A stretch of 64,000 nt of DNA from Salinivirga cyanobacteriivorans (lineage in GTDB: Bacteria > Bacteroidota > Bacteroidia > Bacteroidales > Salinivirgaceae), in the NCBI RefSeq assembly GCF_001443605.1, contig NZ_CP013118.1, positions 4,613,001-4,677,000 on the forward strand, read 5' to 3'. The first letter of the stretch is position 1. Each line of letters opens with the position of its first letter. The notes below the pieces were generated by a model that was given only the letters and a program-made list of their open reading frames with translations, did not search any database and was not told the DNA's origin. The position numbers were made by a program, and so were the translations under genes. This document shows, piece after piece, positions 1 through 64,000 of this stretch.

Positions 1-28
1 TGTTTTGGTTTGGGGTATTCAGTTTTAA
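1..28 (+). CDS. C-terminal end of a PP2C/SpoIIE-like phosphatase (partial, 5' end outside window)
   Basis: Base 1 is the last base of a codon. Bases 2-28 then read VLVWGIQF and a TAA stop. The same eight residues end the PAS-PP2C phosphatase whose stop is at 57573, and the DNA agrees at 35 of 36 positions with 57546-57581. I infer that a paralogous SpoIIE-like phosphatase ends here, converging on the minus-strand SiaC gene; the two stop codons overlap at bases 25-28. In characterised Sia systems a PP2C phosphatase (SiaA) dephosphorylates SiaC, so this neighbour fits functionally. Only nine codons are visible, so the assignment rests on the match to the second copy. Confidence 0.6.
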
Positions 29-399
29 ACCTTCTCAATTTCAAAATCTACATCCAGCATTTTCTGATAGCGTAATCCCGCATTATACATATCGAGATCG
101 GCCGCCTGGTATTTCCATATAATTTTCACCTGAGCTTTTTCAGAGAGTTTTTCCAGAAGAAAGAAAACCTTTGAAAGCTGTTTGGCTGTACTTGTCGAAA
201 AGTAATCAAGGTAAAAAATAAAGGTATTCTCAGGGTTTGGCTGGTCAATGTACTGGTTGAGCCAGTCAAAAATAGGCTGAAAAAATCCAACGGCATCCTC
301 TGGCAGGCTCTTTTCTGTAATCTCAAATTGGTTCTTCTCAGCATCAAAAATAACTCTTGGTGTATCTTTGGTGGCTTCAATATATAGAACAGGCATCAT
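25..399 (-). CDS. SiaC-family regulatory phosphoprotein (DUF1987), second copy
   Basis: This 124-residue cytoplasmic protein resembles the SiaC/DUF1987 family, small phosphoproteins that are phosphorylated by SiaB and dephosphorylated by a PP2C enzyme. The motif LDYFSTSTAK sits where SiaC carries its phosphorylated Thr. Two ATG codons are adjacent (399 and 396); starting at the second puts the motif Thr at residue 68, the position known for Pseudomonas SiaC, so 396 may be the true start. It lies two bases after the other SiaC gene and is probably co-transcribed with it and with the kinase gene. There is no signal peptide or membrane segment. The family call is from recognition of the motif and the neighbourhood. 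Confidence 0.8.
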   Translation of the reverse strand: MMPVLYIEATKDTPRVIFDAEKNQFEITEKSLPEDAVGFFQPIFDWLNQYIDQPNPENTFIFYLDYFSTSTAKQLSKVFFLLEKLSEKAQVKIIWKYQAADLDMYNAGLRYQKMLDVDFEIEKV

Positions 400-401
400 G
401 G

Positions 402-809
402 CTAATCGTAAATTATTTTAAAGTCATCACTATCTTCTTCAGGCTCTTCTTCAACCAGCTCGAAGTTTATTCCGGTAAGTCGGGCAAAACGTTTTCCGCT
501 CTCCAGCATGTCGGCATCGTCAGCGTAATAATGCCAAATTACTTTTAGCGAATATTTAATGGTTTCGAGCAAATTGAATATTTTACCCAGCTGCTTGGCC
601 GAGGCTGTATTGAAATAATCGAGTTTAATGTGCAGCTCTGTTTGTTCTGTAGGCTGCGTAATGTATTGTTCCAACCATTCATATACCGGTTTGTAAAAAT
701 CAAAAGCATTTTCAGGCAATGAGCGTTCCGAAATGCTAAAGGTATTTTTATCCTTATCCAGTATAATTTCAGGAGTGTCCTCTGTTGCTTTGCGTATAAG
801 TGGTTCCAT
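402..809 (-). CDS. SiaC-family regulatory phosphoprotein (DUF1987), first copy
   Basis: This 135-residue protein has the same fold signature as the next gene: an N-terminal KATEDTPEIILD segment, a central LDYFNTASAK motif and a C-terminal beta segment. Thr68 of the motif coincides with the phosphosite position of Pseudomonas SiaC. It differs from its neighbour by an acidic C-terminal tail (EEEPEEDSDD). The start codon overlaps the stop of the SiaB-like kinase gene by one base (TAATG), so translational coupling is likely. Two SiaC proteins beside one double kinase suggest that each may be the substrate of one kinase half; this is inference. Confidence 0.82.
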   Translation of the reverse strand: MEPLIRKATEDTPEIILDKDKNTFSISERSLPENAFDFYKPVYEWLEQYITQPTEQTELHIKLDYFNTASAKQLGKIFNLLETIKYSLKVIWHYYADDADMLESGKRFARLTGINFELVEEEPEEDSDDFKIIYD

Positions 810-1906
810 TAGTCCTTTATTGTTACTTCGATTGTGAAAAAGGTATATTTTTCACCTGTCTCTTTAAACGCATATTTCAGATTACTGTTACTTTTCATGC
901 GTAATTCTATGAGGCCGAGTCCAGATTCTTTGTTATTGTCAATCTGAAAATTGAAAAGCCGTTTATCATAAAACTCATTTAGCTCTTCATTGTTCAAATT
1001 GTTAACTTTATCAATATTTTCCTTGAGTGAATCAATTTTATCTGGTTTAATATAATTTCCTGTATGAAGCTTATAGCCGTTTTTAGAATATGAAATATAA
1101 AACAGTCCCGGATTACCTTCTTGCTTAATGGGCGATATTCCATGCTTAACAATATTTTGTAACAATTCTACCATAATATTGAATACCTTCTTTTTTAAAG
1201 CGGCCTGCCCGGCCATTTGGCTTTCAATAATTGATAACAGGTTGATAAGGCTCTCCTGGTTAAAAATTCCATTGAAGATAATGAGCACATTCTCTTTGTC
1301 TAACTGCTCATGCAGATCGAAAATATTGCCAAAATTCAGATGCGATTCATCGGAATTCACTGCGGCAAAATTATGTTTTATGTAGGTGCGCAAGTAAAAA
1401 TACGACCATTTATCATCGAGCTTTTTAAAGGCATACTGTAGTTTATTCCCTGATTTTCTGGCCATTTCAATTAACCCAAGCCCGGCACCACCTTTCTCAG
1501 AGAGCTCATTTTCCATGAGGGTCTTTTTGTAAAAATCTTTAAGCTCTTCTTTTTCCAGGCTATTGATTTTGTCCAGTTGGCTGGTTAGTTTTTTCTGATT
1601 CTCATTCAGGATTATGTTGGCCATGGTGATGTAATAAAATTCACCGCTCTGCTCTACGCCAAAGAAACTTTTCCATGTTCCGGTTTCGTCCTGGTGGCGG
1701 GTTATGTTTTGTAAGCCTTCGACCAAAATGGTATACACCCGCTTTTTAACTTTTACAGGTTCATTGGCTTTGGTAAGGTTGGTTTCTGTGAGCGCCAGTA
1801 TTCCATCGGTAATGCTTGCAGTTAAATCACCACGATAAAAATAACTTAGGCCTTCGGTATCCAGTATGTCATATATCTTAAAAGTTGTTTCCTGTTCAAG
1901 GGTCAT
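809..1906 (-). CDS. SiaB-family protein kinase, two fused copies (DUF6272 x2)
   Basis: SiaB proteins are GHKL-fold kinases that phosphorylate SiaC. This 365-residue protein holds two full copies. Copy 1 (about 1-180) has an N-box-like VEGLQN at 62-67 and a G-box GGAGLGL at 139-145. Copy 2 (about 190-365) has VELLQN at 246-251 and SGLGL at 328-332. Both copies begin with an IYD/IFDL-type segment and end with a YAFK...(Y/F)F beta pair, so this is an internal tandem duplication, about twice the usual family length. Both copies keep the nucleotide-binding signatures, so neither is obviously dead. It lies 61 bp downstream of dapF on the same strand and overlaps siaC by one base. No membrane segment is seen. 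Confidence 0.82.
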   Translation of the reverse strand: MTLEQETTFKIYDILDTEGLSYFYRGDLTASITDGILALTETNLTKANEPVKVKKRVYTILVEGLQNITRHQDETGTWKSFFGVEQSGEFYYITMANIILNENQKKLTSQLDKINSLEKEELKDFYKKTLMENELSEKGGAGLGLIEMARKSGNKLQYAFKKLDDKWSYFYLRTYIKHNFAAVNSDESHLNFGNIFDLHEQLDKENVLIIFNGIFNQESLINLLSIIESQMAGQAALKKKVFNIMVELLQNIVKHGISPIKQEGNPGLFYISYSKNGYKLHTGNYIKPDKIDSLKENIDKVNNLNNEELNEFYDKRLFNFQIDNNKESGLGLIELRMKSNSNLKYAFKETGEKYTFFTIEVTIKD

Positions 1907-1967
1907 ATAAATAGTAGTTTATAGGTGGAATAAAGATATTAAATAAAAAATGTAATCGAAAATTTTT

Positions 1968-2747
1968 TTACTTAATGAAATCATAACCTTCAAATACTTT
2001 CTGTGCCGGCCCTTTCAGCCATAAATTTTCGTATCGGCCATTAAATTCAAAACTTATGGTCAATTGACCACCCAGAGCCTGGACTTTTATAGAATTTGAG
2101 TCGAACTGCTTTTTGTGATGAGCAATCACTGCCGTGGCAACACTTCCTGTGCCGCATGCCCAGGTTTCAGCTTCTACACCTCTTTCAAATGTGCGAATAT
2201 GAATAACATTATCTATAATTTGGTAATAATTCACATTTACGCCATCCGGATAGAAATAGTCGTCGTGTCGTAGCTTTTCACCCTCGGTCTTTACATCCAG
2301 TTTTTGTAAATTTTCTGCTTCAATTACCAGGTGCGGTGAGCCAGTGTCTGCAAACATGCCAAAAGGCGTATTTTTAATTTCACCTATATTTTGCATCATA
2401 AGGTTCACCTCTTCATCATCGGTAATCACTCCTTTGTGCAAGCCATCCACTGCATCGAATGTGGTTTTTTTGCCTGCCATACCCCGATCATAGGCAAATT
2501 GTACTGCACATCTCCCGCCATTTCCACACATGGTGCCTTCAAGTCCGTCAGAATTGTAATAGGTCATTTTAAAGTCCGAATTATCTGATGGCCCTAGCGT
2601 AATTAGCCCATCTGCACCCACGCCAAACCTTCTGTGACAAATTGTCGCTATATCTTTTTGTGTTAACTTTATTGCGTTGTTCTCTGTAATATCAATCAAA
2701 ACAAAGTCGTTCCCGGCTCCATGGTATTTATGAAATTTTTGCAGCAT
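1968..2747 (-). CDS. dapF: Diaminopimelate epimerase
   Basis: DapF converts LL- to meso-diaminopimelate for lysine and peptidoglycan synthesis. The 259-residue length is normal. The two catalytic cysteines are present in their family contexts: Cys74 in MCGNGGRC and Cys198 in WACGTGS. The N-terminal FHKYHGAGNDFV block is also typical. It is divergent from the HtrA gene and upstream of the Sia genes on the same strand; a shared transcript is possible but nothing functional connects them. Confidence 0.97.
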   Translation of the reverse strand: MLQKFHKYHGAGNDFVLIDITENNAIKLTQKDIATICHRRFGVGADGLITLGPSDNSDFKMTYYNSDGLEGTMCGNGGRCAVQFAYDRGMAGKKTTFDAVDGLHKGVITDDEEVNLMMQNIGEIKNTPFGMFADTGSPHLVIEAENLQKLDVKTEGEKLRHDDYFYPDGVNVNYYQIIDNVIHIRTFERGVEAETWACGTGSVATAVIAHHKKQFDSNSIKVQALGGQLTISFEFNGRYENLWLKGPAQKVFEGYDFIK

Positions 2748-2887
2748 AAGTTAAAGTTAAGTTAAAATCAGCATGTTTGTATAAATTTTGAACTTTCAAA
2801 CGCGTACAAATTTATACAATTTAAGTACCTTTTAAAACTTAAACACAGAACATAATATTTTAAAAACCCGATAAAACTTTAAAAACT

Positions 2888-4390
2888 ATGGAAAAAAGGA
2901 AGCTATTCATAAATTTTATTGCCGGGGTGTTCGGTGGTTTATTGGTTTTGTTGGTTTACACCATTTCCACAAATCAAAATACCAATACCATTCAGCAACG
3001 CAATAATTATGAGCAAATAGAGCAACAAAATGGTTTCGTGCGTAAAGCTGTAGATTCTAATCAAAGCGGTACAATTAATTCCCAAACAGCAGGGCTTTCG
3101 TCTCCGGTTGGAATGCTTGAGAATGAAATGGTTAGTGCTGCACAAAAAACTGTAGATGCAGTAGTACACGTTAAAACAGCTTACGTACAACAATACAGTT
3201 ATGGAAATCCATTTCTGGAGTATTTTTTTGGTCAGGGAAGCCAACGTAAAAGCCAACCTGTAGTGGGTAGTGGCTCAGGTGTAATTATATCTGACGATGG
3301 CTACATTGTAACCAATAATCATGTGATTGATAAAGCACAGAAAATTAAAGTAGTGCTGAACGATAAAAGAGAATTCGATGCGGAGTTGGTTGGATCCGAT
3401 CCTGGTACCGACATCGCTTTGTTGAAAATCGATGAAAATAATTTACCACACGTTAAAGCAGCCAATTCAGATAATGTGCAGATAGGAGAGTGGGTGCTTG
3501 CAGTAGGTAATCCATTTAACCTTACCTCAACTGTTACGGCCGGAATTGTTTCGGCAAAAGCACGCAATATAAACCTGCTTCGGGAAAATTACGGAATCGA
3601 AGCTTTTATACAGACCGATGCGGCCGTAAACCCCGGAAACAGCGGTGGCGCATTGGTTAACCGAAAAGGTGAACTAATTGGGATAAACACGGCCATTGCT
3701 TCTAAAACAGGATCATTTTCAGGTTATTCGTTTGCTGTACCGGTAAACATTGCTATGAAAGTTGTTGAGGATTTAATTGAATTTGGTCAGGTGCAGCGCG
3801 CTGTAATGGGCATCATGATTCACGACCTGAACGAAAGTTTCGCTGCAGAAAATGATATTGAAACCCTCAAAGGAGTTTATATCGACAATATAAGTGAAGG
3901 TGGCGCTGCTGACAAAGCTGGAATAGAACCCGGTGATGTGATTGTGCGCATAGGCACGGTCGATATAAAAAATGTGGCTCAACTGCAGGAGCAACTGAGT
4001 AAATTCCGCCCCGGAGACCGGCTTAAAGTTACTGTGCTGCGCAATAATCGAGAGGTCGAAAAAGATGTGATACTCCAAAATAAAATGGGTAGTACCGAAA
4101 TAATTCAGGGCGAAGATCCTTTGGTGAACCTGGGCGCACAGTTTGAACAAGTCAGCGACAAAGAAAAAAAGTTGCTGAATATTTCACATGGTATGAAAAT
4201 TGTGGAGTTAGAATCCGGAAAATTAAGAAGTTCAGGTATCCATGAAGGTTTTATCATTCTGGCAATGAATGGTATGAAAATTGTAACTGAAAATGATATC
4301 CGACAGGTGATAGAGCAATCTAAGGGCGGAATTATGGTCGAAGGAATTTATCCCAATGGAATGAAAGCATATTATGCATTTGGAAAATAA
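2888..4390 (+). CDS. htrA: Do/DegP-family periplasmic serine protease
   Basis: This 500-residue envelope protease/chaperone degrades misfolded proteins in the periplasm. A single N-terminal hydrophobic segment (about 8-26) is a signal anchor or signal peptide. The trypsin-like domain follows with a complete triad: His145 (NNHVID), Asp175 (GTDIALL) and Ser252 (NPGNSGGAL). A first PDZ domain spans about 300-400 (the EGGAADKAGIEPGDVIV region), and a second, less typical PDZ-like segment covers about 410-500. It is monocistronic: a 12-bp hairpin follows at 4541 and dapF lies divergently upstream. DegP and DegQ cannot be told apart from sequence alone. Confidence 0.95.
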   Translation: MEKRKLFINFIAGVFGGLLVLLVYTISTNQNTNTIQQRNNYEQIEQQNGFVRKAVDSNQSGTINSQTAGLSSPVGMLENEMVSAAQKTVDAVVHVKTAYVQQYSYGNPFLEYFFGQGSQRKSQPVVGSGSGVIISDDGYIVTNNHVIDKAQKIKVVLNDKREFDAELVGSDPGTDIALLKIDENNLPHVKAANSDNVQIGEWVLAVGNPFNLTSTVTAGIVSAKARNINLLRENYGIEAFIQTDAAVNPGNSGGALVNRKGELIGINTAIASKTGSFSGYSFAVPVNIAMKVVEDLIEFGQVQRAVMGIMIHDLNESFAAENDIETLKGVYIDNISEGGAADKAGIEPGDVIVRIGTVDIKNVAQLQEQLSKFRPGDRLKVTVLRNNREVEKDVILQNKMGSTEIIQGEDPLVNLGAQFEQVSDKEKKLLNISHGMKIVELESGKLRSSGIHEGFIILAMNGMKIVTENDIRQVIEQSKGGIMVEGIYPNGMKAYYAFGK

Positions 4391-4540
4391 AACATTAAAT
4401 AGCTCATTCCGTTGTTTAACTGTTCTCAATACCATTAGGAAAAAAATATAAATGCCTGAAACATTTTGAATAAGCCTGCGTAGTATAAGGGCACACAGTT
4501 ATAAACGAATGATAATAGCTATTTAATTTAAAATATAAAA

Positions 4541-4575
4541 ACATGAATCTCAGTACATTGAGATTCATGTTTATT
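4541..4575 (+). terminator. Hairpin with T-rich tail downstream of htrA
   Basis: A perfect 12-bp stem (4541-4552 with 4559-4570) has a 6-base loop and is followed by TTATT. It lies 150 bp after the htrA stop and just upstream of the rpoD promoter, so it most likely ends htrA transcription. Confidence 0.6.
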
Positions 4576-4587
4576 TATTTGTGAAAA

Positions 4588-4595
4588 TATATTTG
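4588..4595 (+). promoter_or_regulatory. Bacteroidota -7 promoter element for rpoD
   Basis: TATATTTG matches the TAnnTTTG consensus of Bacteroidota housekeeping promoters and lies 35 bases before the rpoD start codon. No clear -33 TTTG is seen at the usual spacing. Confidence 0.5.
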
Positions 4596-4630
4596 CAATC
4601 TTTATCTGAGCCGTAAAATCAAAGGTATAT

Positions 4631-5491
4631 ATGAGACAGTTAAAAATCACTAAATCAATCACGAATCGCGAAAGTGCGTCGTTGGATAAGTATCTTCAGG
4701 AGATAGGCCGCGAGGAGCTTATTACAGTTGAAGAAGAGGTGGAATTGGCCCAACGCATTAAAAAGGGGGACAGGGCAGCACTCGAAAAACTTACACGAGC
4801 CAATTTGCGTTTTGTGGTTTCTGTTGCTAAGCAGTATCAAAATCAGGGACTGAGCCTACCTGACCTTATTAATGAAGGTAATCTTGGTTTGATTAAAGCT
4901 GCTGAAAAATTTGATGAAACCAGAGGTTTCAAATTTATTTCCTATGCTGTTTGGTGGATTCGTCAGTCTATTCTGCAGGCACTGGCAGAACAGTCCAGAA
5001 TTGTTAGACTTCCATTAAACCAGGTGGGTTCATTGAACAAAATCAATAAAGCCTTTTCAAAATTTGAGCAGGAAAATGAACGTACACCATCACCGGAAGA
5101 ATTGGCCGACAAACTGGAATTGCCGAAAGAAAAAGTGAGCGATACATTGAAAGTATCAGGTAGACATGTATCTGTTGATGCACCATTTGTAGAAGGTGAA
5201 GATAACAGCCTGCTCGATGTACTCGAAAATCAGGACAGTCCTAAAGCCGACGGTAGCCTGATGAACGAATCGCTCGGAAGAGAAATCTTAAGGGCTTTGG
5301 CCACACTTACCGAAAGAGAACGCGACATTATTAAGTTGTTCTTTGGTATTGGTTGCCAGGAAATGACCCTGGAAGAGATTGGTGAGCGTTTTGGCCTGAC
5401 CCGCGAAAGGGTACGCCAGATCAAAGAAAAAGCAATCAGAAGATTGCGCCACACATCACGTAGTAAACTGCTGAAAGCTTACCTCGGGTAA
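4631..5491 (+). CDS. rpoD: Primary RNA polymerase sigma factor (sigma-70 family)
   Basis: This 286-residue sigma factor has the short architecture typical of Bacteroidota primary sigma factors: no long region 1.1, then region 1.2 ([14 protein letters not shown]), region 2 with the -10 recognition helix ([17 protein letters not shown]), region 3, and region 4 with a helix-turn-helix ([19 protein letters not shown]) that binds the -33 element. It is preceded by a TAnnTTTG promoter element and followed by a strong terminator, so it is its own transcription unit between htrA and htpG. Confidence 0.95.
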
Positions 5492-5513
5492 ACTTTAAAA
5501 TATCAAATTATTG

Positions 5514-5544
5514 AAGGCTGCCAATTTCGACAGCCTTTTTTTTT
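5514..5544 (+). terminator. Rho-independent terminator of rpoD
   Basis: The stem AAGGCTG/CAGCCTT (5514-5520 with 5531-5537) is followed by a run of T. Confidence 0.85.
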
Positions 5545-5629
5545 GTTTTGTGACGAATTGGCACATTTAATCTTGTGGCATGCATGTTGGAAATTCCATT
5601 GCAGAAAATAACCTAAAAAACTAAATAAG

Positions 5630-7681
5630 ATGCAAAAAGGTAATATTGGTGTAACTACAGAAAACATTTTTCCAATAATTAAAAAGTTTCTGTATTCTGA
5701 TCATGAAATTTTTCTTCGCGAAGCATTATCTAACGCTGTCGATGCCACACAAAAGCTAAAAGCACTGGCTCGCCGAGGAGAATTTGAGGGAGAAATGGGA
5801 GATACTACCATTCGTATTAGCAACGATGCCGAAAAGAAAATCATTACTATTAGCGATCGCGGTATTGGAATGACCGCTGAGGAGGTGGACAAATATATTA
5901 ACCAGATTGCTTTTTCAAGTGCCAATGAATTTCTGGACAAGTACAAAGATGATGTACAGTCAATTATTGGACACTTTGGATTGGGTTTCTATTCGCTTTT
6001 CATGGTTTCCGAAAAAGTTGAGATTTATACCAAATCGTATAAAGATGATGCAAGAGGCGTACATTGGTCATGCGAAGGTTCTCCGGAGTATCAACTGGAA
6101 GAGTACGACAAAAAAGAGCGCGGAACCGACATCGTAATTCACCTCGACGAAGAGTCAAAAGAGTTTGCCGAAGAGACCAAAATAAATGAGCTGTTAGAGA
6201 AGTATGCCAAGTTCCTGCCTGTACCGGTAGCCTTTGGTAAAGAACAGGAGTGGAAAGAAGATAAGATGGTGGATACCGATAAGGATAAAATCATCAATAA
6301 CCCGGAGCCGGCCTGGACCAAAAAACCTGCTGATCTGGAAGAAAAAGATTACAAAGATTTCTACAAAGAGTTGTATCCAATGGGCGAAGACCCACTATTC
6401 CATATCCACCTAAATGTAGATTATCCTTTTAATCTTACAGGTATTCTCTATTTCCCGAAAATCAGGAACAACATTGAAATTCAGAAAAACAAAATTCAAC
6501 TTTATTGCAACCAGGTTTTTGTAACCGATTCGGTAGAAGGAATCGTGCCCGAGTTCCTAACACTCCTGCACGGAGTTATCGATTCACCGGATATCCCATT
6601 GAACGTGTCACGTAGCTATCTGCAAAGTGATTCTAACGTGAAGAAAATTTCTTCGCACATTACTAAAAAAGTGGCCGACCGTTTGAACGATATCTTTAAA
6701 GAAGACCGCAAGCAATTCGAAGAGAAATGGGACGATCTCAAAATTTTCATTCAGTACGGTATGCTTACCGATGAGAAGTTTGCAGAACGTGCCAAAAATT
6801 TTGTACTCCTCAAAAATACCGATGGCAAATACTTCACCTTCGATGAGTACAAAGAGCTGATTAAAGAGGACCAGACCGATAAAGATAAAAAACTCGTACA
6901 CCTTTACACAACAAACAAAACCGAGCAGTATACCTTTATCGAAGAGGCCAAATCAAAAGGCTACGATGTGCTCGAAATGGACGGACAACTTGATGTTCAC
7001 TTTGTAAACAAACTCGAAACTGATCTTGAAGATGCTTCTTTTAAGCGTGTTGATGCAGATGTACTCGATAAATTGATTGAAAAAGAGGTGTCTAAAGAGT
7101 CGAAACTGTCAGATGAACAGCAAAATAACCTTGTGCCTGTTTTCCGTGGCCGTTTACCAGAGGACGGAAGTTACATAGTTTCAGTCGAGAATCTCGATGA
7201 AGATGCTCTTCCGGTAATGATTACCCAATCGGAGTTCATGCGCCGCATGAAAGATATGTCAGAGATGCAGGGTGGAATGAATATGTACGGCAACCTGCCT
7301 GATAGCTATAATCTTGTACTGAACAGCAATCACCCTCTGATTGTAAACCTGGCCTCGAATATCGACGAAGAAGTGGGCGGTGAGCTCAAGAAAACCGATG
7401 AGGCAATTGAACCCGTGCAAAAAGAGTTCGACGAAATTTCTACCAAATATGCCGATAAAAAAGAAGAAGACTTATCGGAAGAAGAAAAGCAAAAACGCAC
7501 CGAAGTACAGCAAAAACTTGATGAGCTGAAAGCTGAAAAAGAGAATAAGCTTAAAAGCTTTGGTAAAGAGGAAAAGCTTGTCAAGCAATTGATTGATCTT
7601 GGATTACTTGCCAATAATATGCTGAAAGGTGAGGATTTGAATAAATTTGTGAAGCGCAGCGTTGAATTGCTTGAAGAGTAA
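5630..7681 (+). CDS. htpG: Molecular chaperone HtpG (Hsp90)
   Basis: This 683-residue ATP-dependent cytosolic chaperone starts with the GHKL ATPase domain (FLREALSNAVDA, SDRGIGMT and GHFGLGFYS motifs). The middle domain includes the NVSRSYLQSD segment. The C-terminal part is charged and partly coiled (DKKEEDLSEEEKQK) before the dimerisation region. Its length is slightly above that of the E. coli protein. It is flanked by terminators on both sides, so it is transcribed alone. No CIRCE operator was seen upstream. Confidence 0.97.
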   Translation: MQKGNIGVTTENIFPIIKKFLYSDHEIFLREALSNAVDATQKLKALARRGEFEGEMGDTTIRISNDAEKKIITISDRGIGMTAEEVDKYINQIAFSSANEFLDKYKDDVQSIIGHFGLGFYSLFMVSEKVEIYTKSYKDDARGVHWSCEGSPEYQLEEYDKKERGTDIVIHLDEESKEFAEETKINELLEKYAKFLPVPVAFGKEQEWKEDKMVDTDKDKIINNPEPAWTKKPADLEEKDYKDFYKELYPMGEDPLFHIHLNVDYPFNLTGILYFPKIRNNIEIQKNKIQLYCNQVFVTDSVEGIVPEFLTLLHGVIDSPDIPLNVSRSYLQSDSNVKKISSHITKKVADRLNDIFKEDRKQFEEKWDDLKIFIQYGMLTDEKFAERAKNFVLLKNTDGKYFTFDEYKELIKEDQTDKDKKLVHLYTTNKTEQYTFIEEAKSKGYDVLEMDGQLDVHFVNKLETDLEDASFKRVDADVLDKLIEKEVSKESKLSDEQQNNLVPVFRGRLPEDGSYIVSVENLDEDALPVMITQSEFMRRMKDMSEMQGGMNMYGNLPDSYNLVLNSNHPLIVNLASNIDEEVGGELKKTDEAIEPVQKEFDEISTKYADKKEEDLSEEEKQKRTEVQQKLDELKAEKENKLKSFGKEEKLVKQLIDLGLLANNMLKGEDLNKFVKRSVELLEE

Positions 7682-7698
7682 GTAACATAAATCATATC

Positions 7699-7733
7699 AA
7701 AACCTGCTTTTTTAATCGAAAGCAGGTTTTTTT
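7699..7733 (+). terminator. Rho-independent terminator of htpG
   Basis: The 12-bp stem AAAACCTGCTTT/AAAGCAGGTTTT has a short loop and ends in a T run. Confidence 0.88.
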
Positions 7734-7847
7734 ATGCCCAAACCTTAAAATTTTGTACTTTCAACAAAATTATACCTGCTTCCGTTGTCTATAATTTATA
7801 AGCCAACGCATCGTTTTAGTTTTAAAGGGCATAAAATACCGTTCATT

Positions 7848-10800
7848 ATGAAAACAATACTTCTAATTTTCCTGATACCGCTACTCACAATTTTTGGCAA
7901 TGTCACTCCTGATAAGGATCTTGAGCAATTACTGAAGGAGGCTCAAAAGCTTCAGCAAGAACGCAAATATAAATCTGCGGCTGAGCTTGCCCTTAAAATT
8001 CAGCACAGAGCACGTAAGGCCGAAAAAGATATCATTTTTGTGCAGGCTGTTGAAATTGAGATTAATGCCAATAAATGGTTTAGCTACGATAGTTTCGATA
8101 AAGTATTGGAGCGCCTGGATACCCACCTTGAGCAACCTTTTGGTCGTACCGAAACACTCTTGCGGACCTACAAAATTTATGGATATAAATACTGGTACAA
8201 CAGGCACAGTTACAAACTTGACAATAATGCCGATGATGGTTTGCTCAACGATGAACCCAAAGCATGGTCGAAACATGATATCTGGAAGTTGATTGATAGC
8301 GAAGTTGAAAAAATGACGGCTTTAAACAGCACAACCTGGTTGACAGAAAGTGAGCTCAAGCAACTAACCATGGTCCGGGAAATAGATGGTGTAGTGCCCC
8401 ACAAAGTAATTGATTTGGCCTTGCTTACAGCAATTACCAGCATGAGTGGTTTTGAAGGCGATTATCAGTATCAATTACATAACCCTTATGCTCCTGCCGA
8501 AACTTTTATTACAACAAATTTTGAAAACGAGGATAATCATCCTTTGGCACAAACTGCCCGGTATTTCGCCATTTTACTCAAAAATCAGCAAGGACGGAAT
8601 GCAACCCTTCAGCAACATTTTGACATTAAACGGTTACAATACCTATATGAAAAAGATGATAAATTCGATAAATTGAGTGTCTGGGCTGCAGCGCTCAACA
8701 GGCAGCTTGATAATAATACCCCCGCAAAAACTGTTGCCGCTGCTGCTTTAGCCAAGGTATATAAAACATATGCTTCACAGGCGAGTGCAAAAAATAAAGA
8801 AAAACAGGCAGTGAAATGGCAAAATAAGGTCATTAAGCTTTGTAAAGATGCCATAGATGAATATCCCGAAAGTTATGGTGCGGTAAAGTGTGAGAAAATT
8901 TTAGCTGACATACACAGGTCATTTGTTCAGGTTCAGGCACAGCATCATTTATTGCCCGGAAAACCCTTTCCGGTGCGTGTGCAATATAAAAAACAAAAAT
9001 GGATCAAAGTGCGGGCATATCCCATCAGCTCAAAGAGTTTCGCTATGGCAGACCGCACAAACCGTGATGTTGGAATGCCAAAAGGTAAAATGTTGTGGGA
9101 ATATAAAATTGAATTACCCTCAAAACCCGGCTATTTCAGTCAGGATGTAATTGATTTATTACCAGCGCTACCCAAAGGTTTTTATTTACTCGATATTCAA
9201 CCTGAAAAGAAAGTAACCTCTGCACATAAGGTGATGGATGAATTGTTGGTGAACAGCACTAATTTGGCAACTCTAACCCGGCCGCTCAAGGATCAAACCC
9301 GTGTTATAGCCATTGACCGTACCAGTGGAAAGCAATTAAAAGCTTGCCAGGCAGATTTATTTGATATGAAATACAATTACCGTTCGCGTTCGCGGTCTTT
9401 TGAGCTTATAAAGCACGTGCAAATGGAACAGGGAATATTAGATCTTCCACACAGACAACGAATCGATATTCTGCAGCTTTCAAAGGACGGTGATACATTG
9501 CTGACCCGCTTCAATCAAAACTTTTTTCGTGAGCGTAATGAACGCACCCGCGAAGAAGTGCAGTTTTTTGCAGACAGAAGTATTTACAGACCCGGACAGG
9601 TAATTCACTTTAAGGCCATTGCAACCCACAGGACAGGAGACGACTGGAAACCAAACCCGGAACAAAACATCGAAGTACAGCTCATAGATGCCAATCGTAA
9701 AACCATTGCCAAACAAACGTATATTTCAGGACCAAATGGCAGTTTTAACGGACAATTTAAAATACCACAAACCACGCGGCCCGGAACTATGCGCTTAAGT
9801 GCTCCCAGGGGTAATTTATCATTTGATGTACAGTACTACAAACGTCCTGTTTTCGATGCTTCGTGGCAGGTCGAAGATCAGTTAATTGTACCCGGCGAAG
9901 AAGTAAACATCGATTTACATGTGAAATCATTCGCAGGGGCATCTATTGACAAGGCCATTGTGGAAACTACCGTTAAGTTGAGTTCCGGAATATTTAAATA
10001 CTGGTATCCGCAACAATCAGAAATGGTGGTGGCAAGTTTCAACGATACTACAAATACCAAAGGTGTTGCTCAAATAAGTTTTAATTCACTTAATGCTGAT
10101 TATTTACAGCGCTATAAAATTGAAAGCAAAGTGGCACTGCCAGATGGTTCGTCACGGGTTTTTGAATACACACATTTAGTATCGCCCAAACCTTTAAAAA
10201 CCGGGTTTGCTCAAAGTGGGCTGGTTGCAAGAGCCGATGACCTCCCACAGATCTCAATTGAGGGTATCAATGGCGAGCAAATACAAGAATCGGTCAACCT
10301 TAGCATTAGCAAGCTTGCTGTGCCCAAAGATCAATTTTATCGGATGCCCTTTGCATCAGCCGGCGAAATTGTTGCCAATAAGAAACAATGGAAGGAAGCT
10401 TATCCGGGTATGGCCTGGAATAATGCGCTTGATTTGCATTCGATGACTGTAGATAAAAAAGTAACCCAAATCAAAGCCCAGGGCCATAATTTGAAATTAC
10501 CAGAATCACTGTCATTGGACGAAGGTTTTTATAAATTTACCTGGTACATGGCAGATACCATATATTCGAACAATTACCTTAAAGTAATTGACCCTGACAG
10601 AAAAAGAATAGAAATTGCCGAACCTTTTATCATGCTTGCTGATCACACAAATGTAAAACCCAGAGAATCAGTTCAGTTGACTTTTTCCAGTCGCTTTAAG
10701 GATGCGCAAATACGATTAATTGCAAGCGATAAAGAGGGCGAACTTTTTAACCGGCAAATAGAGGTGGATGGTAAAAAAGTATCCATTGAGTTTGATGTCC

Positions 10801-13685
10801 AGCAAAGAAGCGAAGGCCAGATACAACTCTCTGCAATCTTGATTGCACAGGGCCGTAAATTTACACAAAATGAAACCATAAAGGTTAAAGCCGTAAGCCG
10901 CCTTTTAGATGTGCATTTTACATCGATCAGAGACAAAATTGTGCCCGGCGTAAGCGAAGTGTGGAGTCTGCAAGTGCGTAAAAATGATAAACCTCTAAAG
11001 GATTCAGGAGTGCTGGCTTCAATGTACGATATGTCGCTCGATCAGTTTGTAGCGCATAAATGGAGTTTGCCATTCCAGTTACACAGCTTTTATAACCTGA
11101 ACTGGGAATCGCGCACTTTTGACAACAACGGGCTTTATTTGCATGCACCTTTTGCGCATAAACCACAAAACAAAATGCATTGGTGTATCGAAAATCCATT
11201 TGAACCTGCATACAGCGTACGCTCCAAGCAAACCATGATGTTGGAGGTTGTTGATAATGAATCAGCAATGGAGGAGCCACCTCCACCACCTGCAGAAGTT
11301 GAAGGAGGCGAAATGATGCAATATCGTATGAAAAACGGTTTATCTGAAGATGATATCGATAAAAAACAAGATAAAAAACAGGATGCTGTAGCAATGCGCA
11401 CCAATTTTAACGAAACAGCTTTCTTCTATCCGCATCTGAAAAGTGATGCAGAAGGGAATGTTCAGATAAAGTTTGAGGCTCCGCAAAGTATGACCAGTTG
11501 GAAGTTACAGGTTTTGGCAATCGATAAGGATTTAGCAGCCGGATATGCCAAACATGAGCTTGTCACACAAAAACCATTGATGGTGGTTCCCAACAAACTG
11601 AGGTTTGTGCATAATGGCGATGAGGTCACATTAGAGGCTATAGCCTACAACATGACCGACAGTCTTTTAAAAGTAAATCCCGATGCAAAAATATTCAACC
11701 CGGTTACCGGGAATAAAATTGAAGCAGCATTGCCTGTCAATGAGTTTGAGTTACCCGCTGGCGAGAGTAAAAGTTTTGCGGTGAAATTTACAGTGCCGGC
11801 AAATATTAGCGCACTAAATTATCAGATTAGCGCTACAAGCGGGGCATATACCGATGGCGAATTACACAGTATTCCGGTTTATCCCGCAAGGCAGCGCATC
11901 ATTAACAGTATGGTGATTTGGAACAAACCCGGGCAAACGAAAACATACGAACAGGCATCCGTTGATAAACTAAACAGTCCAACTGCAGCGCAGCACGAAT
12001 TGACCATTGAAATGACAACCAACCCTGTTTGGATGGCCATTAAGGCACTGCCGGCCGTATACCGGTCACAATCGGAATCAGCCATACAACTGGCGCGCAA
12101 TTTTTACATAACCTCAGCAACAAATCAGATGCTGCACGAATATCCAACAATTCAGCGCGTACTTAAAGTGTGGGAAAAAGCACAACCCGACGCCCTGAAA
12201 TCATCGTTGCGCAAAAATGATGAGTTGAGAAATTTGTTATTGTCAGAAACACCCTGGGAAGAGGTTGCAACCGAAGAAGAGTTGCAACGTGGCGTGCTTT
12301 TGGAAATGCTGAATCCGAATTTTGTATCGCAACAAACGCAAATGGCTATTTCGGGTTTGGAATCACAGCAACTCGAAAGCGGCGCTTTTAGTTGGCGCCC
12401 CGGCATGCGGGGATCGTACTATTTTACCCTGCAAACTGCCTACTATTTATCGAAAACGCTGAACATGAAATCCAGTTTGCAAAATGAAGTAAAACCTATT
12501 GTGCAAAAGGCATTGAGTTTTCTTAAAGATGAAGTGGAAAATAAATATCAGCGTTTGCTCAATTATAATGTCGATACAGCAGATTATGTAACATCAGCGG
12601 GAATGATGCAATATTTTATGATACAAAAGGTTGTAAATGAAAACTACAAGCCGGCTACAGAAGCAGAAAAATTTTATATGCACCATACAAAAAAATACCA
12701 GAATATGTCCTTAAGGCCCTTTGTGCTTTCGGGGTATCTGGCGGCTAAATATGGAGATAAGACTTACGCTGCACTTGTGGTCGATCGGTTGCGCGAACGT
12801 GCAGCAGTGGACAGGGAAAAGGGTATTTTTTGGCGCGAAAACCGTTTAGGCTGGCAGTGGGATGAAGCACCTGTATCAACACAGGCAGTTATTATACGCT
12901 ATTTTCAGCTGATGAACCAACCTCAGGATGAAATTGAAGCCATGAAACTTTGGCTCATAAGACAAAAACAGGGACAGGCATGGCGTAACCAGGATGCATC
13001 ATTAATGGCCATTGATGCCTTGCTGAATACCGGTAAAAATTGGCTCAAACGTTCCAATCCGGTCAAAATTAAAGTGGGCCGGCAAATTATTAAAACCGAT
13101 GATATGGCCGGTGATGCCGGTTCCGGGTATTTCAAAAAATCACTGGGTAAACCCACTCCATTTATGAAAGAGGTATATGTGGCTAATCCCGGAGAGGTTC
13201 CCGTTTGGGGTGCTGTTTACCATAGTTTTACCGAAGATTTCGCCAATATTGAGCCTGCACAGGACGAAATGTCTGTAAACCGGAAAATATACAAAATCGT
13301 GGAAACAACAAAAGGGAGTAAGCTTGAAGCCATATCTAATGAAACCAATCTGAAACCCGGAGACCGTCTGCGTATTAAAATTACGGTTAGCAGTAACCGG
13401 GAGCTCGATTACGTATGGATCAAATCACCATATGCAGCCTGCATGGAGCCACTCGAACAGATGAGCGGTTACACGTGGGATGGTGGTTTGAGTTACTACG
13501 GCGAAAGCCATGACAATGGGCGTCGTTTCTTTATAGATCGACTAAATAATGGCACGTATGTGCTTAGTTACGATGTATTTGTAGTACGTGCCGGAAAATT
13601 TAGCGCCGGCCCGGTAGAAATACAATCGGCATATGCGCCAGAATTCGGAGCCCATACGGGAGGTTATCGTGTGACAGTGGAATAA
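7848..13685 (+). CDS. Alpha-2-macroglobulin-like protein without thioester motif
   Basis: Bacterial alpha-2-macroglobulins are envelope proteins thought to trap attacking proteases. I chose the ATG at 7848 because it begins a clear signal peptide (MKTILLIFLIPLLTIFGNV), giving 1945 residues; the upstream in-frame ATG at 7785 would add 21 residues with no signal character. An N-terminal helical region of about 400 residues precedes macroglobulin domains. An MG2 segment lies near 575 (FADRSIYRPGQVIHFKA) and the A2M core near 1190 (TAFFYPHLKSDAEGNVQ). The usual CxEQ thioester is absent where it would be expected (near 1490-1530), so covalent trapping is unlikely. A proline-rich EEPPPPPAEVEGGE linker lies just before the A2M core. 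No penicillin-binding protein 1C gene is adjacent, unlike many such loci. Confidence 0.88.
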   Translation: MKTILLIFLIPLLTIFGNVTPDKDLEQLLKEAQKLQQERKYKSAAELALKIQHRARKAEKDIIFVQAVEIEINANKWFSYDSFDKVLERLDTHLEQPFGRTETLLRTYKIYGYKYWYNRHSYKLDNNADDGLLNDEPKAWSKHDIWKLIDSEVEKMTALNSTTWLTESELKQLTMVREIDGVVPHKVIDLALLTAITSMSGFEGDYQYQLHNPYAPAETFITTNFENEDNHPLAQTARYFAILLKNQQGRNATLQQHFDIKRLQYLYEKDDKFDKLSVWAAALNRQLDNNTPAKTVAAAALAKVYKTYASQASAKNKEKQAVKWQNKVIKLCKDAIDEYPESYGAVKCEKILADIHRSFVQVQAQHHLLPGKPFPVRVQYKKQKWIKVRAYPISSKSFAMADRTNRDVGMPKGKMLWEYKIELPSKPGYFSQDVIDLLPALPKGFYLLDIQPEKKVTSAHKVMDELLVNSTNLATLTRPLKDQTRVIAIDRTSGKQLKACQADLFDMKYNYRSRSRSFELIKHVQMEQGILDLPHRQRIDILQLSKDGDTLLTRFNQNFFRERNERTREEVQFFADRSIYRPGQVIHFKAIATHRTGDDWKPNPEQNIEVQLIDANRKTIAKQTYISGPNGSFNGQFKIPQTTRPGTMRLSAPRGNLSFDVQYYKRPVFDASWQVEDQLIVPGEEVNIDLHVKSFAGASIDKAIVETTVKLSSGIFKYWYPQQSEMVVASFNDTTNTKGVAQISFNSLNADYLQRYKIESKVALPDGSSRVFEYTHLVSPKPLKTGFAQSGLVARADDLPQISIEGINGEQIQESVNLSISKLAVPKDQFYRMPFASAGEIVANKKQWKEAYPGMAWNNALDLHSMTVDKKVTQIKAQGHNLKLPESLSLDEGFYKFTWYMADTIYSNNYLKVIDPDRKRIEIAEPFIMLADHTNVKPRESVQLTFSSRFKDAQIRLIASDKEGELFNRQIEVDGKKVSIEFDVQQRSEGQIQLSAILIAQGRKFTQNETIKVKAVSRLLDVHFTSIRDKIVPGVSEVWSLQVRKNDKPLKDSGVLASMYDMSLDQFVAHKWSLPFQLHSFYNLNWESRTFDNNGLYLHAPFAHKPQNKMHWCIENPFEPAYSVRSKQTMMLEVVDNESAMEEPPPPPAEVEGGEMMQYRMKNGLSEDDIDKKQDKKQDAVAMRTNFNETAFFYPHLKSDAEGNVQIKFEAPQSMTSWKLQVLAIDKDLAAGYAKHELVTQKPLMVVPNKLRFVHNGDEVTLEAIAYNMTDSLLKVNPDAKIFNPVTGNKIEAALPVNEFELPAGESKSFAVKFTVPANISALNYQISATSGAYTDGELHSIPVYPARQRIINSMVIWNKPGQTKTYEQASVDKLNSPTAAQHELTIEMTTNPVWMAIKALPAVYRSQSESAIQLARNFYITSATNQMLHEYPTIQRVLKVWEKAQPDALKSSLRKNDELRNLLLSETPWEEVATEEELQRGVLLEMLNPNFVSQQTQMAISGLESQQLESGAFSWRPGMRGSYYFTLQTAYYLSKTLNMKSSLQNEVKPIVQKALSFLKDEVENKYQRLLNYNVDTADYVTSAGMMQYFMIQKVVNENYKPATEAEKFYMHHTKKYQNMSLRPFVLSGYLAAKYGDKTYAALVVDRLRERAAVDREKGIFWRENRLGWQWDEAPVSTQAVIIRYFQLMNQPQDEIEAMKLWLIRQKQGQAWRNQDASLMAIDALLNTGKNWLKRSNPVKIKVGRQIIKTDDMAGDAGSGYFKKSLGKPTPFMKEVYVANPGEVPVWGAVYHSFTEDFANIEPAQDEMSVNRKIYKIVETTKGSKLEAISNETNLKPGDRLRIKITVSSNRELDYVWIKSPYAACMEPLEQMSGYTWDGGLSYYGESHDNGRRFFIDRLNNGTYVLSYDVFVVRAGKFSAGPVEIQSAYAPEFGAHTGGYRVTVE

Positions 13686-13710
13686 AAAACTGCAATTGTT
13701 TTATAAAATA

Positions 13711-13753
13711 CAAATAACCCCGGCAATCTTTTACAGGTCACCGGGGTTATTTG
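13711..13753. terminator. Bidirectional terminator between converging genes
   Basis: A perfect 13-bp GC-rich stem (CAAATAACCCCGG with CCGGGGTTATTTG) separates the stops of the macroglobulin gene and the minus-strand membrane protein gene. It can serve both strands. Confidence 0.85.
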
Positions 13754-13755
13754 TA

Positions 13756-14397
13756 TTACAGGCAAATTCCAGCCGTGATGAAGAAAACCTTTGCCGTATA
13801 TTCCTCTTCCCAGTATTGCCAATAACCACTATAGCGATAATCGGTACCTATTGCTGAGTTCAGAATGTTATAATTCAACTCGATATTAATAATACGAGCC
13901 AGGGTTATACCTGCACTCAACCCAATGTAAGCACCTCCCCAAACATAAGAGTCTGCATCGCGGTCGTCGGGCCACATAATAGATTCTTCTGCATCGAAAA
14001 ACGTGTAACCTGTGTCGAATTTAAAATAAGGGATAAAGCTGGTATTTACAGGTATCCGGTATTTAAAACTTGTGTAAACAGGCCAATAGAACAAGGCCCC
14101 GCTGGCACCACTACCATAGGTCCAGAGCCAGCCAATATCAGGGTCTTCTGTTTTCATGTGATGAAAGCCAAACCCTGCGCCAATACCGAGGTTGTTTAAA
14201 AATGGACCCGGTAAAAAATACCAGTGGGTTTCAAAAAACACCGGCGGCACACCGCCTTGCATTTCATAATCTAAACTGCCTGAAACACTTTGGGAGAGTG
14301 GATAACCGGTTTGTAACGTGAAATCAAAACGATCCTGGGCATAGGATGTAAAGATAGTCGCCATGGATATGACAATTATAACATAAATTTTTTTCAT
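13756..14397 (-). CDS. Small outer-membrane beta-barrel-type protein, function unknown
   Basis: The protein has 213 residues when started at the ATG at 14397, which begins a typical signal peptide (MKKIYVIIVISMATIFTSYAQ); a longer reading frame from 14442 adds an unconvincing 15-residue leader. The mature part alternates hydrophobic and polar residues, is rich in Gly, Tyr and Trp, and ends in a strand closing with GICL, as expected for an outer-membrane barrel of about eight strands. I do not recognise a specific family or cargo. It is divergent from metF and converges on the macroglobulin gene. Confidence 0.72.
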   Translation of the reverse strand: MKKIYVIIVISMATIFTSYAQDRFDFTLQTGYPLSQSVSGSLDYEMQGGVPPVFFETHWYFLPGPFLNNLGIGAGFGFHHMKTEDPDIGWLWTYGSGASGALFYWPVYTSFKYRIPVNTSFIPYFKFDTGYTFFDAEESIMWPDDRDADSYVWGGAYIGLSAGITLARIINIELNYNILNSAIGTDYRYSGYWQYWEEEYTAKVFFITAGICL

Positions 14398-14626
14398 GAT
14401 AAATATTTTGATGACGAGAAACCAGTGCGTTGGATCATACAAGGGTAGTTAACCCAGGTATGGTTGAGTTTCAGTGTCGAAGGGTAGCAGTGGGTAGCCA
14501 ATTATTTTATATGCCTTAATCTTAAGGTCTTTACAAATATACTCTAATCCTGTATCGTTTACAAAAAAATATGTGTCAGACATCATTTAATCAGATTGCT
14601 AAATGCAGCACTTTATAGAAGTTTTT

Positions 14627-14634
14627 TAATTTTG
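14627..14634 (+). promoter_or_regulatory. -7 promoter element for metF
   Basis: TAATTTTG fits TAnnTTTG and ends 9 bases before the metF ATG, predicting a very short or leaderless mRNA. No obvious -33 element. Confidence 0.4.
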
Positions 14635-14643
14635 TACCCAGAT

Positions 14644-15516
14644 ATGAAGATAATTAATCTGTTTGAGAAGCAAAAACGTATATTTTCCTTTGAGTTTTTT
14701 CCGCCAAAAGACTATCTAACGGCGGTAAAATTTGGTATAAACGCCGGCCAGCTTATGAACCTTAATCCCTCATTTGTATCTGTAACCTATGGGGCAGGTG
14801 GTTCTTCGCATAATCATACATTCGATTTAGTTAATTTTTTTCAGAATGAGCTGGATTTTACCTGCATGGCGCATTATACCGTAATTGGTGCTACTAAAGA
14901 GAAAATTAGAGCCGATATGCAAGCCCTGCAGGATATGGGTGTGAGAAATGTTATGCTTTTACGCGGTGATCCTCCAAAAGGGAGTAAAACTTTTCCCGAG
15001 AATCCCCATGGTTTTAATCATGCCTCTGAATTGATAAGTTTTGTAAAACAAAATTTTGATTTCTGTATTGGTGCGGCAGCCTACCCCGAAAAGCATATTG
15101 AAGCTGCCAGTATGGATGAAGACCTTGATAATTTACAAAAAAAGGTTGATGCGGGAGCCGATTTTCTGATTACACAAATGTTTTTCGATAATCATTTTTA
15201 TTGGGAGTTCATGGACAAGGTGCTCAAAAGAGGTTTAAAAACACGCGTTATTCCCGGCATTATCCCCATTACAAGTTTTACTCAAATAAAACGTTTTGCT
15301 GAGATCAGCGGTGCAAAAATTCCCGATAGAATAGCCCAGGTAATGGAAGAAATTAAAAGCCATCCTGAAAAAGTTTATAAAGAGGGGTTAAACATTGCAA
15401 AGCAACAAAGCGTTCTGCTTTTGGAAAAAGGAGCACCGGGTATACACGTGTTCACTTTGAACAAGTCAAGAGCCGCCATAGATTTATACAATCATATTCC
15501 GGAAATTTACAAGTAG
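14644..15516 (+). CDS. metF: 5,10-methylenetetrahydrofolate reductase
   Basis: MetF reduces methylene-THF to methyl-THF, the methyl donor for methionine synthesis. The start at 14644 gives 290 residues, the normal bacterial length, and begins just before the conserved FSFEFFPPK block; the in-frame ATG at 14596 would add 16 non-conserved residues. The TYGAGGSSHNHT and LRGDPP segments are typical of the flavin-binding barrel. It is followed by ahcY and metK on the same strand, so three steps of the activated methyl cycle sit together, although each gene appears to have its own signals. Confidence 0.95.
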   Translation: MKIINLFEKQKRIFSFEFFPPKDYLTAVKFGINAGQLMNLNPSFVSVTYGAGGSSHNHTFDLVNFFQNELDFTCMAHYTVIGATKEKIRADMQALQDMGVRNVMLLRGDPPKGSKTFPENPHGFNHASELISFVKQNFDFCIGAAAYPEKHIEAASMDEDLDNLQKKVDAGADFLITQMFFDNHFYWEFMDKVLKRGLKTRVIPGIIPITSFTQIKRFAEISGAKIPDRIAQVMEEIKSHPEKVYKEGLNIAKQQSVLLLEKGAPGIHVFTLNKSRAAIDLYNHIPEIYK

Positions 15517-15575
15517 GATCTGACCGTTTGGTAAGTTTATTGCATGTGTAATGGATTATTTTGGCGAGATTTGAT

Positions 15576-15583
15576 TATTTTTG
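15576..15583 (+). promoter_or_regulatory. -7 promoter element for ahcY
   Basis: TATTTTTG matches TAnnTTTG and lies 40 bases upstream of the ahcY start. A -33 element is not evident. Confidence 0.4.
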
Positions 15584-15623
15584 TAACCTTTTATTTGTTA
15601 AATATTATAAAATTTTAGATATC

Positions 15624-17048
15624 ATGAGTAACCTTGAACCTATTAACGCCGATCTTAAATACAAAGTAAAAGATATAGGATTAGCGGCAGAGGGACGTAT
15701 GCAAATTGAGCTTGCCGAGCACGAAATGCCGGGTATGATAGAGCTTAGAGAGAAGTTTGGTAATGATAAACCTTTGAAAGGTGCCCGTATTATGGGTTCA
15801 TTACACATGACAGTGCAAACTGCCGTATTAATTGAAACACTTACGGCACTTGGTGCAGATGTGCGCTGGGCAAGTTGTAACATTTACAGTACACAGGATG
15901 AGGCTGCTGCAGCCATTGCACAAACAGGTGTGCCTGTATTTGCATGGAAAGGTGAAACACTTGATGAGTACTGGTGGTGTACAGCACAAGCATTGACATT
16001 CCCCGGAGGTAAAGGGCCCAACCTTGTGGTAGACGATGGTGGCGATGCTTCTTTGATGATTATGAAAGGTGCTGATGCCGAAAAAGACCCATCAACACTA
16101 GACTATACACCGGAGGCAGGCGATGAAGTTGCCTTAGTGAATCGCTTAAAAGCAATGGTAGCTGAAAATAAATCTTTCTTTACTGAAATGCTGAAAGACT
16201 TTAAAGGTGCTTCAGAAGAGACTACGACAGGTGTGCATCGTCTGTATCAGCGTGAGAACGAAGGTACACTCATGTTCCCTGCTATCAATGTAAATGACTC
16301 AGTAACCAAGTCGAAATTCGATAACACTTACGGTAACCGTGAATCATTGATCGATGGTATCAAGCGCGCTACCGATGTAATGATTGCAGGTAAAACTTCT
16401 GTAGTTTGCGGTTTTGGAGGTGTTGGTAAAGGCTGTGCAGAAGGCTTAGCTGCTTACGGATCGAAAATTTCAGTTACTGAAGTTGACCCGATTTGTGCAT
16501 TACAGGCCGCAATGGAAGGTTACGAAGTGAAAACCGTTGAGGATATGCTTCCAACAGCCGATATTTATGTTACAGCAACAGGAAACAAAGCAGTAATTAC
16601 AGTAGAGCACATGGAAAATATGAAAGATAAAGCCATTGTGTGTAATATCGGTCACTTCGATAACGAAATTGAAGTAGAAAAACTTGAGGCACGTAAAGAC
16701 GTGAAAAAACGTAATATTAAACCTCAGGTAGATGAATATATTTTCCCCGACGGACACTCAATTATTCTGCTTGCCGGCGGTCGTTTGGTGAACCTTGGTT
16801 GTGCAACTGGTCACAGCTCATTTGTAATGAGTAACTCTTTTGCAAACCAGGTGATGGCCCAAATTGAATTATGGCAAAAAGATCATGAAAATAAAGTATA
16901 TCGTCTGCCTAAAAAGCTTGATGAAGAAGTAGCCAAAGCACACCTGAAACATTTGGGCGTGAAACTTACAGAACTCAAAGGAGATCAGGCTGATTACATA
17001 GGGGTACCACAAGACGGACCTTACAAACCTGATCATTACCGATATTAA
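15624..17048 (+). CDS. ahcY: Adenosylhomocysteinase
   Basis: AhcY hydrolyses S-adenosylhomocysteine to adenosine and homocysteine, relieving product inhibition of methyltransferases. The ATG at 15624 gives 474 residues; the upstream in-frame ATG at 15561 adds a non-conserved leader overlapping the promoter. Conserved blocks include [19 protein letters not shown] near the N-terminus, the NAD-binding GFGGVGKG, and the C-terminal [12 protein letters not shown]...PDHYRY end. It lies between metF and metK. Confidence 0.97.
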
Positions 17049-17057
17049 AAAATACAG

Positions 17058-17092
17058 GGCTCATGCAAATTATAATGCATGAGCCTTTTATC
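17058..17092 (+). terminator. Terminator of ahcY
   Basis: A 10-bp stem GGCTCATGCA/TGCATGAGCC followed by TTTTAT lies just after the ahcY stop and 24 bp before metK. Confidence 0.75.
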
Positions 17093-17115
17093 ATTAACAG
17101 AAATTATTTGAAGTT

Positions 17116-18387
17116 ATGCCTTATTTATTTACATCTGAGTCCGTGTCAGAAGGACACCCCGACAAAGTGGCCGATCAGATATCTGATGCCATTCTGGATG
17201 AGATTTTAAAACAAGACCCCAATTCAAAATGTGCATGTGAGACATTTGTAACCACAGGTTTAGTGATGGTTGGGGGAGAAGTGAAAACTGAAGCTTATGT
17301 GGATGTACAGGAAATAGCAAGAGATGTGGTACGCCGCATTGGTTATACAAAACCTGATTACCGGTTCGATGCCGATTCTTGTGGAGTTATTTCTTCTATT
17401 CATGAACAATCACCAGATATTAATCAGGGTGTTGATCGCGATAAAGAAGAGGAGCAGGGTGCCGGAGACCAGGGAATGATGTTTGGCTTTGCTACAAACG
17501 AAACAGACCAATACATGCCTTTACCGGTCGATATTGCCCACCGTTTGGTAGAAGAGTTGGCCGATATTCGCCGGCATTGTGGCAAGATGCCTTATCTGCG
17601 CCCCGATTCAAAATCGCAGGTAACCTTCAGGTACGATGATGATGGTAAACCACTGGGCATCGATACAATTGTGGTTTCTACACAGCATGACGAATTTGTA
17701 AAAGCCGACGCCAATACACCAGAGGCTCAGAAAAGAGCCGATAATCAAATGCTTTCGCGCATTGAAACAGATATTCGCAATATTCTGATTCCTCAGGTTG
17801 CCAAAACATATCCACCTGAAATCCAAAAGTATTTTGAAACCGATTTCCGTTTGTTAGTGAACCCAACAGGTAAATTTGTAATTGGTGGACCACATGGCGA
17901 TACCGGTCTAACCGGACGTAAAATTATAGTTGATACTTATGGTGGCCGTGGTGCACATGGAGGTGGCGCTTTTTCAGGTAAAGATGCCTCGAAAGTAGAC
18001 CGTTCTGCAGCTTATGCAGCCCGTCATATTGCCAAAAATATTGTAGCTGCAGGCGTGGCAGAAGAAGCACTTGTGCAATTGGCCTATGCTATTGGCGTAG
18101 CCGAACCTGTGGGTGTTTATGTCGATCTGAAACGATCAAAAGTTGATATGAATAATGCTGAAGCTGCCGAGAAAATTAAAGCAATATTTGACTTGCGGCC
18201 TCATGCTATTATTAAGCGTTTTGGACTGAAGCACCCAATTTTTGAAGAGACAGCTGCCTACGGACACATGGGTAGAACACCCGGGAAAAAAGTTGTACGT
18301 ATCAATGGTCATAAAGAAGAGATTGAAACATTTACCTGGGAGAAGCTTGACTATGTAGATGAAATTAAAAAGGCTTTTAATTTGTAA
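17116..18387 (+). CDS. metK: S-adenosylmethionine synthase
   Basis: MetK makes S-adenosylmethionine from methionine and ATP. The protein has 423 residues. It begins with the ATP-binding [20 protein letters not shown] block, and contains DQGMMFGFA (methionine/ATP loop) and [15 protein letters not shown] (phosphate-binding loop). It is somewhat longer than the E. coli enzyme. It follows the ahcY terminator closely, so read-through or a promoter inside the hairpin region may drive it. Confidence 0.97.
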
Positions 18388-18410
18388 ATCAAAAACCTTC
18401 GATAAATAAG

Positions 18411-18440
18411 AGCTCAGCCATACAGGTTGAGCTTTTTTTG
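18411..18440 (+). terminator. Terminator of metK
   Basis: A 9-bp stem with one G-T pair (AGCTCAGCC with GGTTGAGCT) is followed by seven T. It sits between the converging metK and antiporter genes. Confidence 0.8.
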
Positions 18441-18447
18441 TGCTATA

Positions 18448-20238
18448 TTACGACTTAACCATTGCAATTAGCTTTTCGCCTTCTATTGGTTCCCAATCCA
18501 AATCTTCTGTAAAAACTTTTAGTCTGTGTTCTTTATCAATTATGAAAAGTGGTGCAATATTGCCTTTATATTCCAAAATTAGATCATCGTAATCTGTTTT
18601 GTCTGACACCTCAAGTGTTTTGAGTTTAAATTTTTTCTTCGAAAATTCAGCTATTGTTTGGTAATAAAAGTCGTTACTAAAAGCAAAGCGGCCGCGAAGA
18701 TGTTTTGGGGTGTGTGCATTGTATCCTTTTCCTTCGTTTAAGTTGGGTTGCAGTTGAAATAAGTGCTCAGAATCAAAGGTTTCGCTAAAATGCAATGCTG
18801 CCAGGGAGTTTACTTCATCGTTGGGTGTAAGTGCAATAAGTTTACCAATGCCATCAAGCTCTATCTCATCGGCTATTGCCTCCGAGAGTACATTCCCGTG
18901 GTAAGCACTTAAGCTCAGCTTTTGGGCTCTTTGTACGTTTAGCGGCGATGTGTCAATTAAAGCGACATTAAAGCCTTGCTCTTTAATAGTCGCAGCCAGT
19001 TCCCGCACCCATTTAAATGCTCCGATGAACAATATGCCCTGTGGGTCAGTTTGTGCTACTTTAAGTTTTTTTGCTACCCAGGTGGCCGTTAGTCCATAAA
19101 TGGTCACGGTAGAAACAATTACTATAAATGTAATGGGCACGATACGTTCAGTTTGCTGAAATCCGTTTTCGGCTAACTTAAAGGCAAATACAGAAGCTAC
19201 AGCAGCTGCAACAATTCCTCGTGGGGCCATCCACGAAAGAAAAAGCTTTTCGCGCAGGTTTAAGCCAGAACCTATAGCTGATAAAAACACCGATAAAGGT
19301 CGTATGATTAATATCAGGGCAGTCACAAATATAATTGTATGCCAGTTGAGCGTGGTGAAACTTTCCAAATCAAGTCTGGCTGCAAGCAAAATAAATAAAC
19401 TGCTTATGATAAGTACAACGAGATTCTCCTTAAACTCAACAATGTTTTTTATGGTGACAATTTTCTGATTATCAAGTACAATCCCCATAACGGTAGCAGC
19501 AAATAAACCTGATTCCTCCTGAAACTGATTCGATAAAATAAAGGCTGCTATCACAAGCATAAAAGTCACTGTCTCCTGTAAGAAGTCGGGTATCCAATAA
19601 CGTTTAAGCAGGTAAACCAGCAGCAGTGCCAGACCTATACCTATTCCACCTCCAAAAATTATAGTCTTGAAAATGCCCAGGGCAATTAACGATGAAGCCT
19701 GTTCGAGTTTTTCTACCAATAATGCTTCAAATACCAAAACAGCAAGCAGTGCACCTACCGGATCGATTATAATACCTTCCCATTTGAGCACTTTCCCCAC
19801 ATTTCCTTTCGGTCTGATATGTGCCAGGAGCGGATTTATTACTGTAGGCCCTGTTACAACCAAAACAGCACCAAGCAGAATAGAGATTCGTAAATTTAAT
19901 TCAAGAATATAAAAGGCTGCAAGGCTTGTAAGTATCCATGTAATGAAAACACCAAGTGAAATGAGCTTTAAAACTGTACCGCCTACAGATTTTAATTCTT
20001 TTACCCTTAAAGATAAGCCTCCCTCGAAAAGTATAACTGCAACCGACATGGTCACTACAGGTAGCAGTGATTGGCCCATTACTGCATCAGGATCCAGGAT
20101 ACCAAAAACAGGCCCGGCAAGAAACCCAAAGAGCAAAAGTAGCAAAATCGACGGCAATCTGAGTCGCCATGCGACCCACTGAGCACTGATACCTAATATT
20201 ACAATTATTGCTAACCCTGTAATTATTTCCTCTGACAT
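18448..20238 (-). CDS. CPA-family cation:proton antiporter with C-terminal TrkA-N-like domain
   Basis: This 596-residue inner-membrane protein should exchange Na+ or K+ for H+. The first ~390 residues form about 12 hydrophobic segments of the CPA1/NhaP type (for example VILFEGGLSLRVKELK and the LVVTGPTVINPLLAHIRPKG segment). The C-terminal ~200 residues are soluble: a Rossmann-like part (PQGILFIGAFKWVREL onward) and a second alpha/beta part, resembling TrkA-N/RCK regulatory domains. The glycine motif of the Rossmann fold is degenerate (GAFKWV), so nucleotide binding is uncertain. Together with Na+-NQR in this window it fits sodium cycling. Confidence 0.9.
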   Translation of the reverse strand: MSEEIITGLAIIVILGISAQWVAWRLRLPSILLLLLFGFLAGPVFGILDPDAVMGQSLLPVVTMSVAVILFEGGLSLRVKELKSVGGTVLKLISLGVFITWILTSLAAFYILELNLRISILLGAVLVVTGPTVINPLLAHIRPKGNVGKVLKWEGIIIDPVGALLAVLVFEALLVEKLEQASSLIALGIFKTIIFGGGIGIGLALLLVYLLKRYWIPDFLQETVTFMLVIAAFILSNQFQEESGLFAATVMGIVLDNQKIVTIKNIVEFKENLVVLIISSLFILLAARLDLESFTTLNWHTIIFVTALILIIRPLSVFLSAIGSGLNLREKLFLSWMAPRGIVAAAVASVFAFKLAENGFQQTERIVPITFIVIVSTVTIYGLTATWVAKKLKVAQTDPQGILFIGAFKWVRELAATIKEQGFNVALIDTSPLNVQRAQKLSLSAYHGNVLSEAIADEIELDGIGKLIALTPNDEVNSLAALHFSETFDSEHLFQLQPNLNEGKGYNAHTPKHLRGRFAFSNDFYYQTIAEFSKKKFKLKTLEVSDKTDYDDLILEYKGNIAPLFIIDKEHRLKVFTEDLDWEPIEGEKLIAMVKS

Positions 20239-20805
20239 GCTATTCTTTTGACTTTTCGCTAAATTAACAAATCGCCGGCAAATGAGTTTCAGAAATAGCG
20301 TACTTTATTTGCATTAAATAAAAGTTGTGGTCTTTTAAGTCCACTTGCTTTAAGAAAATGATTGAGTTGAAAAAAAAGAAGTAAAAGAAGAAAAGGTCAC
20401 GGATTATACAGATTGGTTGGAAATTGCCTAGCGATACGTTACCACGCCAAGGTCTAGGCCAGGGTAAGAATTAAGAGCGGTAATGGTTCAGCGAGGAAAT
20501 AAATCCATACAGGCCAATGTTCCTGGTTAAATTCCCAAACAGTAACGGTAACCTGTTACAGCCATAAATGATGTTGTAATGAATGTACTAAATTAAAACA
20601 TGCTCCGTGTTTTTCATCGACCTTTAAAATGTCCGGGTACTATGAACAGGAAAAAATAAATACTTTCGGAATTTAGGTGATTTTAAAATCCGTGTTTTAT
20701 TTTTTGGTTTAAGCTTAAACGAGGCCTTTTTCTCGGTTTAACTTTACGCCACAACTTTATGAAGTGTATACTTTATTTCTTTATATTTAAAAAGACTATT
20801 ACAAA

Positions 20806-20836
20806 AGAAAAAAGCCATCCAACAAATGAATGGCTT
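20806..20836 (-). terminator. Orphan terminator-like hairpin on the minus strand
   Basis: A 7-bp stem AAGCCAT/ATGGCTT (20812-20818 with 20830-20836) is followed, on the minus strand, by a T run. No minus-strand gene lies between it and the divergent plus-strand Lrp gene at 21107. Confidence 0.45.
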
Positions 20837-21036
20837 CAGAACATTTACAAAATACCTTTTTTTTTTAAGATGCATTGTAAATGCGAGGGGTATACTGTTT
20901 AAATGTATGGGGATGAAAGTTTACTGTCGCTGTTGTGTATTAGAATTTGATGCTGCAAATATCAATAAAAATAATTAATTTTGCTGTATGTTTGATTGAT
21001 TTTAGTAAATTAATCTATTTTATTGAATAAAATTGA

Positions 21037-21044
21037 TAATTTTG
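21037..21044 (+). promoter_or_regulatory. -7 promoter element for the Lrp-family gene
   Basis: TAATTTTG matches TAnnTTTG, 62 bases before the ATG. Confidence 0.4.
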
Positions 21045-21106
21045 TCTTAATGTCTTAGTCTACATATGCTTGTTTTAGAGAAAGTGTCTATAAAAACCTG
21101 AAAAAT

Positions 21107-21571
21107 ATGAAATTAGATGCCACAGATCGTAAAATTCTGGCCATTTTACAGGAAAATGCGCGTATAACTACAAAGGAGCTGGCCTCACAACTTCATCTGT
21201 CTAATACACCTGTTTATGAGCGTGTAAAAAAACTTGAGAAAGCCGGTATTATTGAAAAATATACAGCTAAACTTAATGCCTCAAAAGTAGGCCGGAGCAT
21301 GACCAGTTTTATTATGGTTTCGCTTCAGAGTCATACAAAACGGGTTGTGGAGGAATTTCAGAAGGAGGCAATGTCTTTGCCCGAAGTGATGGAGTTTTAT
21401 TACATTTCGGGTAACTACGATGCTTTGCTTAAAGTTATGGTTGCAGATATGAGTGAGTTCAAGGTGTTTTTAGAAGAGAAGCTGGCCAGCGTTGAGCATA
21501 TCACACAGTTTCACAGTATATTTGTAATTTCGGGCGATAAAAAAGATGGTTTTGAAGTAATGGAAAAATAG
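21107..21571 (+). CDS. Lrp/AsnC-family transcriptional regulator
   Basis: This 154-residue protein has an N-terminal winged helix-turn-helix (TTKELASQLHLSNTPVYERV, about 22-41) followed by a RAM-type alpha/beta domain with the YYISGNYDALLKV ligand-binding segment. Such proteins sense amino acids or related metabolites. The queuosine-precursor transporter gene follows 38 bp downstream on the same strand and may share the transcript; the regulated targets are unknown. Confidence 0.93.
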   Translation: MKLDATDRKILAILQENARITTKELASQLHLSNTPVYERVKKLEKAGIIEKYTAKLNASKVGRSMTSFIMVSLQSHTKRVVEEFQKEAMSLPEVMEFYYISGNYDALLKVMVADMSEFKVFLEEKLASVEHITQFHSIFVISGDKKDGFEVMEK

Positions 21572-21609
21572 TTTTGTATTGCTATTTTTGCACCAGAAAT
21601 AGATGCACT

Positions 21610-22302
21610 ATGAATGAGTTATTCTGGCTGGCCATGCTGCTAGCCAATTTTTTATTGATATTACTGGCATACCGCATATTTGGTAAAATGGGCCTGTTTA
21701 TTTGGGTCCCCATAGCGGCTATTATTGCAAATATTCAGGTTATACAGGGTGTGGAGCTATTTGGTTTCGCAGCTACATTGGGCAATATTGTTTATGCCTC
21801 TTCATTTTTGGTAACTGATATTCTTTCAGAAAATTATGGTAAAAAAGAAGCCAACAAAGCCATTTGGATTGGTTTTTTTAGTCTTGTGGCTATGACCTTA
21901 TTAATGAACCTTGCTTTACTTTTTGAGCCATTACAGGATGATTTCTCCCGTTCAGTGCATGAGAGTACGGCCAATATTTTCAGCTTCATGCCACGTATTG
22001 TAATAGCCAGCTTTTTAGCCTACCTCGTTTCTCAAAAGCACGATATTTGGGCCTACCACCTTTGGAAAAAACGATTTAAAGGTCGTAAAAATATTTGGCT
22101 GCGTAATAACTTAAGTACAATGGTATCGCAGCTTATCGATAGTGTTATTTTTACCCTGATTGCATTTCTTGGTGTCTATGAAACAAATGTACTGATCGAA
22201 ATTGTACTGACCACCTATGTTCTGAAATGGATTGTTGCCGCCGCTGACACACCATTTGTATATATTGCTAACAGGATGCAGCATAAAAATGTGGTTAAGT
22301 AA
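21610..22302 (+). CDS. Queuosine precursor transporter (YhhQ/VUT family)
   Basis: This integral membrane protein of 230 residues has about six hydrophobic segments. The VUT/YhhQ signature region is visible: FGFAATLGNIVYASSFLVTD followed by ILSENYGKKEANKAIWIGF. The family imports queuine-type precursors for tRNA modification. I chose the ATG at 21610 because the upstream in-frame start (21574) adds a Cys-rich leader overlapping the end of the Lrp gene and lacking membrane character. Confidence 0.88.
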   Translation: MNELFWLAMLLANFLLILLAYRIFGKMGLFIWVPIAAIIANIQVIQGVELFGFAATLGNIVYASSFLVTDILSENYGKKEANKAIWIGFFSLVAMTLLMNLALLFEPLQDDFSRSVHESTANIFSFMPRIVIASFLAYLVSQKHDIWAYHLWKKRFKGRKNIWLRNNLSTMVSQLIDSVIFTLIAFLGVYETNVLIEIVLTTYVLKWIVAAADTPFVYIANRMQHKNVVK

Positions 22303-22356
22303 GAAGCTTTAGTTTCATTTTAGACTGGTTTTGAGATAAATGGCGTTGTTTATTTA

Positions 22357-22394
22357 TTAAACTGATTCTAAATAACGTTTTGGAATCAGTTTAA
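22357..22394. repeat. 12-bp hairpin downstream of the transporter gene
   Basis: TTAAACTGATTC (22357-22368) pairs with GAATCAGTTTAA (22383-22394). There is no strong T run on the plus strand, so it may be a weak terminator or mRNA-stabilising hairpin. Confidence 0.5.
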
Positions 22395-22566
22395 AATGCT
22401 AATTGTTAGCCAGATATAATTAATGTTTTTTAGTCAAGGTAAAAGATTAATTATAATCTGTTCATAATTAGTTTTTTATTCTTAACTTGCTTTCAGCTAT
22501 GAGATTTATCCCGCTTATTAAGTCATGATATCTCTCTTTTTATTCGATCATTTAACTACTACTCTT

Positions 22567-25500
22567 ATGAACTACAAGTTATTATTAACCATTGTAGGAT
22601 TTGTGTTTAGTTTGCAACTTATTGCAGATAACCTGACACAGACCCTCAATTTTACACAACCCCAATTCAAAGCAAAAAATAATTACACGGAAATCATTTA
22701 CCCCAATTGTCATAATTTTGGACCTGAAGGTGCTCCGAATATGCCGCACTTTGCTGCCGAGATTTTACTTCCTCCGGGGCATGAGCTTTTAAGTGTAGAA
22801 ATTGAATCTGTTGAGTATTATTCAGGCTCAAAGAATCTGAAAGTTGCACCTGCAGGCAGGCAGTTCCCGCTTTCTCAAAAACCTGAAAAGCCCTATGTGA
22901 TAAAAGCAAACCCCGAAATTTACAATCAAAAAGGCGTTTATCCCGGGCAACCAGTCGCAAATATAACTACCCAGTTCATCGCTGGGCATGCAATTGGAGG
23001 GTTTACATTTTGTCCGGTTGAGTATTCTCCAAATCAAAGCGTAGCGCAATTTGTTAAATCTGTAACATTAAAAATTATTACAGAACCAACAGATGCAGCT
23101 CAAAAAAGTCTGGAGTTTCTGAAAGAGCGTACCAGGGCTAAACAACGAATTACTGCTCGTGTTTTAAATTCTTCATCAATTAATCAATACACCTACAATA
23201 AATCACAACGCACATCAGATGTTGATATTCTGCTTATAACTAATGAAACTCTTTTACCGGGTTTTGAAGATTATATTACCTATAAAACCAATACAGGATT
23301 TATTGTAGAAACTCAAATGGTCAATGATATTTATACAGCATATTCAGGAACCGACAACCCTGAGAAAATACGTAACTGTATCATTGATTACTACCAAAAT
23401 AATAACCTGAAGTATGTTGTGCTTGGCGGCGATGCCGATGGAAGTGGAGCCGACAATATTGTCCCCACACGCGGAATGGTCGGTAATGCTTACGGAATGG
23501 CAGATGATTTCATCCCTGCCGACATTTATTATTCTGGTTTGGACGGCACCTGGGATTCCGATGGCGATGGCATTTATGGAGAAACAGATGAGGAAGATTT
23601 ATTAGCCGAAGTACATGTGGGCCGTATTGCTGCTGATGAAGTAGCTGAACTTGAAAAGTTCATGAATAAAATCATCATGTACCAGGATCAACCGGTTGTA
23701 GAAGACCTTGAAAAGGCGCTGATGCTAGGTGAATTATTATGGGACGACCCTACTTACGGTGGAGATTACAAGGATGAGGTTGCCGATGGTGCTTCAACCC
23801 ATGGTTATACCTCTACCGGCTTTTCAGATAATTTCCAGATTAATCGTTTGTATCAGCGAGACGAAAGTTGGAGCCATCAGGATGTGTACGATGAGTTTAG
23901 TACCAATGGACTTAATCTGTTGAATCACCTCGGGCATTGCAATGTAACTTATCACATGACCATGGATAATAGTGATATTACAACCTCAAATTTTCAAAAC
24001 GATGGCATTACGCGGGGTTTTGTAATTGACTATTCACAGGGATGTTATTGTGGATCTTTTGATAATAGAGGCTCTGATGGAATTTACGGTACAGAGGATT
24101 GTTTTGCAGAAGAGTTTACGAACTTCGAAAATGGAGCTGTGGCCTGTATTATGAATTCGCGTTATGGGTGGGGACAGCACTCCAGTACCGATGGTGCTTC
24201 GCAGTATTACGACCGCCAGTTTTTTGATGCGATATTTGGTGAAGATATTTCTATCATTGGTGAAGCTAACAGCGATTCTAAAAGTGACAATATTGCCCTC
24301 ATAAACAGTCATCAGGGTGCCATGCGGTGGTGCGCTTATGAACTTACATTGTTTGGAGATCCATCCATGGATATCTGGACAGCTCAACCTACTGATATGG
24401 TGGTTAATTATAATGCAGCTATTAATTTTGGAAGTAGCCAGTTCAGTGTTCAAACAGATGCGCCTTTTGCCAGAATTGCGCTGATTCAAAACAATGCACT
24501 TATCGGACGCGCAGTAGCTGATGAAAATGGTGATGCCATTGTACAGCTTTTTAATCCTGTGACCACACCAGAACAAATCACGATTTCAGTAATAGCCCAT
24601 AATAAAAATCGCCATGAGGGCTCAATAGTTGTACTCACAGATGCACCTTACGTGGGGCTCGATAGCTATACCTTAGATGATACGCCGGATTATGGTAGTG
24701 TTTTGGCCATGAATGTAAAAATGAAAAATTTTGCAGAAGCTGGCAGCGGATACAATGCCAATGGTGTAATGGTAAAGCTTCGTACTGAAGATAATTACAT
24801 TACCATTACCGATTCTGTATATGATTTGGGCAATCTAAATGCCGGCGATTCCATATCGCTCGATGCAGCATTTGCTTTTGAAATCGCAGACAGTGTGGAA
24901 GATCAGCATACCGTTAATTTCGAAATATTTGCCACCGGAAATGACAAGGAAAATTATGAATGGACATCATATGCCAGTCTCAAAATTAACGCTCCGCAAC
25001 TCATTGTCGGTGATTTAACTATTGATGATTCTGCTAATGGCAATAACGATGGTATTGTGGATCCCGGTGAAACTGCAGTTTTGAAAGTTGAAACTATAAA
25101 TTCAGGTCATGCCGGCTTAAATGATGTGAATGCTGAGTTTAATTTTCTTGATGGATCAGAATATTTAACATTCACAGATGCTGCATTTATAATCGGAGCA
25201 ATTTCTTCGGGTGATACTGCTTTAGCAACCTTTGAAGTTACTGCTGAACAAAACACACCACTTGGAACATCCGTAAATCTGGAATATTATGTTTCAGGCG
25301 CTCAAAATGGTCAATATAACACAAGTGAAAACAAAGAAGTTATCATCGGTTTTGTGCCTGAATATTGTGAGTCAGGTGCAACTAACGACGGCGACAGTGA
25401 GATTGATGAAGTGGCCTTTGGCGATGTAGTAAACAACACAGCCGGAGAATGCTCCACATATGTTGACTTTACAGAAGATGAATCGCTTACTGACGAGTTT

Positions 25501-27453
25501 ATGATTGGCCAGACATTTGACATTAGTGTTACCTTAGGTACGTGTGGGGGTGATTACAGTAAGTCGGCCAAAGTTTATATTGACTGGAATTACGATGGGG
25601 ATTTTGATGATGAAGGAGAAATGGTTTTCGAAACCCCGGTTACAGAAGGTACTGCAGCTTATACCGAGACAATATCTGTACCTGCCAACACTCTCCAGGG
25701 ACAGAAATTTATGCGCGTGGTTGCACAAGAAGGTTCAGGTGATATTGATCCATGTGGTACGTTTTCCTGGGGTGAAACCGAAGATTATAAAATTTATTTG
25801 ATTCCACCTGCACCACCCGTGGCCAACTTTGAGGCCAATCCGCTTGAAACAACCCAGGGCGATATTGTAGCGTTTACCGATTTGACTGAAAATGCTCCCA
25901 ATCAATGGGAATGGGACATTACACCCGGAGAAGCCGGAGTAGACTTTGAGTTTGTAAATGGAACAACAGGGGCAAATCAAAACCCTCAGGTTCAGTTTCA
26001 TACAATTGGTACTTATTCAGTTGAATTAACTGCTTCAAATTCTGAAGGCAGTGATACAGAGTTAAAGTCAGATTATATTGTGATTAATGAAATTACCGAA
26101 GTGCCTCAGGCCAACTTTATCATTGATCAGGATGTGTTAGAGCCCGGACAGGTTGTTCAATTTACTGACCTCTCAACAAATACACCAACAGCCTGGGTAT
26201 GGAGTATATATCCGGGAACTGAAGGAACCGAGTTTAATTACGTAGAAGGTACAACAGCAAACTCAATGAATCCGAAGGTACAGTTTAATACACCCGGATT
26301 TTACAATATTGAGCTAATTGCTTCCAATGTTATAGGCGCTTCTGAACCCTTTACACAAAACGATGCTGTAGAGGTACTAAGTGTTTTTGTAATGGGCAAT
26401 GGGACAGCTACAGCCTGCAGTGGCGTATTTTACGATGATGGTGGGGCAGAAGAAAATTATTCTGATGATGCAAATTACAGCATGACTTTTTATCCGACTG
26501 AAGCAGGTCAGATGTTGCATTTTAATTTTAGTGAATTTTCTGTAGAAGATATAAGTGGAGGCGGCTGCTATGATGAACTTAGTGTTTATGATGGAGAAGA
26601 TACCAATGCACCGCTCATAGGCACTTTTTGTGACAATAATCCGGCTGAGATTATAACTGCTTCAAATACCTCAGGCGCACTTACTTTTGTATTTGAATCT
26701 GACGGGTATGTTACCCAATCCGGGTGGGTTGCTGAATTTTCGTGTGTGAGTGAAGCCCGCACTGTTACATTCAGTGTAACAGACAGTTCAGGTCCTATTC
26801 AGGGAGCTGAGATTTTTGTGGCAGATAATACATTGATCACCGATGCTTCTGGCGAGGCATCAATTTCATTGTCTGATGGTACTTATGATTTTGTTGTAAC
26901 CCTGGATGATATGTCTTCTTTTGAAGACTCGTTCACAGTTGCAGGAGAAGATTTAGCTATCGAAGTTATGGCACCTTTCCCATTAACTTACATGGTAACT
27001 TTCCATGTAACAGCCGATGGCGTTCCAATGGAGGGGGCTACAGTAACATGCCCGGCGGGAACGATGAGTACAAATCAAAATGGCGATGCAGCAGCACAAA
27101 TGACAGTGGGTACGCATAATTATACGGTTAGCCTTCAGGGATACCCCGATGCAGAGGGAACCGTTGAAATTACTGATGGACCAAAAACTGTAAATGTAGA
27201 TATGCTTGGTCTTAGTGAACTTTCAGTTGAAAACATTGAAATTTATCCGAATCCTAATAAAGGGGTTTTCCTCATCAGGGTCGATGGTACTTTCATATTA
27301 GATGTTTTAAATGCTATGGGCAAAGTTGTGCATTCAACTCAAATCATAAATGAAAGCACCATTAATCTTGAAGATGCCGGAAGCGGATTGTATTTCATTC
27401 GATTACATAATGAAAAAACATTGGGAATAAAGCGGTTAATAATTAGTAAATAG
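22567..27453 (+). CDS. Secreted gingipain-like (C25) cysteine protease with PKD, CUB and T9SS sorting domains
   Basis: The protein has 1628 residues from the ATG at 22567, which opens a signal peptide (MNYKLLLTIVGFVFSLQLIA). A propeptide of about 200 residues precedes the C25 catalytic domain (about 220-620), with the catalytic pair His457 (NHLGHCN) and Cys493 (SQGCYCGSF). Ig/CARDB-like domains follow, then a GEVED domain (about 932-1080), two PKD domains (about 1085-1275), a CUB-like domain (about 1281-1395), two carboxypeptidase-regulatory-like repeats, and a type A T9SS C-terminal sorting domain (SVENIEIYPNPNKGVF to the end). It should be exported by Sec, then secreted by T9SS and attached to the surface. 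It stands alone between hairpins. An in-frame start at 22525 is less likely. Confidence 0.92.
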   Translation: MNYKLLLTIVGFVFSLQLIADNLTQTLNFTQPQFKAKNNYTEIIYPNCHNFGPEGAPNMPHFAAEILLPPGHELLSVEIESVEYYSGSKNLKVAPAGRQFPLSQKPEKPYVIKANPEIYNQKGVYPGQPVANITTQFIAGHAIGGFTFCPVEYSPNQSVAQFVKSVTLKIITEPTDAAQKSLEFLKERTRAKQRITARVLNSSSINQYTYNKSQRTSDVDILLITNETLLPGFEDYITYKTNTGFIVETQMVNDIYTAYSGTDNPEKIRNCIIDYYQNNNLKYVVLGGDADGSGADNIVPTRGMVGNAYGMADDFIPADIYYSGLDGTWDSDGDGIYGETDEEDLLAEVHVGRIAADEVAELEKFMNKIIMYQDQPVVEDLEKALMLGELLWDDPTYGGDYKDEVADGASTHGYTSTGFSDNFQINRLYQRDESWSHQDVYDEFSTNGLNLLNHLGHCNVTYHMTMDNSDITTSNFQNDGITRGFVIDYSQGCYCGSFDNRGSDGIYGTEDCFAEEFTNFENGAVACIMNSRYGWGQHSSTDGASQYYDRQFFDAIFGEDISIIGEANSDSKSDNIALINSHQGAMRWCAYELTLFGDPSMDIWTAQPTDMVVNYNAAINFGSSQFSVQTDAPFARIALIQNNALIGRAVADENGDAIVQLFNPVTTPEQITISVIAHNKNRHEGSIVVLTDAPYVGLDSYTLDDTPDYGSVLAMNVKMKNFAEAGSGYNANGVMVKLRTEDNYITITDSVYDLGNLNAGDSISLDAAFAFEIADSVEDQHTVNFEIFATGNDKENYEWTSYASLKINAPQLIVGDLTIDDSANGNNDGIVDPGETAVLKVETINSGHAGLNDVNAEFNFLDGSEYLTFTDAAFIIGAISSGDTALATFEVTAEQNTPLGTSVNLEYYVSGAQNGQYNTSENKEVIIGFVPEYCESGATNDGDSEIDEVAFGDVVNNTAGECSTYVDFTEDESLTDEFMIGQTFDISVTLGTCGGDYSKSAKVYIDWNYDGDFDDEGEMVFETPVTEGTAAYTETISVPANTLQGQKFMRVVAQEGSGDIDPCGTFSWGETEDYKIYLIPPAPPVANFEANPLETTQGDIVAFTDLTENAPNQWEWDITPGEAGVDFEFVNGTTGANQNPQVQFHTIGTYSVELTASNSEGSDTELKSDYIVINEITEVPQANFIIDQDVLEPGQVVQFTDLSTNTPTAWVWSIYPGTEGTEFNYVEGTTANSMNPKVQFNTPGFYNIELIASNVIGASEPFTQNDAVEVLSVFVMGNGTATACSGVFYDDGGAEENYSDDANYSMTFYPTEAGQMLHFNFSEFSVEDISGGGCYDELSVYDGEDTNAPLIGTFCDNNPAEIITASNTSGALTFVFESDGYVTQSGWVAEFSCVSEARTVTFSVTDSSGPIQGAEIFVADNTLITDASGEASISLSDGTYDFVVTLDDMSSFEDSFTVAGEDLAIEVMAPFPLTYMVTFHVTADGVPMEGATVTCPAGTMSTNQNGDAAAQMTVGTHNYTVSLQGYPDAEGTVEITDGPKTVNVDMLGLSELSVENIEIYPNPNKGVFLIRVDGTFILDVLNAMGKVVHSTQIINESTINLEDAGSGLYFIRLHNEKTLGIKRLIISK

Positions 27454-27473
27454 TAGACTTTTTAGTGAATTGG

Positions 27474-27507
27474 AAAAGGGGCTGCTCACAAGGCGACCCT
27501 TTTTTTA
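27474..27507. terminator. Terminator between the C25 protease gene and folA
   Basis: AAAAGGG (27474-27480) can pair with CCCTTTT (27497-27503), followed by T. The loop is 16 bases, so the hairpin is modest. Confidence 0.5.
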
Positions 27508-27518
27508 ATATTAAGCCT

Positions 27519-28016
27519 TTAATCCTTTACTTTTTCGAGTATTTGGAATTCAAAATCAAAAGCGTGATAAGAATCTTTTGGATGATAATGATTGTAGATT
27601 ATATTCCAGTCATTTAAATTGTAGGATGGGAAGAAAGTATCACCATCGATTTCTGCATTTATCTGCGTTAAATAAAGTCTGTCTGCATAGGGAAGGGCTG
27701 CTTCGTATATTTTGCCACCACCTACCACCATCAGCTCTTTTTCATCTAGGGTTTCCGCTTTTTGTATACCCTCTTTTATGCTGTGGGCTACTTGAGCCGA
27801 TTGAGTGTTATAGTTCTTTTTGCTTGTAACAACTATGGTTTTATTATTTTTAAGCTCTTGTTGTGGTTCTTCAAATGTTTTTCGGCCCATTAGTAAATAA
27901 TGGCCCTCAATACGCTCTTGTAGCCATTTAAGATCATCTGGCAGGTTCCAGGGCACTTCTCCGTTTTTACCAATAACCAGGTTTTGGCTCATGGCAGCTA
28001 TTAAAGATACTTTCAT
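27519..28016 (-). CDS. folA: Dihydrofolate reductase
   Basis: This 165-residue enzyme reduces dihydrofolate to tetrahydrofolate with NADPH. The N-terminal SLIAAMSQNLVIGKNGEVPW block with the folate-site Trp, the LPDDLKW segment (acidic substrate residue) and LLMGRKTFE (cofactor binding) are present. It lies downstream of the nqr operon on the same strand but is separated from it by a strong terminator. Confidence 0.96.
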   Translation of the reverse strand: MKVSLIAAMSQNLVIGKNGEVPWNLPDDLKWLQERIEGHYLLMGRKTFEEPQQELKNNKTIVVTSKKNYNTQSAQVAHSIKEGIQKAETLDEKELMVVGGGKIYEAALPYADRLYLTQINAEIDGDTFFPSYNLNDWNIIYNHYHPKDSYHAFDFEFQILEKVKD

Positions 28017-28063
28017 TTGAATTTATTTGCTGTTGCAAGATAATCAATGAAAAAGTCTGGATC

Positions 28064-28092
28064 AAAAAAAACCGGTTTCTTCTGAAACCGGC
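28064..28092 (-). terminator. Terminator of the nqr operon
   Basis: On the minus strand a GCCGGTTTC/GAAACCGGT hairpin with a 4-base loop is followed by eight T, right after the nqrF stop. Confidence 0.88.
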
Positions 28093-28105
28093 TTTCTGAG
28101 ATTAT

Positions 28106-29368
28106 TTAGCCTCCAAAATCATCGTAGGCTATATTTTCTTCGGGTACTCCCAAATCAATGAGCATTTTTGTTGCAGCATCATTCATCATTGGGGGGCCGC
28201 AGAGATAATATTCAAGTTCTTCGGGTTCATCATGTTTCGATAGATAATTGTCATAAATTACCTGGTGAATAAATCCGGTATCGCCATCCCAGTTATCCTC
28301 TGGCAGAGGTTCTGAAAGGGCAATTGTAAAATCGAAGTTCGGGAAATTATTTTCAATTTCTCTGAATTCATCTTCGTAAAATACCTCTTTTTTAGACCGC
28401 GCTCCATACCAGAAAGTAACTTTACGGTCGGTTTTAACTGTTTTAAACAAGTGGAACAGGTGTGAGCGCATTGGCGCCATTCCGGCACCACCGCCAATGA
28501 ACATCATTTCGCGCTGGGTATCTTTCAGGAAGAATTCTCCGTAAGGTCCGCTAATGGTAACTTTGTCTCCCGGTTTAAGTGAGAAAATGTACGATGAGCA
28601 AACCCCTGGATTAACATTTTTAAACTGACCTTTCACACGGTCAAATGGAGGTGTGGCAATACGAATATTAAGCATCACGATATTACCTTCTGCCGGGTGG
28701 TTTGCCATTGAGTATGCACGGAACTGGGGTTCGGGATTTTTCATTTTCAGGTCGAAAAGGCCCATTTTTTCCCAATCTTCGCGGAATGGTTCTTCCACTT
28801 CAACGTCTTTTGCAAAATCTACTTCAACTTTAGGTACATCAATTTGTATATACCCACCACTCTTGAAATCGAGGTTTTCACCTTCGGGTAGTTTAACCAC
28901 AAATTCTTTAATAAATGTAGCCACGTTTTTGTTGGAAACAACTTCGCATTCCCATTTTTTAATGCCCATTACTTCTTTGGGCACGTGCATCTTTATATCA
29001 TCTTTAACTTTAATTTGGCAGCCCAGACGCCAATTATCCTGAATTTCCTTACGCGTAAAGAACCCGGTTTCTGTAGGCAAGATGGTACCTGCACCAGACT
29101 CAACCTGGCATTTACACATTCCGCATGTTCCACCACCACCGCAGGCAGAGGGCAGGAATAACCCATTGCTACTTAATGTTGATAGCAGGGTACCGCCCGG
29201 ATCTGTCTCAAACTCTTTTTCGCCATCGTTTATATCGATCTGAACTTTACCCTGAGGCGTTAGTTTCTTTTTGGCAAAAAGCAAAATCGATACAAGCATC
29301 ATGATGATGATCAGGAAGACAGCAACGCTTATTTCTATAACTGTTATATTTGATGTTAACCAAATCAT
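28106..29368 (-). CDS. nqrF: Na+-translocating NADH:quinone reductase subunit F
   Basis: NqrF is the electron entry subunit: it oxidises NADH and passes electrons through FAD and a 2Fe-2S centre. The 420 residues comprise an N-terminal membrane helix (about 10-32), a plant-type ferredoxin domain with Cys76, Cys82, Cys85 and Cys117, an FAD domain with RAYSMANHP, and a C-terminal NADH-binding domain (MMFIGGGAGMAPMRSH). It is the last gene of nqrABCDEF. No nqrM or apbE is seen in the window. Confidence 0.97.
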   Translation of the reverse strand: MIWLTSNITVIEISVAVFLIIIMMLVSILLFAKKKLTPQGKVQIDINDGEKEFETDPGGTLLSTLSSNGLFLPSACGGGGTCGMCKCQVESGAGTILPTETGFFTRKEIQDNWRLGCQIKVKDDIKMHVPKEVMGIKKWECEVVSNKNVATFIKEFVVKLPEGENLDFKSGGYIQIDVPKVEVDFAKDVEVEEPFREDWEKMGLFDLKMKNPEPQFRAYSMANHPAEGNIVMLNIRIATPPFDRVKGQFKNVNPGVCSSYIFSLKPGDKVTISGPYGEFFLKDTQREMMFIGGGAGMAPMRSHLFHLFKTVKTDRKVTFWYGARSKKEVFYEDEFREIENNFPNFDFTIALSEPLPEDNWDGDTGFIHQVIYDNYLSKHDEPEELEYYLCGPPMMNDAATKMLIDLGVPEENIAYDDFGG

Positions 29369-29388
29369 GTTTGTCGCTTTTTATCTGA

Positions 29389-30006
29389 TTATAATTTAAT
29401 TCCCATAAAACTCATAAAGGCGATACCCATTAAACCTGTAATAATAAATGTTATACCCAGGCCTCTCAGCGGGGCTGGTACATTTGAGTATCTGATTTTT
29501 TCACGTATTGCTGCAATTCCCACAATGGCAAGTAACCATCCAACACCTGATCCAAGTCCGAATACTGAAGCTTCAACAATACTATTGTAGGCACGTTCCT
29601 GCATGAATAATGAACCACCTAAAATCGAGCAGTTCACAGCAATAAGTGGCAGGAATATACCAAGCGAGGCATAGAGTGTAGGTGCAAATTTGTCTACTAT
29701 CATTTCAACCAACTGCACCATTGATGCAATAACAGCAATAAAAATAATAAAACTCAGAAATCCCAGGTCTACATCAGCGAGGTTGGGAGAGAGCCAGGTT
29801 AGTGCGCCTTCTTGCAGTAGGTAGTTTTCAATCAGGTAGTTCACCGGCACGGTGATACCTAAAACAAATACTACAGCCAATCCAAGTCCCATTGAGGTCT
29901 TAACAGTCTTCGATACGGCAAGGTATGAACACATACCCAGGAAGTAAGCGAAGATCATGTTGTCTATAAATATTGACTTTACAAATATGTCTAATAAATT
30001 TTCCAT
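29389..30006 (-). CDS. nqrE: Na+-NQR subunit E
   Basis: This 205-residue inner-membrane subunit has six hydrophobic segments and is homologous to NqrD. NqrD and NqrE form the membrane core that holds a buried iron centre on the Na+ path. The N-terminal [18 protein letters not shown] contains the conserved Cys of that centre, and [15 protein letters not shown] contains the second. It lies between nqrD and nqrF with 19-20 bp gaps. Confidence 0.96.
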
Positions 30007-30025
30007 TTCAGCTGATTTTCAGTGT

Positions 30026-30679
30026 TTAACTTACGTCAATCAAGTCTTTGTTTCTACTTCTTTGTATCCAGATGATAATTCCAACTGTGATAAGGGCCAT
30101 TGGAGGTAAAATAAACATACCATTGTTTACATAAACTCCTCCTGCTTCGGCGTACCAGCTGTCCGGGATTACCTGGTAGCCCCACAATGTACCTGAACCA
30201 AAGAGTTCTCGTACAAAACCTACAACTACCAATATTACACCGTATCCGGCTGCATTTCCTACACCATCAAGGAACGAAGGCCATACTTTATTGCCAAGGG
30301 CAAAGGCTTCCAGTCTACCCATGATGATACAGTTTGTAATGATAAGTCCTACAAACACCGATAATTGTTTGCTTACATCGTAAACAAATGCTTTGAGTAC
30401 CTGGTCTACAAGAATTACCAGTGCTGCAATAACTACAAGCTGCACAATTATTCGTATACGATTTGGTACTGTTTTACGTAACAGAGATATAATGACGTTA
30501 GCAGCAGCCATTACAGCTACTACTGAGAGTGCCATAACAACTGAAGGTTTGAGTTTCACTGTAACAGCGAGCGCCGAACAAATACCAAGTACCTGAACAG
30601 TAATAGGATTATCCTGCCCGAGCGGATTGGTGAGAAGGCGTCGGTTTTTTGGTGAAAATAGAGGTTCTCTATCGCTCAT
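30026..30679 (-). CDS. nqrD: Na+-NQR subunit D
   Basis: This 217-residue, six-helix membrane subunit pairs with NqrE. NPITVQVLGICSALAVTVK and FVGLIITNCIIMGRLEAFA carry the paired conserved Cys residues. It is 7 bp downstream of nqrC. Confidence 0.96.
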   Translation of the reverse strand: MSDREPLFSPKNRRLLTNPLGQDNPITVQVLGICSALAVTVKLKPSVVMALSVVAVMAAANVIISLLRKTVPNRIRIIVQLVVIAALVILVDQVLKAFVYDVSKQLSVFVGLIITNCIIMGRLEAFALGNKVWPSFLDGVGNAAGYGVILVVVGFVRELFGSGTLWGYQVIPDSWYAEAGGVYVNNGMFILPPMALITVGIIIWIQRSRNKDLIDVS

Positions 30680-30686
30680 TGTTCAA

Positions 30687-31409
30687 TTATTTTTGTTGTT
30701 GTTTAAAATATGTTACATAGCTTCCCAGATTATCTTCCAGCATAGCGTCCAATCCATTACTGGTAATTGTACCTCCAGAAATGGCATCTACAGCATGCGG
30801 ATCATCATCAGGAGCTCCACCTTTAACCACATCGACTGATACAAATTCATTGTCTTTATTGAAAAGCTTTTTTCCAACAAATTGCTGTTCAAATTCAGTG
30901 GTGTTAATTTCTGCTCCTAGACCGGGAGTTTCGCTTTTATGGTCAAAACTGGCTCCTACAATTGTATTATAATCATTTTTGAGTGCCACATAGCCCCAAA
31001 TTGGGCCCCATAAACCTTTTCCCCTTACAGGTAGGATATAGTTTTTTGTTCCATCGTCCTGCTTACTTACAAAAACTGGTAATTTGCGTGATTCAACAGG
31101 TTTATCAAGCTCTTTTTTCAAATCTACGGTGAAGGCTTCTCCTTTTACTTTTTCGCCTTTGGAATTTACAATATAACTATCTACGATGTATTTATCGTAC
31201 AAACTTTCGATATAGCTATTTTTGTTTTCCTGTTCATCTGCATCAAGTCCAAGGCTTACAGAGCTCAGAATGCTCTTTTTCTTCTCGACCTCCACGTTTT
31301 TATCCTGCATTGGTTTAAGCGACATCGCTGCAAAAGATAACAGTGCAGCTACAACCACAACCATAATCGCAGCATAAAGAAATGTATATGTATTACTTTG
31401 CGTATTCAT
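30687..31409 (-). CDS. nqrC: Na+-NQR subunit C
   Basis: NqrC carries one covalently bound FMN on the periplasmic side. The 240 residues include an N-terminal membrane helix (about 8-30) and a flavinylation motif DAISGGT (208-214), where Thr214 is the expected attachment residue; the third position is Gly rather than the commoner Ala. The attachment enzyme ApbE is not encoded in this window. It is 12 bp downstream of nqrB. Confidence 0.96.
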   Translation of the reverse strand: MNTQSNTYTFLYAAIMVVVVAALLSFAAMSLKPMQDKNVEVEKKKSILSSVSLGLDADEQENKNSYIESLYDKYIVDSYIVNSKGEKVKGEAFTVDLKKELDKPVESRKLPVFVSKQDDGTKNYILPVRGKGLWGPIWGYVALKNDYNTIVGASFDHKSETPGLGAEINTTEFEQQFVGKKLFNKDNEFVSVDVVKGGAPDDDPHAVDAISGGTITSNGLDAMLEDNLGSYVTYFKQQQK

Positions 31410-31421
31410 GTGTATCTAAGT

Positions 31422-32573
31422 TTAAGCGTTGGCACTTACATTAGCTCGTTTCATACGTTTCTTAATATTGCCCTGTACCACATAGTAATCAATGAGTGGT
31501 GCAAAAACATTCATAAACAGAATGGCAAGCATAACACCTTCCGGGTAGGCCGGATTAACTACCCTGATAAGGATAGCCAGGAAGCCGATTAAGAAGCCGT
31601 ATATGTATTTTCCTTTTGTTGTTTGCGATGCCGATACAGGATCTGTAGCCATAAATACAATACCAAAAGCAAATCCACCCATAATAAGGTGTTGCCACCA
31701 GGGTATTTCCATAAATGGGTTTACTGCAAAAGCATTAAGCAGAAGTCCCATAACAGCACCTCCTATGGTTGCAGATAGCATAATGCGCCAGCTTCCAATA
31801 CCTGTAAAAAGCAAAATAAACGCACCTAATAATATCGCAATAACCGAAGTTTCGCCAATTGACCCTGGAATAAAACCGATTAACATGTCCATGGTTGAAT
31901 GGGCTTGTGGTTCCCCTAATGCCCCCAATGCAAGCGGTGTTGCACCTGAAAAGGCATCTGCTTTTTCGGCAATCCAAACCTGGTCTCCTGACATATAACT
32001 CGGATATGCAAAGAACAGAAATGCACGTGCCATTAAAGCGGGGTTAAAAATATTCATTCCGGTTCCCCCAAATACCTCTTTTCCAATAATAACAGCAAAT
32101 GCTGTGGAAACAGCTATCATCCATAGCGGCACTGTTACAGGCATTACAAGGGGTATGAGCATTCCGGAAACCAAAAAGCCTTCATTGATTTGGTGCCCTC
32201 TAACTTGTGCGAAAATAAATTCAATTCCAAGTCCAACCACATAGGATACAATTACTATGGGTAGCACTTTTAGAAAACCGTACCAGAAAATATCGAAAAA
32301 GCCTTGATCTGCAAGAGTTCCGATTGATTCAAAATGCTGGTAGCCGGCGTTATACATACCAAAAAGCAGTGCCGGTATTAGTGCCAGTACTACCGTACCC
32401 ATGGTCCGTTTTAGGTCTATCACATCATGTATGTGCACGCCATTTTTGGATGTAGTATTTGGTACGTATAAAAATGTTTCAAATCCGTCAAAAACAGAGT
32501 GGAGCTTTTCAAATCGGCCTCCCTTCTCGAATTGAGGTTTGATTTTATCTAAAAATCTTCTTAGTGGTTTCAT
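31422..32573 (-). CDS. nqrB: Na+-NQR subunit B
   Basis: This 383-residue membrane subunit has about ten helices and carries the second covalent FMN at Thr212 within DAFSGATPLAL, plus the riboflavin and quinone sites. The N-terminal cytoplasmic stretch of about 55 residues is typical. A 91-bp gap separates it from nqrA, the widest in the operon. Confidence 0.97.
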   Translation of the reverse strand: MKPLRRFLDKIKPQFEKGGRFEKLHSVFDGFETFLYVPNTTSKNGVHIHDVIDLKRTMGTVVLALIPALLFGMYNAGYQHFESIGTLADQGFFDIFWYGFLKVLPIVIVSYVVGLGIEFIFAQVRGHQINEGFLVSGMLIPLVMPVTVPLWMIAVSTAFAVIIGKEVFGGTGMNIFNPALMARAFLFFAYPSYMSGDQVWIAEKADAFSGATPLALGALGEPQAHSTMDMLIGFIPGSIGETSVIAILLGAFILLFTGIGSWRIMLSATIGGAVMGLLLNAFAVNPFMEIPWWQHLIMGGFAFGIVFMATDPVSASQTTKGKYIYGFLIGFLAILIRVVNPAYPEGVMLAILFMNVFAPLIDYYVVQGNIKKRMKRANVSANA

Positions 32574-32664
32574 TCTGTTAATTTTTAAAGTACTTACTCT
32601 GGTTTTCCATAAGTTCGTACACTAGTTGTCAATAATATAAATTATCGTCAACTATTCAAATTCA

Positions 32665-34011
32665 CTACATTGTTTCTTTTATCATAAGGTCAATACCTTT
32701 GCGCAAAATGTTTTGTACTTCTATTTTCGATGTACATACATATTCACACAGGGCCATATCTTCTTCTACAACTTCAAAGATCCCTAGTTGCTCCATCTCA
32801 TCAATGTCTTCTATCATGATGGCTTTGAGTAATTGTACTGGCATAACATCCATAGGGAAAACTTTTTCATACTCACCGGTTACAACAAAAGCACGCTGGT
32901 CGCCATGCAAATTGGCTGATATTTCGTACTTTTTTCCGGGCATTAACCAGGAGAAATAAGCTTTGCTGGCAGAGAATTGGTTAAATCTGGGTGCTGCCCA
33001 TCCGAAAAATTCATAATCATCACCTTCCGGAATAACAGTGACTTGCGAATCGTAAAAACCAAGAAAACCGGTTCTCAGAATTTGCCGGCCTGTAAGTGGG
33101 TTTCCGCTAATGTAACGAAGTTTTCCATTGGTATCGCTCTGTTTAAGACACGGAAGCATTTCGTTTCCCACCCGGGCTTTACAATAACCTCTTTTAGGAG
33201 CATGCGAACCAGTCAATGCCACTACTCGCTCAAAATTTACTTCTCCTTTTTCGAAGAGTTTACCAATCATGGCTACGTTTTGAGGATGCACTGTCCATAC
33301 TTTTTCACCTTTTGCCAAAGGTTTGGTGTGGTGGATCTGTATGCCTACATTTCCAGCTGGATGTGGTCCTGAAAAGTATGTTTTTTGTACTCCCTGGGTC
33401 TCTTCAAAGAATCCAGGATTTTCGGCTTTCAGACCTAAGAAAACCTCACCATCTGTAAGTTTAGAAAGAATTTTTATACCATTGAAAAAATCATCTTTTT
33501 CGTCGGCCATGGCAAAATCCATATCTGGTGCCAATGGTCCTGATTCAAAAGATGAAATAAATACATCGCGTGGTTTGTCTTCTGGATTGGCCACGATGCC
33601 ATATGGTCTCATTTCAATGTAAGGCCATAAACCGGATTTGAGTAATAGCTGAACGATCTCTTCACGTGTGTACTCGTCCAGCTTTTTTGTTTGGTGTTTA
33701 ATGACTTCTCTTGGATCACTGGTTTCTATAACCACTTCCAAAATCCGCCTTCTTTCACCACGGTTTACATCAACCACTTTTCCTCCAACAGGAGCAACAA
33801 GCACAATATCATTGTTCTTTTTGTCGAACATGACTACATCGCCTGCTTTTACTTCAGTATCCTGCTTGGCTTTGAGCTTGAGATCAAGTCCATTGAAGTC
33901 TGGTGGCTTAATAGCAAACCTTCCGGTCTCAGGCATGTCTCTCAGTTCTTTTGGGGCTTCTCCTTTTAAGGGAATATTAAGCCCTTTTTTAATTTTAACA
34001 ACTTTTGACAT
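32665..34011 (-). CDS. nqrA: Na+-NQR subunit A
   Basis: This 448-residue soluble subunit associates with NqrB near the quinone site. The N-terminal KIKKGLNIPLKGEAP block and the central LTGSHAPKRGYCKARVGNE block are characteristic. It is the first gene of the operon, with a TAnnTTTG element 35 bases upstream of its ATG. Confidence 0.96.
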   Translation of the reverse strand: MSKVVKIKKGLNIPLKGEAPKELRDMPETGRFAIKPPDFNGLDLKLKAKQDTEVKAGDVVMFDKKNNDIVLVAPVGGKVVDVNRGERRRILEVVIETSDPREVIKHQTKKLDEYTREEIVQLLLKSGLWPYIEMRPYGIVANPEDKPRDVFISSFESGPLAPDMDFAMADEKDDFFNGIKILSKLTDGEVFLGLKAENPGFFEETQGVQKTYFSGPHPAGNVGIQIHHTKPLAKGEKVWTVHPQNVAMIGKLFEKGEVNFERVVALTGSHAPKRGYCKARVGNEMLPCLKQSDTNGKLRYISGNPLTGRQILRTGFLGFYDSQVTVIPEGDDYEFFGWAAPRFNQFSASKAYFSWLMPGKKYEISANLHGDQRAFVVTGEYEKVFPMDVMPVQLLKAIMIEDIDEMEQLGIFEVVEEDMALCEYVCTSKIEVQNILRKGIDLMIKETM

Positions 34012-34045
34012 GTCGTTTTTCCATTTAATTTATAGCTAATGTGTA

Positions 34046-34053
34046 CAAAGGTA
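34046..34053 (-). promoter_or_regulatory. -7 promoter element of the nqr operon
   Basis: On the minus strand TACCTTTG matches TAnnTTTG, ending 34 bases before the nqrA ATG. It is separated by one base from the plus-strand element of the divergent gene. Confidence 0.5.
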
Positions 34054-34054
34054 A

Positions 34055-34062
34055 TATTTTTG
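34055..34062 (+). promoter_or_regulatory. -7 promoter element of the T9SS plug-family gene
   Basis: TATTTTTG matches TAnnTTTG and lies 95 bases before the ATG at 34158, back to back with the nqr element. Confidence 0.45.
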
Positions 34063-34157
34063 TAATTTAATGATGTGTAATTTTTGATTGATATACATAT
34101 TATAATAGTATGATATAAATCAATTTTTACTCTTAAAACGTTTAAACATCGCTAGTT

Positions 34158-35501
34158 ATGGTTTGTTCACTAAATTCTAATAGAAATTTACGTTTGTGTT
34201 TCTTGTTAATTTTTGCTTTTCTTTTTTCTGGTTTTCAGTCAGCTTTGGCTCAAAGTATTAAGCCTGATCCGGAATTGTTAAATAATATTGAAAATAAGTA
34301 TGCACATAATTCAAATTTTGTGTTTCATCCCGATATTCGAAGTGTAAAATTAACAAATCCGGGGTGGGAGTTAAGTTATCCTGTTTTGAAACTTAATTCT
34401 GGCCAACAATTGAAACTGACATTTGATGAGTTAAGCCCTGAAAGCAATACTTATTATTATACGGTTGAACATATGAACAGTGACTGGACAGAACGTGATG
34501 CCATATTTACCGAGTATGCTACAGGATTTGAAGAAAATGAAATCAGAGATTATGAATCATCTTATAGTGCTATTGATCCTTATACACATTACGAATTGCT
34601 AATTCCAAATGATGATATTCAATTTAAAATTTCAGGAAACTATTTGATTAGTGTATACGATGGCAATAAGGAAAATTTATTGTTTACCAGAAGATTTATT
34701 GTTTATGAGCAAAAAACCATAGTTGAAGGAGAGGTTCGAAGGGCTATGTCTGAAAATTATGGTAGTACAAGTCATAAAATACCCTTTTCGGTTTATATGA
34801 GGGATTTACAGGTAAATGACCCTTACACTGAGATAGAAGTGAAAGTGCTGCCAAACAATAACTGGCATAAGGCCCATGAAAACTATAAACCGCTATTTAT
34901 AAAAGGTGAACAGCTTGTTTATGAAAGCAAACCTGCCAATGTTTTCAAAGCCGGAAATGAATATCGTACATTTCTGACAAAAGATCTCACTTATGAGGCT
35001 ATAATGGTAGAAAGTATTGAAAGAATTAATTATGATTATCATGTAAAACTGCGCATGGACAAACCCCGGCGTTATTTACAATATGAGCATCATCAGGATC
35101 TAAATGGTATGTTTTATATTGATAAAAGTAACAGCATGACTCCAAATCTGGATGCAGATTATGTAAATGTGTATTTTACACTTGATGTGGAAACGCCTAT
35201 TTTAACCGGCCAGGTATTTGTATTTGGTGAACTAACCAACTATACGTTTTCTTCGCGTAATGTAATGAGTTACAATCCCCGGAAGAAACAATACGAACTG
35301 CGACTTAAGCTGAAACAAGGCTATTACGATTATCAATATGTGGTGTTGGAAAGGCATAACGATAATGCTCCCGATTTTAGCTATATAGAGGGGGATAAAT
35401 GGCAAACAAATAATGATTATTTAATCTATGTGTATCACAAAGATTTATATAAAGGGTATAGCAAGGTAGTCGGGTTTAAAACCCTGCGAACAACTTTTTA
35501 A
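34158..35501 (+). CDS. Type IX secretion system plug-family protein (DUF5103)
   Basis: This 447-residue secreted protein begins with a signal peptide (about 10-32, LCFLLIFAFLFSGFQSALAQ). The start of the mature part (DIRSVKLTNPGWELSYPVLKL) and the following beta-rich domains match the DUF5103 family, whose Flavobacterium member is the Plug protein that closes the SprA translocon in T9SS. The C-terminal half (TGQVFVFGELTNYTFSSRN, then a GYYDYQYV segment) resembles a carbohydrate-binding-type beta sandwich. It is the only T9SS apparatus-related gene here, while three T9SS cargo genes are present. The glutaminase gene follows 10 bp downstream. Confidence 0.85.
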   Translation: MVCSLNSNRNLRLCFLLIFAFLFSGFQSALAQSIKPDPELLNNIENKYAHNSNFVFHPDIRSVKLTNPGWELSYPVLKLNSGQQLKLTFDELSPESNTYYYTVEHMNSDWTERDAIFTEYATGFEENEIRDYESSYSAIDPYTHYELLIPNDDIQFKISGNYLISVYDGNKENLLFTRRFIVYEQKTIVEGEVRRAMSENYGSTSHKIPFSVYMRDLQVNDPYTEIEVKVLPNNNWHKAHENYKPLFIKGEQLVYESKPANVFKAGNEYRTFLTKDLTYEAIMVESIERINYDYHVKLRMDKPRRYLQYEHHQDLNGMFYIDKSNSMTPNLDADYVNVYFTLDVETPILTGQVFVFGELTNYTFSSRNVMSYNPRKKQYELRLKLKQGYYDYQYVVLERHNDNAPDFSYIEGDKWQTNNDYLIYVYHKDLYKGYSKVVGFKTLRTTF

Positions 35502-35511
35502 TTCAACAAAG

Positions 35512-36426
35512 ATGGATTATCAAAAAATATTGGAGTCAATAGCTGAAGAGGTTAAGCCACTTGTCAAAAAGGGAAAGGTTGCTGATTATATTCCTGCACT
35601 GGCTAAGGTTGATATTAATCAGTTTGCCATGTCGGTTATTACAATAGATGGGGCTGAGTTTCATACTGGCGATACAAAGATGAATTTCAGTATTCAGAGT
35701 ATTTCCAAGGTTTTTACTTTTGCTTTGGCTTTTCGTGAACTTCAGGATAGAATCTGGTCAAGGGTTGGTCGTGAACCTTCAGGTAATCCCTTCAATTCAT
35801 TGATTCAGTTAGAAAAAGAAAATGGTATACCCCGTAATCCATTTATCAATGCCGGTGCTTTGGTTATTACCGATATGCTTTTCGATATTGCCGATAATCC
35901 ACGGCAAAAACTTCTGGAGACAATAAAGCTGTTATCAGGAGGCGCCGATATTAGTTATAATAAGCTAATTGCCGAATCAGAGAGGGCCAATGGTTTTAGA
36001 AATGCAGCGCTCGCTAATTTTTTAAAAAGCCATCAAAATATTAAACATGATATTGAGGAGGTGCTTAATCTCTATTTTTGCCATTGCTCAATTGAAATGA
36101 ATACGCGTGAACTCGCCAAATCTTTCCTTTTTCTGGCCAATGGAGGAGTAAATCCCGAAGATAATCATCAGATTTTGACGCTAAGTCAGTCGAAAAGGTT
36201 AAATGCCATGATGACCACCTGCGGATCATACGACGAAGCAGGGGATTTTGCTTTCAGAGTTGGCTTGCCGGGTAAAAGCGGTGTAGGTGGAGGAATTGCT
36301 GCTGTTATTCCGGGAAAACTTGCAGTAGCTGTTTGGAGTCCGGGATTAAATGCCAAAGGTAATTCGCTCGCAGGTATTAAGGCTTTGGAGCTTTTTACCA
36401 CAAAAACCGGTGTGTCGGTTTTTTAA
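35512..36426 (+). CDS. glsA: Glutaminase A
   Basis: This 304-residue cytosolic enzyme hydrolyses glutamine to glutamate and ammonia. It belongs to the beta-lactamase-like serine glutaminases; the nucleophile motif is in FSIQSISKVF, with INAGALV and the Gly-rich GLPGKSGVGGGI as further family blocks. It is only 10 bp after the plug-family gene, so co-transcription is likely although no functional connection is obvious. Confidence 0.95.
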   Translation: MDYQKILESIAEEVKPLVKKGKVADYIPALAKVDINQFAMSVITIDGAEFHTGDTKMNFSIQSISKVFTFALAFRELQDRIWSRVGREPSGNPFNSLIQLEKENGIPRNPFINAGALVITDMLFDIADNPRQKLLETIKLLSGGADISYNKLIAESERANGFRNAALANFLKSHQNIKHDIEEVLNLYFCHCSIEMNTRELAKSFLFLANGGVNPEDNHQILTLSQSKRLNAMMTTCGSYDEAGDFAFRVGLPGKSGVGGGIAAVIPGKLAVAVWSPGLNAKGNSLAGIKALELFTTKTGVSVF

Positions 36427-36960
36427 AAGGCTGAAACCTCCATGTTAACCATTATGCACACTTCGTCTTCGCATTTGCATAGTTTTAGCGGAGCAAGGCA
36501 CGCGATTGATTTTTCGGAGAAGTTACAGTAAAATACTTACTGTCAAGAAGAGGAGGTTCCATCCCGATTTCATCGGGATAGGTACTGACCACTAAAAACT
36601 AAAATAAACGGATAAAATATTGAATGATTGATGTTAAGTTAAATATATGTTATATTCAAGGTGTAAACTGGAGGTTAATTAATAAACTCTTTTTTAACCT
36701 GATTTAAAAAGCCCTGTTTTTCCATTCTTTTCGAAAGTTTGTTTTACGGATACTTTATTTGATCTTTTTTTCTAAAAAACGCAACATAATTAAAATTTAG
36801 GATTGCTATTTGGGAACTTTATGAATATAAAACTCTCTGTACTTAAGTATTTTGTAAGTTTTTATATGATTTTTAACAATTTGTTTAGATAAAAATGCAT
36901 GATTAAATCAAATAATTGTAGTTATTTTGGTCTTTATTTTTAATTAAAAAACATTTTGTT
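36427..36960. other. 534-bp intergenic region with hairpins, no gene
   Basis: The left part (to about 36600) is less AT-rich than the rest and contains several inverted repeats; the right part is very AT-rich and probably holds the promoter of the adhesin gene at 36961. AAAGTTTGT within it fits one half of a LytTR-type site but the second half is poor. No coding sequence is apparent. Confidence 0.6.
36525..36579. repeat. Two adjacent hairpins in the intergenic region
   Basis: ACAGTAA/TTACTGT (36525-36543) and ATCCCGAT/ATCGGGAT (36561-36579) are perfect inverted repeats with 5- and 3-base loops. A 7-bp outer pair AACCTCC (36435-36441) and GGAGGTT (36552-36558) could enclose the first. They resemble dispersed REP-like elements. 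Confidence 0.55.
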
Positions 36961-39669
36961 ATGAAGACAGGAATTACCCTGAGGCTTATTCTGGGCCTCA
37001 AAATGATGATTTTATGTGCCTACGTTTCTATGGCACAAACAGCAACTCCTCCAACTTTAGGAGATGGCTCAGAAGCTAATCCTTATCAAATTGAATCGCT
37101 CGATAACTTATATTGGTTATCACAGGATACCACACTGTGGGAATTACATTATGAGCAGGTTGCAAATATTGATGCATCCGCAACGGAAACATGGGACGAT
37201 GGTGCCGGATTTTTTCCAATAGGAAATAATGATAAAGAGTTTTCCGGTTCATATAATGGTGGTGGCTATGTAATTTATAATTTAACCATTAATAGGGGTG
37301 CAGTAGGCAATATAGGATTTTTTGGCCGCGTGAATGAGGGACAACTCGATTCTGTTGGATTAAGTAATGTAAATATCATAGGTGCAGTGAATGTAGGTGG
37401 ATTGATTGGCTATTTGCCTGCTGGTTCTGTTTCTTACTGTTTTACAACCGGCAATGTAACAAGTGTTACACCAAACAATTATTCTGCTGCAGGAGGGTTA
37501 ATTGGAAATTGTAAAGATACGCTTAAGTATAGCTATTCAATGGCCGATGTAACCTCAAGTAACCAAATAGGTGGTGGCTTGGTTGGTGTGAATCATAGTT
37601 TAATTTCAGATTGCTATGCTCGCGGTAGTTCGTATGCTCCACATTTCGGTGGTGGTTTAGTTGGTAATAATCATGGGGTCGTAAATAATAGTTTCAGCAC
37701 AGGAGATGCTTCTGGTGGTGGTCTGATTGGAACGGGCTCCGCGGTGTATCACTCTTTTTGGGATACAGCTTCTTCAGGAATGCAAAATAGTAGTGGGGGC
37801 ATTCCATCTAATACTTCTGAAATGACTACAATGACTTTATATACAGATGAAGGATGGGATTTTGTTGGAGAATCAGAAAATGGTACTGAAAATCATTGGG
37901 TTATTATACCTGAAATAAACGATGGATATCCCCATTTATCAATAATTGGCGACAAAGAAGCTCCTGAATTTACTTTTTTGCCTGAAAATATTATTGAGGC
38001 CTCAAGCAATTGCGAAGCAACGCTTTCTGATTACACTTCGCAAGTAATAGCAACTGATAATATTAGTGCCGATGAGGATATTATCATTGAACAATATCCT
38101 CCTGCAGGAACTCCATTTACTACAGTTGCTGAAGTTACGTTTTATGCGACAGATGAAAGTGGAAACATCGGATCATCTTCTATTAATGTGGCTGCAGAAG
38201 ATTTGGAGGCACCGGTAATTACTTCTTCTTTGCCTGATATTGACGTTGCTGCCAACAGTAATTGTGATATTGAAGTGGCAGATTATCGTGGAAGTGAAAT
38301 TGATGTTATGGATAATTGTGCTACAGAATTTACTTTTGAGCAAAGTCCTGCACCGGGGACTATTATTTCAGCAGAAACAGCTGAAATAACCGTATATGCA
38401 TTAGATCATAACGGAAATGCAGATAGCATTAGTTTTGTGGTAACCGCTGTTGATGAGACAGCTCCGGCTTTTGTATCTTACCCTGAGAATGTGACATTAA
38501 CGAATGAAGGCACCTGCGAAGCAACATTAACTGATTTAATTCAGGACGTAGAAGTAATGGATGGATGCAATAGTGTATCGGAACTCGAGATTGTGCAATC
38601 TCCTGCCGCAGGAGAGCTTATAAGTGGTTATGAAGAAGTAAATATTACAGCAACCGACCAATCAGGAAATTCTAATTCTGTTGTAATTACTGTTTATGTT
38701 GAGGACTCAGAAGCCCCTGTTCCAAATGAAGATGTTTTACCAGATATAATTGCGGAATGTGAGTTAAGTGAGCTTACTGCACCAACTGCTTCTGATAATT
38801 GTGCTGGCACAGTTACCGGAATCTATGATGTTGCATTACCAATTACCACAATAGGCACAACTGTGGTCACCTGGACATATGATGATGGTAATGGCAACAC
38901 CGTTACGCAAACGCAGAATGTTATAATTGAAGAAGATAATATTTTACCAACCCCTGATTTGTCTGAATTACCTGATTTCACAGCTCAATGCGAGGTAACA
39001 GAGCTAAATACTTTCACTGCTACTGATAACTGTGCCGGAACAATAGAGGGTATACATGATGCAGAACTACCTATTGTAACTCAGGGTACAACGTTGGTTA
39101 CCTGGACATACGATGATGGAAATGGCAATATTGCGACGCAAACTCAGGATGTTGTAATAGAGGATGTTACTACTCCTGAAATATCTGTAGTAGATGCTGT
39201 TACTATTGACTTGCAAGATGGAGAAAATGAATATATTATTGAAAATGACGAACTCGATGCAACAGCAACAGATAATTGTGGGATAGAGGCGCTAACGAAC
39301 AACTATAATAACGACACATCACTTACTAATGAATCGTTTGCTCCAGGCGTGTATGATGTAATCTGGACAGCTACAGATGTTAACGGCAATGAAATTAAAG
39401 ATACAACCGTAATCACAGTGAATGCTTATAACGGTATTGTACCCACAGCCGAAAGTGGCATTGTGATTTATCCTAATCCATCTAAAGGCCAGGTTTCAAT
39501 TGCCAATGCAACAGGCTATAATGTGAAAATTATGGATATGGCCGGCAGGCTTGTCAAGAAAAAAGCCATTTCAACCAATAACTATCAGGTTGATCTAAGA
39601 AAAGGAATTTATCTTATTCAACTCACATCAAATAAAGAGACACAAACCTCTGTGCTGATCGTTGAATAA
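36961..39669 (+). CDS. Secreted multidomain surface protein with T9SS sorting domain (paralogue 1)
   Basis: This 902-residue protein begins with a signal peptide ending in YVSMAQ. Residues about 25-330 form Gly-rich repeats of the GLUG/beta-helix type (for example AVNVGGLIGYLPAGSVSYCF). Three HYR-like domains follow (about 335-590), each with paired Cys. Then come two near-identical repeats (TWTYDDGNGN(T/I)VTQTQ type; about 590-740), an Ig-like domain and a type A T9SS sorting domain (GIVIYPNPSKGQV to the end). No enzymatic motif is seen, so it is probably an adhesin or matrix protein. Its N- and C-terminal parts are closely related to the protein at 45003-46769, and the LytS/LytTR genes lie between the two. 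Confidence 0.88.
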   Translation: MKTGITLRLILGLKMMILCAYVSMAQTATPPTLGDGSEANPYQIESLDNLYWLSQDTTLWELHYEQVANIDASATETWDDGAGFFPIGNNDKEFSGSYNGGGYVIYNLTINRGAVGNIGFFGRVNEGQLDSVGLSNVNIIGAVNVGGLIGYLPAGSVSYCFTTGNVTSVTPNNYSAAGGLIGNCKDTLKYSYSMADVTSSNQIGGGLVGVNHSLISDCYARGSSYAPHFGGGLVGNNHGVVNNSFSTGDASGGGLIGTGSAVYHSFWDTASSGMQNSSGGIPSNTSEMTTMTLYTDEGWDFVGESENGTENHWVIIPEINDGYPHLSIIGDKEAPEFTFLPENIIEASSNCEATLSDYTSQVIATDNISADEDIIIEQYPPAGTPFTTVAEVTFYATDESGNIGSSSINVAAEDLEAPVITSSLPDIDVAANSNCDIEVADYRGSEIDVMDNCATEFTFEQSPAPGTIISAETAEITVYALDHNGNADSISFVVTAVDETAPAFVSYPENVTLTNEGTCEATLTDLIQDVEVMDGCNSVSELEIVQSPAAGELISGYEEVNITATDQSGNSNSVVITVYVEDSEAPVPNEDVLPDIIAECELSELTAPTASDNCAGTVTGIYDVALPITTIGTTVVTWTYDDGNGNTVTQTQNVIIEEDNILPTPDLSELPDFTAQCEVTELNTFTATDNCAGTIEGIHDAELPIVTQGTTLVTWTYDDGNGNIATQTQDVVIEDVTTPEISVVDAVTIDLQDGENEYIIENDELDATATDNCGIEALTNNYNNDTSLTNESFAPGVYDVIWTATDVNGNEIKDTTVITVNAYNGIVPTAESGIVIYPNPSKGQVSIANATGYNVKIMDMAGRLVKKKAISTNNYQVDLRKGIYLIQLTSNKETQTSVLIVE

Positions 39670-39692
39670 ATGACTTCATAATAAATTGGAGG

Positions 39693-39716
39693 AAGGGGCT
39701 TCTGGCCCCTTTTTTC
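39693..39716 (+). terminator. Terminator of the first surface-protein gene
   Basis: AAGGGGC/GCCCCTT with a 5-base loop and a T run. The second paralogue ends in a very similar hairpin. Confidence 0.85.
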
Positions 39717-39736
39717 ATGTAATTTTTAAAATTACC

Positions 39737-41037
39737 CCACTGCTGTCCACTTAAAACAAATTGAGTGACAGTTGATTATAAAAAGGATCTTTGACATCTT
39801 TGTAATTCACATTTTTAAGAAGCTCTTTTACAGGGGTTTTGTCTAATAGTGATATCCCTAAAACCTGTAGAATTTCGTAAGTTGACCTATTTATTTCTAG
39901 TTTGGCTCCAATAATAGCAACTAAACAATATGCAATAATTGCTGAGTATATTTGGATTCGTACAGCATTTTCTGATGTTCCCCAAAAAGCTTTTATTTTA
40001 AGGTGTTGTTTTATCCATTTGAAGAACAATTCAACTTGCCACCTTTGTTTATAAAGGAAAGCGACTTGCTCGGCAGAGAGCTCCATATTGTTGGTTAAAA
40101 ATATGAAAGTTCTGTCGGATTCCTTATCATAGAACTTAACCCTTCTTAATTTTTCTGGGTAATCTTTTGAGTCATAATACCCTGTTAGCTTTCCAATTTG
40201 ATCGCTCTTGATACCAGAAGTTTTATCATATTTTCTGGAGTACATACGATTAAATTTAAGGTTTCCTTTCGCCCTAACTACAAAGAAAGCGGAGTGTTGG
40301 TTAATCTTAAAAAGTCTTGAGTAATCAACATAACCTCTGTCAAATATGTAATATGCACCGATTTCATAAAAAAGAAAATCCATTGCATTTACATCGTGAA
40401 CAGAAGCTGGTGAGATATGGATGAAAGCGGGAATTTGAGTATTGATATCGAACAAAGTATTTAGCTTAATTCCACCTTTGTTTTTTCTAAACTTAGCCCA
40501 CCAAAAAACACTCAGGCATAGGTCAATCGTAGAAGAATCAAATGCATAAACTTGGCCTTTTATCTGAAAGTCGTCATTTGATCTTGCTTCTCTGGCAATC
40601 GCAATAAGGTTATAAGCAAACTCTTCGAAAATTTTGCTGTTTCGATTTAGGTTGGCTTTTGCCATGTTGCTCAGGGTAATACTTTTACCAAAACCAAGAT
40701 GATACGATTTGTTGCTATGAGCATTAATCGCAACTATTAAATCGCGTAAGCTGTCTCGATTTGTAAGTTGGCCAAAAACCATACACAGTAATTGGTTCCA
40801 GCAGGTAAAATGCTATACATACTTATTACCATTATACTTCTTGACATATTTATCAAAAATCCGCTGTGGTAGAAAGTCAACTATTTGAGCAAAAACAAAT
40901 TTTCCATGATTCATTGTTAGTTCATTTTGAATACTAACATAATCATTTCAAATCGTCACCAATTAAAAAAACTTGTAAAACGTTAACTATCAAGGATTTC
41001 AAAGAGCGTATATTGATTTTTAGTAGACACTAATGAA
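39737..41037 (-). mobile_element. IS4-family insertion sequence (approximate limits)
   Basis: The element is defined by the IS4-type transposase frame plus imperfect inverted ends: the left end near 39740-39756 (TGCTGTCCACTTAAAA) and the right end near 41021-41037, read on the minus strand (TAGTGTCTACTAAAAA), agree at about 12 of 16 positions. The length is about 1.3 kb. It sits about 20 bp after the terminator of the surface-protein gene and about 115 bp before the two-component genes. The exact ends and any target duplication are uncertain. Confidence 0.65.
39751..40914 (-). pseudogene. IS4-family transposase with an in-frame amber codon
   Basis: From the ATG at 40914 the frame reads MNHGKFVFAQIVDFLPQR and continues to codon 33. 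Codon 34 is TAG (40815-40813), then the same frame resumes with HFTCWNQLLC and runs open to 39751. Family members have an amino acid at this point, so a single substitution has broken a 387-codon gene. Translation could restart at the Met codon at 40782, giving 343 residues that keep the DDE domain: FDSSTIDL (first Asp), YYIFDRGYVD (second Asp) and the QRWQVELFFKWIKQH region (Glu). The N-terminal DNA-binding part would then be lost. Activity is doubtful without readthrough. Confidence 0.85.
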
Positions 41038-41153
41038 ATTGCCCTTATAAATTCATTAATCAACTACTGATATTATAATTTAATGCTTTGCTTTAATAAT
41101 TTACAATACTAATTTGTATTTTAGAACCCTGATTAGTTACCTGGTTTATAAGT

Positions 41154-44045
41154 ATGAGATCAGCGAAAATATTATTCATTATACTTTCAACATTATTTAT
41201 AGCTCAGTCTGTTGTATCACAGGTTGTTAACTATAAGAATTACACGGTAGATCACGGATTACCCAGTTCTGAAATATACCAGGTAATTCAGGACCAAAAA
41301 GGTTTTATTTGGTTTGCTACAGATCAGGGTGTTAGCCGTTTTGATGGTTATAAGTTTAAGAATTATTCAATTATTGAAGGGCTGCCCGATAATACTATTC
41401 TTGAAATTTTCGAAGATTCAAAAGCACGTCTATGGTTCGTTTCAATCTCAGGAAAACTCTCATGGTTCGAAAACGATTCTATTTACGAGTATCCTTATAA
41501 TGACTCTATAATTAAACATTTAGGTGGGTCTGACTATCCTATAAAAAAGAGCTTTTATGTTGATAATCAAGATAATGTGTATATTGGATTCTATCATCAC
41601 CATTTGTTTCATATAACACCTGAAGGTAGTATTAGTAAAATCATTCCGCCTAATGGTGAGAATATGGCCTGGTTGACAGCTAATGAAAATATATTATACA
41701 CATCAAAATATAAAATCAATGATTATTTGCTAGATGTTCAGTGTAATGACGGTTTTGAAACGTATACCTTACCTAAAAGTAAAACCGCAAACAGAAGTTT
41801 TGCTCTGTTATATAAGGGCGAGCTGCTTTACAGCGATTTTAATAATCTTTACAGATTGAACAGTAGCACAGGTCTGCACACTGAGCAATTTGATACGGAT
41901 ATTTTGTGGATGTCTCAAAGTAACGATGGCCTGTTGTGGGTCGGATTTCTTAAGAAAGGGGTAAAAGCTTTTAAAAATTTTGATTTCTCTCATAATGTGT
42001 TTCATCTGCTCGAAGGCCATTCGGTAAGCTCTGTTTTTACTGATTCAGAGGGAGGTATGTGGATTACAACATTAGAAAATGGATGTTATTATTTTCCAGA
42101 TATTCAGGTCAATTATATTACCAAAGAACAGGGGCTTCAAAGTAAAACTGTTAATAAGCTGGCTGTAAAAGATGAAAAAGTATATTTTGGTGGTACAAAT
42201 TCTGAATACTATGAATTTGATCTTCATACTTTAAAAAAGCATTACTACCATACAAACGAAGAACAGAAATCAAACAGATTAATCAAATGGATTGGCGATA
42301 CGCTAATCGTTGGAAATAATATTGGAGGGAGCCATTTTATTTATAAGGATAAAGTTTTTAGTAATTCAGATTATTGTTACAATAGTGTCTTAAGAATAAA
42401 TAATTATGGAATTTTAGGCGGATACACTGATAAAATTAGAGTACATACTAAAAATGGTCATCGGAAGTTGGTTTCTTTAAAAAACGTAAAAAAGATTTAT
42501 GACTTAATTCGTTACAATGATACTGTATTGTGGATTGGTACAAATGCAGGTTTGTATGAGTTTAACATCTTGCGTAAAACTTATAAAAAGATTAATTGGC
42601 ATAAAGCCCTTGGAAGCAGGATCAATATTTTATTGAAGCAAGATGAAACCGTATGGATTGGAACCAAAGGAGCGGGTCTATTGAAGGTTGAAAGAAATAG
42701 CCTGAAGCAATATACGAAAGCTGATGGATTACCCGGAAACTCCATTGATGGTATCACAATTGAAGATTCTTTGGTATGGTTAGGTACAAACAAAGGAGTG
42801 GCCAGAATGACTTTTGATATTAAAGATAGTATTTCAGACATTGTTTTTCTCAATAAAGGACATGGATTACCTACAAGTGAGATTGAAGATATTGCTATTG
42901 CAGAAAATAAGCTATTTGCGGCCACTAAAAAAGGATTGGCCATTTTAGATAAAAATATTACAACTTATTACTCCCCGGTATACATAACTGGGGTTAGTAT
43001 CGCAGGAAACGATACATTAATAAAAAAACAATATGAGCTGAAACATGATCAAAATTATATTGAAATATCATTCGTTGGTTTAAATTACCAGCGTTTTTCC
43101 CCACTTAAGTATAAATATATGCTTCATGGCATCGATACAGACTGGAATACTACAGAAGATCTGTCTGTACGCTATGCAATGCTATTACCAGGAGAATACA
43201 CCTTCAAAGTAAAATGTATTAATAGCTATGGGAAGGAAACTATATCAAATAATCAAATAACTTTTCGCATTAAAAAGCCTTATTATCAAACCACTTCCTT
43301 TTTAATATCCGTTATTTTAGCGGGTTTATTATTATTATTCATAATTGTCTTCTCTATCATCAGGATTAAAATCAGAGAGTTAAAAAAGAGAAACAATATC
43401 GAAAAAGAGCTAAATAGTTACAGACAACGAGCTTTAAGTGCACAAATGAATCCACATTTTATATATAACTCTTTGAACTCAGTCCAGAATTATATTTTGA
43501 AAAACGACCGGATAAAATCAAATGAATATTTGGCTCGTTTTGGCCATTTAATGCGGAGGATATTGCAAAATTCACAAAATTCAAGTATCTCTCTTCAAGA
43601 AGAATTAGACGCTCTTAAACATTATGTCGATATGGAGCTTATTAGGTTTAATGACAGCTTCAGGTTTACACTTTTTATAGATGAAAACATCAATATTGAA
43701 GCCCTAAAAGTTCCCCCGTTAATTATTCAACCTTTTGTGGAAAATGCAATTCATCACGGTTTAAGAATAAAAGAAGGAGATAAACATTTGAAAGTAAGTG
43801 TTTTTGAAAAAACAGAAATATTCTGTGTTTGCATCGAAGACAATGGAATTGGCCGGCAAAAATCCTATGAGTTTAAACAAAGCAGAAAACAATATAAATC
43901 TTATGGTACAGAAATAACCAATAAACGTCTTGATTTATACCGAGATTTATATAAAAATGACATTGATTTGACAATAATTGATTTGGAAGAGGATGGAGGC
44001 ACCCGTGTTGAAATTAAATTTAAAAAAACATTAGGATCAAAATAA
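41154..44045 (+). CDS. LytS-type sensor histidine kinase with beta-propeller sensor
   Basis: This 963-residue protein begins with a signal peptide (about 1-22). A periplasmic two-component-regulator propeller follows (repeats such as GFIWFATDQGVSRFDG and LVWLGTNKGVARM), then a Y_Y_Y domain (about 640-705), one membrane helix (about 716-738), a short coiled coil and a His_kinase/GHKL module. The phospho-acceptor is His768 in MNPHFIYNSLNS; the ATPase part has PFVENAIHHG and EDNGIG. The response regulator gene is 12 bp downstream. The propeller architecture is known in Bacteroidota sensors of polymers, but the ligand cannot be read from sequence. Confidence 0.93.
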   Translation: MRSAKILFIILSTLFIAQSVVSQVVNYKNYTVDHGLPSSEIYQVIQDQKGFIWFATDQGVSRFDGYKFKNYSIIEGLPDNTILEIFEDSKARLWFVSISGKLSWFENDSIYEYPYNDSIIKHLGGSDYPIKKSFYVDNQDNVYIGFYHHHLFHITPEGSISKIIPPNGENMAWLTANENILYTSKYKINDYLLDVQCNDGFETYTLPKSKTANRSFALLYKGELLYSDFNNLYRLNSSTGLHTEQFDTDILWMSQSNDGLLWVGFLKKGVKAFKNFDFSHNVFHLLEGHSVSSVFTDSEGGMWITTLENGCYYFPDIQVNYITKEQGLQSKTVNKLAVKDEKVYFGGTNSEYYEFDLHTLKKHYYHTNEEQKSNRLIKWIGDTLIVGNNIGGSHFIYKDKVFSNSDYCYNSVLRINNYGILGGYTDKIRVHTKNGHRKLVSLKNVKKIYDLIRYNDTVLWIGTNAGLYEFNILRKTYKKINWHKALGSRINILLKQDETVWIGTKGAGLLKVERNSLKQYTKADGLPGNSIDGITIEDSLVWLGTNKGVARMTFDIKDSISDIVFLNKGHGLPTSEIEDIAIAENKLFAATKKGLAILDKNITTYYSPVYITGVSIAGNDTLIKKQYELKHDQNYIEISFVGLNYQRFSPLKYKYMLHGIDTDWNTTEDLSVRYAMLLPGEYTFKVKCINSYGKETISNNQITFRIKKPYYQTTSFLISVILAGLLLLFIIVFSIIRIKIRELKKRNNIEKELNSYRQRALSAQMNPHFIYNSLNSVQNYILKNDRIKSNEYLARFGHLMRRILQNSQNSSISLQEELDALKHYVDMELIRFNDSFRFTLFIDENINIEALKVPPLIIQPFVENAIHHGLRIKEGDKHLKVSVFEKTEIFCVCIEDNGIGRQKSYEFKQSRKQYKSYGTEITNKRLDLYRDLYKNDIDLTIIDLEEDGGTRVEIKFKKTLGSK

Positions 44046-44057
44046 AAAATGTGATAA

Positions 44058-44804
44058 ATGAAAACTGGCGTTCTGATAATTGATGACGAGCTAAATGCTC
44101 TCGAAACAATCGAAAGTATTATTGAGTTTAACAGTTCAGAATTTGAAATACTGGCTAAAACAACGAATCCTTACGAAGCCATTGGTTTAATTTCACATTA
44201 TAAACCTGATATTGTATTTCTTGATATTGAGATGCCCGGCTTATCTGGATTTGAACTTTTAAATAAATTATCTGAAATTAGTTTTGAAGTGATTTTTACA
44301 ACTGCATATGAACAGTACGCTATACAGGCAATTAAGAATAATGCACTGGATTATATTTTAAAGCCAGTATCTGTATCTGAGGTAAATCACGCGCTTGAAA
44401 AGGTATCTGAAAAACTGGCATTGAAAAACAAACCCACTGACTATCAGCGTTTAATAGACGATATTAATACTGCCCGTGAGGGTAAAATCAGGATTACCAC
44501 ACAATCGGGTTTTGACCTTATTAGCTTAAAAAATATAATTTATTTGAAAGCAAATGGAGTTTACACCAATATTAAAATGTCCAATGGAGAAGAACATCTA
44601 GTAACCAAACCTCTTCAGGAAATGCTGGAAAAACTTGATGACAAAAGGTTTTGTCGTACACATCGTTCATTTATTGTCAATCTTAAACAAGTATTAAGAT
44701 ATGATTCAGACAAAAACAATATCATTCTGTCAGATGCCTCGGCCGTCCCTTTGGCCAGAAGAAGAAAAGGAAAGTTTCTCGAATTAATTGAACAAATTTG
44801 TTAA
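44058..44804 (+). CDS. LytTR-family response regulator
   Basis: This 248-residue protein has an N-terminal receiver domain with Asp56 (VFLDIEMPG) as phosphorylation site and a C-terminal LytTR DNA-binding domain (about 145-245; VYTNIKMSNGEEH and RFCRTHRSFIVNL blocks). It pairs with the upstream LytS-type kinase. The gene that follows encodes a T9SS surface protein whose upstream region contains a direct repeat of LytTR type, which suggests local control. Confidence 0.95.
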   Translation: MKTGVLIIDDELNALETIESIIEFNSSEFEILAKTTNPYEAIGLISHYKPDIVFLDIEMPGLSGFELLNKLSEISFEVIFTTAYEQYAIQAIKNNALDYILKPVSVSEVNHALEKVSEKLALKNKPTDYQRLIDDINTAREGKIRITTQSGFDLISLKNIIYLKANGVYTNIKMSNGEEHLVTKPLQEMLEKLDDKRFCRTHRSFIVNLKQVLRYDSDKNNIILSDASAVPLARRRKGKFLELIEQIC

Positions 44805-44835
44805 GAAGCACATGACCGCTTAGAAGAAAAACACT

Positions 44836-44865
44836 ACCGTTCATTCGAATTTTAGAGCTGTTTAT
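44836..44865 (+). promoter_or_regulatory. Candidate LytTR direct-repeat operator
   Basis: ACCGTTCAT (44836-44844) fits the 9-base LytTR half-site pattern (W M M G T T N R K) at every position. GCTGTTTAT (44857-44865) fits with two mismatches. The 12-base spacer is the spacing expected for LytTR sites. It lies between the response regulator and the surface-protein gene, about 140-170 bases before that gene's ATG. Confidence 0.35.
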
Positions 44866-45002
44866 TTATTTCCTGCCACCGCACCGCGTAAAAGCATTGT
44901 AATGTAATTGTTCCACTGCTATATTTGGCATTGATATAAAGGGCATTGCTTTAATCTGTAATTAAAGAATCAGTGTCAATTAAAAACAAAATTAAAAATA
45001 AG

Positions 45003-46769
45003 ATGAACAACAGTGGAATTTTTTTTACTAAGATTTTTCTTGTAAGCACATTATTAATGTGCGCATTAACTGGTAAATCGCAAACAGCCACACCCCCTTC
45101 AGCAGGTGATGGAACAGCAGACAACCCCTACGAGATTTCAAATCTTGACAACTTGTACTGGCTTACCCAGGACAGTTTACTTTGGGACAAGCATTATGTG
45201 CAAATCGCAGATATTGATGCTTCAGCCACAATAACCTGGAACGATAGTTTGGGTTTTGATATGATTGGTACCGATTCTGTCCCGTTTTCTGGTAATTATG
45301 ATGGTCAGCATCACACAATTGACTATTTGTATATCAATAGACCAAATGAAAATAAAATAGCATTTTTCAAGATGGTTAGCAACTCTGCCCAGGTAAGTAA
45401 CTTAGGCCTGATTAACATTAATTTTACGGGTTTAAAAAGAGTAGGAGGGTTATTTGCAACCTGTAAAGCAACTGTTTCAAATTGTTATACACATGGATCT
45501 GTTCATGCAACTTATGCAGGAACCAATGTAACTGGTGGTTTTGCGGCAGCTTCCTACGGTTATATAAATAATTGTTACAGCGATGTGGTAGTATCGTCAC
45601 CCGAAGGTAATTATATAGCTGGTTTTGTCGGAACTGTGGATAATAATAGTATGATTTCCAATTCTTATAGTTTAGGTTCTGTTGTTGGAAATGTAAAGGT
45701 TGGAGGTTTTCTTGGAACGATTGGTAGTGGTTCCACAATTAATAATTGTTATACAGCAACTAATGTCTCAGGAAATGAACCTGCTGGCGGTTTCTCTGGT
45801 TTATCACATAGTGGAGCTGATATAAACAATTGTTTTTGGGATAGCGTGCAATGCGGGACCTCTATCAGCGCTGATGGAATACCCCTGAATACTGAACAGA
45901 TGCAGAATGCAACAAATTTCATTAATGAGGATTGGGATTTTGCAGGAGAATCTACTAACGGTAGTGAGGATATATGGGGTATGAATTGTAATGATAATGG
46001 AGGATATCCATTTCTTGGCTGGCAGGGTTTTACTGATGATTTATCAGACCCTGTTCCTGATGTAGCCAGTTTAGAAGAAGTCGTTGCTGAATGTGAAGTG
46101 GCTGTATTGGATATTCCCACAGCCACAGATGATTGCTCTGGTCAAATAGAAGGGACGCCTGATGTTGAATTTCCAGTGACTCAAACTACATTAATCACCT
46201 GGACCTATGACGATGGCAACGGCAATACCAGTACTCAAACACAGAATCTGATAATTGAGGAAGATGTTACTCCACCTGAAATTAGTGTGGTCGATTCAAT
46301 CACTGTTAATTTGCAGGAAGGTGAATCAGCTTACATTGTTGAGGGTAATGAATTAGATGCAACCGCCACTGACAATTGCAATATTCAGGTTTTAATGAAT
46401 GATAATAATAACAGCGCGTCACTGGCCGATGAAGTTTTCAATCCTGGTGTACATGATGTAATTTGGATAGCTACCGATTTAAGTGGTAATGGTACATCAA
46501 AAACAACAACTATAACTGTAAATGCCTTCAACAGTATTTCACCATCGGTTCAAAACAGAATTGTGATTTATCCCAACCCATCAAAAGGGCAGGTGACCAT
46601 TGCCAATGCATCAGGCTATAATGTGAAAATTATGGATATGGCCGGGAGACTTGTAAAGGAAAAAGCCATTTCAACCAATAACTATCAGGTTGACCTAAGG
46701 AAGGGAATTTATCTTGTTCAACTAACATCAAACAAAGAGACACAAACCTCTGTATTGATGGTTGAATAA
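45003..46769 (+). CDS. Secreted surface protein with T9SS sorting domain (paralogue 2)
   Basis: The protein has 588 residues from the ATG at 45003, which follows an AT-rich leader and opens a signal peptide ending in GKSQ; a GTG at 44973 in the same frame would add 10 Lys-rich residues. The N-terminal beta-helix/GLUG region and the C-terminal Ig-like plus sorting domains closely match the protein at 36961-39669. The last ~70 residues differ by only a few substitutions. It has one TWTYDDGNGN repeat instead of two and lacks the three HYR domains, so the paralogues differ mainly by the middle section. Confidence 0.87.
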   Translation: MNNSGIFFTKIFLVSTLLMCALTGKSQTATPPSAGDGTADNPYEISNLDNLYWLTQDSLLWDKHYVQIADIDASATITWNDSLGFDMIGTDSVPFSGNYDGQHHTIDYLYINRPNENKIAFFKMVSNSAQVSNLGLININFTGLKRVGGLFATCKATVSNCYTHGSVHATYAGTNVTGGFAAASYGYINNCYSDVVVSSPEGNYIAGFVGTVDNNSMISNSYSLGSVVGNVKVGGFLGTIGSGSTINNCYTATNVSGNEPAGGFSGLSHSGADINNCFWDSVQCGTSISADGIPLNTEQMQNATNFINEDWDFAGESTNGSEDIWGMNCNDNGGYPFLGWQGFTDDLSDPVPDVASLEEVVAECEVAVLDIPTATDDCSGQIEGTPDVEFPVTQTTLITWTYDDGNGNTSTQTQNLIIEEDVTPPEISVVDSITVNLQEGESAYIVEGNELDATATDNCNIQVLMNDNNNSASLADEVFNPGVHDVIWIATDLSGNGTSKTTTITVNAFNSISPSVQNRIVIYPNPSKGQVTIANASGYNVKIMDMAGRLVKEKAISTNNYQVDLRKGIYLVQLTSNKETQTSVLMVE

Positions 46770-46790
46770 GTTGTCTTTATAATAAATTGA

Positions 46791-46817
46791 AAAAGGGGCC
46801 GTGTGCCCCTTTTTTTG
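46791..46817 (+). terminator. Terminator of the second surface-protein gene
   Basis: AGGGGC/GCCCCT with a 5-base loop and seven T. Confidence 0.85.
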
Positions 46818-46848
46818 AAATATCGAGATTGTACACATCGGTTGGTAT

Positions 46849-47510
46849 GGGCAACCAGCATCAACCCAGGGGCAACGCCCCGGGCACATACCCACCGCAG
46901 AAAATCGCCGCGTTTGGCAGCAATTACCTGTAAAAAACTTATCATCGGCGAAACATCCCCCATCACACGCCCTAAAGGGCACCATCGCTCGCTAAACCCA
47001 GAACACCAATTCACCAATCACCTCACACTCTCACCTCACAACTCACCCAACCAACCGTCCACGCCCCGTAGGGGCAACCAGCATCAACCCAGGGGCAACG
47101 CCCCGGGCACATACCCACCGCAGAAAATCGCCGCGTTTGGCAGCAATTACCTGTAAAAAACTTATCATCGGCGAAACATCCCCCATCACACGCCCTAAAG
47201 GGCACCATCGCTCGCTAAACCCAGAACACCAATTCACCAATCACCTCACACTCTCACCTCACAACTCACCCAACCAACCGTCCACGCCCCGTAGGGGCAA
47301 CCAGCATCAAACCAGGGGCAACGCCCCGGGCACATACCCACCGCAGAAAATCGCCGCGTTTGGCAGCAATTACCTGTAAAAAACTTATCATCGGCGAAAC
47401 AACCCCCATCACACGCCCTAACTGAGGGCACCATCGCTCGCTAAACCCAAAAATTCACCAATCACCTCACACTCTCACCTTACAACTCACTCACCCAACC
47501 TGCCAACCCC
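46849..47510. repeat. Tandem repeat, three copies of a 223-bp unit
   Basis: Units begin at 46849, 47072 and 47295, an exact period of 223 bp. Copies 1 and 2 are nearly identical; copy 3 has scattered changes and degrades before the pdxH stop at 47513. The array is far more GC- and C-rich on the plus strand than its surroundings. Each unit contains hairpins: GGGGC-AAC-GCCCC, GCCCT-AA-AGGGC and, at the unit junctions, GCCCC-GTA-GGGGC. In copy 3 the second loop changes (AACTG) while its arms are kept. Open frames across the array repeat with the unit and are not considered genes. Confidence 0.93.
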
Positions 47511-47512
47511 AC

Positions 47513-48133
47513 TCACGGCTCCAGACGGTAGCGTATCCATTTCCCTTCACTTTTCTCAAACACAATACGGTCATTTAATCGGCTGGGCCTGCCTTGCCAA
47601 AACTCAACATAAAAAGGCTCAATGCCATATCCGCCCCAGCGGGCAGGTCGTTCTAATTGCTCATTACCTTTCAGCATTGTTTCATACCGCTGTTCCAGGT
47701 CAGCCCTGCTCTCAGCCTTTTGGCTTTGCAGGCTTGCTATTGCTGCCGCCCGCGATTCCGGTGGACGCGAATCAAAATAAGCATCGCTTTGCCCGGCTGA
47801 CAGGCGGGTTGCCGTACCTTCAATTCTGATTTGCCGTTCAAGTGCCGGCCAAAAAAAAGTAGCTGCTACCCGGTTATTTTTATTTATTTGCTGGCCTTTT
47901 CGACTATCGTAATCTGTAAAAAACATCAACCTGCCTTGTTCTATACCTTTGAGTAGCACCATACGACCGCTTACACGCCCATCTCCATTACTGGTAGACA
48001 AATGAAATGCATTATAGTCCGGCTGTTTGTTGGCCGCCGCTAACCAATATTCCACAGCTTCCATTGGCGAATCAGGCAAATCCTCAAAATCCAGGCTGTC
48101 TAAGTTATATTCTCTTCGGGAATTAATTTGCAT
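47513..48133 (-). CDS. pdxH: Pyridoxamine 5'-phosphate oxidase
   Basis: This 206-residue FMN enzyme makes pyridoxal 5'-phosphate. Typical blocks are present: GRMVLLKGIEQGRLMFFTDY with the FMN-binding Arg/Lys, RKGQQINKNNRVAATFFW, RQIRIEGTA, and the C-terminal EFWQGRPSRLNDRIVFE. The stop codon abuts the tandem repeat array, so its mRNA 3' end would run into the repeat hairpins. Confidence 0.96.
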   Translation of the reverse strand: MQINSRREYNLDSLDFEDLPDSPMEAVEYWLAAANKQPDYNAFHLSTSNGDGRVSGRMVLLKGIEQGRLMFFTDYDSRKGQQINKNNRVAATFFWPALERQIRIEGTATRLSAGQSDAYFDSRPPESRAAAIASLQSQKAESRADLEQRYETMLKGNEQLERPARWGGYGIEPFYVEFWQGRPSRLNDRIVFEKSEGKWIRYRLEP

Positions 48134-48324
48134 AGCTTTTTTTTAGACCAACATCTGCGCTTTGCTTTTGTTGCCAGTCTTGTGCTGCGCAAATATAATT
48201 ACAAGTTAAATGATTGGATATTCAACATTTTCAAAGTACAGCTGTTGTTTAGAATGATTATAAATGAATAAATGTTTAATCTGCTTATCGTTGGTAAAAC
48301 GATGAGAATTAAAAATCAATAACT

Positions 48325-49452
48325 ATGAAAATAGGGCTTTTAAGGGAACCCGATTTTGAACACCGCGTGGCACTTTTGCCCGAGGCAGTTCAAAAGTTGG
48401 AAAAAAAGGGACACCAGGTTTTATTTGAGCCTGATGCGGGAGCCAAAGCCTTTGCCCCCGATTCCGCCTATACCGAAAATGGCGCCGTTGCCACAAAGCG
48501 GACAGATATATTAAAAAATGCCGAACTCATATTAACCATTCAACCACTGCCGGTCAAAGAGCTGGATCATTTGCAAAAAGGACAGGTTGTGGTTGGTGTA
48601 TACAATCCTTTGGTAAACAAAGAACTTGTAAATCAATTTAAAGAAAAAGGCCTTACATTATTAAGCCTCGACAATCTACCTCGAACCACGCGTGCTCAGG
48701 CCATGGATATTTTATCATCGATGGCCACCGTAGCCGGATACAAAAGTGTACTTGAGGCGGCCAACCGAGTACCGCGCTTTTTCCCCATGTTTATGTCGGC
48801 AGCCGGAACCATAAAACCTGCAAAAATGCTTATTCTCGGTGCAGGAGTAGCTGGTTTGCAGGCTATAGGCACAGCTCGCAAACTTGGTGCTGTGGTTGAG
48901 GTTTTCGATGTGCGTGCAGCTGTTAAAGAAGAGGTACAATCGCTCGGAGGCAAATTCATTGAGGTTGAAGGTGCCAAAGATGATAAAGATGCAGGAGGTT
49001 ATGCCGTAGAGCAATCAGATGATTTTAAAAACCGGCAGCAAGAGAAAATTCAGGAGCATGCCATTAAATCTGATGTCATTATTACAACCGCTCAAATACC
49101 CGGTAAGCCTGCTCCAAAGCTTATTACCAAAGCATCAATCGAGCAAATGAAACCCGGATCGGTCATCATCGATATTGCCGCATCAAGCGGAGGTAATACC
49201 GAACTTACCCAGGACAACAAAGTAGTGAACCACAATGGCGTAATGATCGTGGGTAACTCACAAATATCTTCAGATATGGCTGACGATGCATCCCGTATGT
49301 TTGGCAATAATGTCATCAACTTTCTGGAAATTCTCACTGGCGAAAACAGTGCGCTGAAACTTAATTTTGAAGACGACATCATTGCTGGTTGCACCATTAC
49401 CCATGAGGGAGATTTAATAAGTGAACGCATTCGAAAAGCATATAAAAATTAA
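48325..49452 (+). CDS. pntAA: NAD(P) transhydrogenase alpha subunit, part 1 (NAD-binding)
   Basis: This 375-residue soluble domain I of the proton-translocating transhydrogenase binds NAD(H). The N-terminal KIGLLREPDFEHRVALLPE block and the Rossmann motif LILGAGVAGLQAIGTARKLG are diagnostic. The second half of the alpha subunit is a separate gene 6 bp downstream, so this is the three-gene (split alpha) arrangement. Confidence 0.96.
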   Translation: MKIGLLREPDFEHRVALLPEAVQKLEKKGHQVLFEPDAGAKAFAPDSAYTENGAVATKRTDILKNAELILTIQPLPVKELDHLQKGQVVVGVYNPLVNKELVNQFKEKGLTLLSLDNLPRTTRAQAMDILSSMATVAGYKSVLEAANRVPRFFPMFMSAAGTIKPAKMLILGAGVAGLQAIGTARKLGAVVEVFDVRAAVKEEVQSLGGKFIEVEGAKDDKDAGGYAVEQSDDFKNRQQEKIQEHAIKSDVIITTAQIPGKPAPKLITKASIEQMKPGSVIIDIAASSGGNTELTQDNKVVNHNGVMIVGNSQISSDMADDASRMFGNNVINFLEILTGENSALKLNFEDDIIAGCTITHEGDLISERIRKAYKN

Positions 49453-49458
49453 ATTGAT

Positions 49459-49770
49459 ATGGAAGCTATTCTGGAATTTTTCTTTACCTATCGCGAAGCA
49501 ATTTTCATCATCATACTATCAATATTTCTTGGTATTGAAGTAATTTCCAATGTGCCGGCCGTATTGCACACGCCGCTTATGTCGGGTGCCAATGCCATTC
49601 ATGGTGTGGTAATAATCGGGGCCATTATTGTAATGGGTCATGCCGAAGAAACAATTGCCTTTATTCTGGGGTTTTTGGCCGTAGTGCTGGGTACGCTCAA
49701 TGTAGTAGGCGGATTTGTGGTAACCCATCGCATGTTGGATATGTTCAACAAAAAAAAGAAGAAACAATAA
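49459..49770 (+). CDS. pntAB: NAD(P) transhydrogenase alpha subunit, part 2 (membrane)
   Basis: This 103-residue membrane segment of the split alpha subunit has three to four helices (IFIIILSIFLGIEVISNVP, then HGVVIIGAIIVMGHAEE). Together with PntB it forms the proton channel. It lies 6 bp after pntAA and 43 bp before pntB, and its last residues are a Lys-rich tail. Confidence 0.94.
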   Translation: MEAILEFFFTYREAIFIIILSIFLGIEVISNVPAVLHTPLMSGANAIHGVVIIGAIIVMGHAEETIAFILGFLAVVLGTLNVVGGFVVTHRMLDMFNKKKKKQ

Positions 49771-49813
49771 ACGTAGTTAATCAACAGCTTGTTTAAAAGC
49801 CAAATCAAAAGGT

Positions 49814-51265
49814 ATGAACGAAGTATTTAAACTAACAGAAAATATATCATTTACACTTGGAGATGCATTGCTCGAGCTAATTTATGTAATTGCATCGGTG
49901 TTGTTTATTATAGGATTAAAAATGCTAAGTAGCCCCAAAACAGCCAAGCGCGGAAATCTTTGGGCTGCTTTGGGTATGGTAATGGCCATTATTGCCACCA
50001 TATCGCTGCATGAAATGGATGGCGAACCCATCAAAAATATAGGCTGGATCATTGGAGCCATAGCCCTTGGGACTGTTATAGGCTGGGCCATAGCAGTAAA
50101 GGTCAAAATGACCGCTATGCCACAGTTGGTCTCGTTTTTTAACGGAATGGGTGGTGCCAGTGCCGCACTAATATCGCTCATGGAATTTCCACATCTTGCC
50201 CATGGCAGTGCGCTTGTGGCAATGCATACCGGCGAAGTACTGGCCATTCTGCTTGGTTTAATGATCGGAAGTGTATCGTTTGCCGGTAGTATGATTGCCT
50301 TTGGAAAACTCGATGGCCGAATAAAAGATATTCGTGCTTCAGCGCTGCGTGTAATTAATCTCATATTTTTAGCTGTGCTCATCGGCTTTATTGTTTACAT
50401 TATGACACGCGGAGAAGCCAGTCCGGCAGAATTAATGCCTGCCATATATCTCATGTTGGCCATTAGTCTTATTTACGGAGTATCTTTTGTAATGCCAATT
50501 GGTGGAGCCGATATGCCCGTAGTTATTTCACTGCTGAACTCATTTACAGGAGTTGCCGCAGCTATGGGTGGTTTTCTTTATGATAATCAGGCCATGCTTA
50601 CCGGAGGTATACTGGTTGGTTCGGCCGGTACCATACTCACCATTTTAATGTGTCGTGCCATGAACCGTTCGCTTACCAATGTGATTTTAGGTGCATTTGG
50701 TGGCGGTGGAGCAGCTGCAGGACAGGAAGGCGGTACAGTAAAAGAAATATCGCTGAGCGATGCCGCTGTGCTGCTCAACTATTCGCAAAAGATATACATT
50801 ATTCCCGGTTATGGATTGGCCGTTGCACAGGCACAGCACCTTGTGAACGAAATGTCGAAAATGCTCGAGCGCAATGGGGTAGAAGTGAAGTTTGGTATTC
50901 ACTCAGTTGCCGGCCGCATGCCCGGACACATGAATGTGCTGCTTGCTGAGGCAGATGTGCCATACGAAAAACTCATAGAAGAGCGCGATGCCAGCGAAGA
51001 AATGTCATCGACCGATGTGGCTGTGGTTATTGGTGCCAATGATGTGGTAAACCCAGCTGCTGAAGAAGATCCCTCAAGTCCCATTTATGGAATGCCCATA
51101 ATACGTGCCGGACAGGCCAAAAACATCATTGTAATGAAACGTGGAATGGGAAAAGGATATGCTGCCATCGAAAACAGCCTTTTCTACAACGATAAAACAA
51201 GAATGCTCTTTGGTAATGCCAAAGATTCGCTGCAAAAACTGATAGAAGAGATCAAAGCATTGTAG
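49814..51265 (+). CDS. pntB: NAD(P) transhydrogenase beta subunit
   Basis: This 483-residue subunit has about nine N-terminal membrane helices and a C-terminal NADP(H)-binding domain III (about 300-483; IIPGYGLAVAQAQHLVNEM, HSVAGRMPGHMNVLLAEA and the GANDVVNPAA loop). The complex uses the ion gradient to make NADPH from NADH. It is the last gene of pntAA-pntAB-pntB, followed by a strong hairpin. Confidence 0.97.
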   Translation: MNEVFKLTENISFTLGDALLELIYVIASVLFIIGLKMLSSPKTAKRGNLWAALGMVMAIIATISLHEMDGEPIKNIGWIIGAIALGTVIGWAIAVKVKMTAMPQLVSFFNGMGGASAALISLMEFPHLAHGSALVAMHTGEVLAILLGLMIGSVSFAGSMIAFGKLDGRIKDIRASALRVINLIFLAVLIGFIVYIMTRGEASPAELMPAIYLMLAISLIYGVSFVMPIGGADMPVVISLLNSFTGVAAAMGGFLYDNQAMLTGGILVGSAGTILTILMCRAMNRSLTNVILGAFGGGGAAAGQEGGTVKEISLSDAAVLLNYSQKIYIIPGYGLAVAQAQHLVNEMSKMLERNGVEVKFGIHSVAGRMPGHMNVLLAEADVPYEKLIEERDASEEMSSTDVAVVIGANDVVNPAAEEDPSSPIYGMPIIRAGQAKNIIVMKRGMGKGYAAIENSLFYNDKTRMLFGNAKDSLQKLIEEIKAL

Positions 51266-51288
51266 TCCATTGAAAAAACTATATTTTA

Positions 51289-51337
51289 ATGCGCAACAAT
51301 AGCCGGCTTTCGGGCTTGTTCTTGTTGCGCATTTTTA
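51289..51337 (+). terminator. Terminator of the pnt operon
   Basis: An 11-bp stem ATGCGCAACAA/TTGTTGCGCAT (51289-51299 with 51322-51332) has an inner AGCC/GGCT-type arm and a T-rich tail. Confidence 0.82.
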
Positions 51338-51450
51338 AATTAAGCCCATTCTTTTTACAACTAATACCGATTTAAAGTGTCTAAATTTATGATGGCAATG
51401 TTTTTTTAATGAAGTTTTATTGATAATAATCTTATACAACTCCATAATTG

Positions 51451-51472
51451 ATAACCTTTTGGAAAAGGTTAT
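51451..51472. promoter_or_regulatory. Perfect palindrome upstream of nfo, possible operator
   Basis: ATAACCTTTT (51451-51460) and its exact complement AAAAGGTTAT (51463-51472) are two bases apart, about 50 bases before the nfo ATG. There is no T run, so an operator is more likely than a terminator. The protein that might bind it is not known. Confidence 0.45.
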
Positions 51473-51523
51473 TGAATAACAGGGCCATCCGTAGAAAAAA
51501 ATATCAATACTAAATATAGTAAA

Positions 51524-52363
51524 ATGAAATACATAGGTGCACATGTAAGCGCAGCCGGAGGTGTAGAAAATGCGCCAGACAACGCAGCAGCAATAGGCGC
51601 AACAGCTTTTGCGCTTTTTACAAAAAACCAACGACAATGGCAAGCCAAACCGCTTAGCGATAAAAATATTGAAGGTTTTAAAGCCCGTTGCGAAGCATTG
51701 GGGTATGGTGCCGGACAAATTTTACCACACGACAGCTATCTCATAAATCTTGGGCACCCCGAGGCAGCGGGGCTTGAGAAATCGCGCAATGCTTTTTTAG
51801 ATGAAATGCAACGTTGTGAGCAGTTGGGCATCGACAGGTTAAATTTTCATCCCGGTTCGCATCTTAAAAAAACATCAGTTACGGCCTGCCTTAGTACTAT
51901 AGCAGAATCGGTCAACCTGGCCCTTGAAAAAACAAACGGCGTTACAGCTGTTATAGAAAATACTGCAGGCCAGGGCACAAACCTCGGGTATAGTTTCGAA
52001 CAAATAACTGAAATTATTGACCAGGTCGAAGATAAAACAAGGGTAGGAGTGTGTATCGATACCTGCCATGGTTTTGCAGCTGGTTACGATTTTAGTACGG
52101 CCGATGGTTACGATAAGCTATGGAAAGAGTTCGAAGATTTTATAGGATTCCAGTACCTCAAAGGCATGCACCTGAACGATGCTAAAAAGGAACTCGCCAG
52201 TCGCGTTGATCGCCATGCCCCGCTGGGCGAAGGTTTTATTGGCGCTAAAGGCTTTGAGCGTATCATGAATGATTCACGAATAAAAAATATCCCGCTAATA
52301 CTGGAAACACCAGAGCCGGAGCGTTGGAATGCGGAAATTAAAATGCTGAAAGAAATGATATGA
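51524..52363 (+). CDS. nfo: Endonuclease IV
   Basis: This 279-residue Zn-dependent AP endonuclease acts in base excision repair. The N-terminal [16 protein letters not shown] block, the NFHPGSHL and IENTAGQG segments, [13 protein letters not shown] and the C-terminal LILETPEPE contain the metal ligands. It is 72 bp upstream of the propeller-PP2C gene; co-transcription is possible. Confidence 0.97.
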
Positions 52364-52435
52364 TAATTCTCCACTTTATTATTGGCCGGAGGTTCTTTAG
52401 AATAGCCATTTTTTATTATTTTTAAAGAAAAAAGA

Positions 52436-55400
52436 TTGAATCGTCTCCTTATAGTCATATCAACGCTATTTATTTTTCAGATAACTTCAGCCAATTCGCT
52501 ACTGGAGAAGGGATTTCCGTATATACGTAATTTCGATCTTTCCGATCTGAGCAGCAATTTGCAAAATTGGATGTCGGTACAAACACCAAATGGTTATATT
52601 TATGTGGCCAATAGCTCACGCCTTTTCGAATTCGATGGACTGAACTGGAATACATATTCATTGCCGAATAACAGTGCCTTGCGCGCTTTGGAAACTGATA
52701 CTTCTGGCCGGGTCTATGTGGGGGGGACACGCGAGTTTGGCTATTTCTATCCCGATCAATATGGTCGGTTAAACTATTACTCACTTTCAGATCAACTCGA
52801 TACGATCGATTTTGAATCGGTGTGGCGCGTGTTGAAAACTTCAAACGGCATTTATTATGTGGCAGGACGCAAACATATTTTCAAATATACCAATACCCGG
52901 CTACAAATGGTCGTAGCCCCACCCGCAATTGGCGATTTCAGGGCATCGGTTATCAATGATGAAATTCTGTTTTATGATGTGAATGCCGGCTTCGGAAAAG
53001 TTGTAAACGATACCATGCGCGTATACCGCGACGCCCTTTTACCGCCTGACCACACGGTCTATTTTTTTATGCCCGGAAAAACCAATAATATCATTGCCGG
53101 AGTGCGCCAACAAGGGTTATTTCACTATACACCGCAAACAAAACTTATTTCATGGGAAGCATCCCTTAAATTGTCCAAAGAAAATATAAAATATAATTCG
53201 GTGGGGCCTGCAGGCAATCATTGGATAAAACCAGTGTCTGGAGAACTAAACAGGTTGCTTAAAAAAGCCGTTACCTATTATGCTGTCAGCCATAAACACA
53301 ATTATTACATTGCCACCTTGCGAAAGGGCCTTATAATTGTCGATCATGAGTTTAATATAATCAACAATTACCGTAAAAAATACGGTATTACAAGCGATGC
53401 AGTATACCACATACAGGTCGATAAACAAGAAAACCTGTGGCTTACTGGCGAAATGGGACTCTCTTTTGTACGTTACAGACATCCGTTTCGCTATTTCGAT
53501 GAATTGAATAAAATAAATGGCGTTACCATCTCGGTTAAATCATATCGCAATGAGGTTTTCCTTGGAACCACGCAAGGCCTTTTTTCTATCACTCAGAATA
53601 AGGGGCGCTTTGGATATATTCACGATTTATATCTCGTTACCGATGAATATACCTATGTGCTCGATATTGAACCAATACCAAACCATCCCGATAACCTCAT
53701 ATTTAGTAGCTTACGCGACATCGTTTTGCTCAACCATAAGACCGGCAGGGTGCAGTCAATTGCATCATTTTACGGAACCTATGATGTTGAAAAAGTCCCG
53801 TTTGCCGATGACATATTTCTACTGGGGCACACAGAAGGAATTGGAGCCATAAAATTGAAAATAAATTCCCACGGAACTGCTGTGGCAAAGCGGCTTCACA
53901 GCTTTCAAAACTTTGAAGAAAATGTCAGGAAAATGGTATTTGACAATGAAAAAAGGTTGTGGGTAACTACAGGCTACAACGGGGTCTTCAGACTTGACCT
54001 TGATGCAAATTTACAGGTGCAGTCCATAAAAAAATACAGCAAGGCCAATGGACTACCCTTCAATGATAAAAATGTACCCTATTTTACAGACGATACCCTT
54101 TTTATGGCCACAAGGGCAGGAGTAATGTGGTATGATAAGCGTACCGAAACTTTTAAACCATATGCTGACCTTTATGAAGCGCCTGTATTTGATACTGTTA
54201 TGATCAATACTGTGCTGCCTACAGCAGATAAAATCTGGTTTGGACTTAATAAAGGCGTTATGTATTTCGACAGAATCAATCGCCGCATTGAAAAAACCGC
54301 TTTTCGCAGATTATCAAATCATGGTACCGAAGGGATCGATAAAGATGAAAATGGCAACATTTGGCTGGCCAGTTTAAATCAGGCCATTGCCATCGATACC
54401 ACTTTCCTTTTTGAACAATATATGAAGGTGCCCCTGATGTTCCGAAAGGTGACCTTCGGAGAAGATTCACTTATGGCGCTGCCCACTTTTAAAGTTTACC
54501 GCAGTAGTGCATTGAAGCTGGGTGAAATTCCTTTTAGCCACAATTCCCTGCAGGCGCAATTGGCGTGTCCCGCATACCAGTCGCTGGACGATATGCAGTT
54601 TTCTTATAAGCTAAAAGGATTGAGTAACAAATGGAGCGCCTGGAATAATGAAAGTACAATTGACTTTTCATATCTGCCCGGAGGCGAGTATCAATTAATC
54701 GTAAAAGCGCGTGATGCCAATAACCAGGTAATTGGTACAGCCAGCGCCCGGTTTTCCATTGCTCCACCATATTACCTCACAGCATGGGCAATCGCAATTT
54801 ATATTGTTTTGGCTGCCTTAATTATTTATGCTGCCATTCATTTTAATAGCAGGAGACTCCAGTCTGATAAGAAAAAGCTGCAAAAACGTATTAATGATGC
54901 AATTGCAACTGTGCAACAACAAAAAGAAGAGCTTGAACTGCAAACGCAACATCTGGCAATAACCAATAAAGAACTCGAAAAGTTGTCCATTGTTGCAGAA
55001 TATACCGATAATGCAGTGGCCATAATGGATGGTAAAGGCTACTATCAGTGGATCAATAAGGGCTTTACCCGCATGTATGGCTATGAGTTTGATGAGCTTT
55101 TACAGGACCAGGACAGGGAAAAGATCGGTAAACATGCAAACCTCAGAATGAACGATTTAATAAACATCTGGTTTGGTGATAAAAAACCCATTATTTATGA
55201 ATCGCTCAATAAATGTAAAGACGGTTCTGAAATATGGGTACAAACAGCACTGACACCAATTCTCGATAGTGAAGGTAATGTAGACAAGCTTATTACCATC
55301 GATACCGATATACGAAAACTTAAAGAGGCAGAGCAAGAAATTCAGCAACAGCGCGATGAAATACGCAGTCAGAGAGATATTGCAGTAAAACAACGCGATG

Positions 55401-56176
55401 AAATCAGGCAACAGAAGCAGGAGATTACAGACTCCATTCATTATGCCCAACGTATACAAGAAGCTTTATTCCCATCAACACAAACACTTTCGAAGGTGTT
55501 TAAAGAGAATTTTGTATTCGATTTGCCCCGCGATATTGTGTCCGGCGACTTTTATTGGGTGCACCAAAGTGATGATGTTGCTTTGCTGGCCGTGGCCGAT
55601 TGTACCGGACACGGAGTACCGGGCGCTTTTATGAGCCTCATCGGGTTAAACTTTTTGAACGAAATTGTTATTTCTGAAGGCATCAAACAGCCCGATAAGG
55701 TGCTGAATAGCCTCAGAACTAAAATAATAAATGCACTACGACAATCAAGTCGTGTAGGTGATAACAAAGATGGGATGGATATTGCCCTCATAAGCTATGA
55801 TGCCAACAAACGCAAGCTTAGCTATGCCGGAGCCAATAATGTAGCTCTGGTTAAACGCAATGAAGAGCTTATTGAACTGGAACCCGATAAAATGCCCATA
55901 AGTATTTTCAGAGATATTCAAATACCTTTTAAACTGAAATCGTTAGAAACCAAACCTGGCGATATGCTTTACATGTTCAGCGATGGCTATACCGATCAGT
56001 TTGGGGGTACAAAAGGAAAGAAATTCAAAACGGTTAATTTCAGAAAACTGATATTAACCTTGCCACAGCATGACCTTGAAAAACAAGAGCACATGGTGGT
56101 TGAGCGTTTTAAATCCTGGAAAGGAGATACTGATCAAATTGATGATGTATTGGTTGTAGGAGTCAAGTTGGTTTAA
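52436..56176 (+). CDS. Propeller-PAS-PP2C (SpoIIE-like) sensor phosphatase
   Basis: This 1246-residue membrane sensor starts at a TTG codon that begins a clear signal peptide (NRLLIVISTLFIFQITSANS); no better in-frame ATG is near. A periplasmic beta-propeller region runs to about 700, then a Y_Y_Y-like domain (to about 778), one membrane helix (about 780-802), a coiled coil, a PAS domain (about 850-965), a second coiled coil rich in Gln/Glu, and a SpoIIE-type PP2C domain (about 998-1246). Metal-binding Asp motifs are intact: SGDFYW, ADCTGHGVPGAFMS, DGMDIAL, FSDGYTDQ and QIDDVLVVGV. It should dephosphorylate a Ser/Thr-phosphorylated partner in the cytoplasm. SiaC-like proteins are candidates. 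Its stop overlaps the next start. Confidence 0.9.
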   Translation: MNRLLIVISTLFIFQITSANSLLEKGFPYIRNFDLSDLSSNLQNWMSVQTPNGYIYVANSSRLFEFDGLNWNTYSLPNNSALRALETDTSGRVYVGGTREFGYFYPDQYGRLNYYSLSDQLDTIDFESVWRVLKTSNGIYYVAGRKHIFKYTNTRLQMVVAPPAIGDFRASVINDEILFYDVNAGFGKVVNDTMRVYRDALLPPDHTVYFFMPGKTNNIIAGVRQQGLFHYTPQTKLISWEASLKLSKENIKYNSVGPAGNHWIKPVSGELNRLLKKAVTYYAVSHKHNYYIATLRKGLIIVDHEFNIINNYRKKYGITSDAVYHIQVDKQENLWLTGEMGLSFVRYRHPFRYFDELNKINGVTISVKSYRNEVFLGTTQGLFSITQNKGRFGYIHDLYLVTDEYTYVLDIEPIPNHPDNLIFSSLRDIVLLNHKTGRVQSIASFYGTYDVEKVPFADDIFLLGHTEGIGAIKLKINSHGTAVAKRLHSFQNFEENVRKMVFDNEKRLWVTTGYNGVFRLDLDANLQVQSIKKYSKANGLPFNDKNVPYFTDDTLFMATRAGVMWYDKRTETFKPYADLYEAPVFDTVMINTVLPTADKIWFGLNKGVMYFDRINRRIEKTAFRRLSNHGTEGIDKDENGNIWLASLNQAIAIDTTFLFEQYMKVPLMFRKVTFGEDSLMALPTFKVYRSSALKLGEIPFSHNSLQAQLACPAYQSLDDMQFSYKLKGLSNKWSAWNNESTIDFSYLPGGEYQLIVKARDANNQVIGTASARFSIAPPYYLTAWAIAIYIVLAALIIYAAIHFNSRRLQSDKKKLQKRINDAIATVQQQKEELELQTQHLAITNKELEKLSIVAEYTDNAVAIMDGKGYYQWINKGFTRMYGYEFDELLQDQDREKIGKHANLRMNDLINIWFGDKKPIIYESLNKCKDGSEIWVQTALTPILDSEGNVDKLITIDTDIRKLKEAEQEIQQQRDEIRSQRDIAVKQRDEIRQQKQEITDSIHYAQRIQEALFPSTQTLSKVFKENFVFDLPRDIVSGDFYWVHQSDDVALLAVADCTGHGVPGAFMSLIGLNFLNEIVISEGIKQPDKVLNSLRTKIINALRQSSRVGDNKDGMDIALISYDANKRKLSYAGANNVALVKRNEELIELEPDKMPISIFRDIQIPFKLKSLETKPGDMLYMFSDGYTDQFGGTKGKKFKTVNFRKLILTLPQHDLEKQEHMVVERFKSWKGDTDQIDDVLVVGVKLV

Positions 56177-57573
56177 TGATGTATATTTTTGCAAGCTACA
56201 TAAAAGTCTTTTTGTTACTGGCTGGCTTCCGCGATGTGAATGCCGGCTCTTATGTGGTATTGCTCATTGTTGTTTTGGTGGCGGCTATTGGTTATATTGC
56301 TTTTTTGCATAAACAGAATAGGGAGAAACAAGATCATATTGAGCATAAAAATCGCGAAATTAAACAGCTTACACACGAATTTAAGTTACTTTCCATATTG
56401 GCAAACGATACCGATAACCTGGTTGCCGTTACTAATGCTGAGGGGCAAATAGATTTTGCAAACCGCGTGTTTCGTGAGATTTTCGGAATAAGTCAAAAAG
56501 CAGATATCAGCTCAAAAAAAATATTTGATTTGCCAGGTTTTGAAAAAATATCTGAGGTTTTTCTGGAGAGCGTGCGTAAAAAAGCAAATACGCAAACGGA
56601 GTTTTTCATTTCTGCCGGTAAAGGCCATCGTTTCTGGCTGCAGATAACCATATCGCATGCAATTTTTCAAGCCGAACATAAGGTAATGGTGATTGCCACC
56701 AATATTAACGATTTAAAATTTGCCGAAGAAGAAATATCGCAACAAAGCGAAGAGCTTAAAGTGCAAAGTGAACAACTCGAAGCTATGAACACGGAGCTTG
56801 AGTATGTAAACCAGGTTACTACCGATAGCATTAACTATGCACAGCGCATTCAATATGCAATTCTACCCCGCCCTGATGATTATTTAAAGCACATCAACGA
56901 CAGTTTCGTAATGTTCAGGCCGCGCAACATTGTGAGTGGAGATTTTTACTGGTATGGCGAAATCGACGGGAAAGCCTTTTTTGTAGAAGCCGATTGTACC
57001 GGCCACGGTGTTCCGGGGGCTTTAATGGCAACCATTGGCAATACTTTGCTCAATGAAATTGTAGTAAGCGAAAAGCATAGTAATCCTGCCATTATACTTA
57101 AGGAACTGGATCGCAAAATTAAGTCAGTGTTACGGCAAGAGGCCGGGTTGCCCGATCAGCAAGATGGTATGGACATGGCACTGGCGCAGTTCGATTACGA
57201 AACCCGCGAATTGTCGGTGAGCATTGCCAACCAATTTGTGTTTTTCAGGCACAAAGGAGCATTAATTGAGTTAGAGGGCAGTTTATTTGCCATAGGTGGG
57301 TCAGATTTGCATACAAAGAAACCGGATTTTGATTTATACCGTTTTAAAGTCGAGCCGGGCGATGTGCTGTACCTGTTTAGCGATGGCTATCGCGATCAGT
57401 TTAAAGAAGAGGAGAAAGAAAAAATGATGTATCACCGTTTTAAAAATATTATGCAGGAGCTCGGGGAACATGATTTTTTAAAACAGAAAGCCTTGTTAGA
57501 AAAACGTTTCGATGAGTGGAAGGGCCGCAGTAGGCAAATCGACGATGTTTTGGTTTGGGGGATTCAGTTTTAA
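56176..57573 (+). CDS. PAS-PP2C (SpoIIE-like) phosphatase, membrane-anchored
   Basis: This 465-residue protein has an N-terminal membrane helix (about 24-42), coiled coil, PAS domain (about 70-185), coiled coil and PP2C domain (about 215-465). Metal-site motifs are intact: SGDFYW, ADCTGHGVPGALMA, DGMDMALAQ, FSDGYRDQF and QIDDVLVWGIQF. Its ATG overlaps the stop of the upstream phosphatase gene (TAATG), so the two are translationally coupled. The 3' end and 8 bases after the stop match bases 1-36 of the window except for one base, which marks it as a recent paralogue of the phosphatase next to the SiaB/SiaC genes. Confidence 0.9.
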   Translation: MMYIFASYIKVFLLLAGFRDVNAGSYVVLLIVVLVAAIGYIAFLHKQNREKQDHIEHKNREIKQLTHEFKLLSILANDTDNLVAVTNAEGQIDFANRVFREIFGISQKADISSKKIFDLPGFEKISEVFLESVRKKANTQTEFFISAGKGHRFWLQITISHAIFQAEHKVMVIATNINDLKFAEEEISQQSEELKVQSEQLEAMNTELEYVNQVTTDSINYAQRIQYAILPRPDDYLKHINDSFVMFRPRNIVSGDFYWYGEIDGKAFFVEADCTGHGVPGALMATIGNTLLNEIVVSEKHSNPAIILKELDRKIKSVLRQEAGLPDQQDGMDMALAQFDYETRELSVSIANQFVFFRHKGALIELEGSLFAIGGSDLHTKKPDFDLYRFKVEPGDVLYLFSDGYRDQFKEEEKEKMMYHRFKNIMQELGEHDFLKQKALLEKRFDEWKGRSRQIDDVLVWGIQF

Positions 57574-57742
57574 ACCTTCTCCTGTTTTGTGCACCACATC
57601 AACGCCCTAAAAATGCGCTACTGATTACCAGTCTGTTGTGAGTTTTAATTTGATGTTTTGGGTGATCCGTCCCATTTCGCTCAATAGAATTAAACTATGA
57701 TGCATAAATCCGGGCATCCATGATGAATGATTTCTCCATACC

Positions 57743-57760
57743 GTCCAAAAAAGTGTGTCT
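57743..57760 (+). repeat. Left terminal inverted repeat of the IS256-family element
   Basis: Matches the right end at 15 of 18 positions when one strand is reversed. Confidence 0.7.
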
Positions 57761-57831
57761 AAAACACATGGTTCCCAACTATTATTAGTTTTGCAATGAA
57801 TTAAAAAGTAAAACAATAAAAGTCAGAAACC

Positions 57832-58998
57832 ATGATGTTTACAAAGAAACAAACAGAAGAAGTATTAAGCAAGTTTATTTCACGAGAAAATGGTCTTCAT
57901 GATGTAATGGAGATGGTCTTAAATGCAATGATGTATTCAGAACGGGAAGCCTTTCTGTCAGGAGCAAAAAGCAACAAGGGAAATGGTTACAGACCCCTAA
58001 GTGCCTTAGGTCATGGACACCAACTTGAGCTGCAAGTCCCTAGAGATCGCTTAAGTCAATTTACTCCAAAAATATTAGCTATATTTCGAGAACAAGAATC
58101 TTACTTAAAAGAAGTCTCCTTTAAGCTATATTCAAAAGGTTTAACCACGCGTGATATATCCTCAGTCATGGATACCATTTATGGCGGACATTATAGTAAA
58201 AGTAAGATTAGTGATATTAGTACCAGTTTTTATGATCAAATGCAAGCATGGAGAAACAGAGAACTGGACTCCCATTATCTTGCACTTTATATTGACGGCC
58301 TTCATGTAAAATTAAAAAGAGGAAATAAATATGAAACAGAATGTTTTTATATCATTCTTGGCTTGCGTGAAGATTTTAAGCGAGAAGTCATATCTATCGT
58401 TAATTTTCCCGTAGAATCAGCTAATTCATGGGAAATAATATTTGATCAAATCAAAGCAAGAGGAATAGAGACTGTTGGTATTATAATATCAGACGCTCTA
58501 AGCGGTATTGATAAGAGCATAGCAAAAAAATTTAGTTGCCCGCATCAGAAATGCATTTTACACTTGCAACGTAACCTATTAAGTTATGTCCGCATGAGTG
58601 ATAAAAAAGAGGTTGCTAATGACTTTAGAGAAGTTCTCAGTGCTGCTGATCCGCACCATAACAAAGCTATAGCTGTGTCAAAATTTAAAGAATTTAAAGA
58701 AAAATGGCGAACGAAATACAGGTCTTTTGGGCAATATCTTGATAACCTGGATATTTACCCATATTTAACCTTTTTAGATTACGATGTCAGAATACGTCGT
58801 ATGCTTTATACGACCAACTGGATAGAGCGATTTAATAAAAGCGCCAGAAGAACATTGAAAATAAGAGGTGCATTACCATCTGAAGAGGCAGTTCTATCAC
58901 TGATAACAAGTGTGGCAAAAGAACAAACAGAGGGTCATTACTCATATCCTATTTATAATTTTAGATATGAAGAAAAACTATTAGCAAACAAATATTAA
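57832..58998 (+). CDS. IS256-family (Mutator-type) transposase
   Basis: This 388-residue transposase is full length for the family. The catalytic residues are Asp155 (ALYIDGLHVK), Asp221 (IIISDALSG) and Glu332 (TTNWIERFNKSARR), with the conserved CPHQKCILHLQRN block between them. The N-terminal part contains the GHGHQLELQVPRDR motif typical of the family. It appears intact, unlike the IS4-type transposase in this window. Confidence 0.95.
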   Translation: MMFTKKQTEEVLSKFISRENGLHDVMEMVLNAMMYSEREAFLSGAKSNKGNGYRPLSALGHGHQLELQVPRDRLSQFTPKILAIFREQESYLKEVSFKLYSKGLTTRDISSVMDTIYGGHYSKSKISDISTSFYDQMQAWRNRELDSHYLALYIDGLHVKLKRGNKYETECFYIILGLREDFKREVISIVNFPVESANSWEIIFDQIKARGIETVGIIISDALSGIDKSIAKKFSCPHQKCILHLQRNLLSYVRMSDKKEVANDFREVLSAADPHHNKAIAVSKFKEFKEKWRTKYRSFGQYLDNLDIYPYLTFLDYDVRIRRMLYTTNWIERFNKSARRTLKIRGALPSEEAVLSLITSVAKEQTEGHYSYPIYNFRYEEKLLANKY

Positions 58999-59210
58999 CC
59001 TGGATTTGATTTATTATCTCAAATGCAAAATTAATTTGACTAGGAAAGTTGTCAAGAGCAAGACAAGTGGCCCCACATGCCACTACACAACACCTAAGCC
59101 ACTATTGACAACATCCTTCGTCAAATTTTAAAAGCATTTAGAACAAATAAATCAACGAAAAAAATATAAGTTTGTATTGAAAGAATGCATTACTAATAAT
59201 AGGTCAACCC

Positions 59211-59228
59211 AGACACACTAATCTGGAC
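59211..59228 (-). repeat. Right terminal inverted repeat of the IS256-family element
   Basis: Reads GTCCAGATTAGTGTGTCT on the minus strand. Confidence 0.7.
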
Positions 59229-59659
59229 ACTACCGATTTCTCTTATCTTTTTCCTTGATCAAAAGGATCAAAATCTTTCCGACAATTGACGTAAAATAAG
59301 ACCAATTTTCGGTTATTCGTTTATCAGCTCATGAGGGCTTCGCTTCCGATTCTATCGGAACAGGCTGTTTACCGCGCTTTATGGAGCGTCTCTGCTCGCT
59401 GAAGAGTAACGTAAGCGAGAGCGACAAAGCGACCTGTTTCAATTTACCGCAACGGAAGCTTGAAACAGATCACTTCACTGCGCTCGTGATGACGCGTTTT
59501 CAATTTTTGGTTTGTACAGCACAATCAACAACGTCAGCGCGAAGACGCAGCCTGAAAGCTTCCCTTAATTGGTAGCACTTTTAAGCAAAGTATTCCAATT
59601 AAAGTCTCAACAATTCTTCTTACCGATCCGTTACCCTAATGAACCGAAAATAATATTAT
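59229..59659. other. Gene-free region right of the IS256 element
   Basis: About 430 bp without a credible gene. It starts with sequence containing TTGATCAAAAGGATCAA and continues into a cluster of hairpins, then ends with the likely promoter region of the gene at 59660. Confidence 0.6.
59344..59490. repeat. Cluster of four hairpins (REP-like)
   Basis: Perfect inverted repeats: TTCCGAT/ATCGGAA (59344-59360), CTCGCT/AGCGAG (59395-59419), CTGTTTCAA/TTGAAACAG (59434-59468) and ATCAC/GTGAT (59469-59490). They follow each other closely over about 150 bp of GC-richer DNA. Such clusters are typical of dispersed noncoding repeats in Bacteroidota. Confidence 0.6.
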
Positions 59660-60334
59660 ATGCAAACTTTTGTGAAAATTAGCGACTTAAAAACCAAAGA
59701 CGAATTGAAAGATGCCTGGAGCCTTGCCGATTACAGGGAACTGATGAATCGTTTTGAGGTGCCTGATCCTGAAACCGTAAAGGACAATGAAGTCAGGGAT
59801 TTTCTGTTTATGGCCATCAATGAGTTTGAACCTGAAGAGTCTGCTGTGATAGTGCTCGACTACAAACTCTCAGGTTATTTGAATGAAGGGCAAATCGACA
59901 ATCTTTCAAACGAGATGTTGAGAGAAAAAATGCCGGAGAAATATAGCGAAATCGATTTTCATAAAACATTATTTGAGGTGAACCAATTGCTTTATAAGGC
60001 CTACAACGGTAAGTTTCCACATATTCAATTCAATGTGCTCGATCTTGAAATAAAGGCTTCCGACAATGAAACTGAAATAAATAAAGAATTTGCTTTAAAA
60101 GCCCTCAGCCATGGATTAAATGAAAATAATTTGCTGTGGCGATTGTTTGGAGACCAGTTGGAAAGTAAAGTGGCTTTTCCTGAAGCAGATGCCATTGTAT
60201 GGGACCTGAATGAAAAAGGGGATGACCAATACGAACTAATTATTTCGGAAAAATGGCTTACCCAGGGCGAGATAGAGAAAACGGAATATGAATGCACTGT
60301 AACGCCTTATAATGAAAATGAAGCCGATGACTGA
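59660..60334 (+). CDS. Hypothetical protein, 224 residues
   Basis: I do not recognise this protein. It is acidic, lacks a signal peptide and membrane segments, and looks like a soluble alpha/beta protein. It has a negatively charged C-terminus (NENEADD). The codon use and the steady mix of charged and hydrophobic residues support a real gene. It stands alone between the hairpin cluster and a strong bidirectional terminator shared with the GH65 fusion gene on the other strand. A stress-related or housekeeping role cannot be inferred. Confidence 0.75.
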   Translation: MQTFVKISDLKTKDELKDAWSLADYRELMNRFEVPDPETVKDNEVRDFLFMAINEFEPEESAVIVLDYKLSGYLNEGQIDNLSNEMLREKMPEKYSEIDFHKTLFEVNQLLYKAYNGKFPHIQFNVLDLEIKASDNETEINKEFALKALSHGLNENNLLWRLFGDQLESKVAFPEADAIVWDLNEKGDDQYELIISEKWLTQGEIEKTEYECTVTPYNENEADD

Positions 60335-60430
60335 TTTTGGTAAAAGGCCTCCCGCTGGTTCGCATTTGCTTCGCAGAACTAAATGCAGGTAAGCATGGTT
60401 TTATAATCAGACAAACCCGCTCTAAATAAA

Positions 60431-60466
60431 CAAAACCCGAACGTGCTGTTCGGGTTTTGTTTTTTA
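60431..60466. terminator. Bidirectional terminator between converging genes
   Basis: A perfect 12-bp stem CAAAACCCGAAC/GTTCGGGTTTTG with a 5-base loop, with T runs on the plus strand. It separates the hypothetical gene and the GH65 fusion gene. Confidence 0.88.
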
Positions 60467-60484
60467 TTATTGTTTATTTAGTAA

Positions 60485-63400
60485 TTAGTATTTCACTTTC
60501 AGTTCTTTGCGGTTTTCCATGTTGTAGGTTTTATCTCCAATGATAAACTCGAAGTTGCTTTCGCGTTCATCCCTGGGCCGGATCGTAATTTCATCTTGCG
60601 TAATGGTGTAATTAAATTCCTCACCTTTGTACAACACGTTAAACGAAATGCGATTCCAGTGATCGGGCAGGTTAGGGGCTATTTCAATGGTGTTGTTCAT
60701 CTTCAGTCCGGCAAAGTTTTTAATAATAATGTCGAGCGAACCGGCCATCACTCCGGCATGAATGCCCTCGCGGGTTGTGCCGCCCTGGGTGTCGTAAATG
60801 TCACTTTCCATGGCGTTGCTAAACCATTTCCACAGTACTTTTTTGTCTACATTCAAATATTTAAGCACGTAGCTGTGCACCACGTAGCTCAGTGTAGAGC
60901 CATGGCTTGTACGTTTAATGTAATAATCGAAATTTTTGCGCAGCAGGTCTACCGGGTCGCCACAATTATAACCGAGTCTTTCAAGGGTTTCTTTTACCTG
61001 CTGGGGTTGCAACAAGAAGAACATCATCAACACATCGGCCTGTTTCGAAACCTTGTAGTTGTCTGGCGAATCGTTTTCCGATTTTAATATGCGGTCCATG
61101 CGACGAATGTTGCCGTATTTTTCTTTGTAATGTGCCCAGTCGAGTTCCTTCAGATCGAAATAACCGGCATACTGCTCTATAATGCCTGATTCGTTCATGG
61201 GCACATGCAGTTTGCTGGCAATAGCTTTCCAGCGTTTGATTTCTTCTTTTGAGGGGTTGATACGTTGTGTAAGGGTTTCGGGCATCTCATCCAGCAGTTC
61301 CACGGCCCGGTTCAATAACCAGCTAACCATTACATTGGTATAGGCATTGTCGTTAATTCCGCCCTCCTCATTCGGCTTACCCGGATATTTTTCGTGAAAT
61401 TCGTCAGGTCCCATCACACCTTTTATATGGTAGCGTTTGTCGGTTTCGTTATATTCGGCAATACTTGCCCAAAAGCGGCAAATGGCATAAAACAGGTCGC
61501 TGCCATAATTTTCGAAAAAGGCATCATCTCCGGTGTATTTCATGTATTCGAGTACATCGTAGGCAATGGCAATGGATACGTGGCGCTGCCTGCGGCTTAG
61601 GTCGGGCCCCCAGTCTCCTGAAACGGGATTGTAGTGTATTTCCTGGGTTTCTTCTTTACCGTCGTCGGCAGTTTGCCAGGGAAACATGGCACCGCTATAT
61701 CCGTGCTCCCGGGCATAAGCTCGTGCATCATCGAGGCGGCGGTACCGGTATTTTAGAAATGCGTTTACAATCTCCGGGTAGTGCTTTACATAAAAGGGTA
61801 GAATATACACTTCGTCCCAGAATATATGTCCGCGGTAGGCTTCACCATGCAAACCGCGTGCGGGTATGCCGGCATCGAAGTTCTGGTTGTGGGGCGAACC
61901 GGTAACAAGTAAATGGTAAGTGTGCAGGCGTGCCACCTTTTGGGTGAAACGGTCGCCTTCGATCTCTATGCCGGTCTTTTCCCACATGCCGTGCCAGTAG
62001 TCGCGGTGCGATATGAACAGGGTTTCAAAGTCGGCAGCATTTTCGGCATTCATGCGCGACGATTGTTGTGGGTCGGCCACATCCATGTCGCGTGAAGTGT
62101 AAATGGCTGCTGTTTTTTCGAGTTTATATGTTTTTCCTTTTTCTGCATTAAATTTCAGGTGTTCATATATCTCCTCATCTTTTTCCTGCACTTTGGAGGT
62201 GTGCAACTGGTATTGTTTTTCATCTTCAAACAGCTGGTTGCGAATCGTGGTGTGTATGTCAACCTTTGATGCATTGGTACGCGCATGCAGATACACGGTT
62301 CCTTTTTCAGCATGCTTATCAATCACATCAAGATGCTTCGAATTTAATTGCCTGTAACGGGGTACACCATAGTTTATAATGGAACCATCAATACCACTGA
62401 TGATGGTAATTTTTTCGTTGTAATTGAGTGGTGTAATTTCATATTTGATATGGCCGTGGTGCGGCAGTTGTATATTGGCAAATCGTTCTACGTTTATTTC
62501 GGTTTCCCTGCCTTTTTTATCGCGCACTACCATGTAACGGGTCATTATGGCATCGCGCATGTTGAGGCGGTGCTCATAATCCAGTACTTCGCAATTGGCA
62601 AGGGTGAGCGGCTTTTTATCTTCGCCTATTTTAAATTGCACCAGGAGCCAGTTGGGTATATTCACAAAGTCGTTGTTGAATATGGTTTTATCGTGTACTT
62701 TTGACGGTGTTTTGTTAAATACACCGGCCACATAAGTACCCGGGTAGTGGGTATCATCGTCGGCGCGTTCGCTTTCAAAAGCACCGCGCGATCCGAAATA
62801 GCCGTTCCCTGTGGTGGTAAGTGCTTCGCGCAGCATCTCCTCTTCAGGATTGTAGCCATGGTAAGTCAGGTGCCAGTTGTCTTCGTAAACATCGTTTTTG
62901 AACCATTGCAGCACATTCTCAAACGATATTTCTTCCATATCGTTTACAACAATATCAGCACCATTGGCCAGGAGCGCCTGTTTGTCGCCTGTACGTGTGA
63001 TGCCTAAAACAAGGCCAAAGTTACCATTGCGACCTGCCTGCACCCCTGAAATAGCATCTTCAACCACCACACACTCTTTGGGCTGCAATCCCATGTCGGC
63101 AGCTGCTTTTTCAAAAATATCGGCTTCGGGTTTTCCTTTTAGTTGTAGTTTTTGCGAAACTTCTCCATCAACAATGGTTTCGAAACGCTCGGCGAGGTTT
63201 ACACTTTCCAGTATAAACCGGCAATTTTTACTTGATGAAGCCACGCCTATCTGAATGTTTTGCTTCTCTAATTCTTTGATGAATGCCAGTGTGGAGTCGT
63301 ACAAGTCAACACCTTCATGTTTTATTACATCTCTGAATGCTATGTTTTTATTGTTTCCAATGCCGCAATAGGTCATTTTTCCGGCTTTGTCAGACGGGTC

Positions 63401-63625
63401 GCCAAAAGGAAGCTTAAATCCACGAGATTCAATGAATGATTGAACCCCTTTGTACCTTGGTTTTCCATCTACATAGGGTACGTAATCATCTTCATACGTA
63501 AATTTCGGGTCGGCTCCTTTACTTTTCAAAAACTCCTCAAATGTGCGCTTCCATGCGATGAAGTGCACATTGGCAGTTTGCGTTATTACGCCATCTAAAT
63601 CGAATATCACTCCCTTGACTTGCAT
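60485..63625 (-). CDS. Beta-phosphoglucomutase fused to a GH65 disaccharide phosphorylase
   Basis: This 1046-residue cytosolic bifunctional enzyme has an N-terminal HAD domain (about 1-225) with the catalytic GVIFDLDGV motif (Asp9, Asp11) and VVEDAISGVQAG, as in beta-phosphoglucomutase. The remaining ~800 residues form a GH65 phosphorylase, with the catalytic Glu742 in GVMGPDEFHE. GH65 phosphorylases cleave maltose, trehalose, kojibiose or similar alpha-glucosides with phosphate, giving beta-glucose 1-phosphate, which the mutase turns into glucose 6-phosphate; one polypeptide thus covers both steps. The disaccharide specificity cannot be read here. A HAD phosphatase gene lies 30 bp upstream on the same strand. 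Confidence 0.93.
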   Translation of the reverse strand: MQVKGVIFDLDGVITQTANVHFIAWKRTFEEFLKSKGADPKFTYEDDYVPYVDGKPRYKGVQSFIESRGFKLPFGDPSDKAGKMTYCGIGNNKNIAFRDVIKHEGVDLYDSTLAFIKELEKQNIQIGVASSSKNCRFILESVNLAERFETIVDGEVSQKLQLKGKPEADIFEKAAADMGLQPKECVVVEDAISGVQAGRNGNFGLVLGITRTGDKQALLANGADIVVNDMEEISFENVLQWFKNDVYEDNWHLTYHGYNPEEEMLREALTTTGNGYFGSRGAFESERADDDTHYPGTYVAGVFNKTPSKVHDKTIFNNDFVNIPNWLLVQFKIGEDKKPLTLANCEVLDYEHRLNMRDAIMTRYMVVRDKKGRETEINVERFANIQLPHHGHIKYEITPLNYNEKITIISGIDGSIINYGVPRYRQLNSKHLDVIDKHAEKGTVYLHARTNASKVDIHTTIRNQLFEDEKQYQLHTSKVQEKDEEIYEHLKFNAEKGKTYKLEKTAAIYTSRDMDVADPQQSSRMNAENAADFETLFISHRDYWHGMWEKTGIEIEGDRFTQKVARLHTYHLLVTGSPHNQNFDAGIPARGLHGEAYRGHIFWDEVYILPFYVKHYPEIVNAFLKYRYRRLDDARAYAREHGYSGAMFPWQTADDGKEETQEIHYNPVSGDWGPDLSRRQRHVSIAIAYDVLEYMKYTGDDAFFENYGSDLFYAICRFWASIAEYNETDKRYHIKGVMGPDEFHEKYPGKPNEEGGINDNAYTNVMVSWLLNRAVELLDEMPETLTQRINPSKEEIKRWKAIASKLHVPMNESGIIEQYAGYFDLKELDWAHYKEKYGNIRRMDRILKSENDSPDNYKVSKQADVLMMFFLLQPQQVKETLERLGYNCGDPVDLLRKNFDYYIKRTSHGSTLSYVVHSYVLKYLNVDKKVLWKWFSNAMESDIYDTQGGTTREGIHAGVMAGSLDIIIKNFAGLKMNNTIEIAPNLPDHWNRISFNVLYKGEEFNYTITQDEITIRPRDERESNFEFIIGDKTYNMENRKELKVKY

Positions 63626-63655
63626 ATAGGTGTATTTTAAGTTTATATTTTCTGT

Positions 63656-64000
63656 TTATTTTAAAGCCAGTTCATTAAAAATGCTTACCAGTATGTCGGG
63701 TGCATTCACAAACAGACATTGATTCCGGGGTACGCTTTCAAGTACCTCATTCATGAGTTTTTTGTCTTCCGTTACAAAAATAACAGCCATATCTTTTGAT
63801 TGTTCGGCTACTTTTTTCACCATCGCCACGTCTGAATGTGTGTCGCCACAAATCAGGTTGCAGCTATTTTCTATTTTAAGGTTCAGTGCTTCATTTAAAT
63901 ACATCACACCATCGCCTTTGTCGAAATCTTTTGTGCCGCCTTTATCGCTGTCTACAGTCAGAATGATTTCAATATCTTTTCCGGTATCTTCAATGCGGAA
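63656..64000 (-). CDS. C-terminal part of a HAD-family phosphatase (5' end outside window)
   Basis: The frame is open to the window edge; 114 codons are visible. The segment KGDGVMYLNEAL followed by CNLICGDTHSDVAMVKK carries the HAD motif IV acidic residues (GDTHSD) and a cap/core arrangement seen in sugar-phosphate phosphatases of the trehalose-6-phosphate or glucosylglycerol-phosphate type. An internal GTG at 63907 is not the start because the coding character continues upstream. It is 30 bp before the GH65 fusion gene, suggesting a sugar or compatible-solute operon. Confidence 0.75.
   Translation of the reverse strand, partial: FRIEDTGKDIEIILTVDSDKGGTKDFDKGDGVMYLNEALNLKIENSCNLICGDTHSDVAMVKKVAEQSKDMAVIFVTEDKKLMNEVLESVPRNQCLFVNAPDILVSIFNELALK

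Follow-up and report, generated by a model that had tools for sequence, protein, structure and literature searches.

A gene for a kinase of two fused SiaB-like copies, followed by two siaC-like genes, lies at the left end of a 64,000-nucleotide stretch of the Salinivirga cyanobacteriivorans genome (the window), and poses the question of how a Sia-type switch with both kinase and substrate doubled is built and what it controls. Sia-type switches are described, in the literature we found, in Pseudomonas with c-di-GMP as output, and a search of a PMC subset, including by the DUF6272 and SiaB/SiaC family names, returned no description of the double kinase. The points of interest are a widespread double kinase, diverged twin SiaC proteins, and a missing c-di-GMP output.

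The unit is transcribed from the minus strand in the order dapF (1968–2747; diaminopimelate epimerase family, PF01678, 143.7 bits), double SiaB-family kinase (809–1906; a 365-aa chain with two DUF6272 domains), siaC1 (402–809; 135 aa) and siaC2 (25–399; 124 aa). The kinase stop and the siaC1 start share the sequence TAATG and only 2 nt separate the siaC1 stop from the siaC2 start, so the three genes are likely co-translated. The operon probably starts with dapF, which lies 61 nt upstream of the kinase gene; in 5/5 family genomes (G001–G005) a member of its cluster likewise stands before the kinase. The genome is a single contig of 4,812,386 bases (99.98% complete) with 5 SiaB-family genes, and its 33 SpoIIE and 13 SiaC matches make cross-talk or other pairings possible. 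By kinase, the nearest named relative is the Salinivirgaceae MAG BM715 (76% identity; the window’s own record was possibly left out of this comparison).

We consider it probable that the locus encodes a phosphoswitch of the Sia partner-switching type, with one chain of two SiaB-type halves in place of the SiaB homodimer. The double kinase would use ATP to phosphorylate Thr68 of SiaC1 and Thr69 of SiaC2. On signal, a pair of PAS-SpoIIE phosphatases, one of which has a sensor propeller, would take the phosphates off again, and SiaCs in the unphosphorylated state would bind and switch their targets. This reading rests on the domains, the N-box in both kinase halves, the grouping of N halves with N halves and C halves with C halves, SiaC fusion or adjacency in 67/80 best relatives, the acceptor Thr, and SpoIIE synteny in congeners.

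The original prediction, which described a SiaB-like kinase of two fused copies and two SiaC-like proteins in a coupled operon, had staked itself on profile searches assigning DUF6272 and DUF1987, and the profile scores bear it out. PF19788 (DUF6272) matches two stretches of the kinase (E 6.4e-68, 227 bits vs. a cut-off of 26.6), as does the NCBIfam model SiaB_fam_kinase (NF038262; 246.8 bits vs. a cut-off of 85), and PF09345 matches SiaC1 and SiaC2 at 116.8 and 110.8 bits (cut-off 24.5). Scores with the equivalog models lie under their cut-offs: 111.5 bits for the kinase with SiaB NF038264 (cut-off 225), and 69.4 and 56.6 bits for SiaC1 and SiaC2 with SiaC NF038265 (cut-off 150). An AF2 model of the double kinase (pLDDT 83.7, pTM 0.81) has SiaB (6kko_A) as its best PDB match, with Z 19.0 and rmsd 2.3 over 165 aa of the C half (residues 191–363); the structure search gives one row per PDB entry, and the N half is therefore absent from the listing for 6kko. 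By sequence alignment the N half matches 6kko_A best (total E 6.1e-9), and SiaC1 aligns to the solved SiaC 6kko_C (E 7e-10).

Tandem kinases of this kind are widespread among Bacteroidota MAGs. Searching 60 relatives gave matches to the protein in 31, and at least 36 tandem ORFs in at least 20/60 genomes were confirmed with our own profiles. A scan of named genomes gave at least 554 confirmed candidates, the best 80 of which are all tandem, a form that is favoured, like N-half conservation, by the retrieval motifs used for them (including GGAGLGLI and the N-box). Among these best 80 of at least 554 loci, one SiaC is encoded directly downstream in 50 and two in 4, an in-frame kinase-kinase-SiaC fusion occurs in 13, and no SiaC was found in the remaining 13, the last of which counts against the phosphoswitch reading. 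Elsewhere in the class there are unfused multiples, namely a run of two kinase genes (L245), one of three (L239), and a kinase–SiaC pair repeated (L256); L117 gave no domain call in our ORF set. The locus is, as predicted, a Bacteroidota variant with duplicated kinase and duplicated substrate, and tandem DUF6272 fusions beside two DUF1987 genes do recur, but this twin form is the rarer one. With fusion accompanied mostly by one SiaC, a tie between kinase doubling and SiaC doubling is not supported, and we reject the idea that the SiaC pair answers to the kinase pair.

The N-terminal half of the kinase (residues 1–182; 1361–1906, minus strand) and the C-terminal half (residues 183–365; 812–1360, minus strand) are 30% identical over 174 aligned positions. 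Each keeps the N-box Glu and Asn (E63/N67 and E247/N251), which we take to be catalytic by the GHKL rule. Both residues are kept in 82/82 N and 82/82 C halves of the named-locus set; in a protein-similarity set of 37 N and 37 C halves, which has genomes in common with the named set, Glu is found in 37/37 N and 36/37 C halves (one Asp) and Asn in 37/37 of both. The lids differ. GGAGLG, the lid of the N half here, is present in 35/37 N halves of the protein-similarity set (GGASLG and SNASIG in the other two), vs. GGAG in 2/37 C halves; in 19 of the 37 C halves the first lid residue is Lys, as in KESGLG of this kinase; the trend is alike in the 82-locus set. A quick tree search on 25 of the 82 tandem loci and four single kinases of this genome set the C halves together to one side of a branch (SH-aLRT 99*) and did so too for the N halves (91), with the C halves behind a long branch of 1.2 changes per column; it flagged two single kinases and L181_C as long branches and L015_N for odd composition. 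Such a grouping would be expected after a single old fusion.

The C-half lid, altered relative to both the N half and SiaB, means that one active site may be dead, which counts against the phosphoswitch reading. A possible, though not a probable, alternative is that only the N half is a working kinase and the C half is degenerate, holding the dimer or sensing nucleotide. The lid counts and the long branch of the C halves point that way; the retained N-box of the C halves and the match of this very half to SiaB argue against it. SpoIIAB, moreover, is an active kinase without GG in its lid.

SiaB forms a dimer (PMC7278518), and the simplest reading of the double kinase is for this reason a single-chain dimer with specialised halves. 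The pTM of the model suggests that the two halves hold a defined mutual arrangement; a division of labour with one SiaC per half is a guess. A model of a kinase-kinase-SiaC fusion (L147; pLDDT 79.9, pTM 0.62) is too uncertain for a docking claim. The family offers natural single-chain dimers and natural kinase–SiaC fusions for structural work.

SiaB phosphorylates SiaC at Thr68, and SiaA reverses this (PMC7278518); PMC7647112 likewise gives Thr68 as the phospho-acceptor of P. aeruginosa SiaC. This residue aligns with Thr68 of SiaC1 (motif DYFNTASAK) and Thr69 of SiaC2 (motif DYFSTSTAK), the predicted acceptors. The two proteins are 45% identical, within a range of 39–54% over six twin pairs, and the acceptor Thr is present in 6/6 SiaCs at the SiaC1 position of such pairs (twin1).

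According to PMC8457831, Asn67, Thr68, and Ser69 of SiaC contact SiaD. The position of Asn67 holds Asn in 6/6 twin1 and 50/50 single-tandem SiaCs, in the 11/11 other SiaCs of this genome, and in 10/12 readable fused SiaCs, the other two having Ser and Asp (the phosphosite is blank in the remaining one of the 13 fused sequences, and the fused SiaC of L106 is unlike the motif). It is Ser in 6/6 SiaCs at the SiaC2 position (twin2) of the named set. A set of relatives that overlaps with it in genomes has Ser in 6/6 SiaC2 proteins (this genome and G001–G005) and Asn in all 31/31 other SiaC domains, including the independent pair of L120. Because the residue at a target-contact position is changed, the sequences suggest that the target of SiaC2 differs from that of SiaC1, and the twins provide a direct test of whether a change beside the phospho-Thr re-aims the switch.

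The SiaC tree, sampled with 25/50 single-tandem and 6/13 fused proteins, joins twin2 in one clade (100/93*) and groups 5/6 twin1 proteins apart (94/86). SiaCs linked to the tandem kinase are split from the other 11 SiaCs of the genome (90/97), L190 being the exception, and the fused L151_F neighbours the twin2 clade (96/70). The row of L156_F is 29% filled, and L186_S sits on a long branch. We regard it as rather unlikely that the two SiaCs act redundantly on one shared target, as copies that raise dosage, and that their duplication has no logic of its own. Both keep the acceptor Thr and share an operon, siaC has doubled without the Ser at L120, in an unrelated-looking case, and the twin pair of L125 is 54% identical, its SiaC1 falling outside the group of the other five twin1 proteins; but the 45% identity here, the separate twin2 and twin1 groups, and the replacement of Asn by Ser in SiaC2 alone, in both sets, speak against redundancy.

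The left edge of the window had been read as the last nine codons of a PP2C-type gene whose stop overlaps that of siaC2. The codons are real (bases 2–28, plus strand: 8 sense codons and a stop overlapping the siaC2 stop), but what they terminate is a ~31-codon remnant (L015:12935–13028) and not a gene. The right end of this SpoIIE/PP2C 3′-end remnant, at bases 1–36, enters the last siaC2 codons, and the whole 102-bp remnant (L015:12935–13036) is identical to window positions 57480–57581 at 97/102 bases (95%). The match extends past the stop, with 12 bp of the siaC2 end present in the distant copy (57570–57581), and the intact gene there (56176–57573) ends in the same peptide as the tail at base 1. 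The DNA left of the remnant is rich in repeats and has stops in each of the three forward frames, and the next ORF, which had been expected to be a PP2C phosphatase, encodes a 658-aa beta-lactamase-family protein and ends 705 nt left of base 1. A genome-wide SpoIIE search gave no match at this place, and together these results rule out a PP2C gene at the left window edge. Extending the contig leftward, as had been proposed, thus yielded no phosphatase there; the full-length gene stands at 56176–57573.

A converging PP2C arrangement, not found in this genome, does exist in both congeners covered by the search, G001 and G002. There, an endonuclease-IV-like gene and two SpoIIE genes (1243–1245 and 455–457 aa), in this order, converge on siaC2, siaC1, the double kinase and dapF, and in G002 transhydrogenase genes stand ahead of the endonuclease-IV-like gene. 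Among other family members, genes of the same cluster converge on siaC2 in G003 and G005, not in G004. The transhydrogenase genes, endonuclease-like gene, and both SpoIIE genes are found together in the window at 48325–57573, which puts the intact phosphatase genes ~50 kb right of the kinase/SiaC unit. Phosphatase 1 (52436–56176, plus strand; 1246 aa; Pfam domains Reg_prop, Y_Y_Y, PAS, and SpoIIE) shares 57% identity across its entire length with the G002 protein near siaC2 (1456 bits), and phosphatase 2 (56176–57573, plus strand; 465 aa; PAS and SpoIIE by Pfam), the full-length counterpart of the tail at base 1, is 55.5% identical to the G002 protein adjoining siaC2 (501 bits). Against phosphatases 1 and 2, the highest scores of any other SpoIIE protein in this genome are 308 and 248 bits, respectively; the comparison took in all 30 loci, 26 of which matched.

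Because of the congener synteny, and because congener proteins are the best matches of both phosphatases, we infer that a rearrangement split the module and left the tail of a phosphatase gene behind. The left breakpoint adjoins a dispersed repeat, for which the genome search scored 40 matches, a count that takes in the repeat itself and partial matches, and a Mutator-family transposase (57832–58998, plus strand; PF00872, 259.5 bits), present in 14 genome copies at 99–100% identity, starts 258 bp after the phosphatase 2 gene. That the phosphatases do not adjoin the unit here, and that none adjoins it in G004, counts against the phosphoswitch reading.

In favour of that reading, SpoIIE accounts for 21/156 genes one or two places downstream of the unit vs. 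7/507 elsewhere (Fisher p 5e-9, with relatedness of the loci ignored). With our own profile, built from 13/30 seed loci, SpoIIE was found up to four genes downstream in only 14/80 loci and upstream in 4, which counts against it, though these numbers may be too low. Two phosphatases also adjoin single-SiaC units (L126, L128, L133, L142, and L144), which rules out twin SiaC as the counterpart of twin phosphatase. Both displaced phosphatases keep the four PP2C motifs sought (SGDFYW, DCTGHGVPG, SDGY, and DDVL in phosphatase 1), which, read by eye rather than from an alignment, correspond to the SiaA metal-site residues listed in PMC7647112. Against the SiaA model they score 146.9 and 166.7 bits, under the equivalog cut-off of 700.

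The locus shares with SiaABCD of P. aeruginosa a SiaB-type GHKL kinase, a SiaC-type phosphoprotein with Thr68, and PP2C phosphatases. It differs in the tandem fusion of the kinase, in having two SiaCs, and in its two phosphatases, which carry other sensors and do not adjoin the unit; where SiaABCD has a PP2C phosphatase beside siaB/siaC, this locus has the remnant, and adjoining orthologues are found in G001 and G002. SiaABCD as defined by its diguanylate cyclase is absent here; the kinase, substrates, and displaced phosphatases are those of a Sia-type phosphoswitch.

The unit also resembles RsbW/RsbV and SpoIIAB/SpoIIAA in its kinase fold, its STAS-like substrate phosphorylated at a helix start, and its SpoIIE-type phosphatase, whereas the kinase sequence is of the SiaB family and the unit contains no sigma factor. 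The kinase halves share their fold with SpoIIAB, RsbW, and UsfX (Z 10–12.5, model vs. PDB). It is nevertheless improbable that SiaC1 and SiaC2 are anti-sigma antagonists in a sigma-factor partner switch like RsbW/RsbV: the sole sigma-70 gene seen close by (4631–5491) lies beyond dapF and one more gene, and is presumably the housekeeping type of Bacteroidota. The structural resemblance of SiaC to an anti-sigma antagonist, noted in PMC7647112, favours such a role. Another parallel, cited in PMC8457831, is offered by the STAS regulators of the diguanylate cyclases HsbD and BgrR, where an enzyme is controlled through direct binding of a STAS-like protein that can be phosphorylated; unlike these, the proteins here are of the SiaC (DUF1987) family, and the genome gave no GGDEF match.

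What, then, does the phosphoswitch control? The prediction that no diguanylate cyclase lies nearby holds well beyond the locus: a profile search for GGDEF gave no match in the whole 4.81-Mb genome, and hence no SiaD, and none in 20/20 tandem-bearing relatives, while the same search was positive in 8/14 control genomes. A diguanylate cyclase, near or far, is ruled out on these grounds. Because no GGDEF match was found in this genome or in the tandem-bearing relatives, a Pseudomonas-type output is argued against, and the SiaCs probably have a target other than a GGDEF cyclase; given the many Sia parts of the genome, the same probably applies to its Sia switches at large.

One candidate output is found in a second Sia arrangement of this genome and its order, module A, with the order SpoIIE, DUF6272, SiaC, TerB/ABC/ABC2 (L017, L217–L220, L222–L224, L226, L230, and L231; domains by Pfam for L017 and by our own profile for the other loci). 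It has the same three switch components on one strand and in the same order. Unlike the window’s unit, module A has a single kinase and a single SiaC, followed by a TerB-ABC protein that may be the output; it has 1014–1080 aa, except in L222, where it is cut at 787 aa. The kinase–SiaC–TerB-ABC-ABC2 order is conserved; the window’s unit has no TerB-ABC-ABC2 gene beside it.

A lead for the output comes from paralogous modules linked to class III cyclases (PF00211), of which this genome has 5 matches. In five genomes (this one and G001–G004) the gene immediately before a ~1300-aa class III cyclase is a single DUF6272 gene, and a 553-aa cyclase directly follows a DUF6272 gene in G023 (L229). The contig of L216 ends inside a gene whose start is similar to the ~1300-aa cyclase, and the kinase-kinase-SiaC fusion of L151 lies two genes upstream of a receiver-cyclase. 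PF00211 is present in 19/20 tandem-bearing relatives, so that with this genome 20/21 have it where 21/21 gave no GGDEF match; the one exception, G014, carries the tandem kinase with no PF00211 match (88% complete), which speaks against a cyclase as output.

That the output of the window’s unit is a class III nucleotide cyclase, making cAMP or cGMP in place of c-di-GMP, is on present evidence unlikely. No cyclase was found beside the unit, only 1/80 best named tandem loci has one (the cyclase profile had 1 seed at first and 5 seeds later, including for this count), and just one of the 5 cyclases in this genome adjoins a kinase gene. The five same-family cases amount to one inheritance, moreover, and the cyclase-linked single kinases lack an adjacent SiaC. 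More speculative still, and quite unlikely as a whole, is a c-di-GMP-free Sia branch in which a two-headed kinase would set two SiaC switches, diverged at the target-contact residue. A single sensor input would then feed a pair of outputs, with a class III nucleotide cyclase, in place of a diguanylate cyclase, as one or both of them. The five cyclases of this genome are candidate enzymes for the output of the phosphoswitch.

Whole-genome searches of Salinivirga cyanobacteriivorans returned 13 SiaC matches versus six DUF6272 (SiaB-family kinase) domains spread over five genes, and for 8 of the 13 SiaCs a kinase gene is absent within four genes. One of these kinase-less SiaCs lies directly 3′ of a sigma-54 response regulator (L022:7487-9048).

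SpoIIE, DUF6272, SiaC, and a TerB-ABC-ABC2 protein form a repeated module, found in the same genome (L017:5816-12545) and at loci L217-L220, L222-L224, L226, L230, and L231. The TerB-ABC-ABC2 protein, 1014-1080 aa in length (cut at 787 aa in L222), may be an output partner of this module.

Directly downstream of a single DUF6272 kinase gene, S. cyanobacteriivorans encodes a 1302-aa Reg_prop-YYY-PAS-class III cyclase (G000:C1:1236256-1240944, equivalent to L016:4257-8945). The kinase-cyclase pair also occurs in four same-family relatives (G001-G004), and in L229 the kinase is paired with a 553-aa cyclase. In a tandem-bearing relative, a class III cyclase match (G022:C313:12213-12755) shares a contig with the tandem-kinase-SiaC unit (G022:C313:4641-6173), ~6 kb beyond it.

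Kinase-kinase-SiaC fusions in L147, L173, L176, and L161 are followed by a gene encoding 627-664 aa, which in L173 contains an ion-channel domain. Polyphosphate kinase comes next in L147 and L173, its place being taken by a similar-looking gene in L176. DUF6272 genes also occur in unfused runs, with three consecutive kinase genes in L239, two in L245, and a kinase-SiaC pair present twice in L256, and these runs are possible intermediates of kinase fusion.

The breakpoint of the rearrangement that split the phosphatase genes from the main unit is adjoined by a dispersed repeat (L015:12600-12940), for which a genome-wide comparison scored 40 matches; partial copies of it are found close to a second siaC pair (L020:7141-7633). 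A Mutator-family transposase (window 57832-58998) is present in 14 copies across the genome, one just 3′ of the phosphatase genes in the window and one adjoining the DUF6272-cyclase pair.
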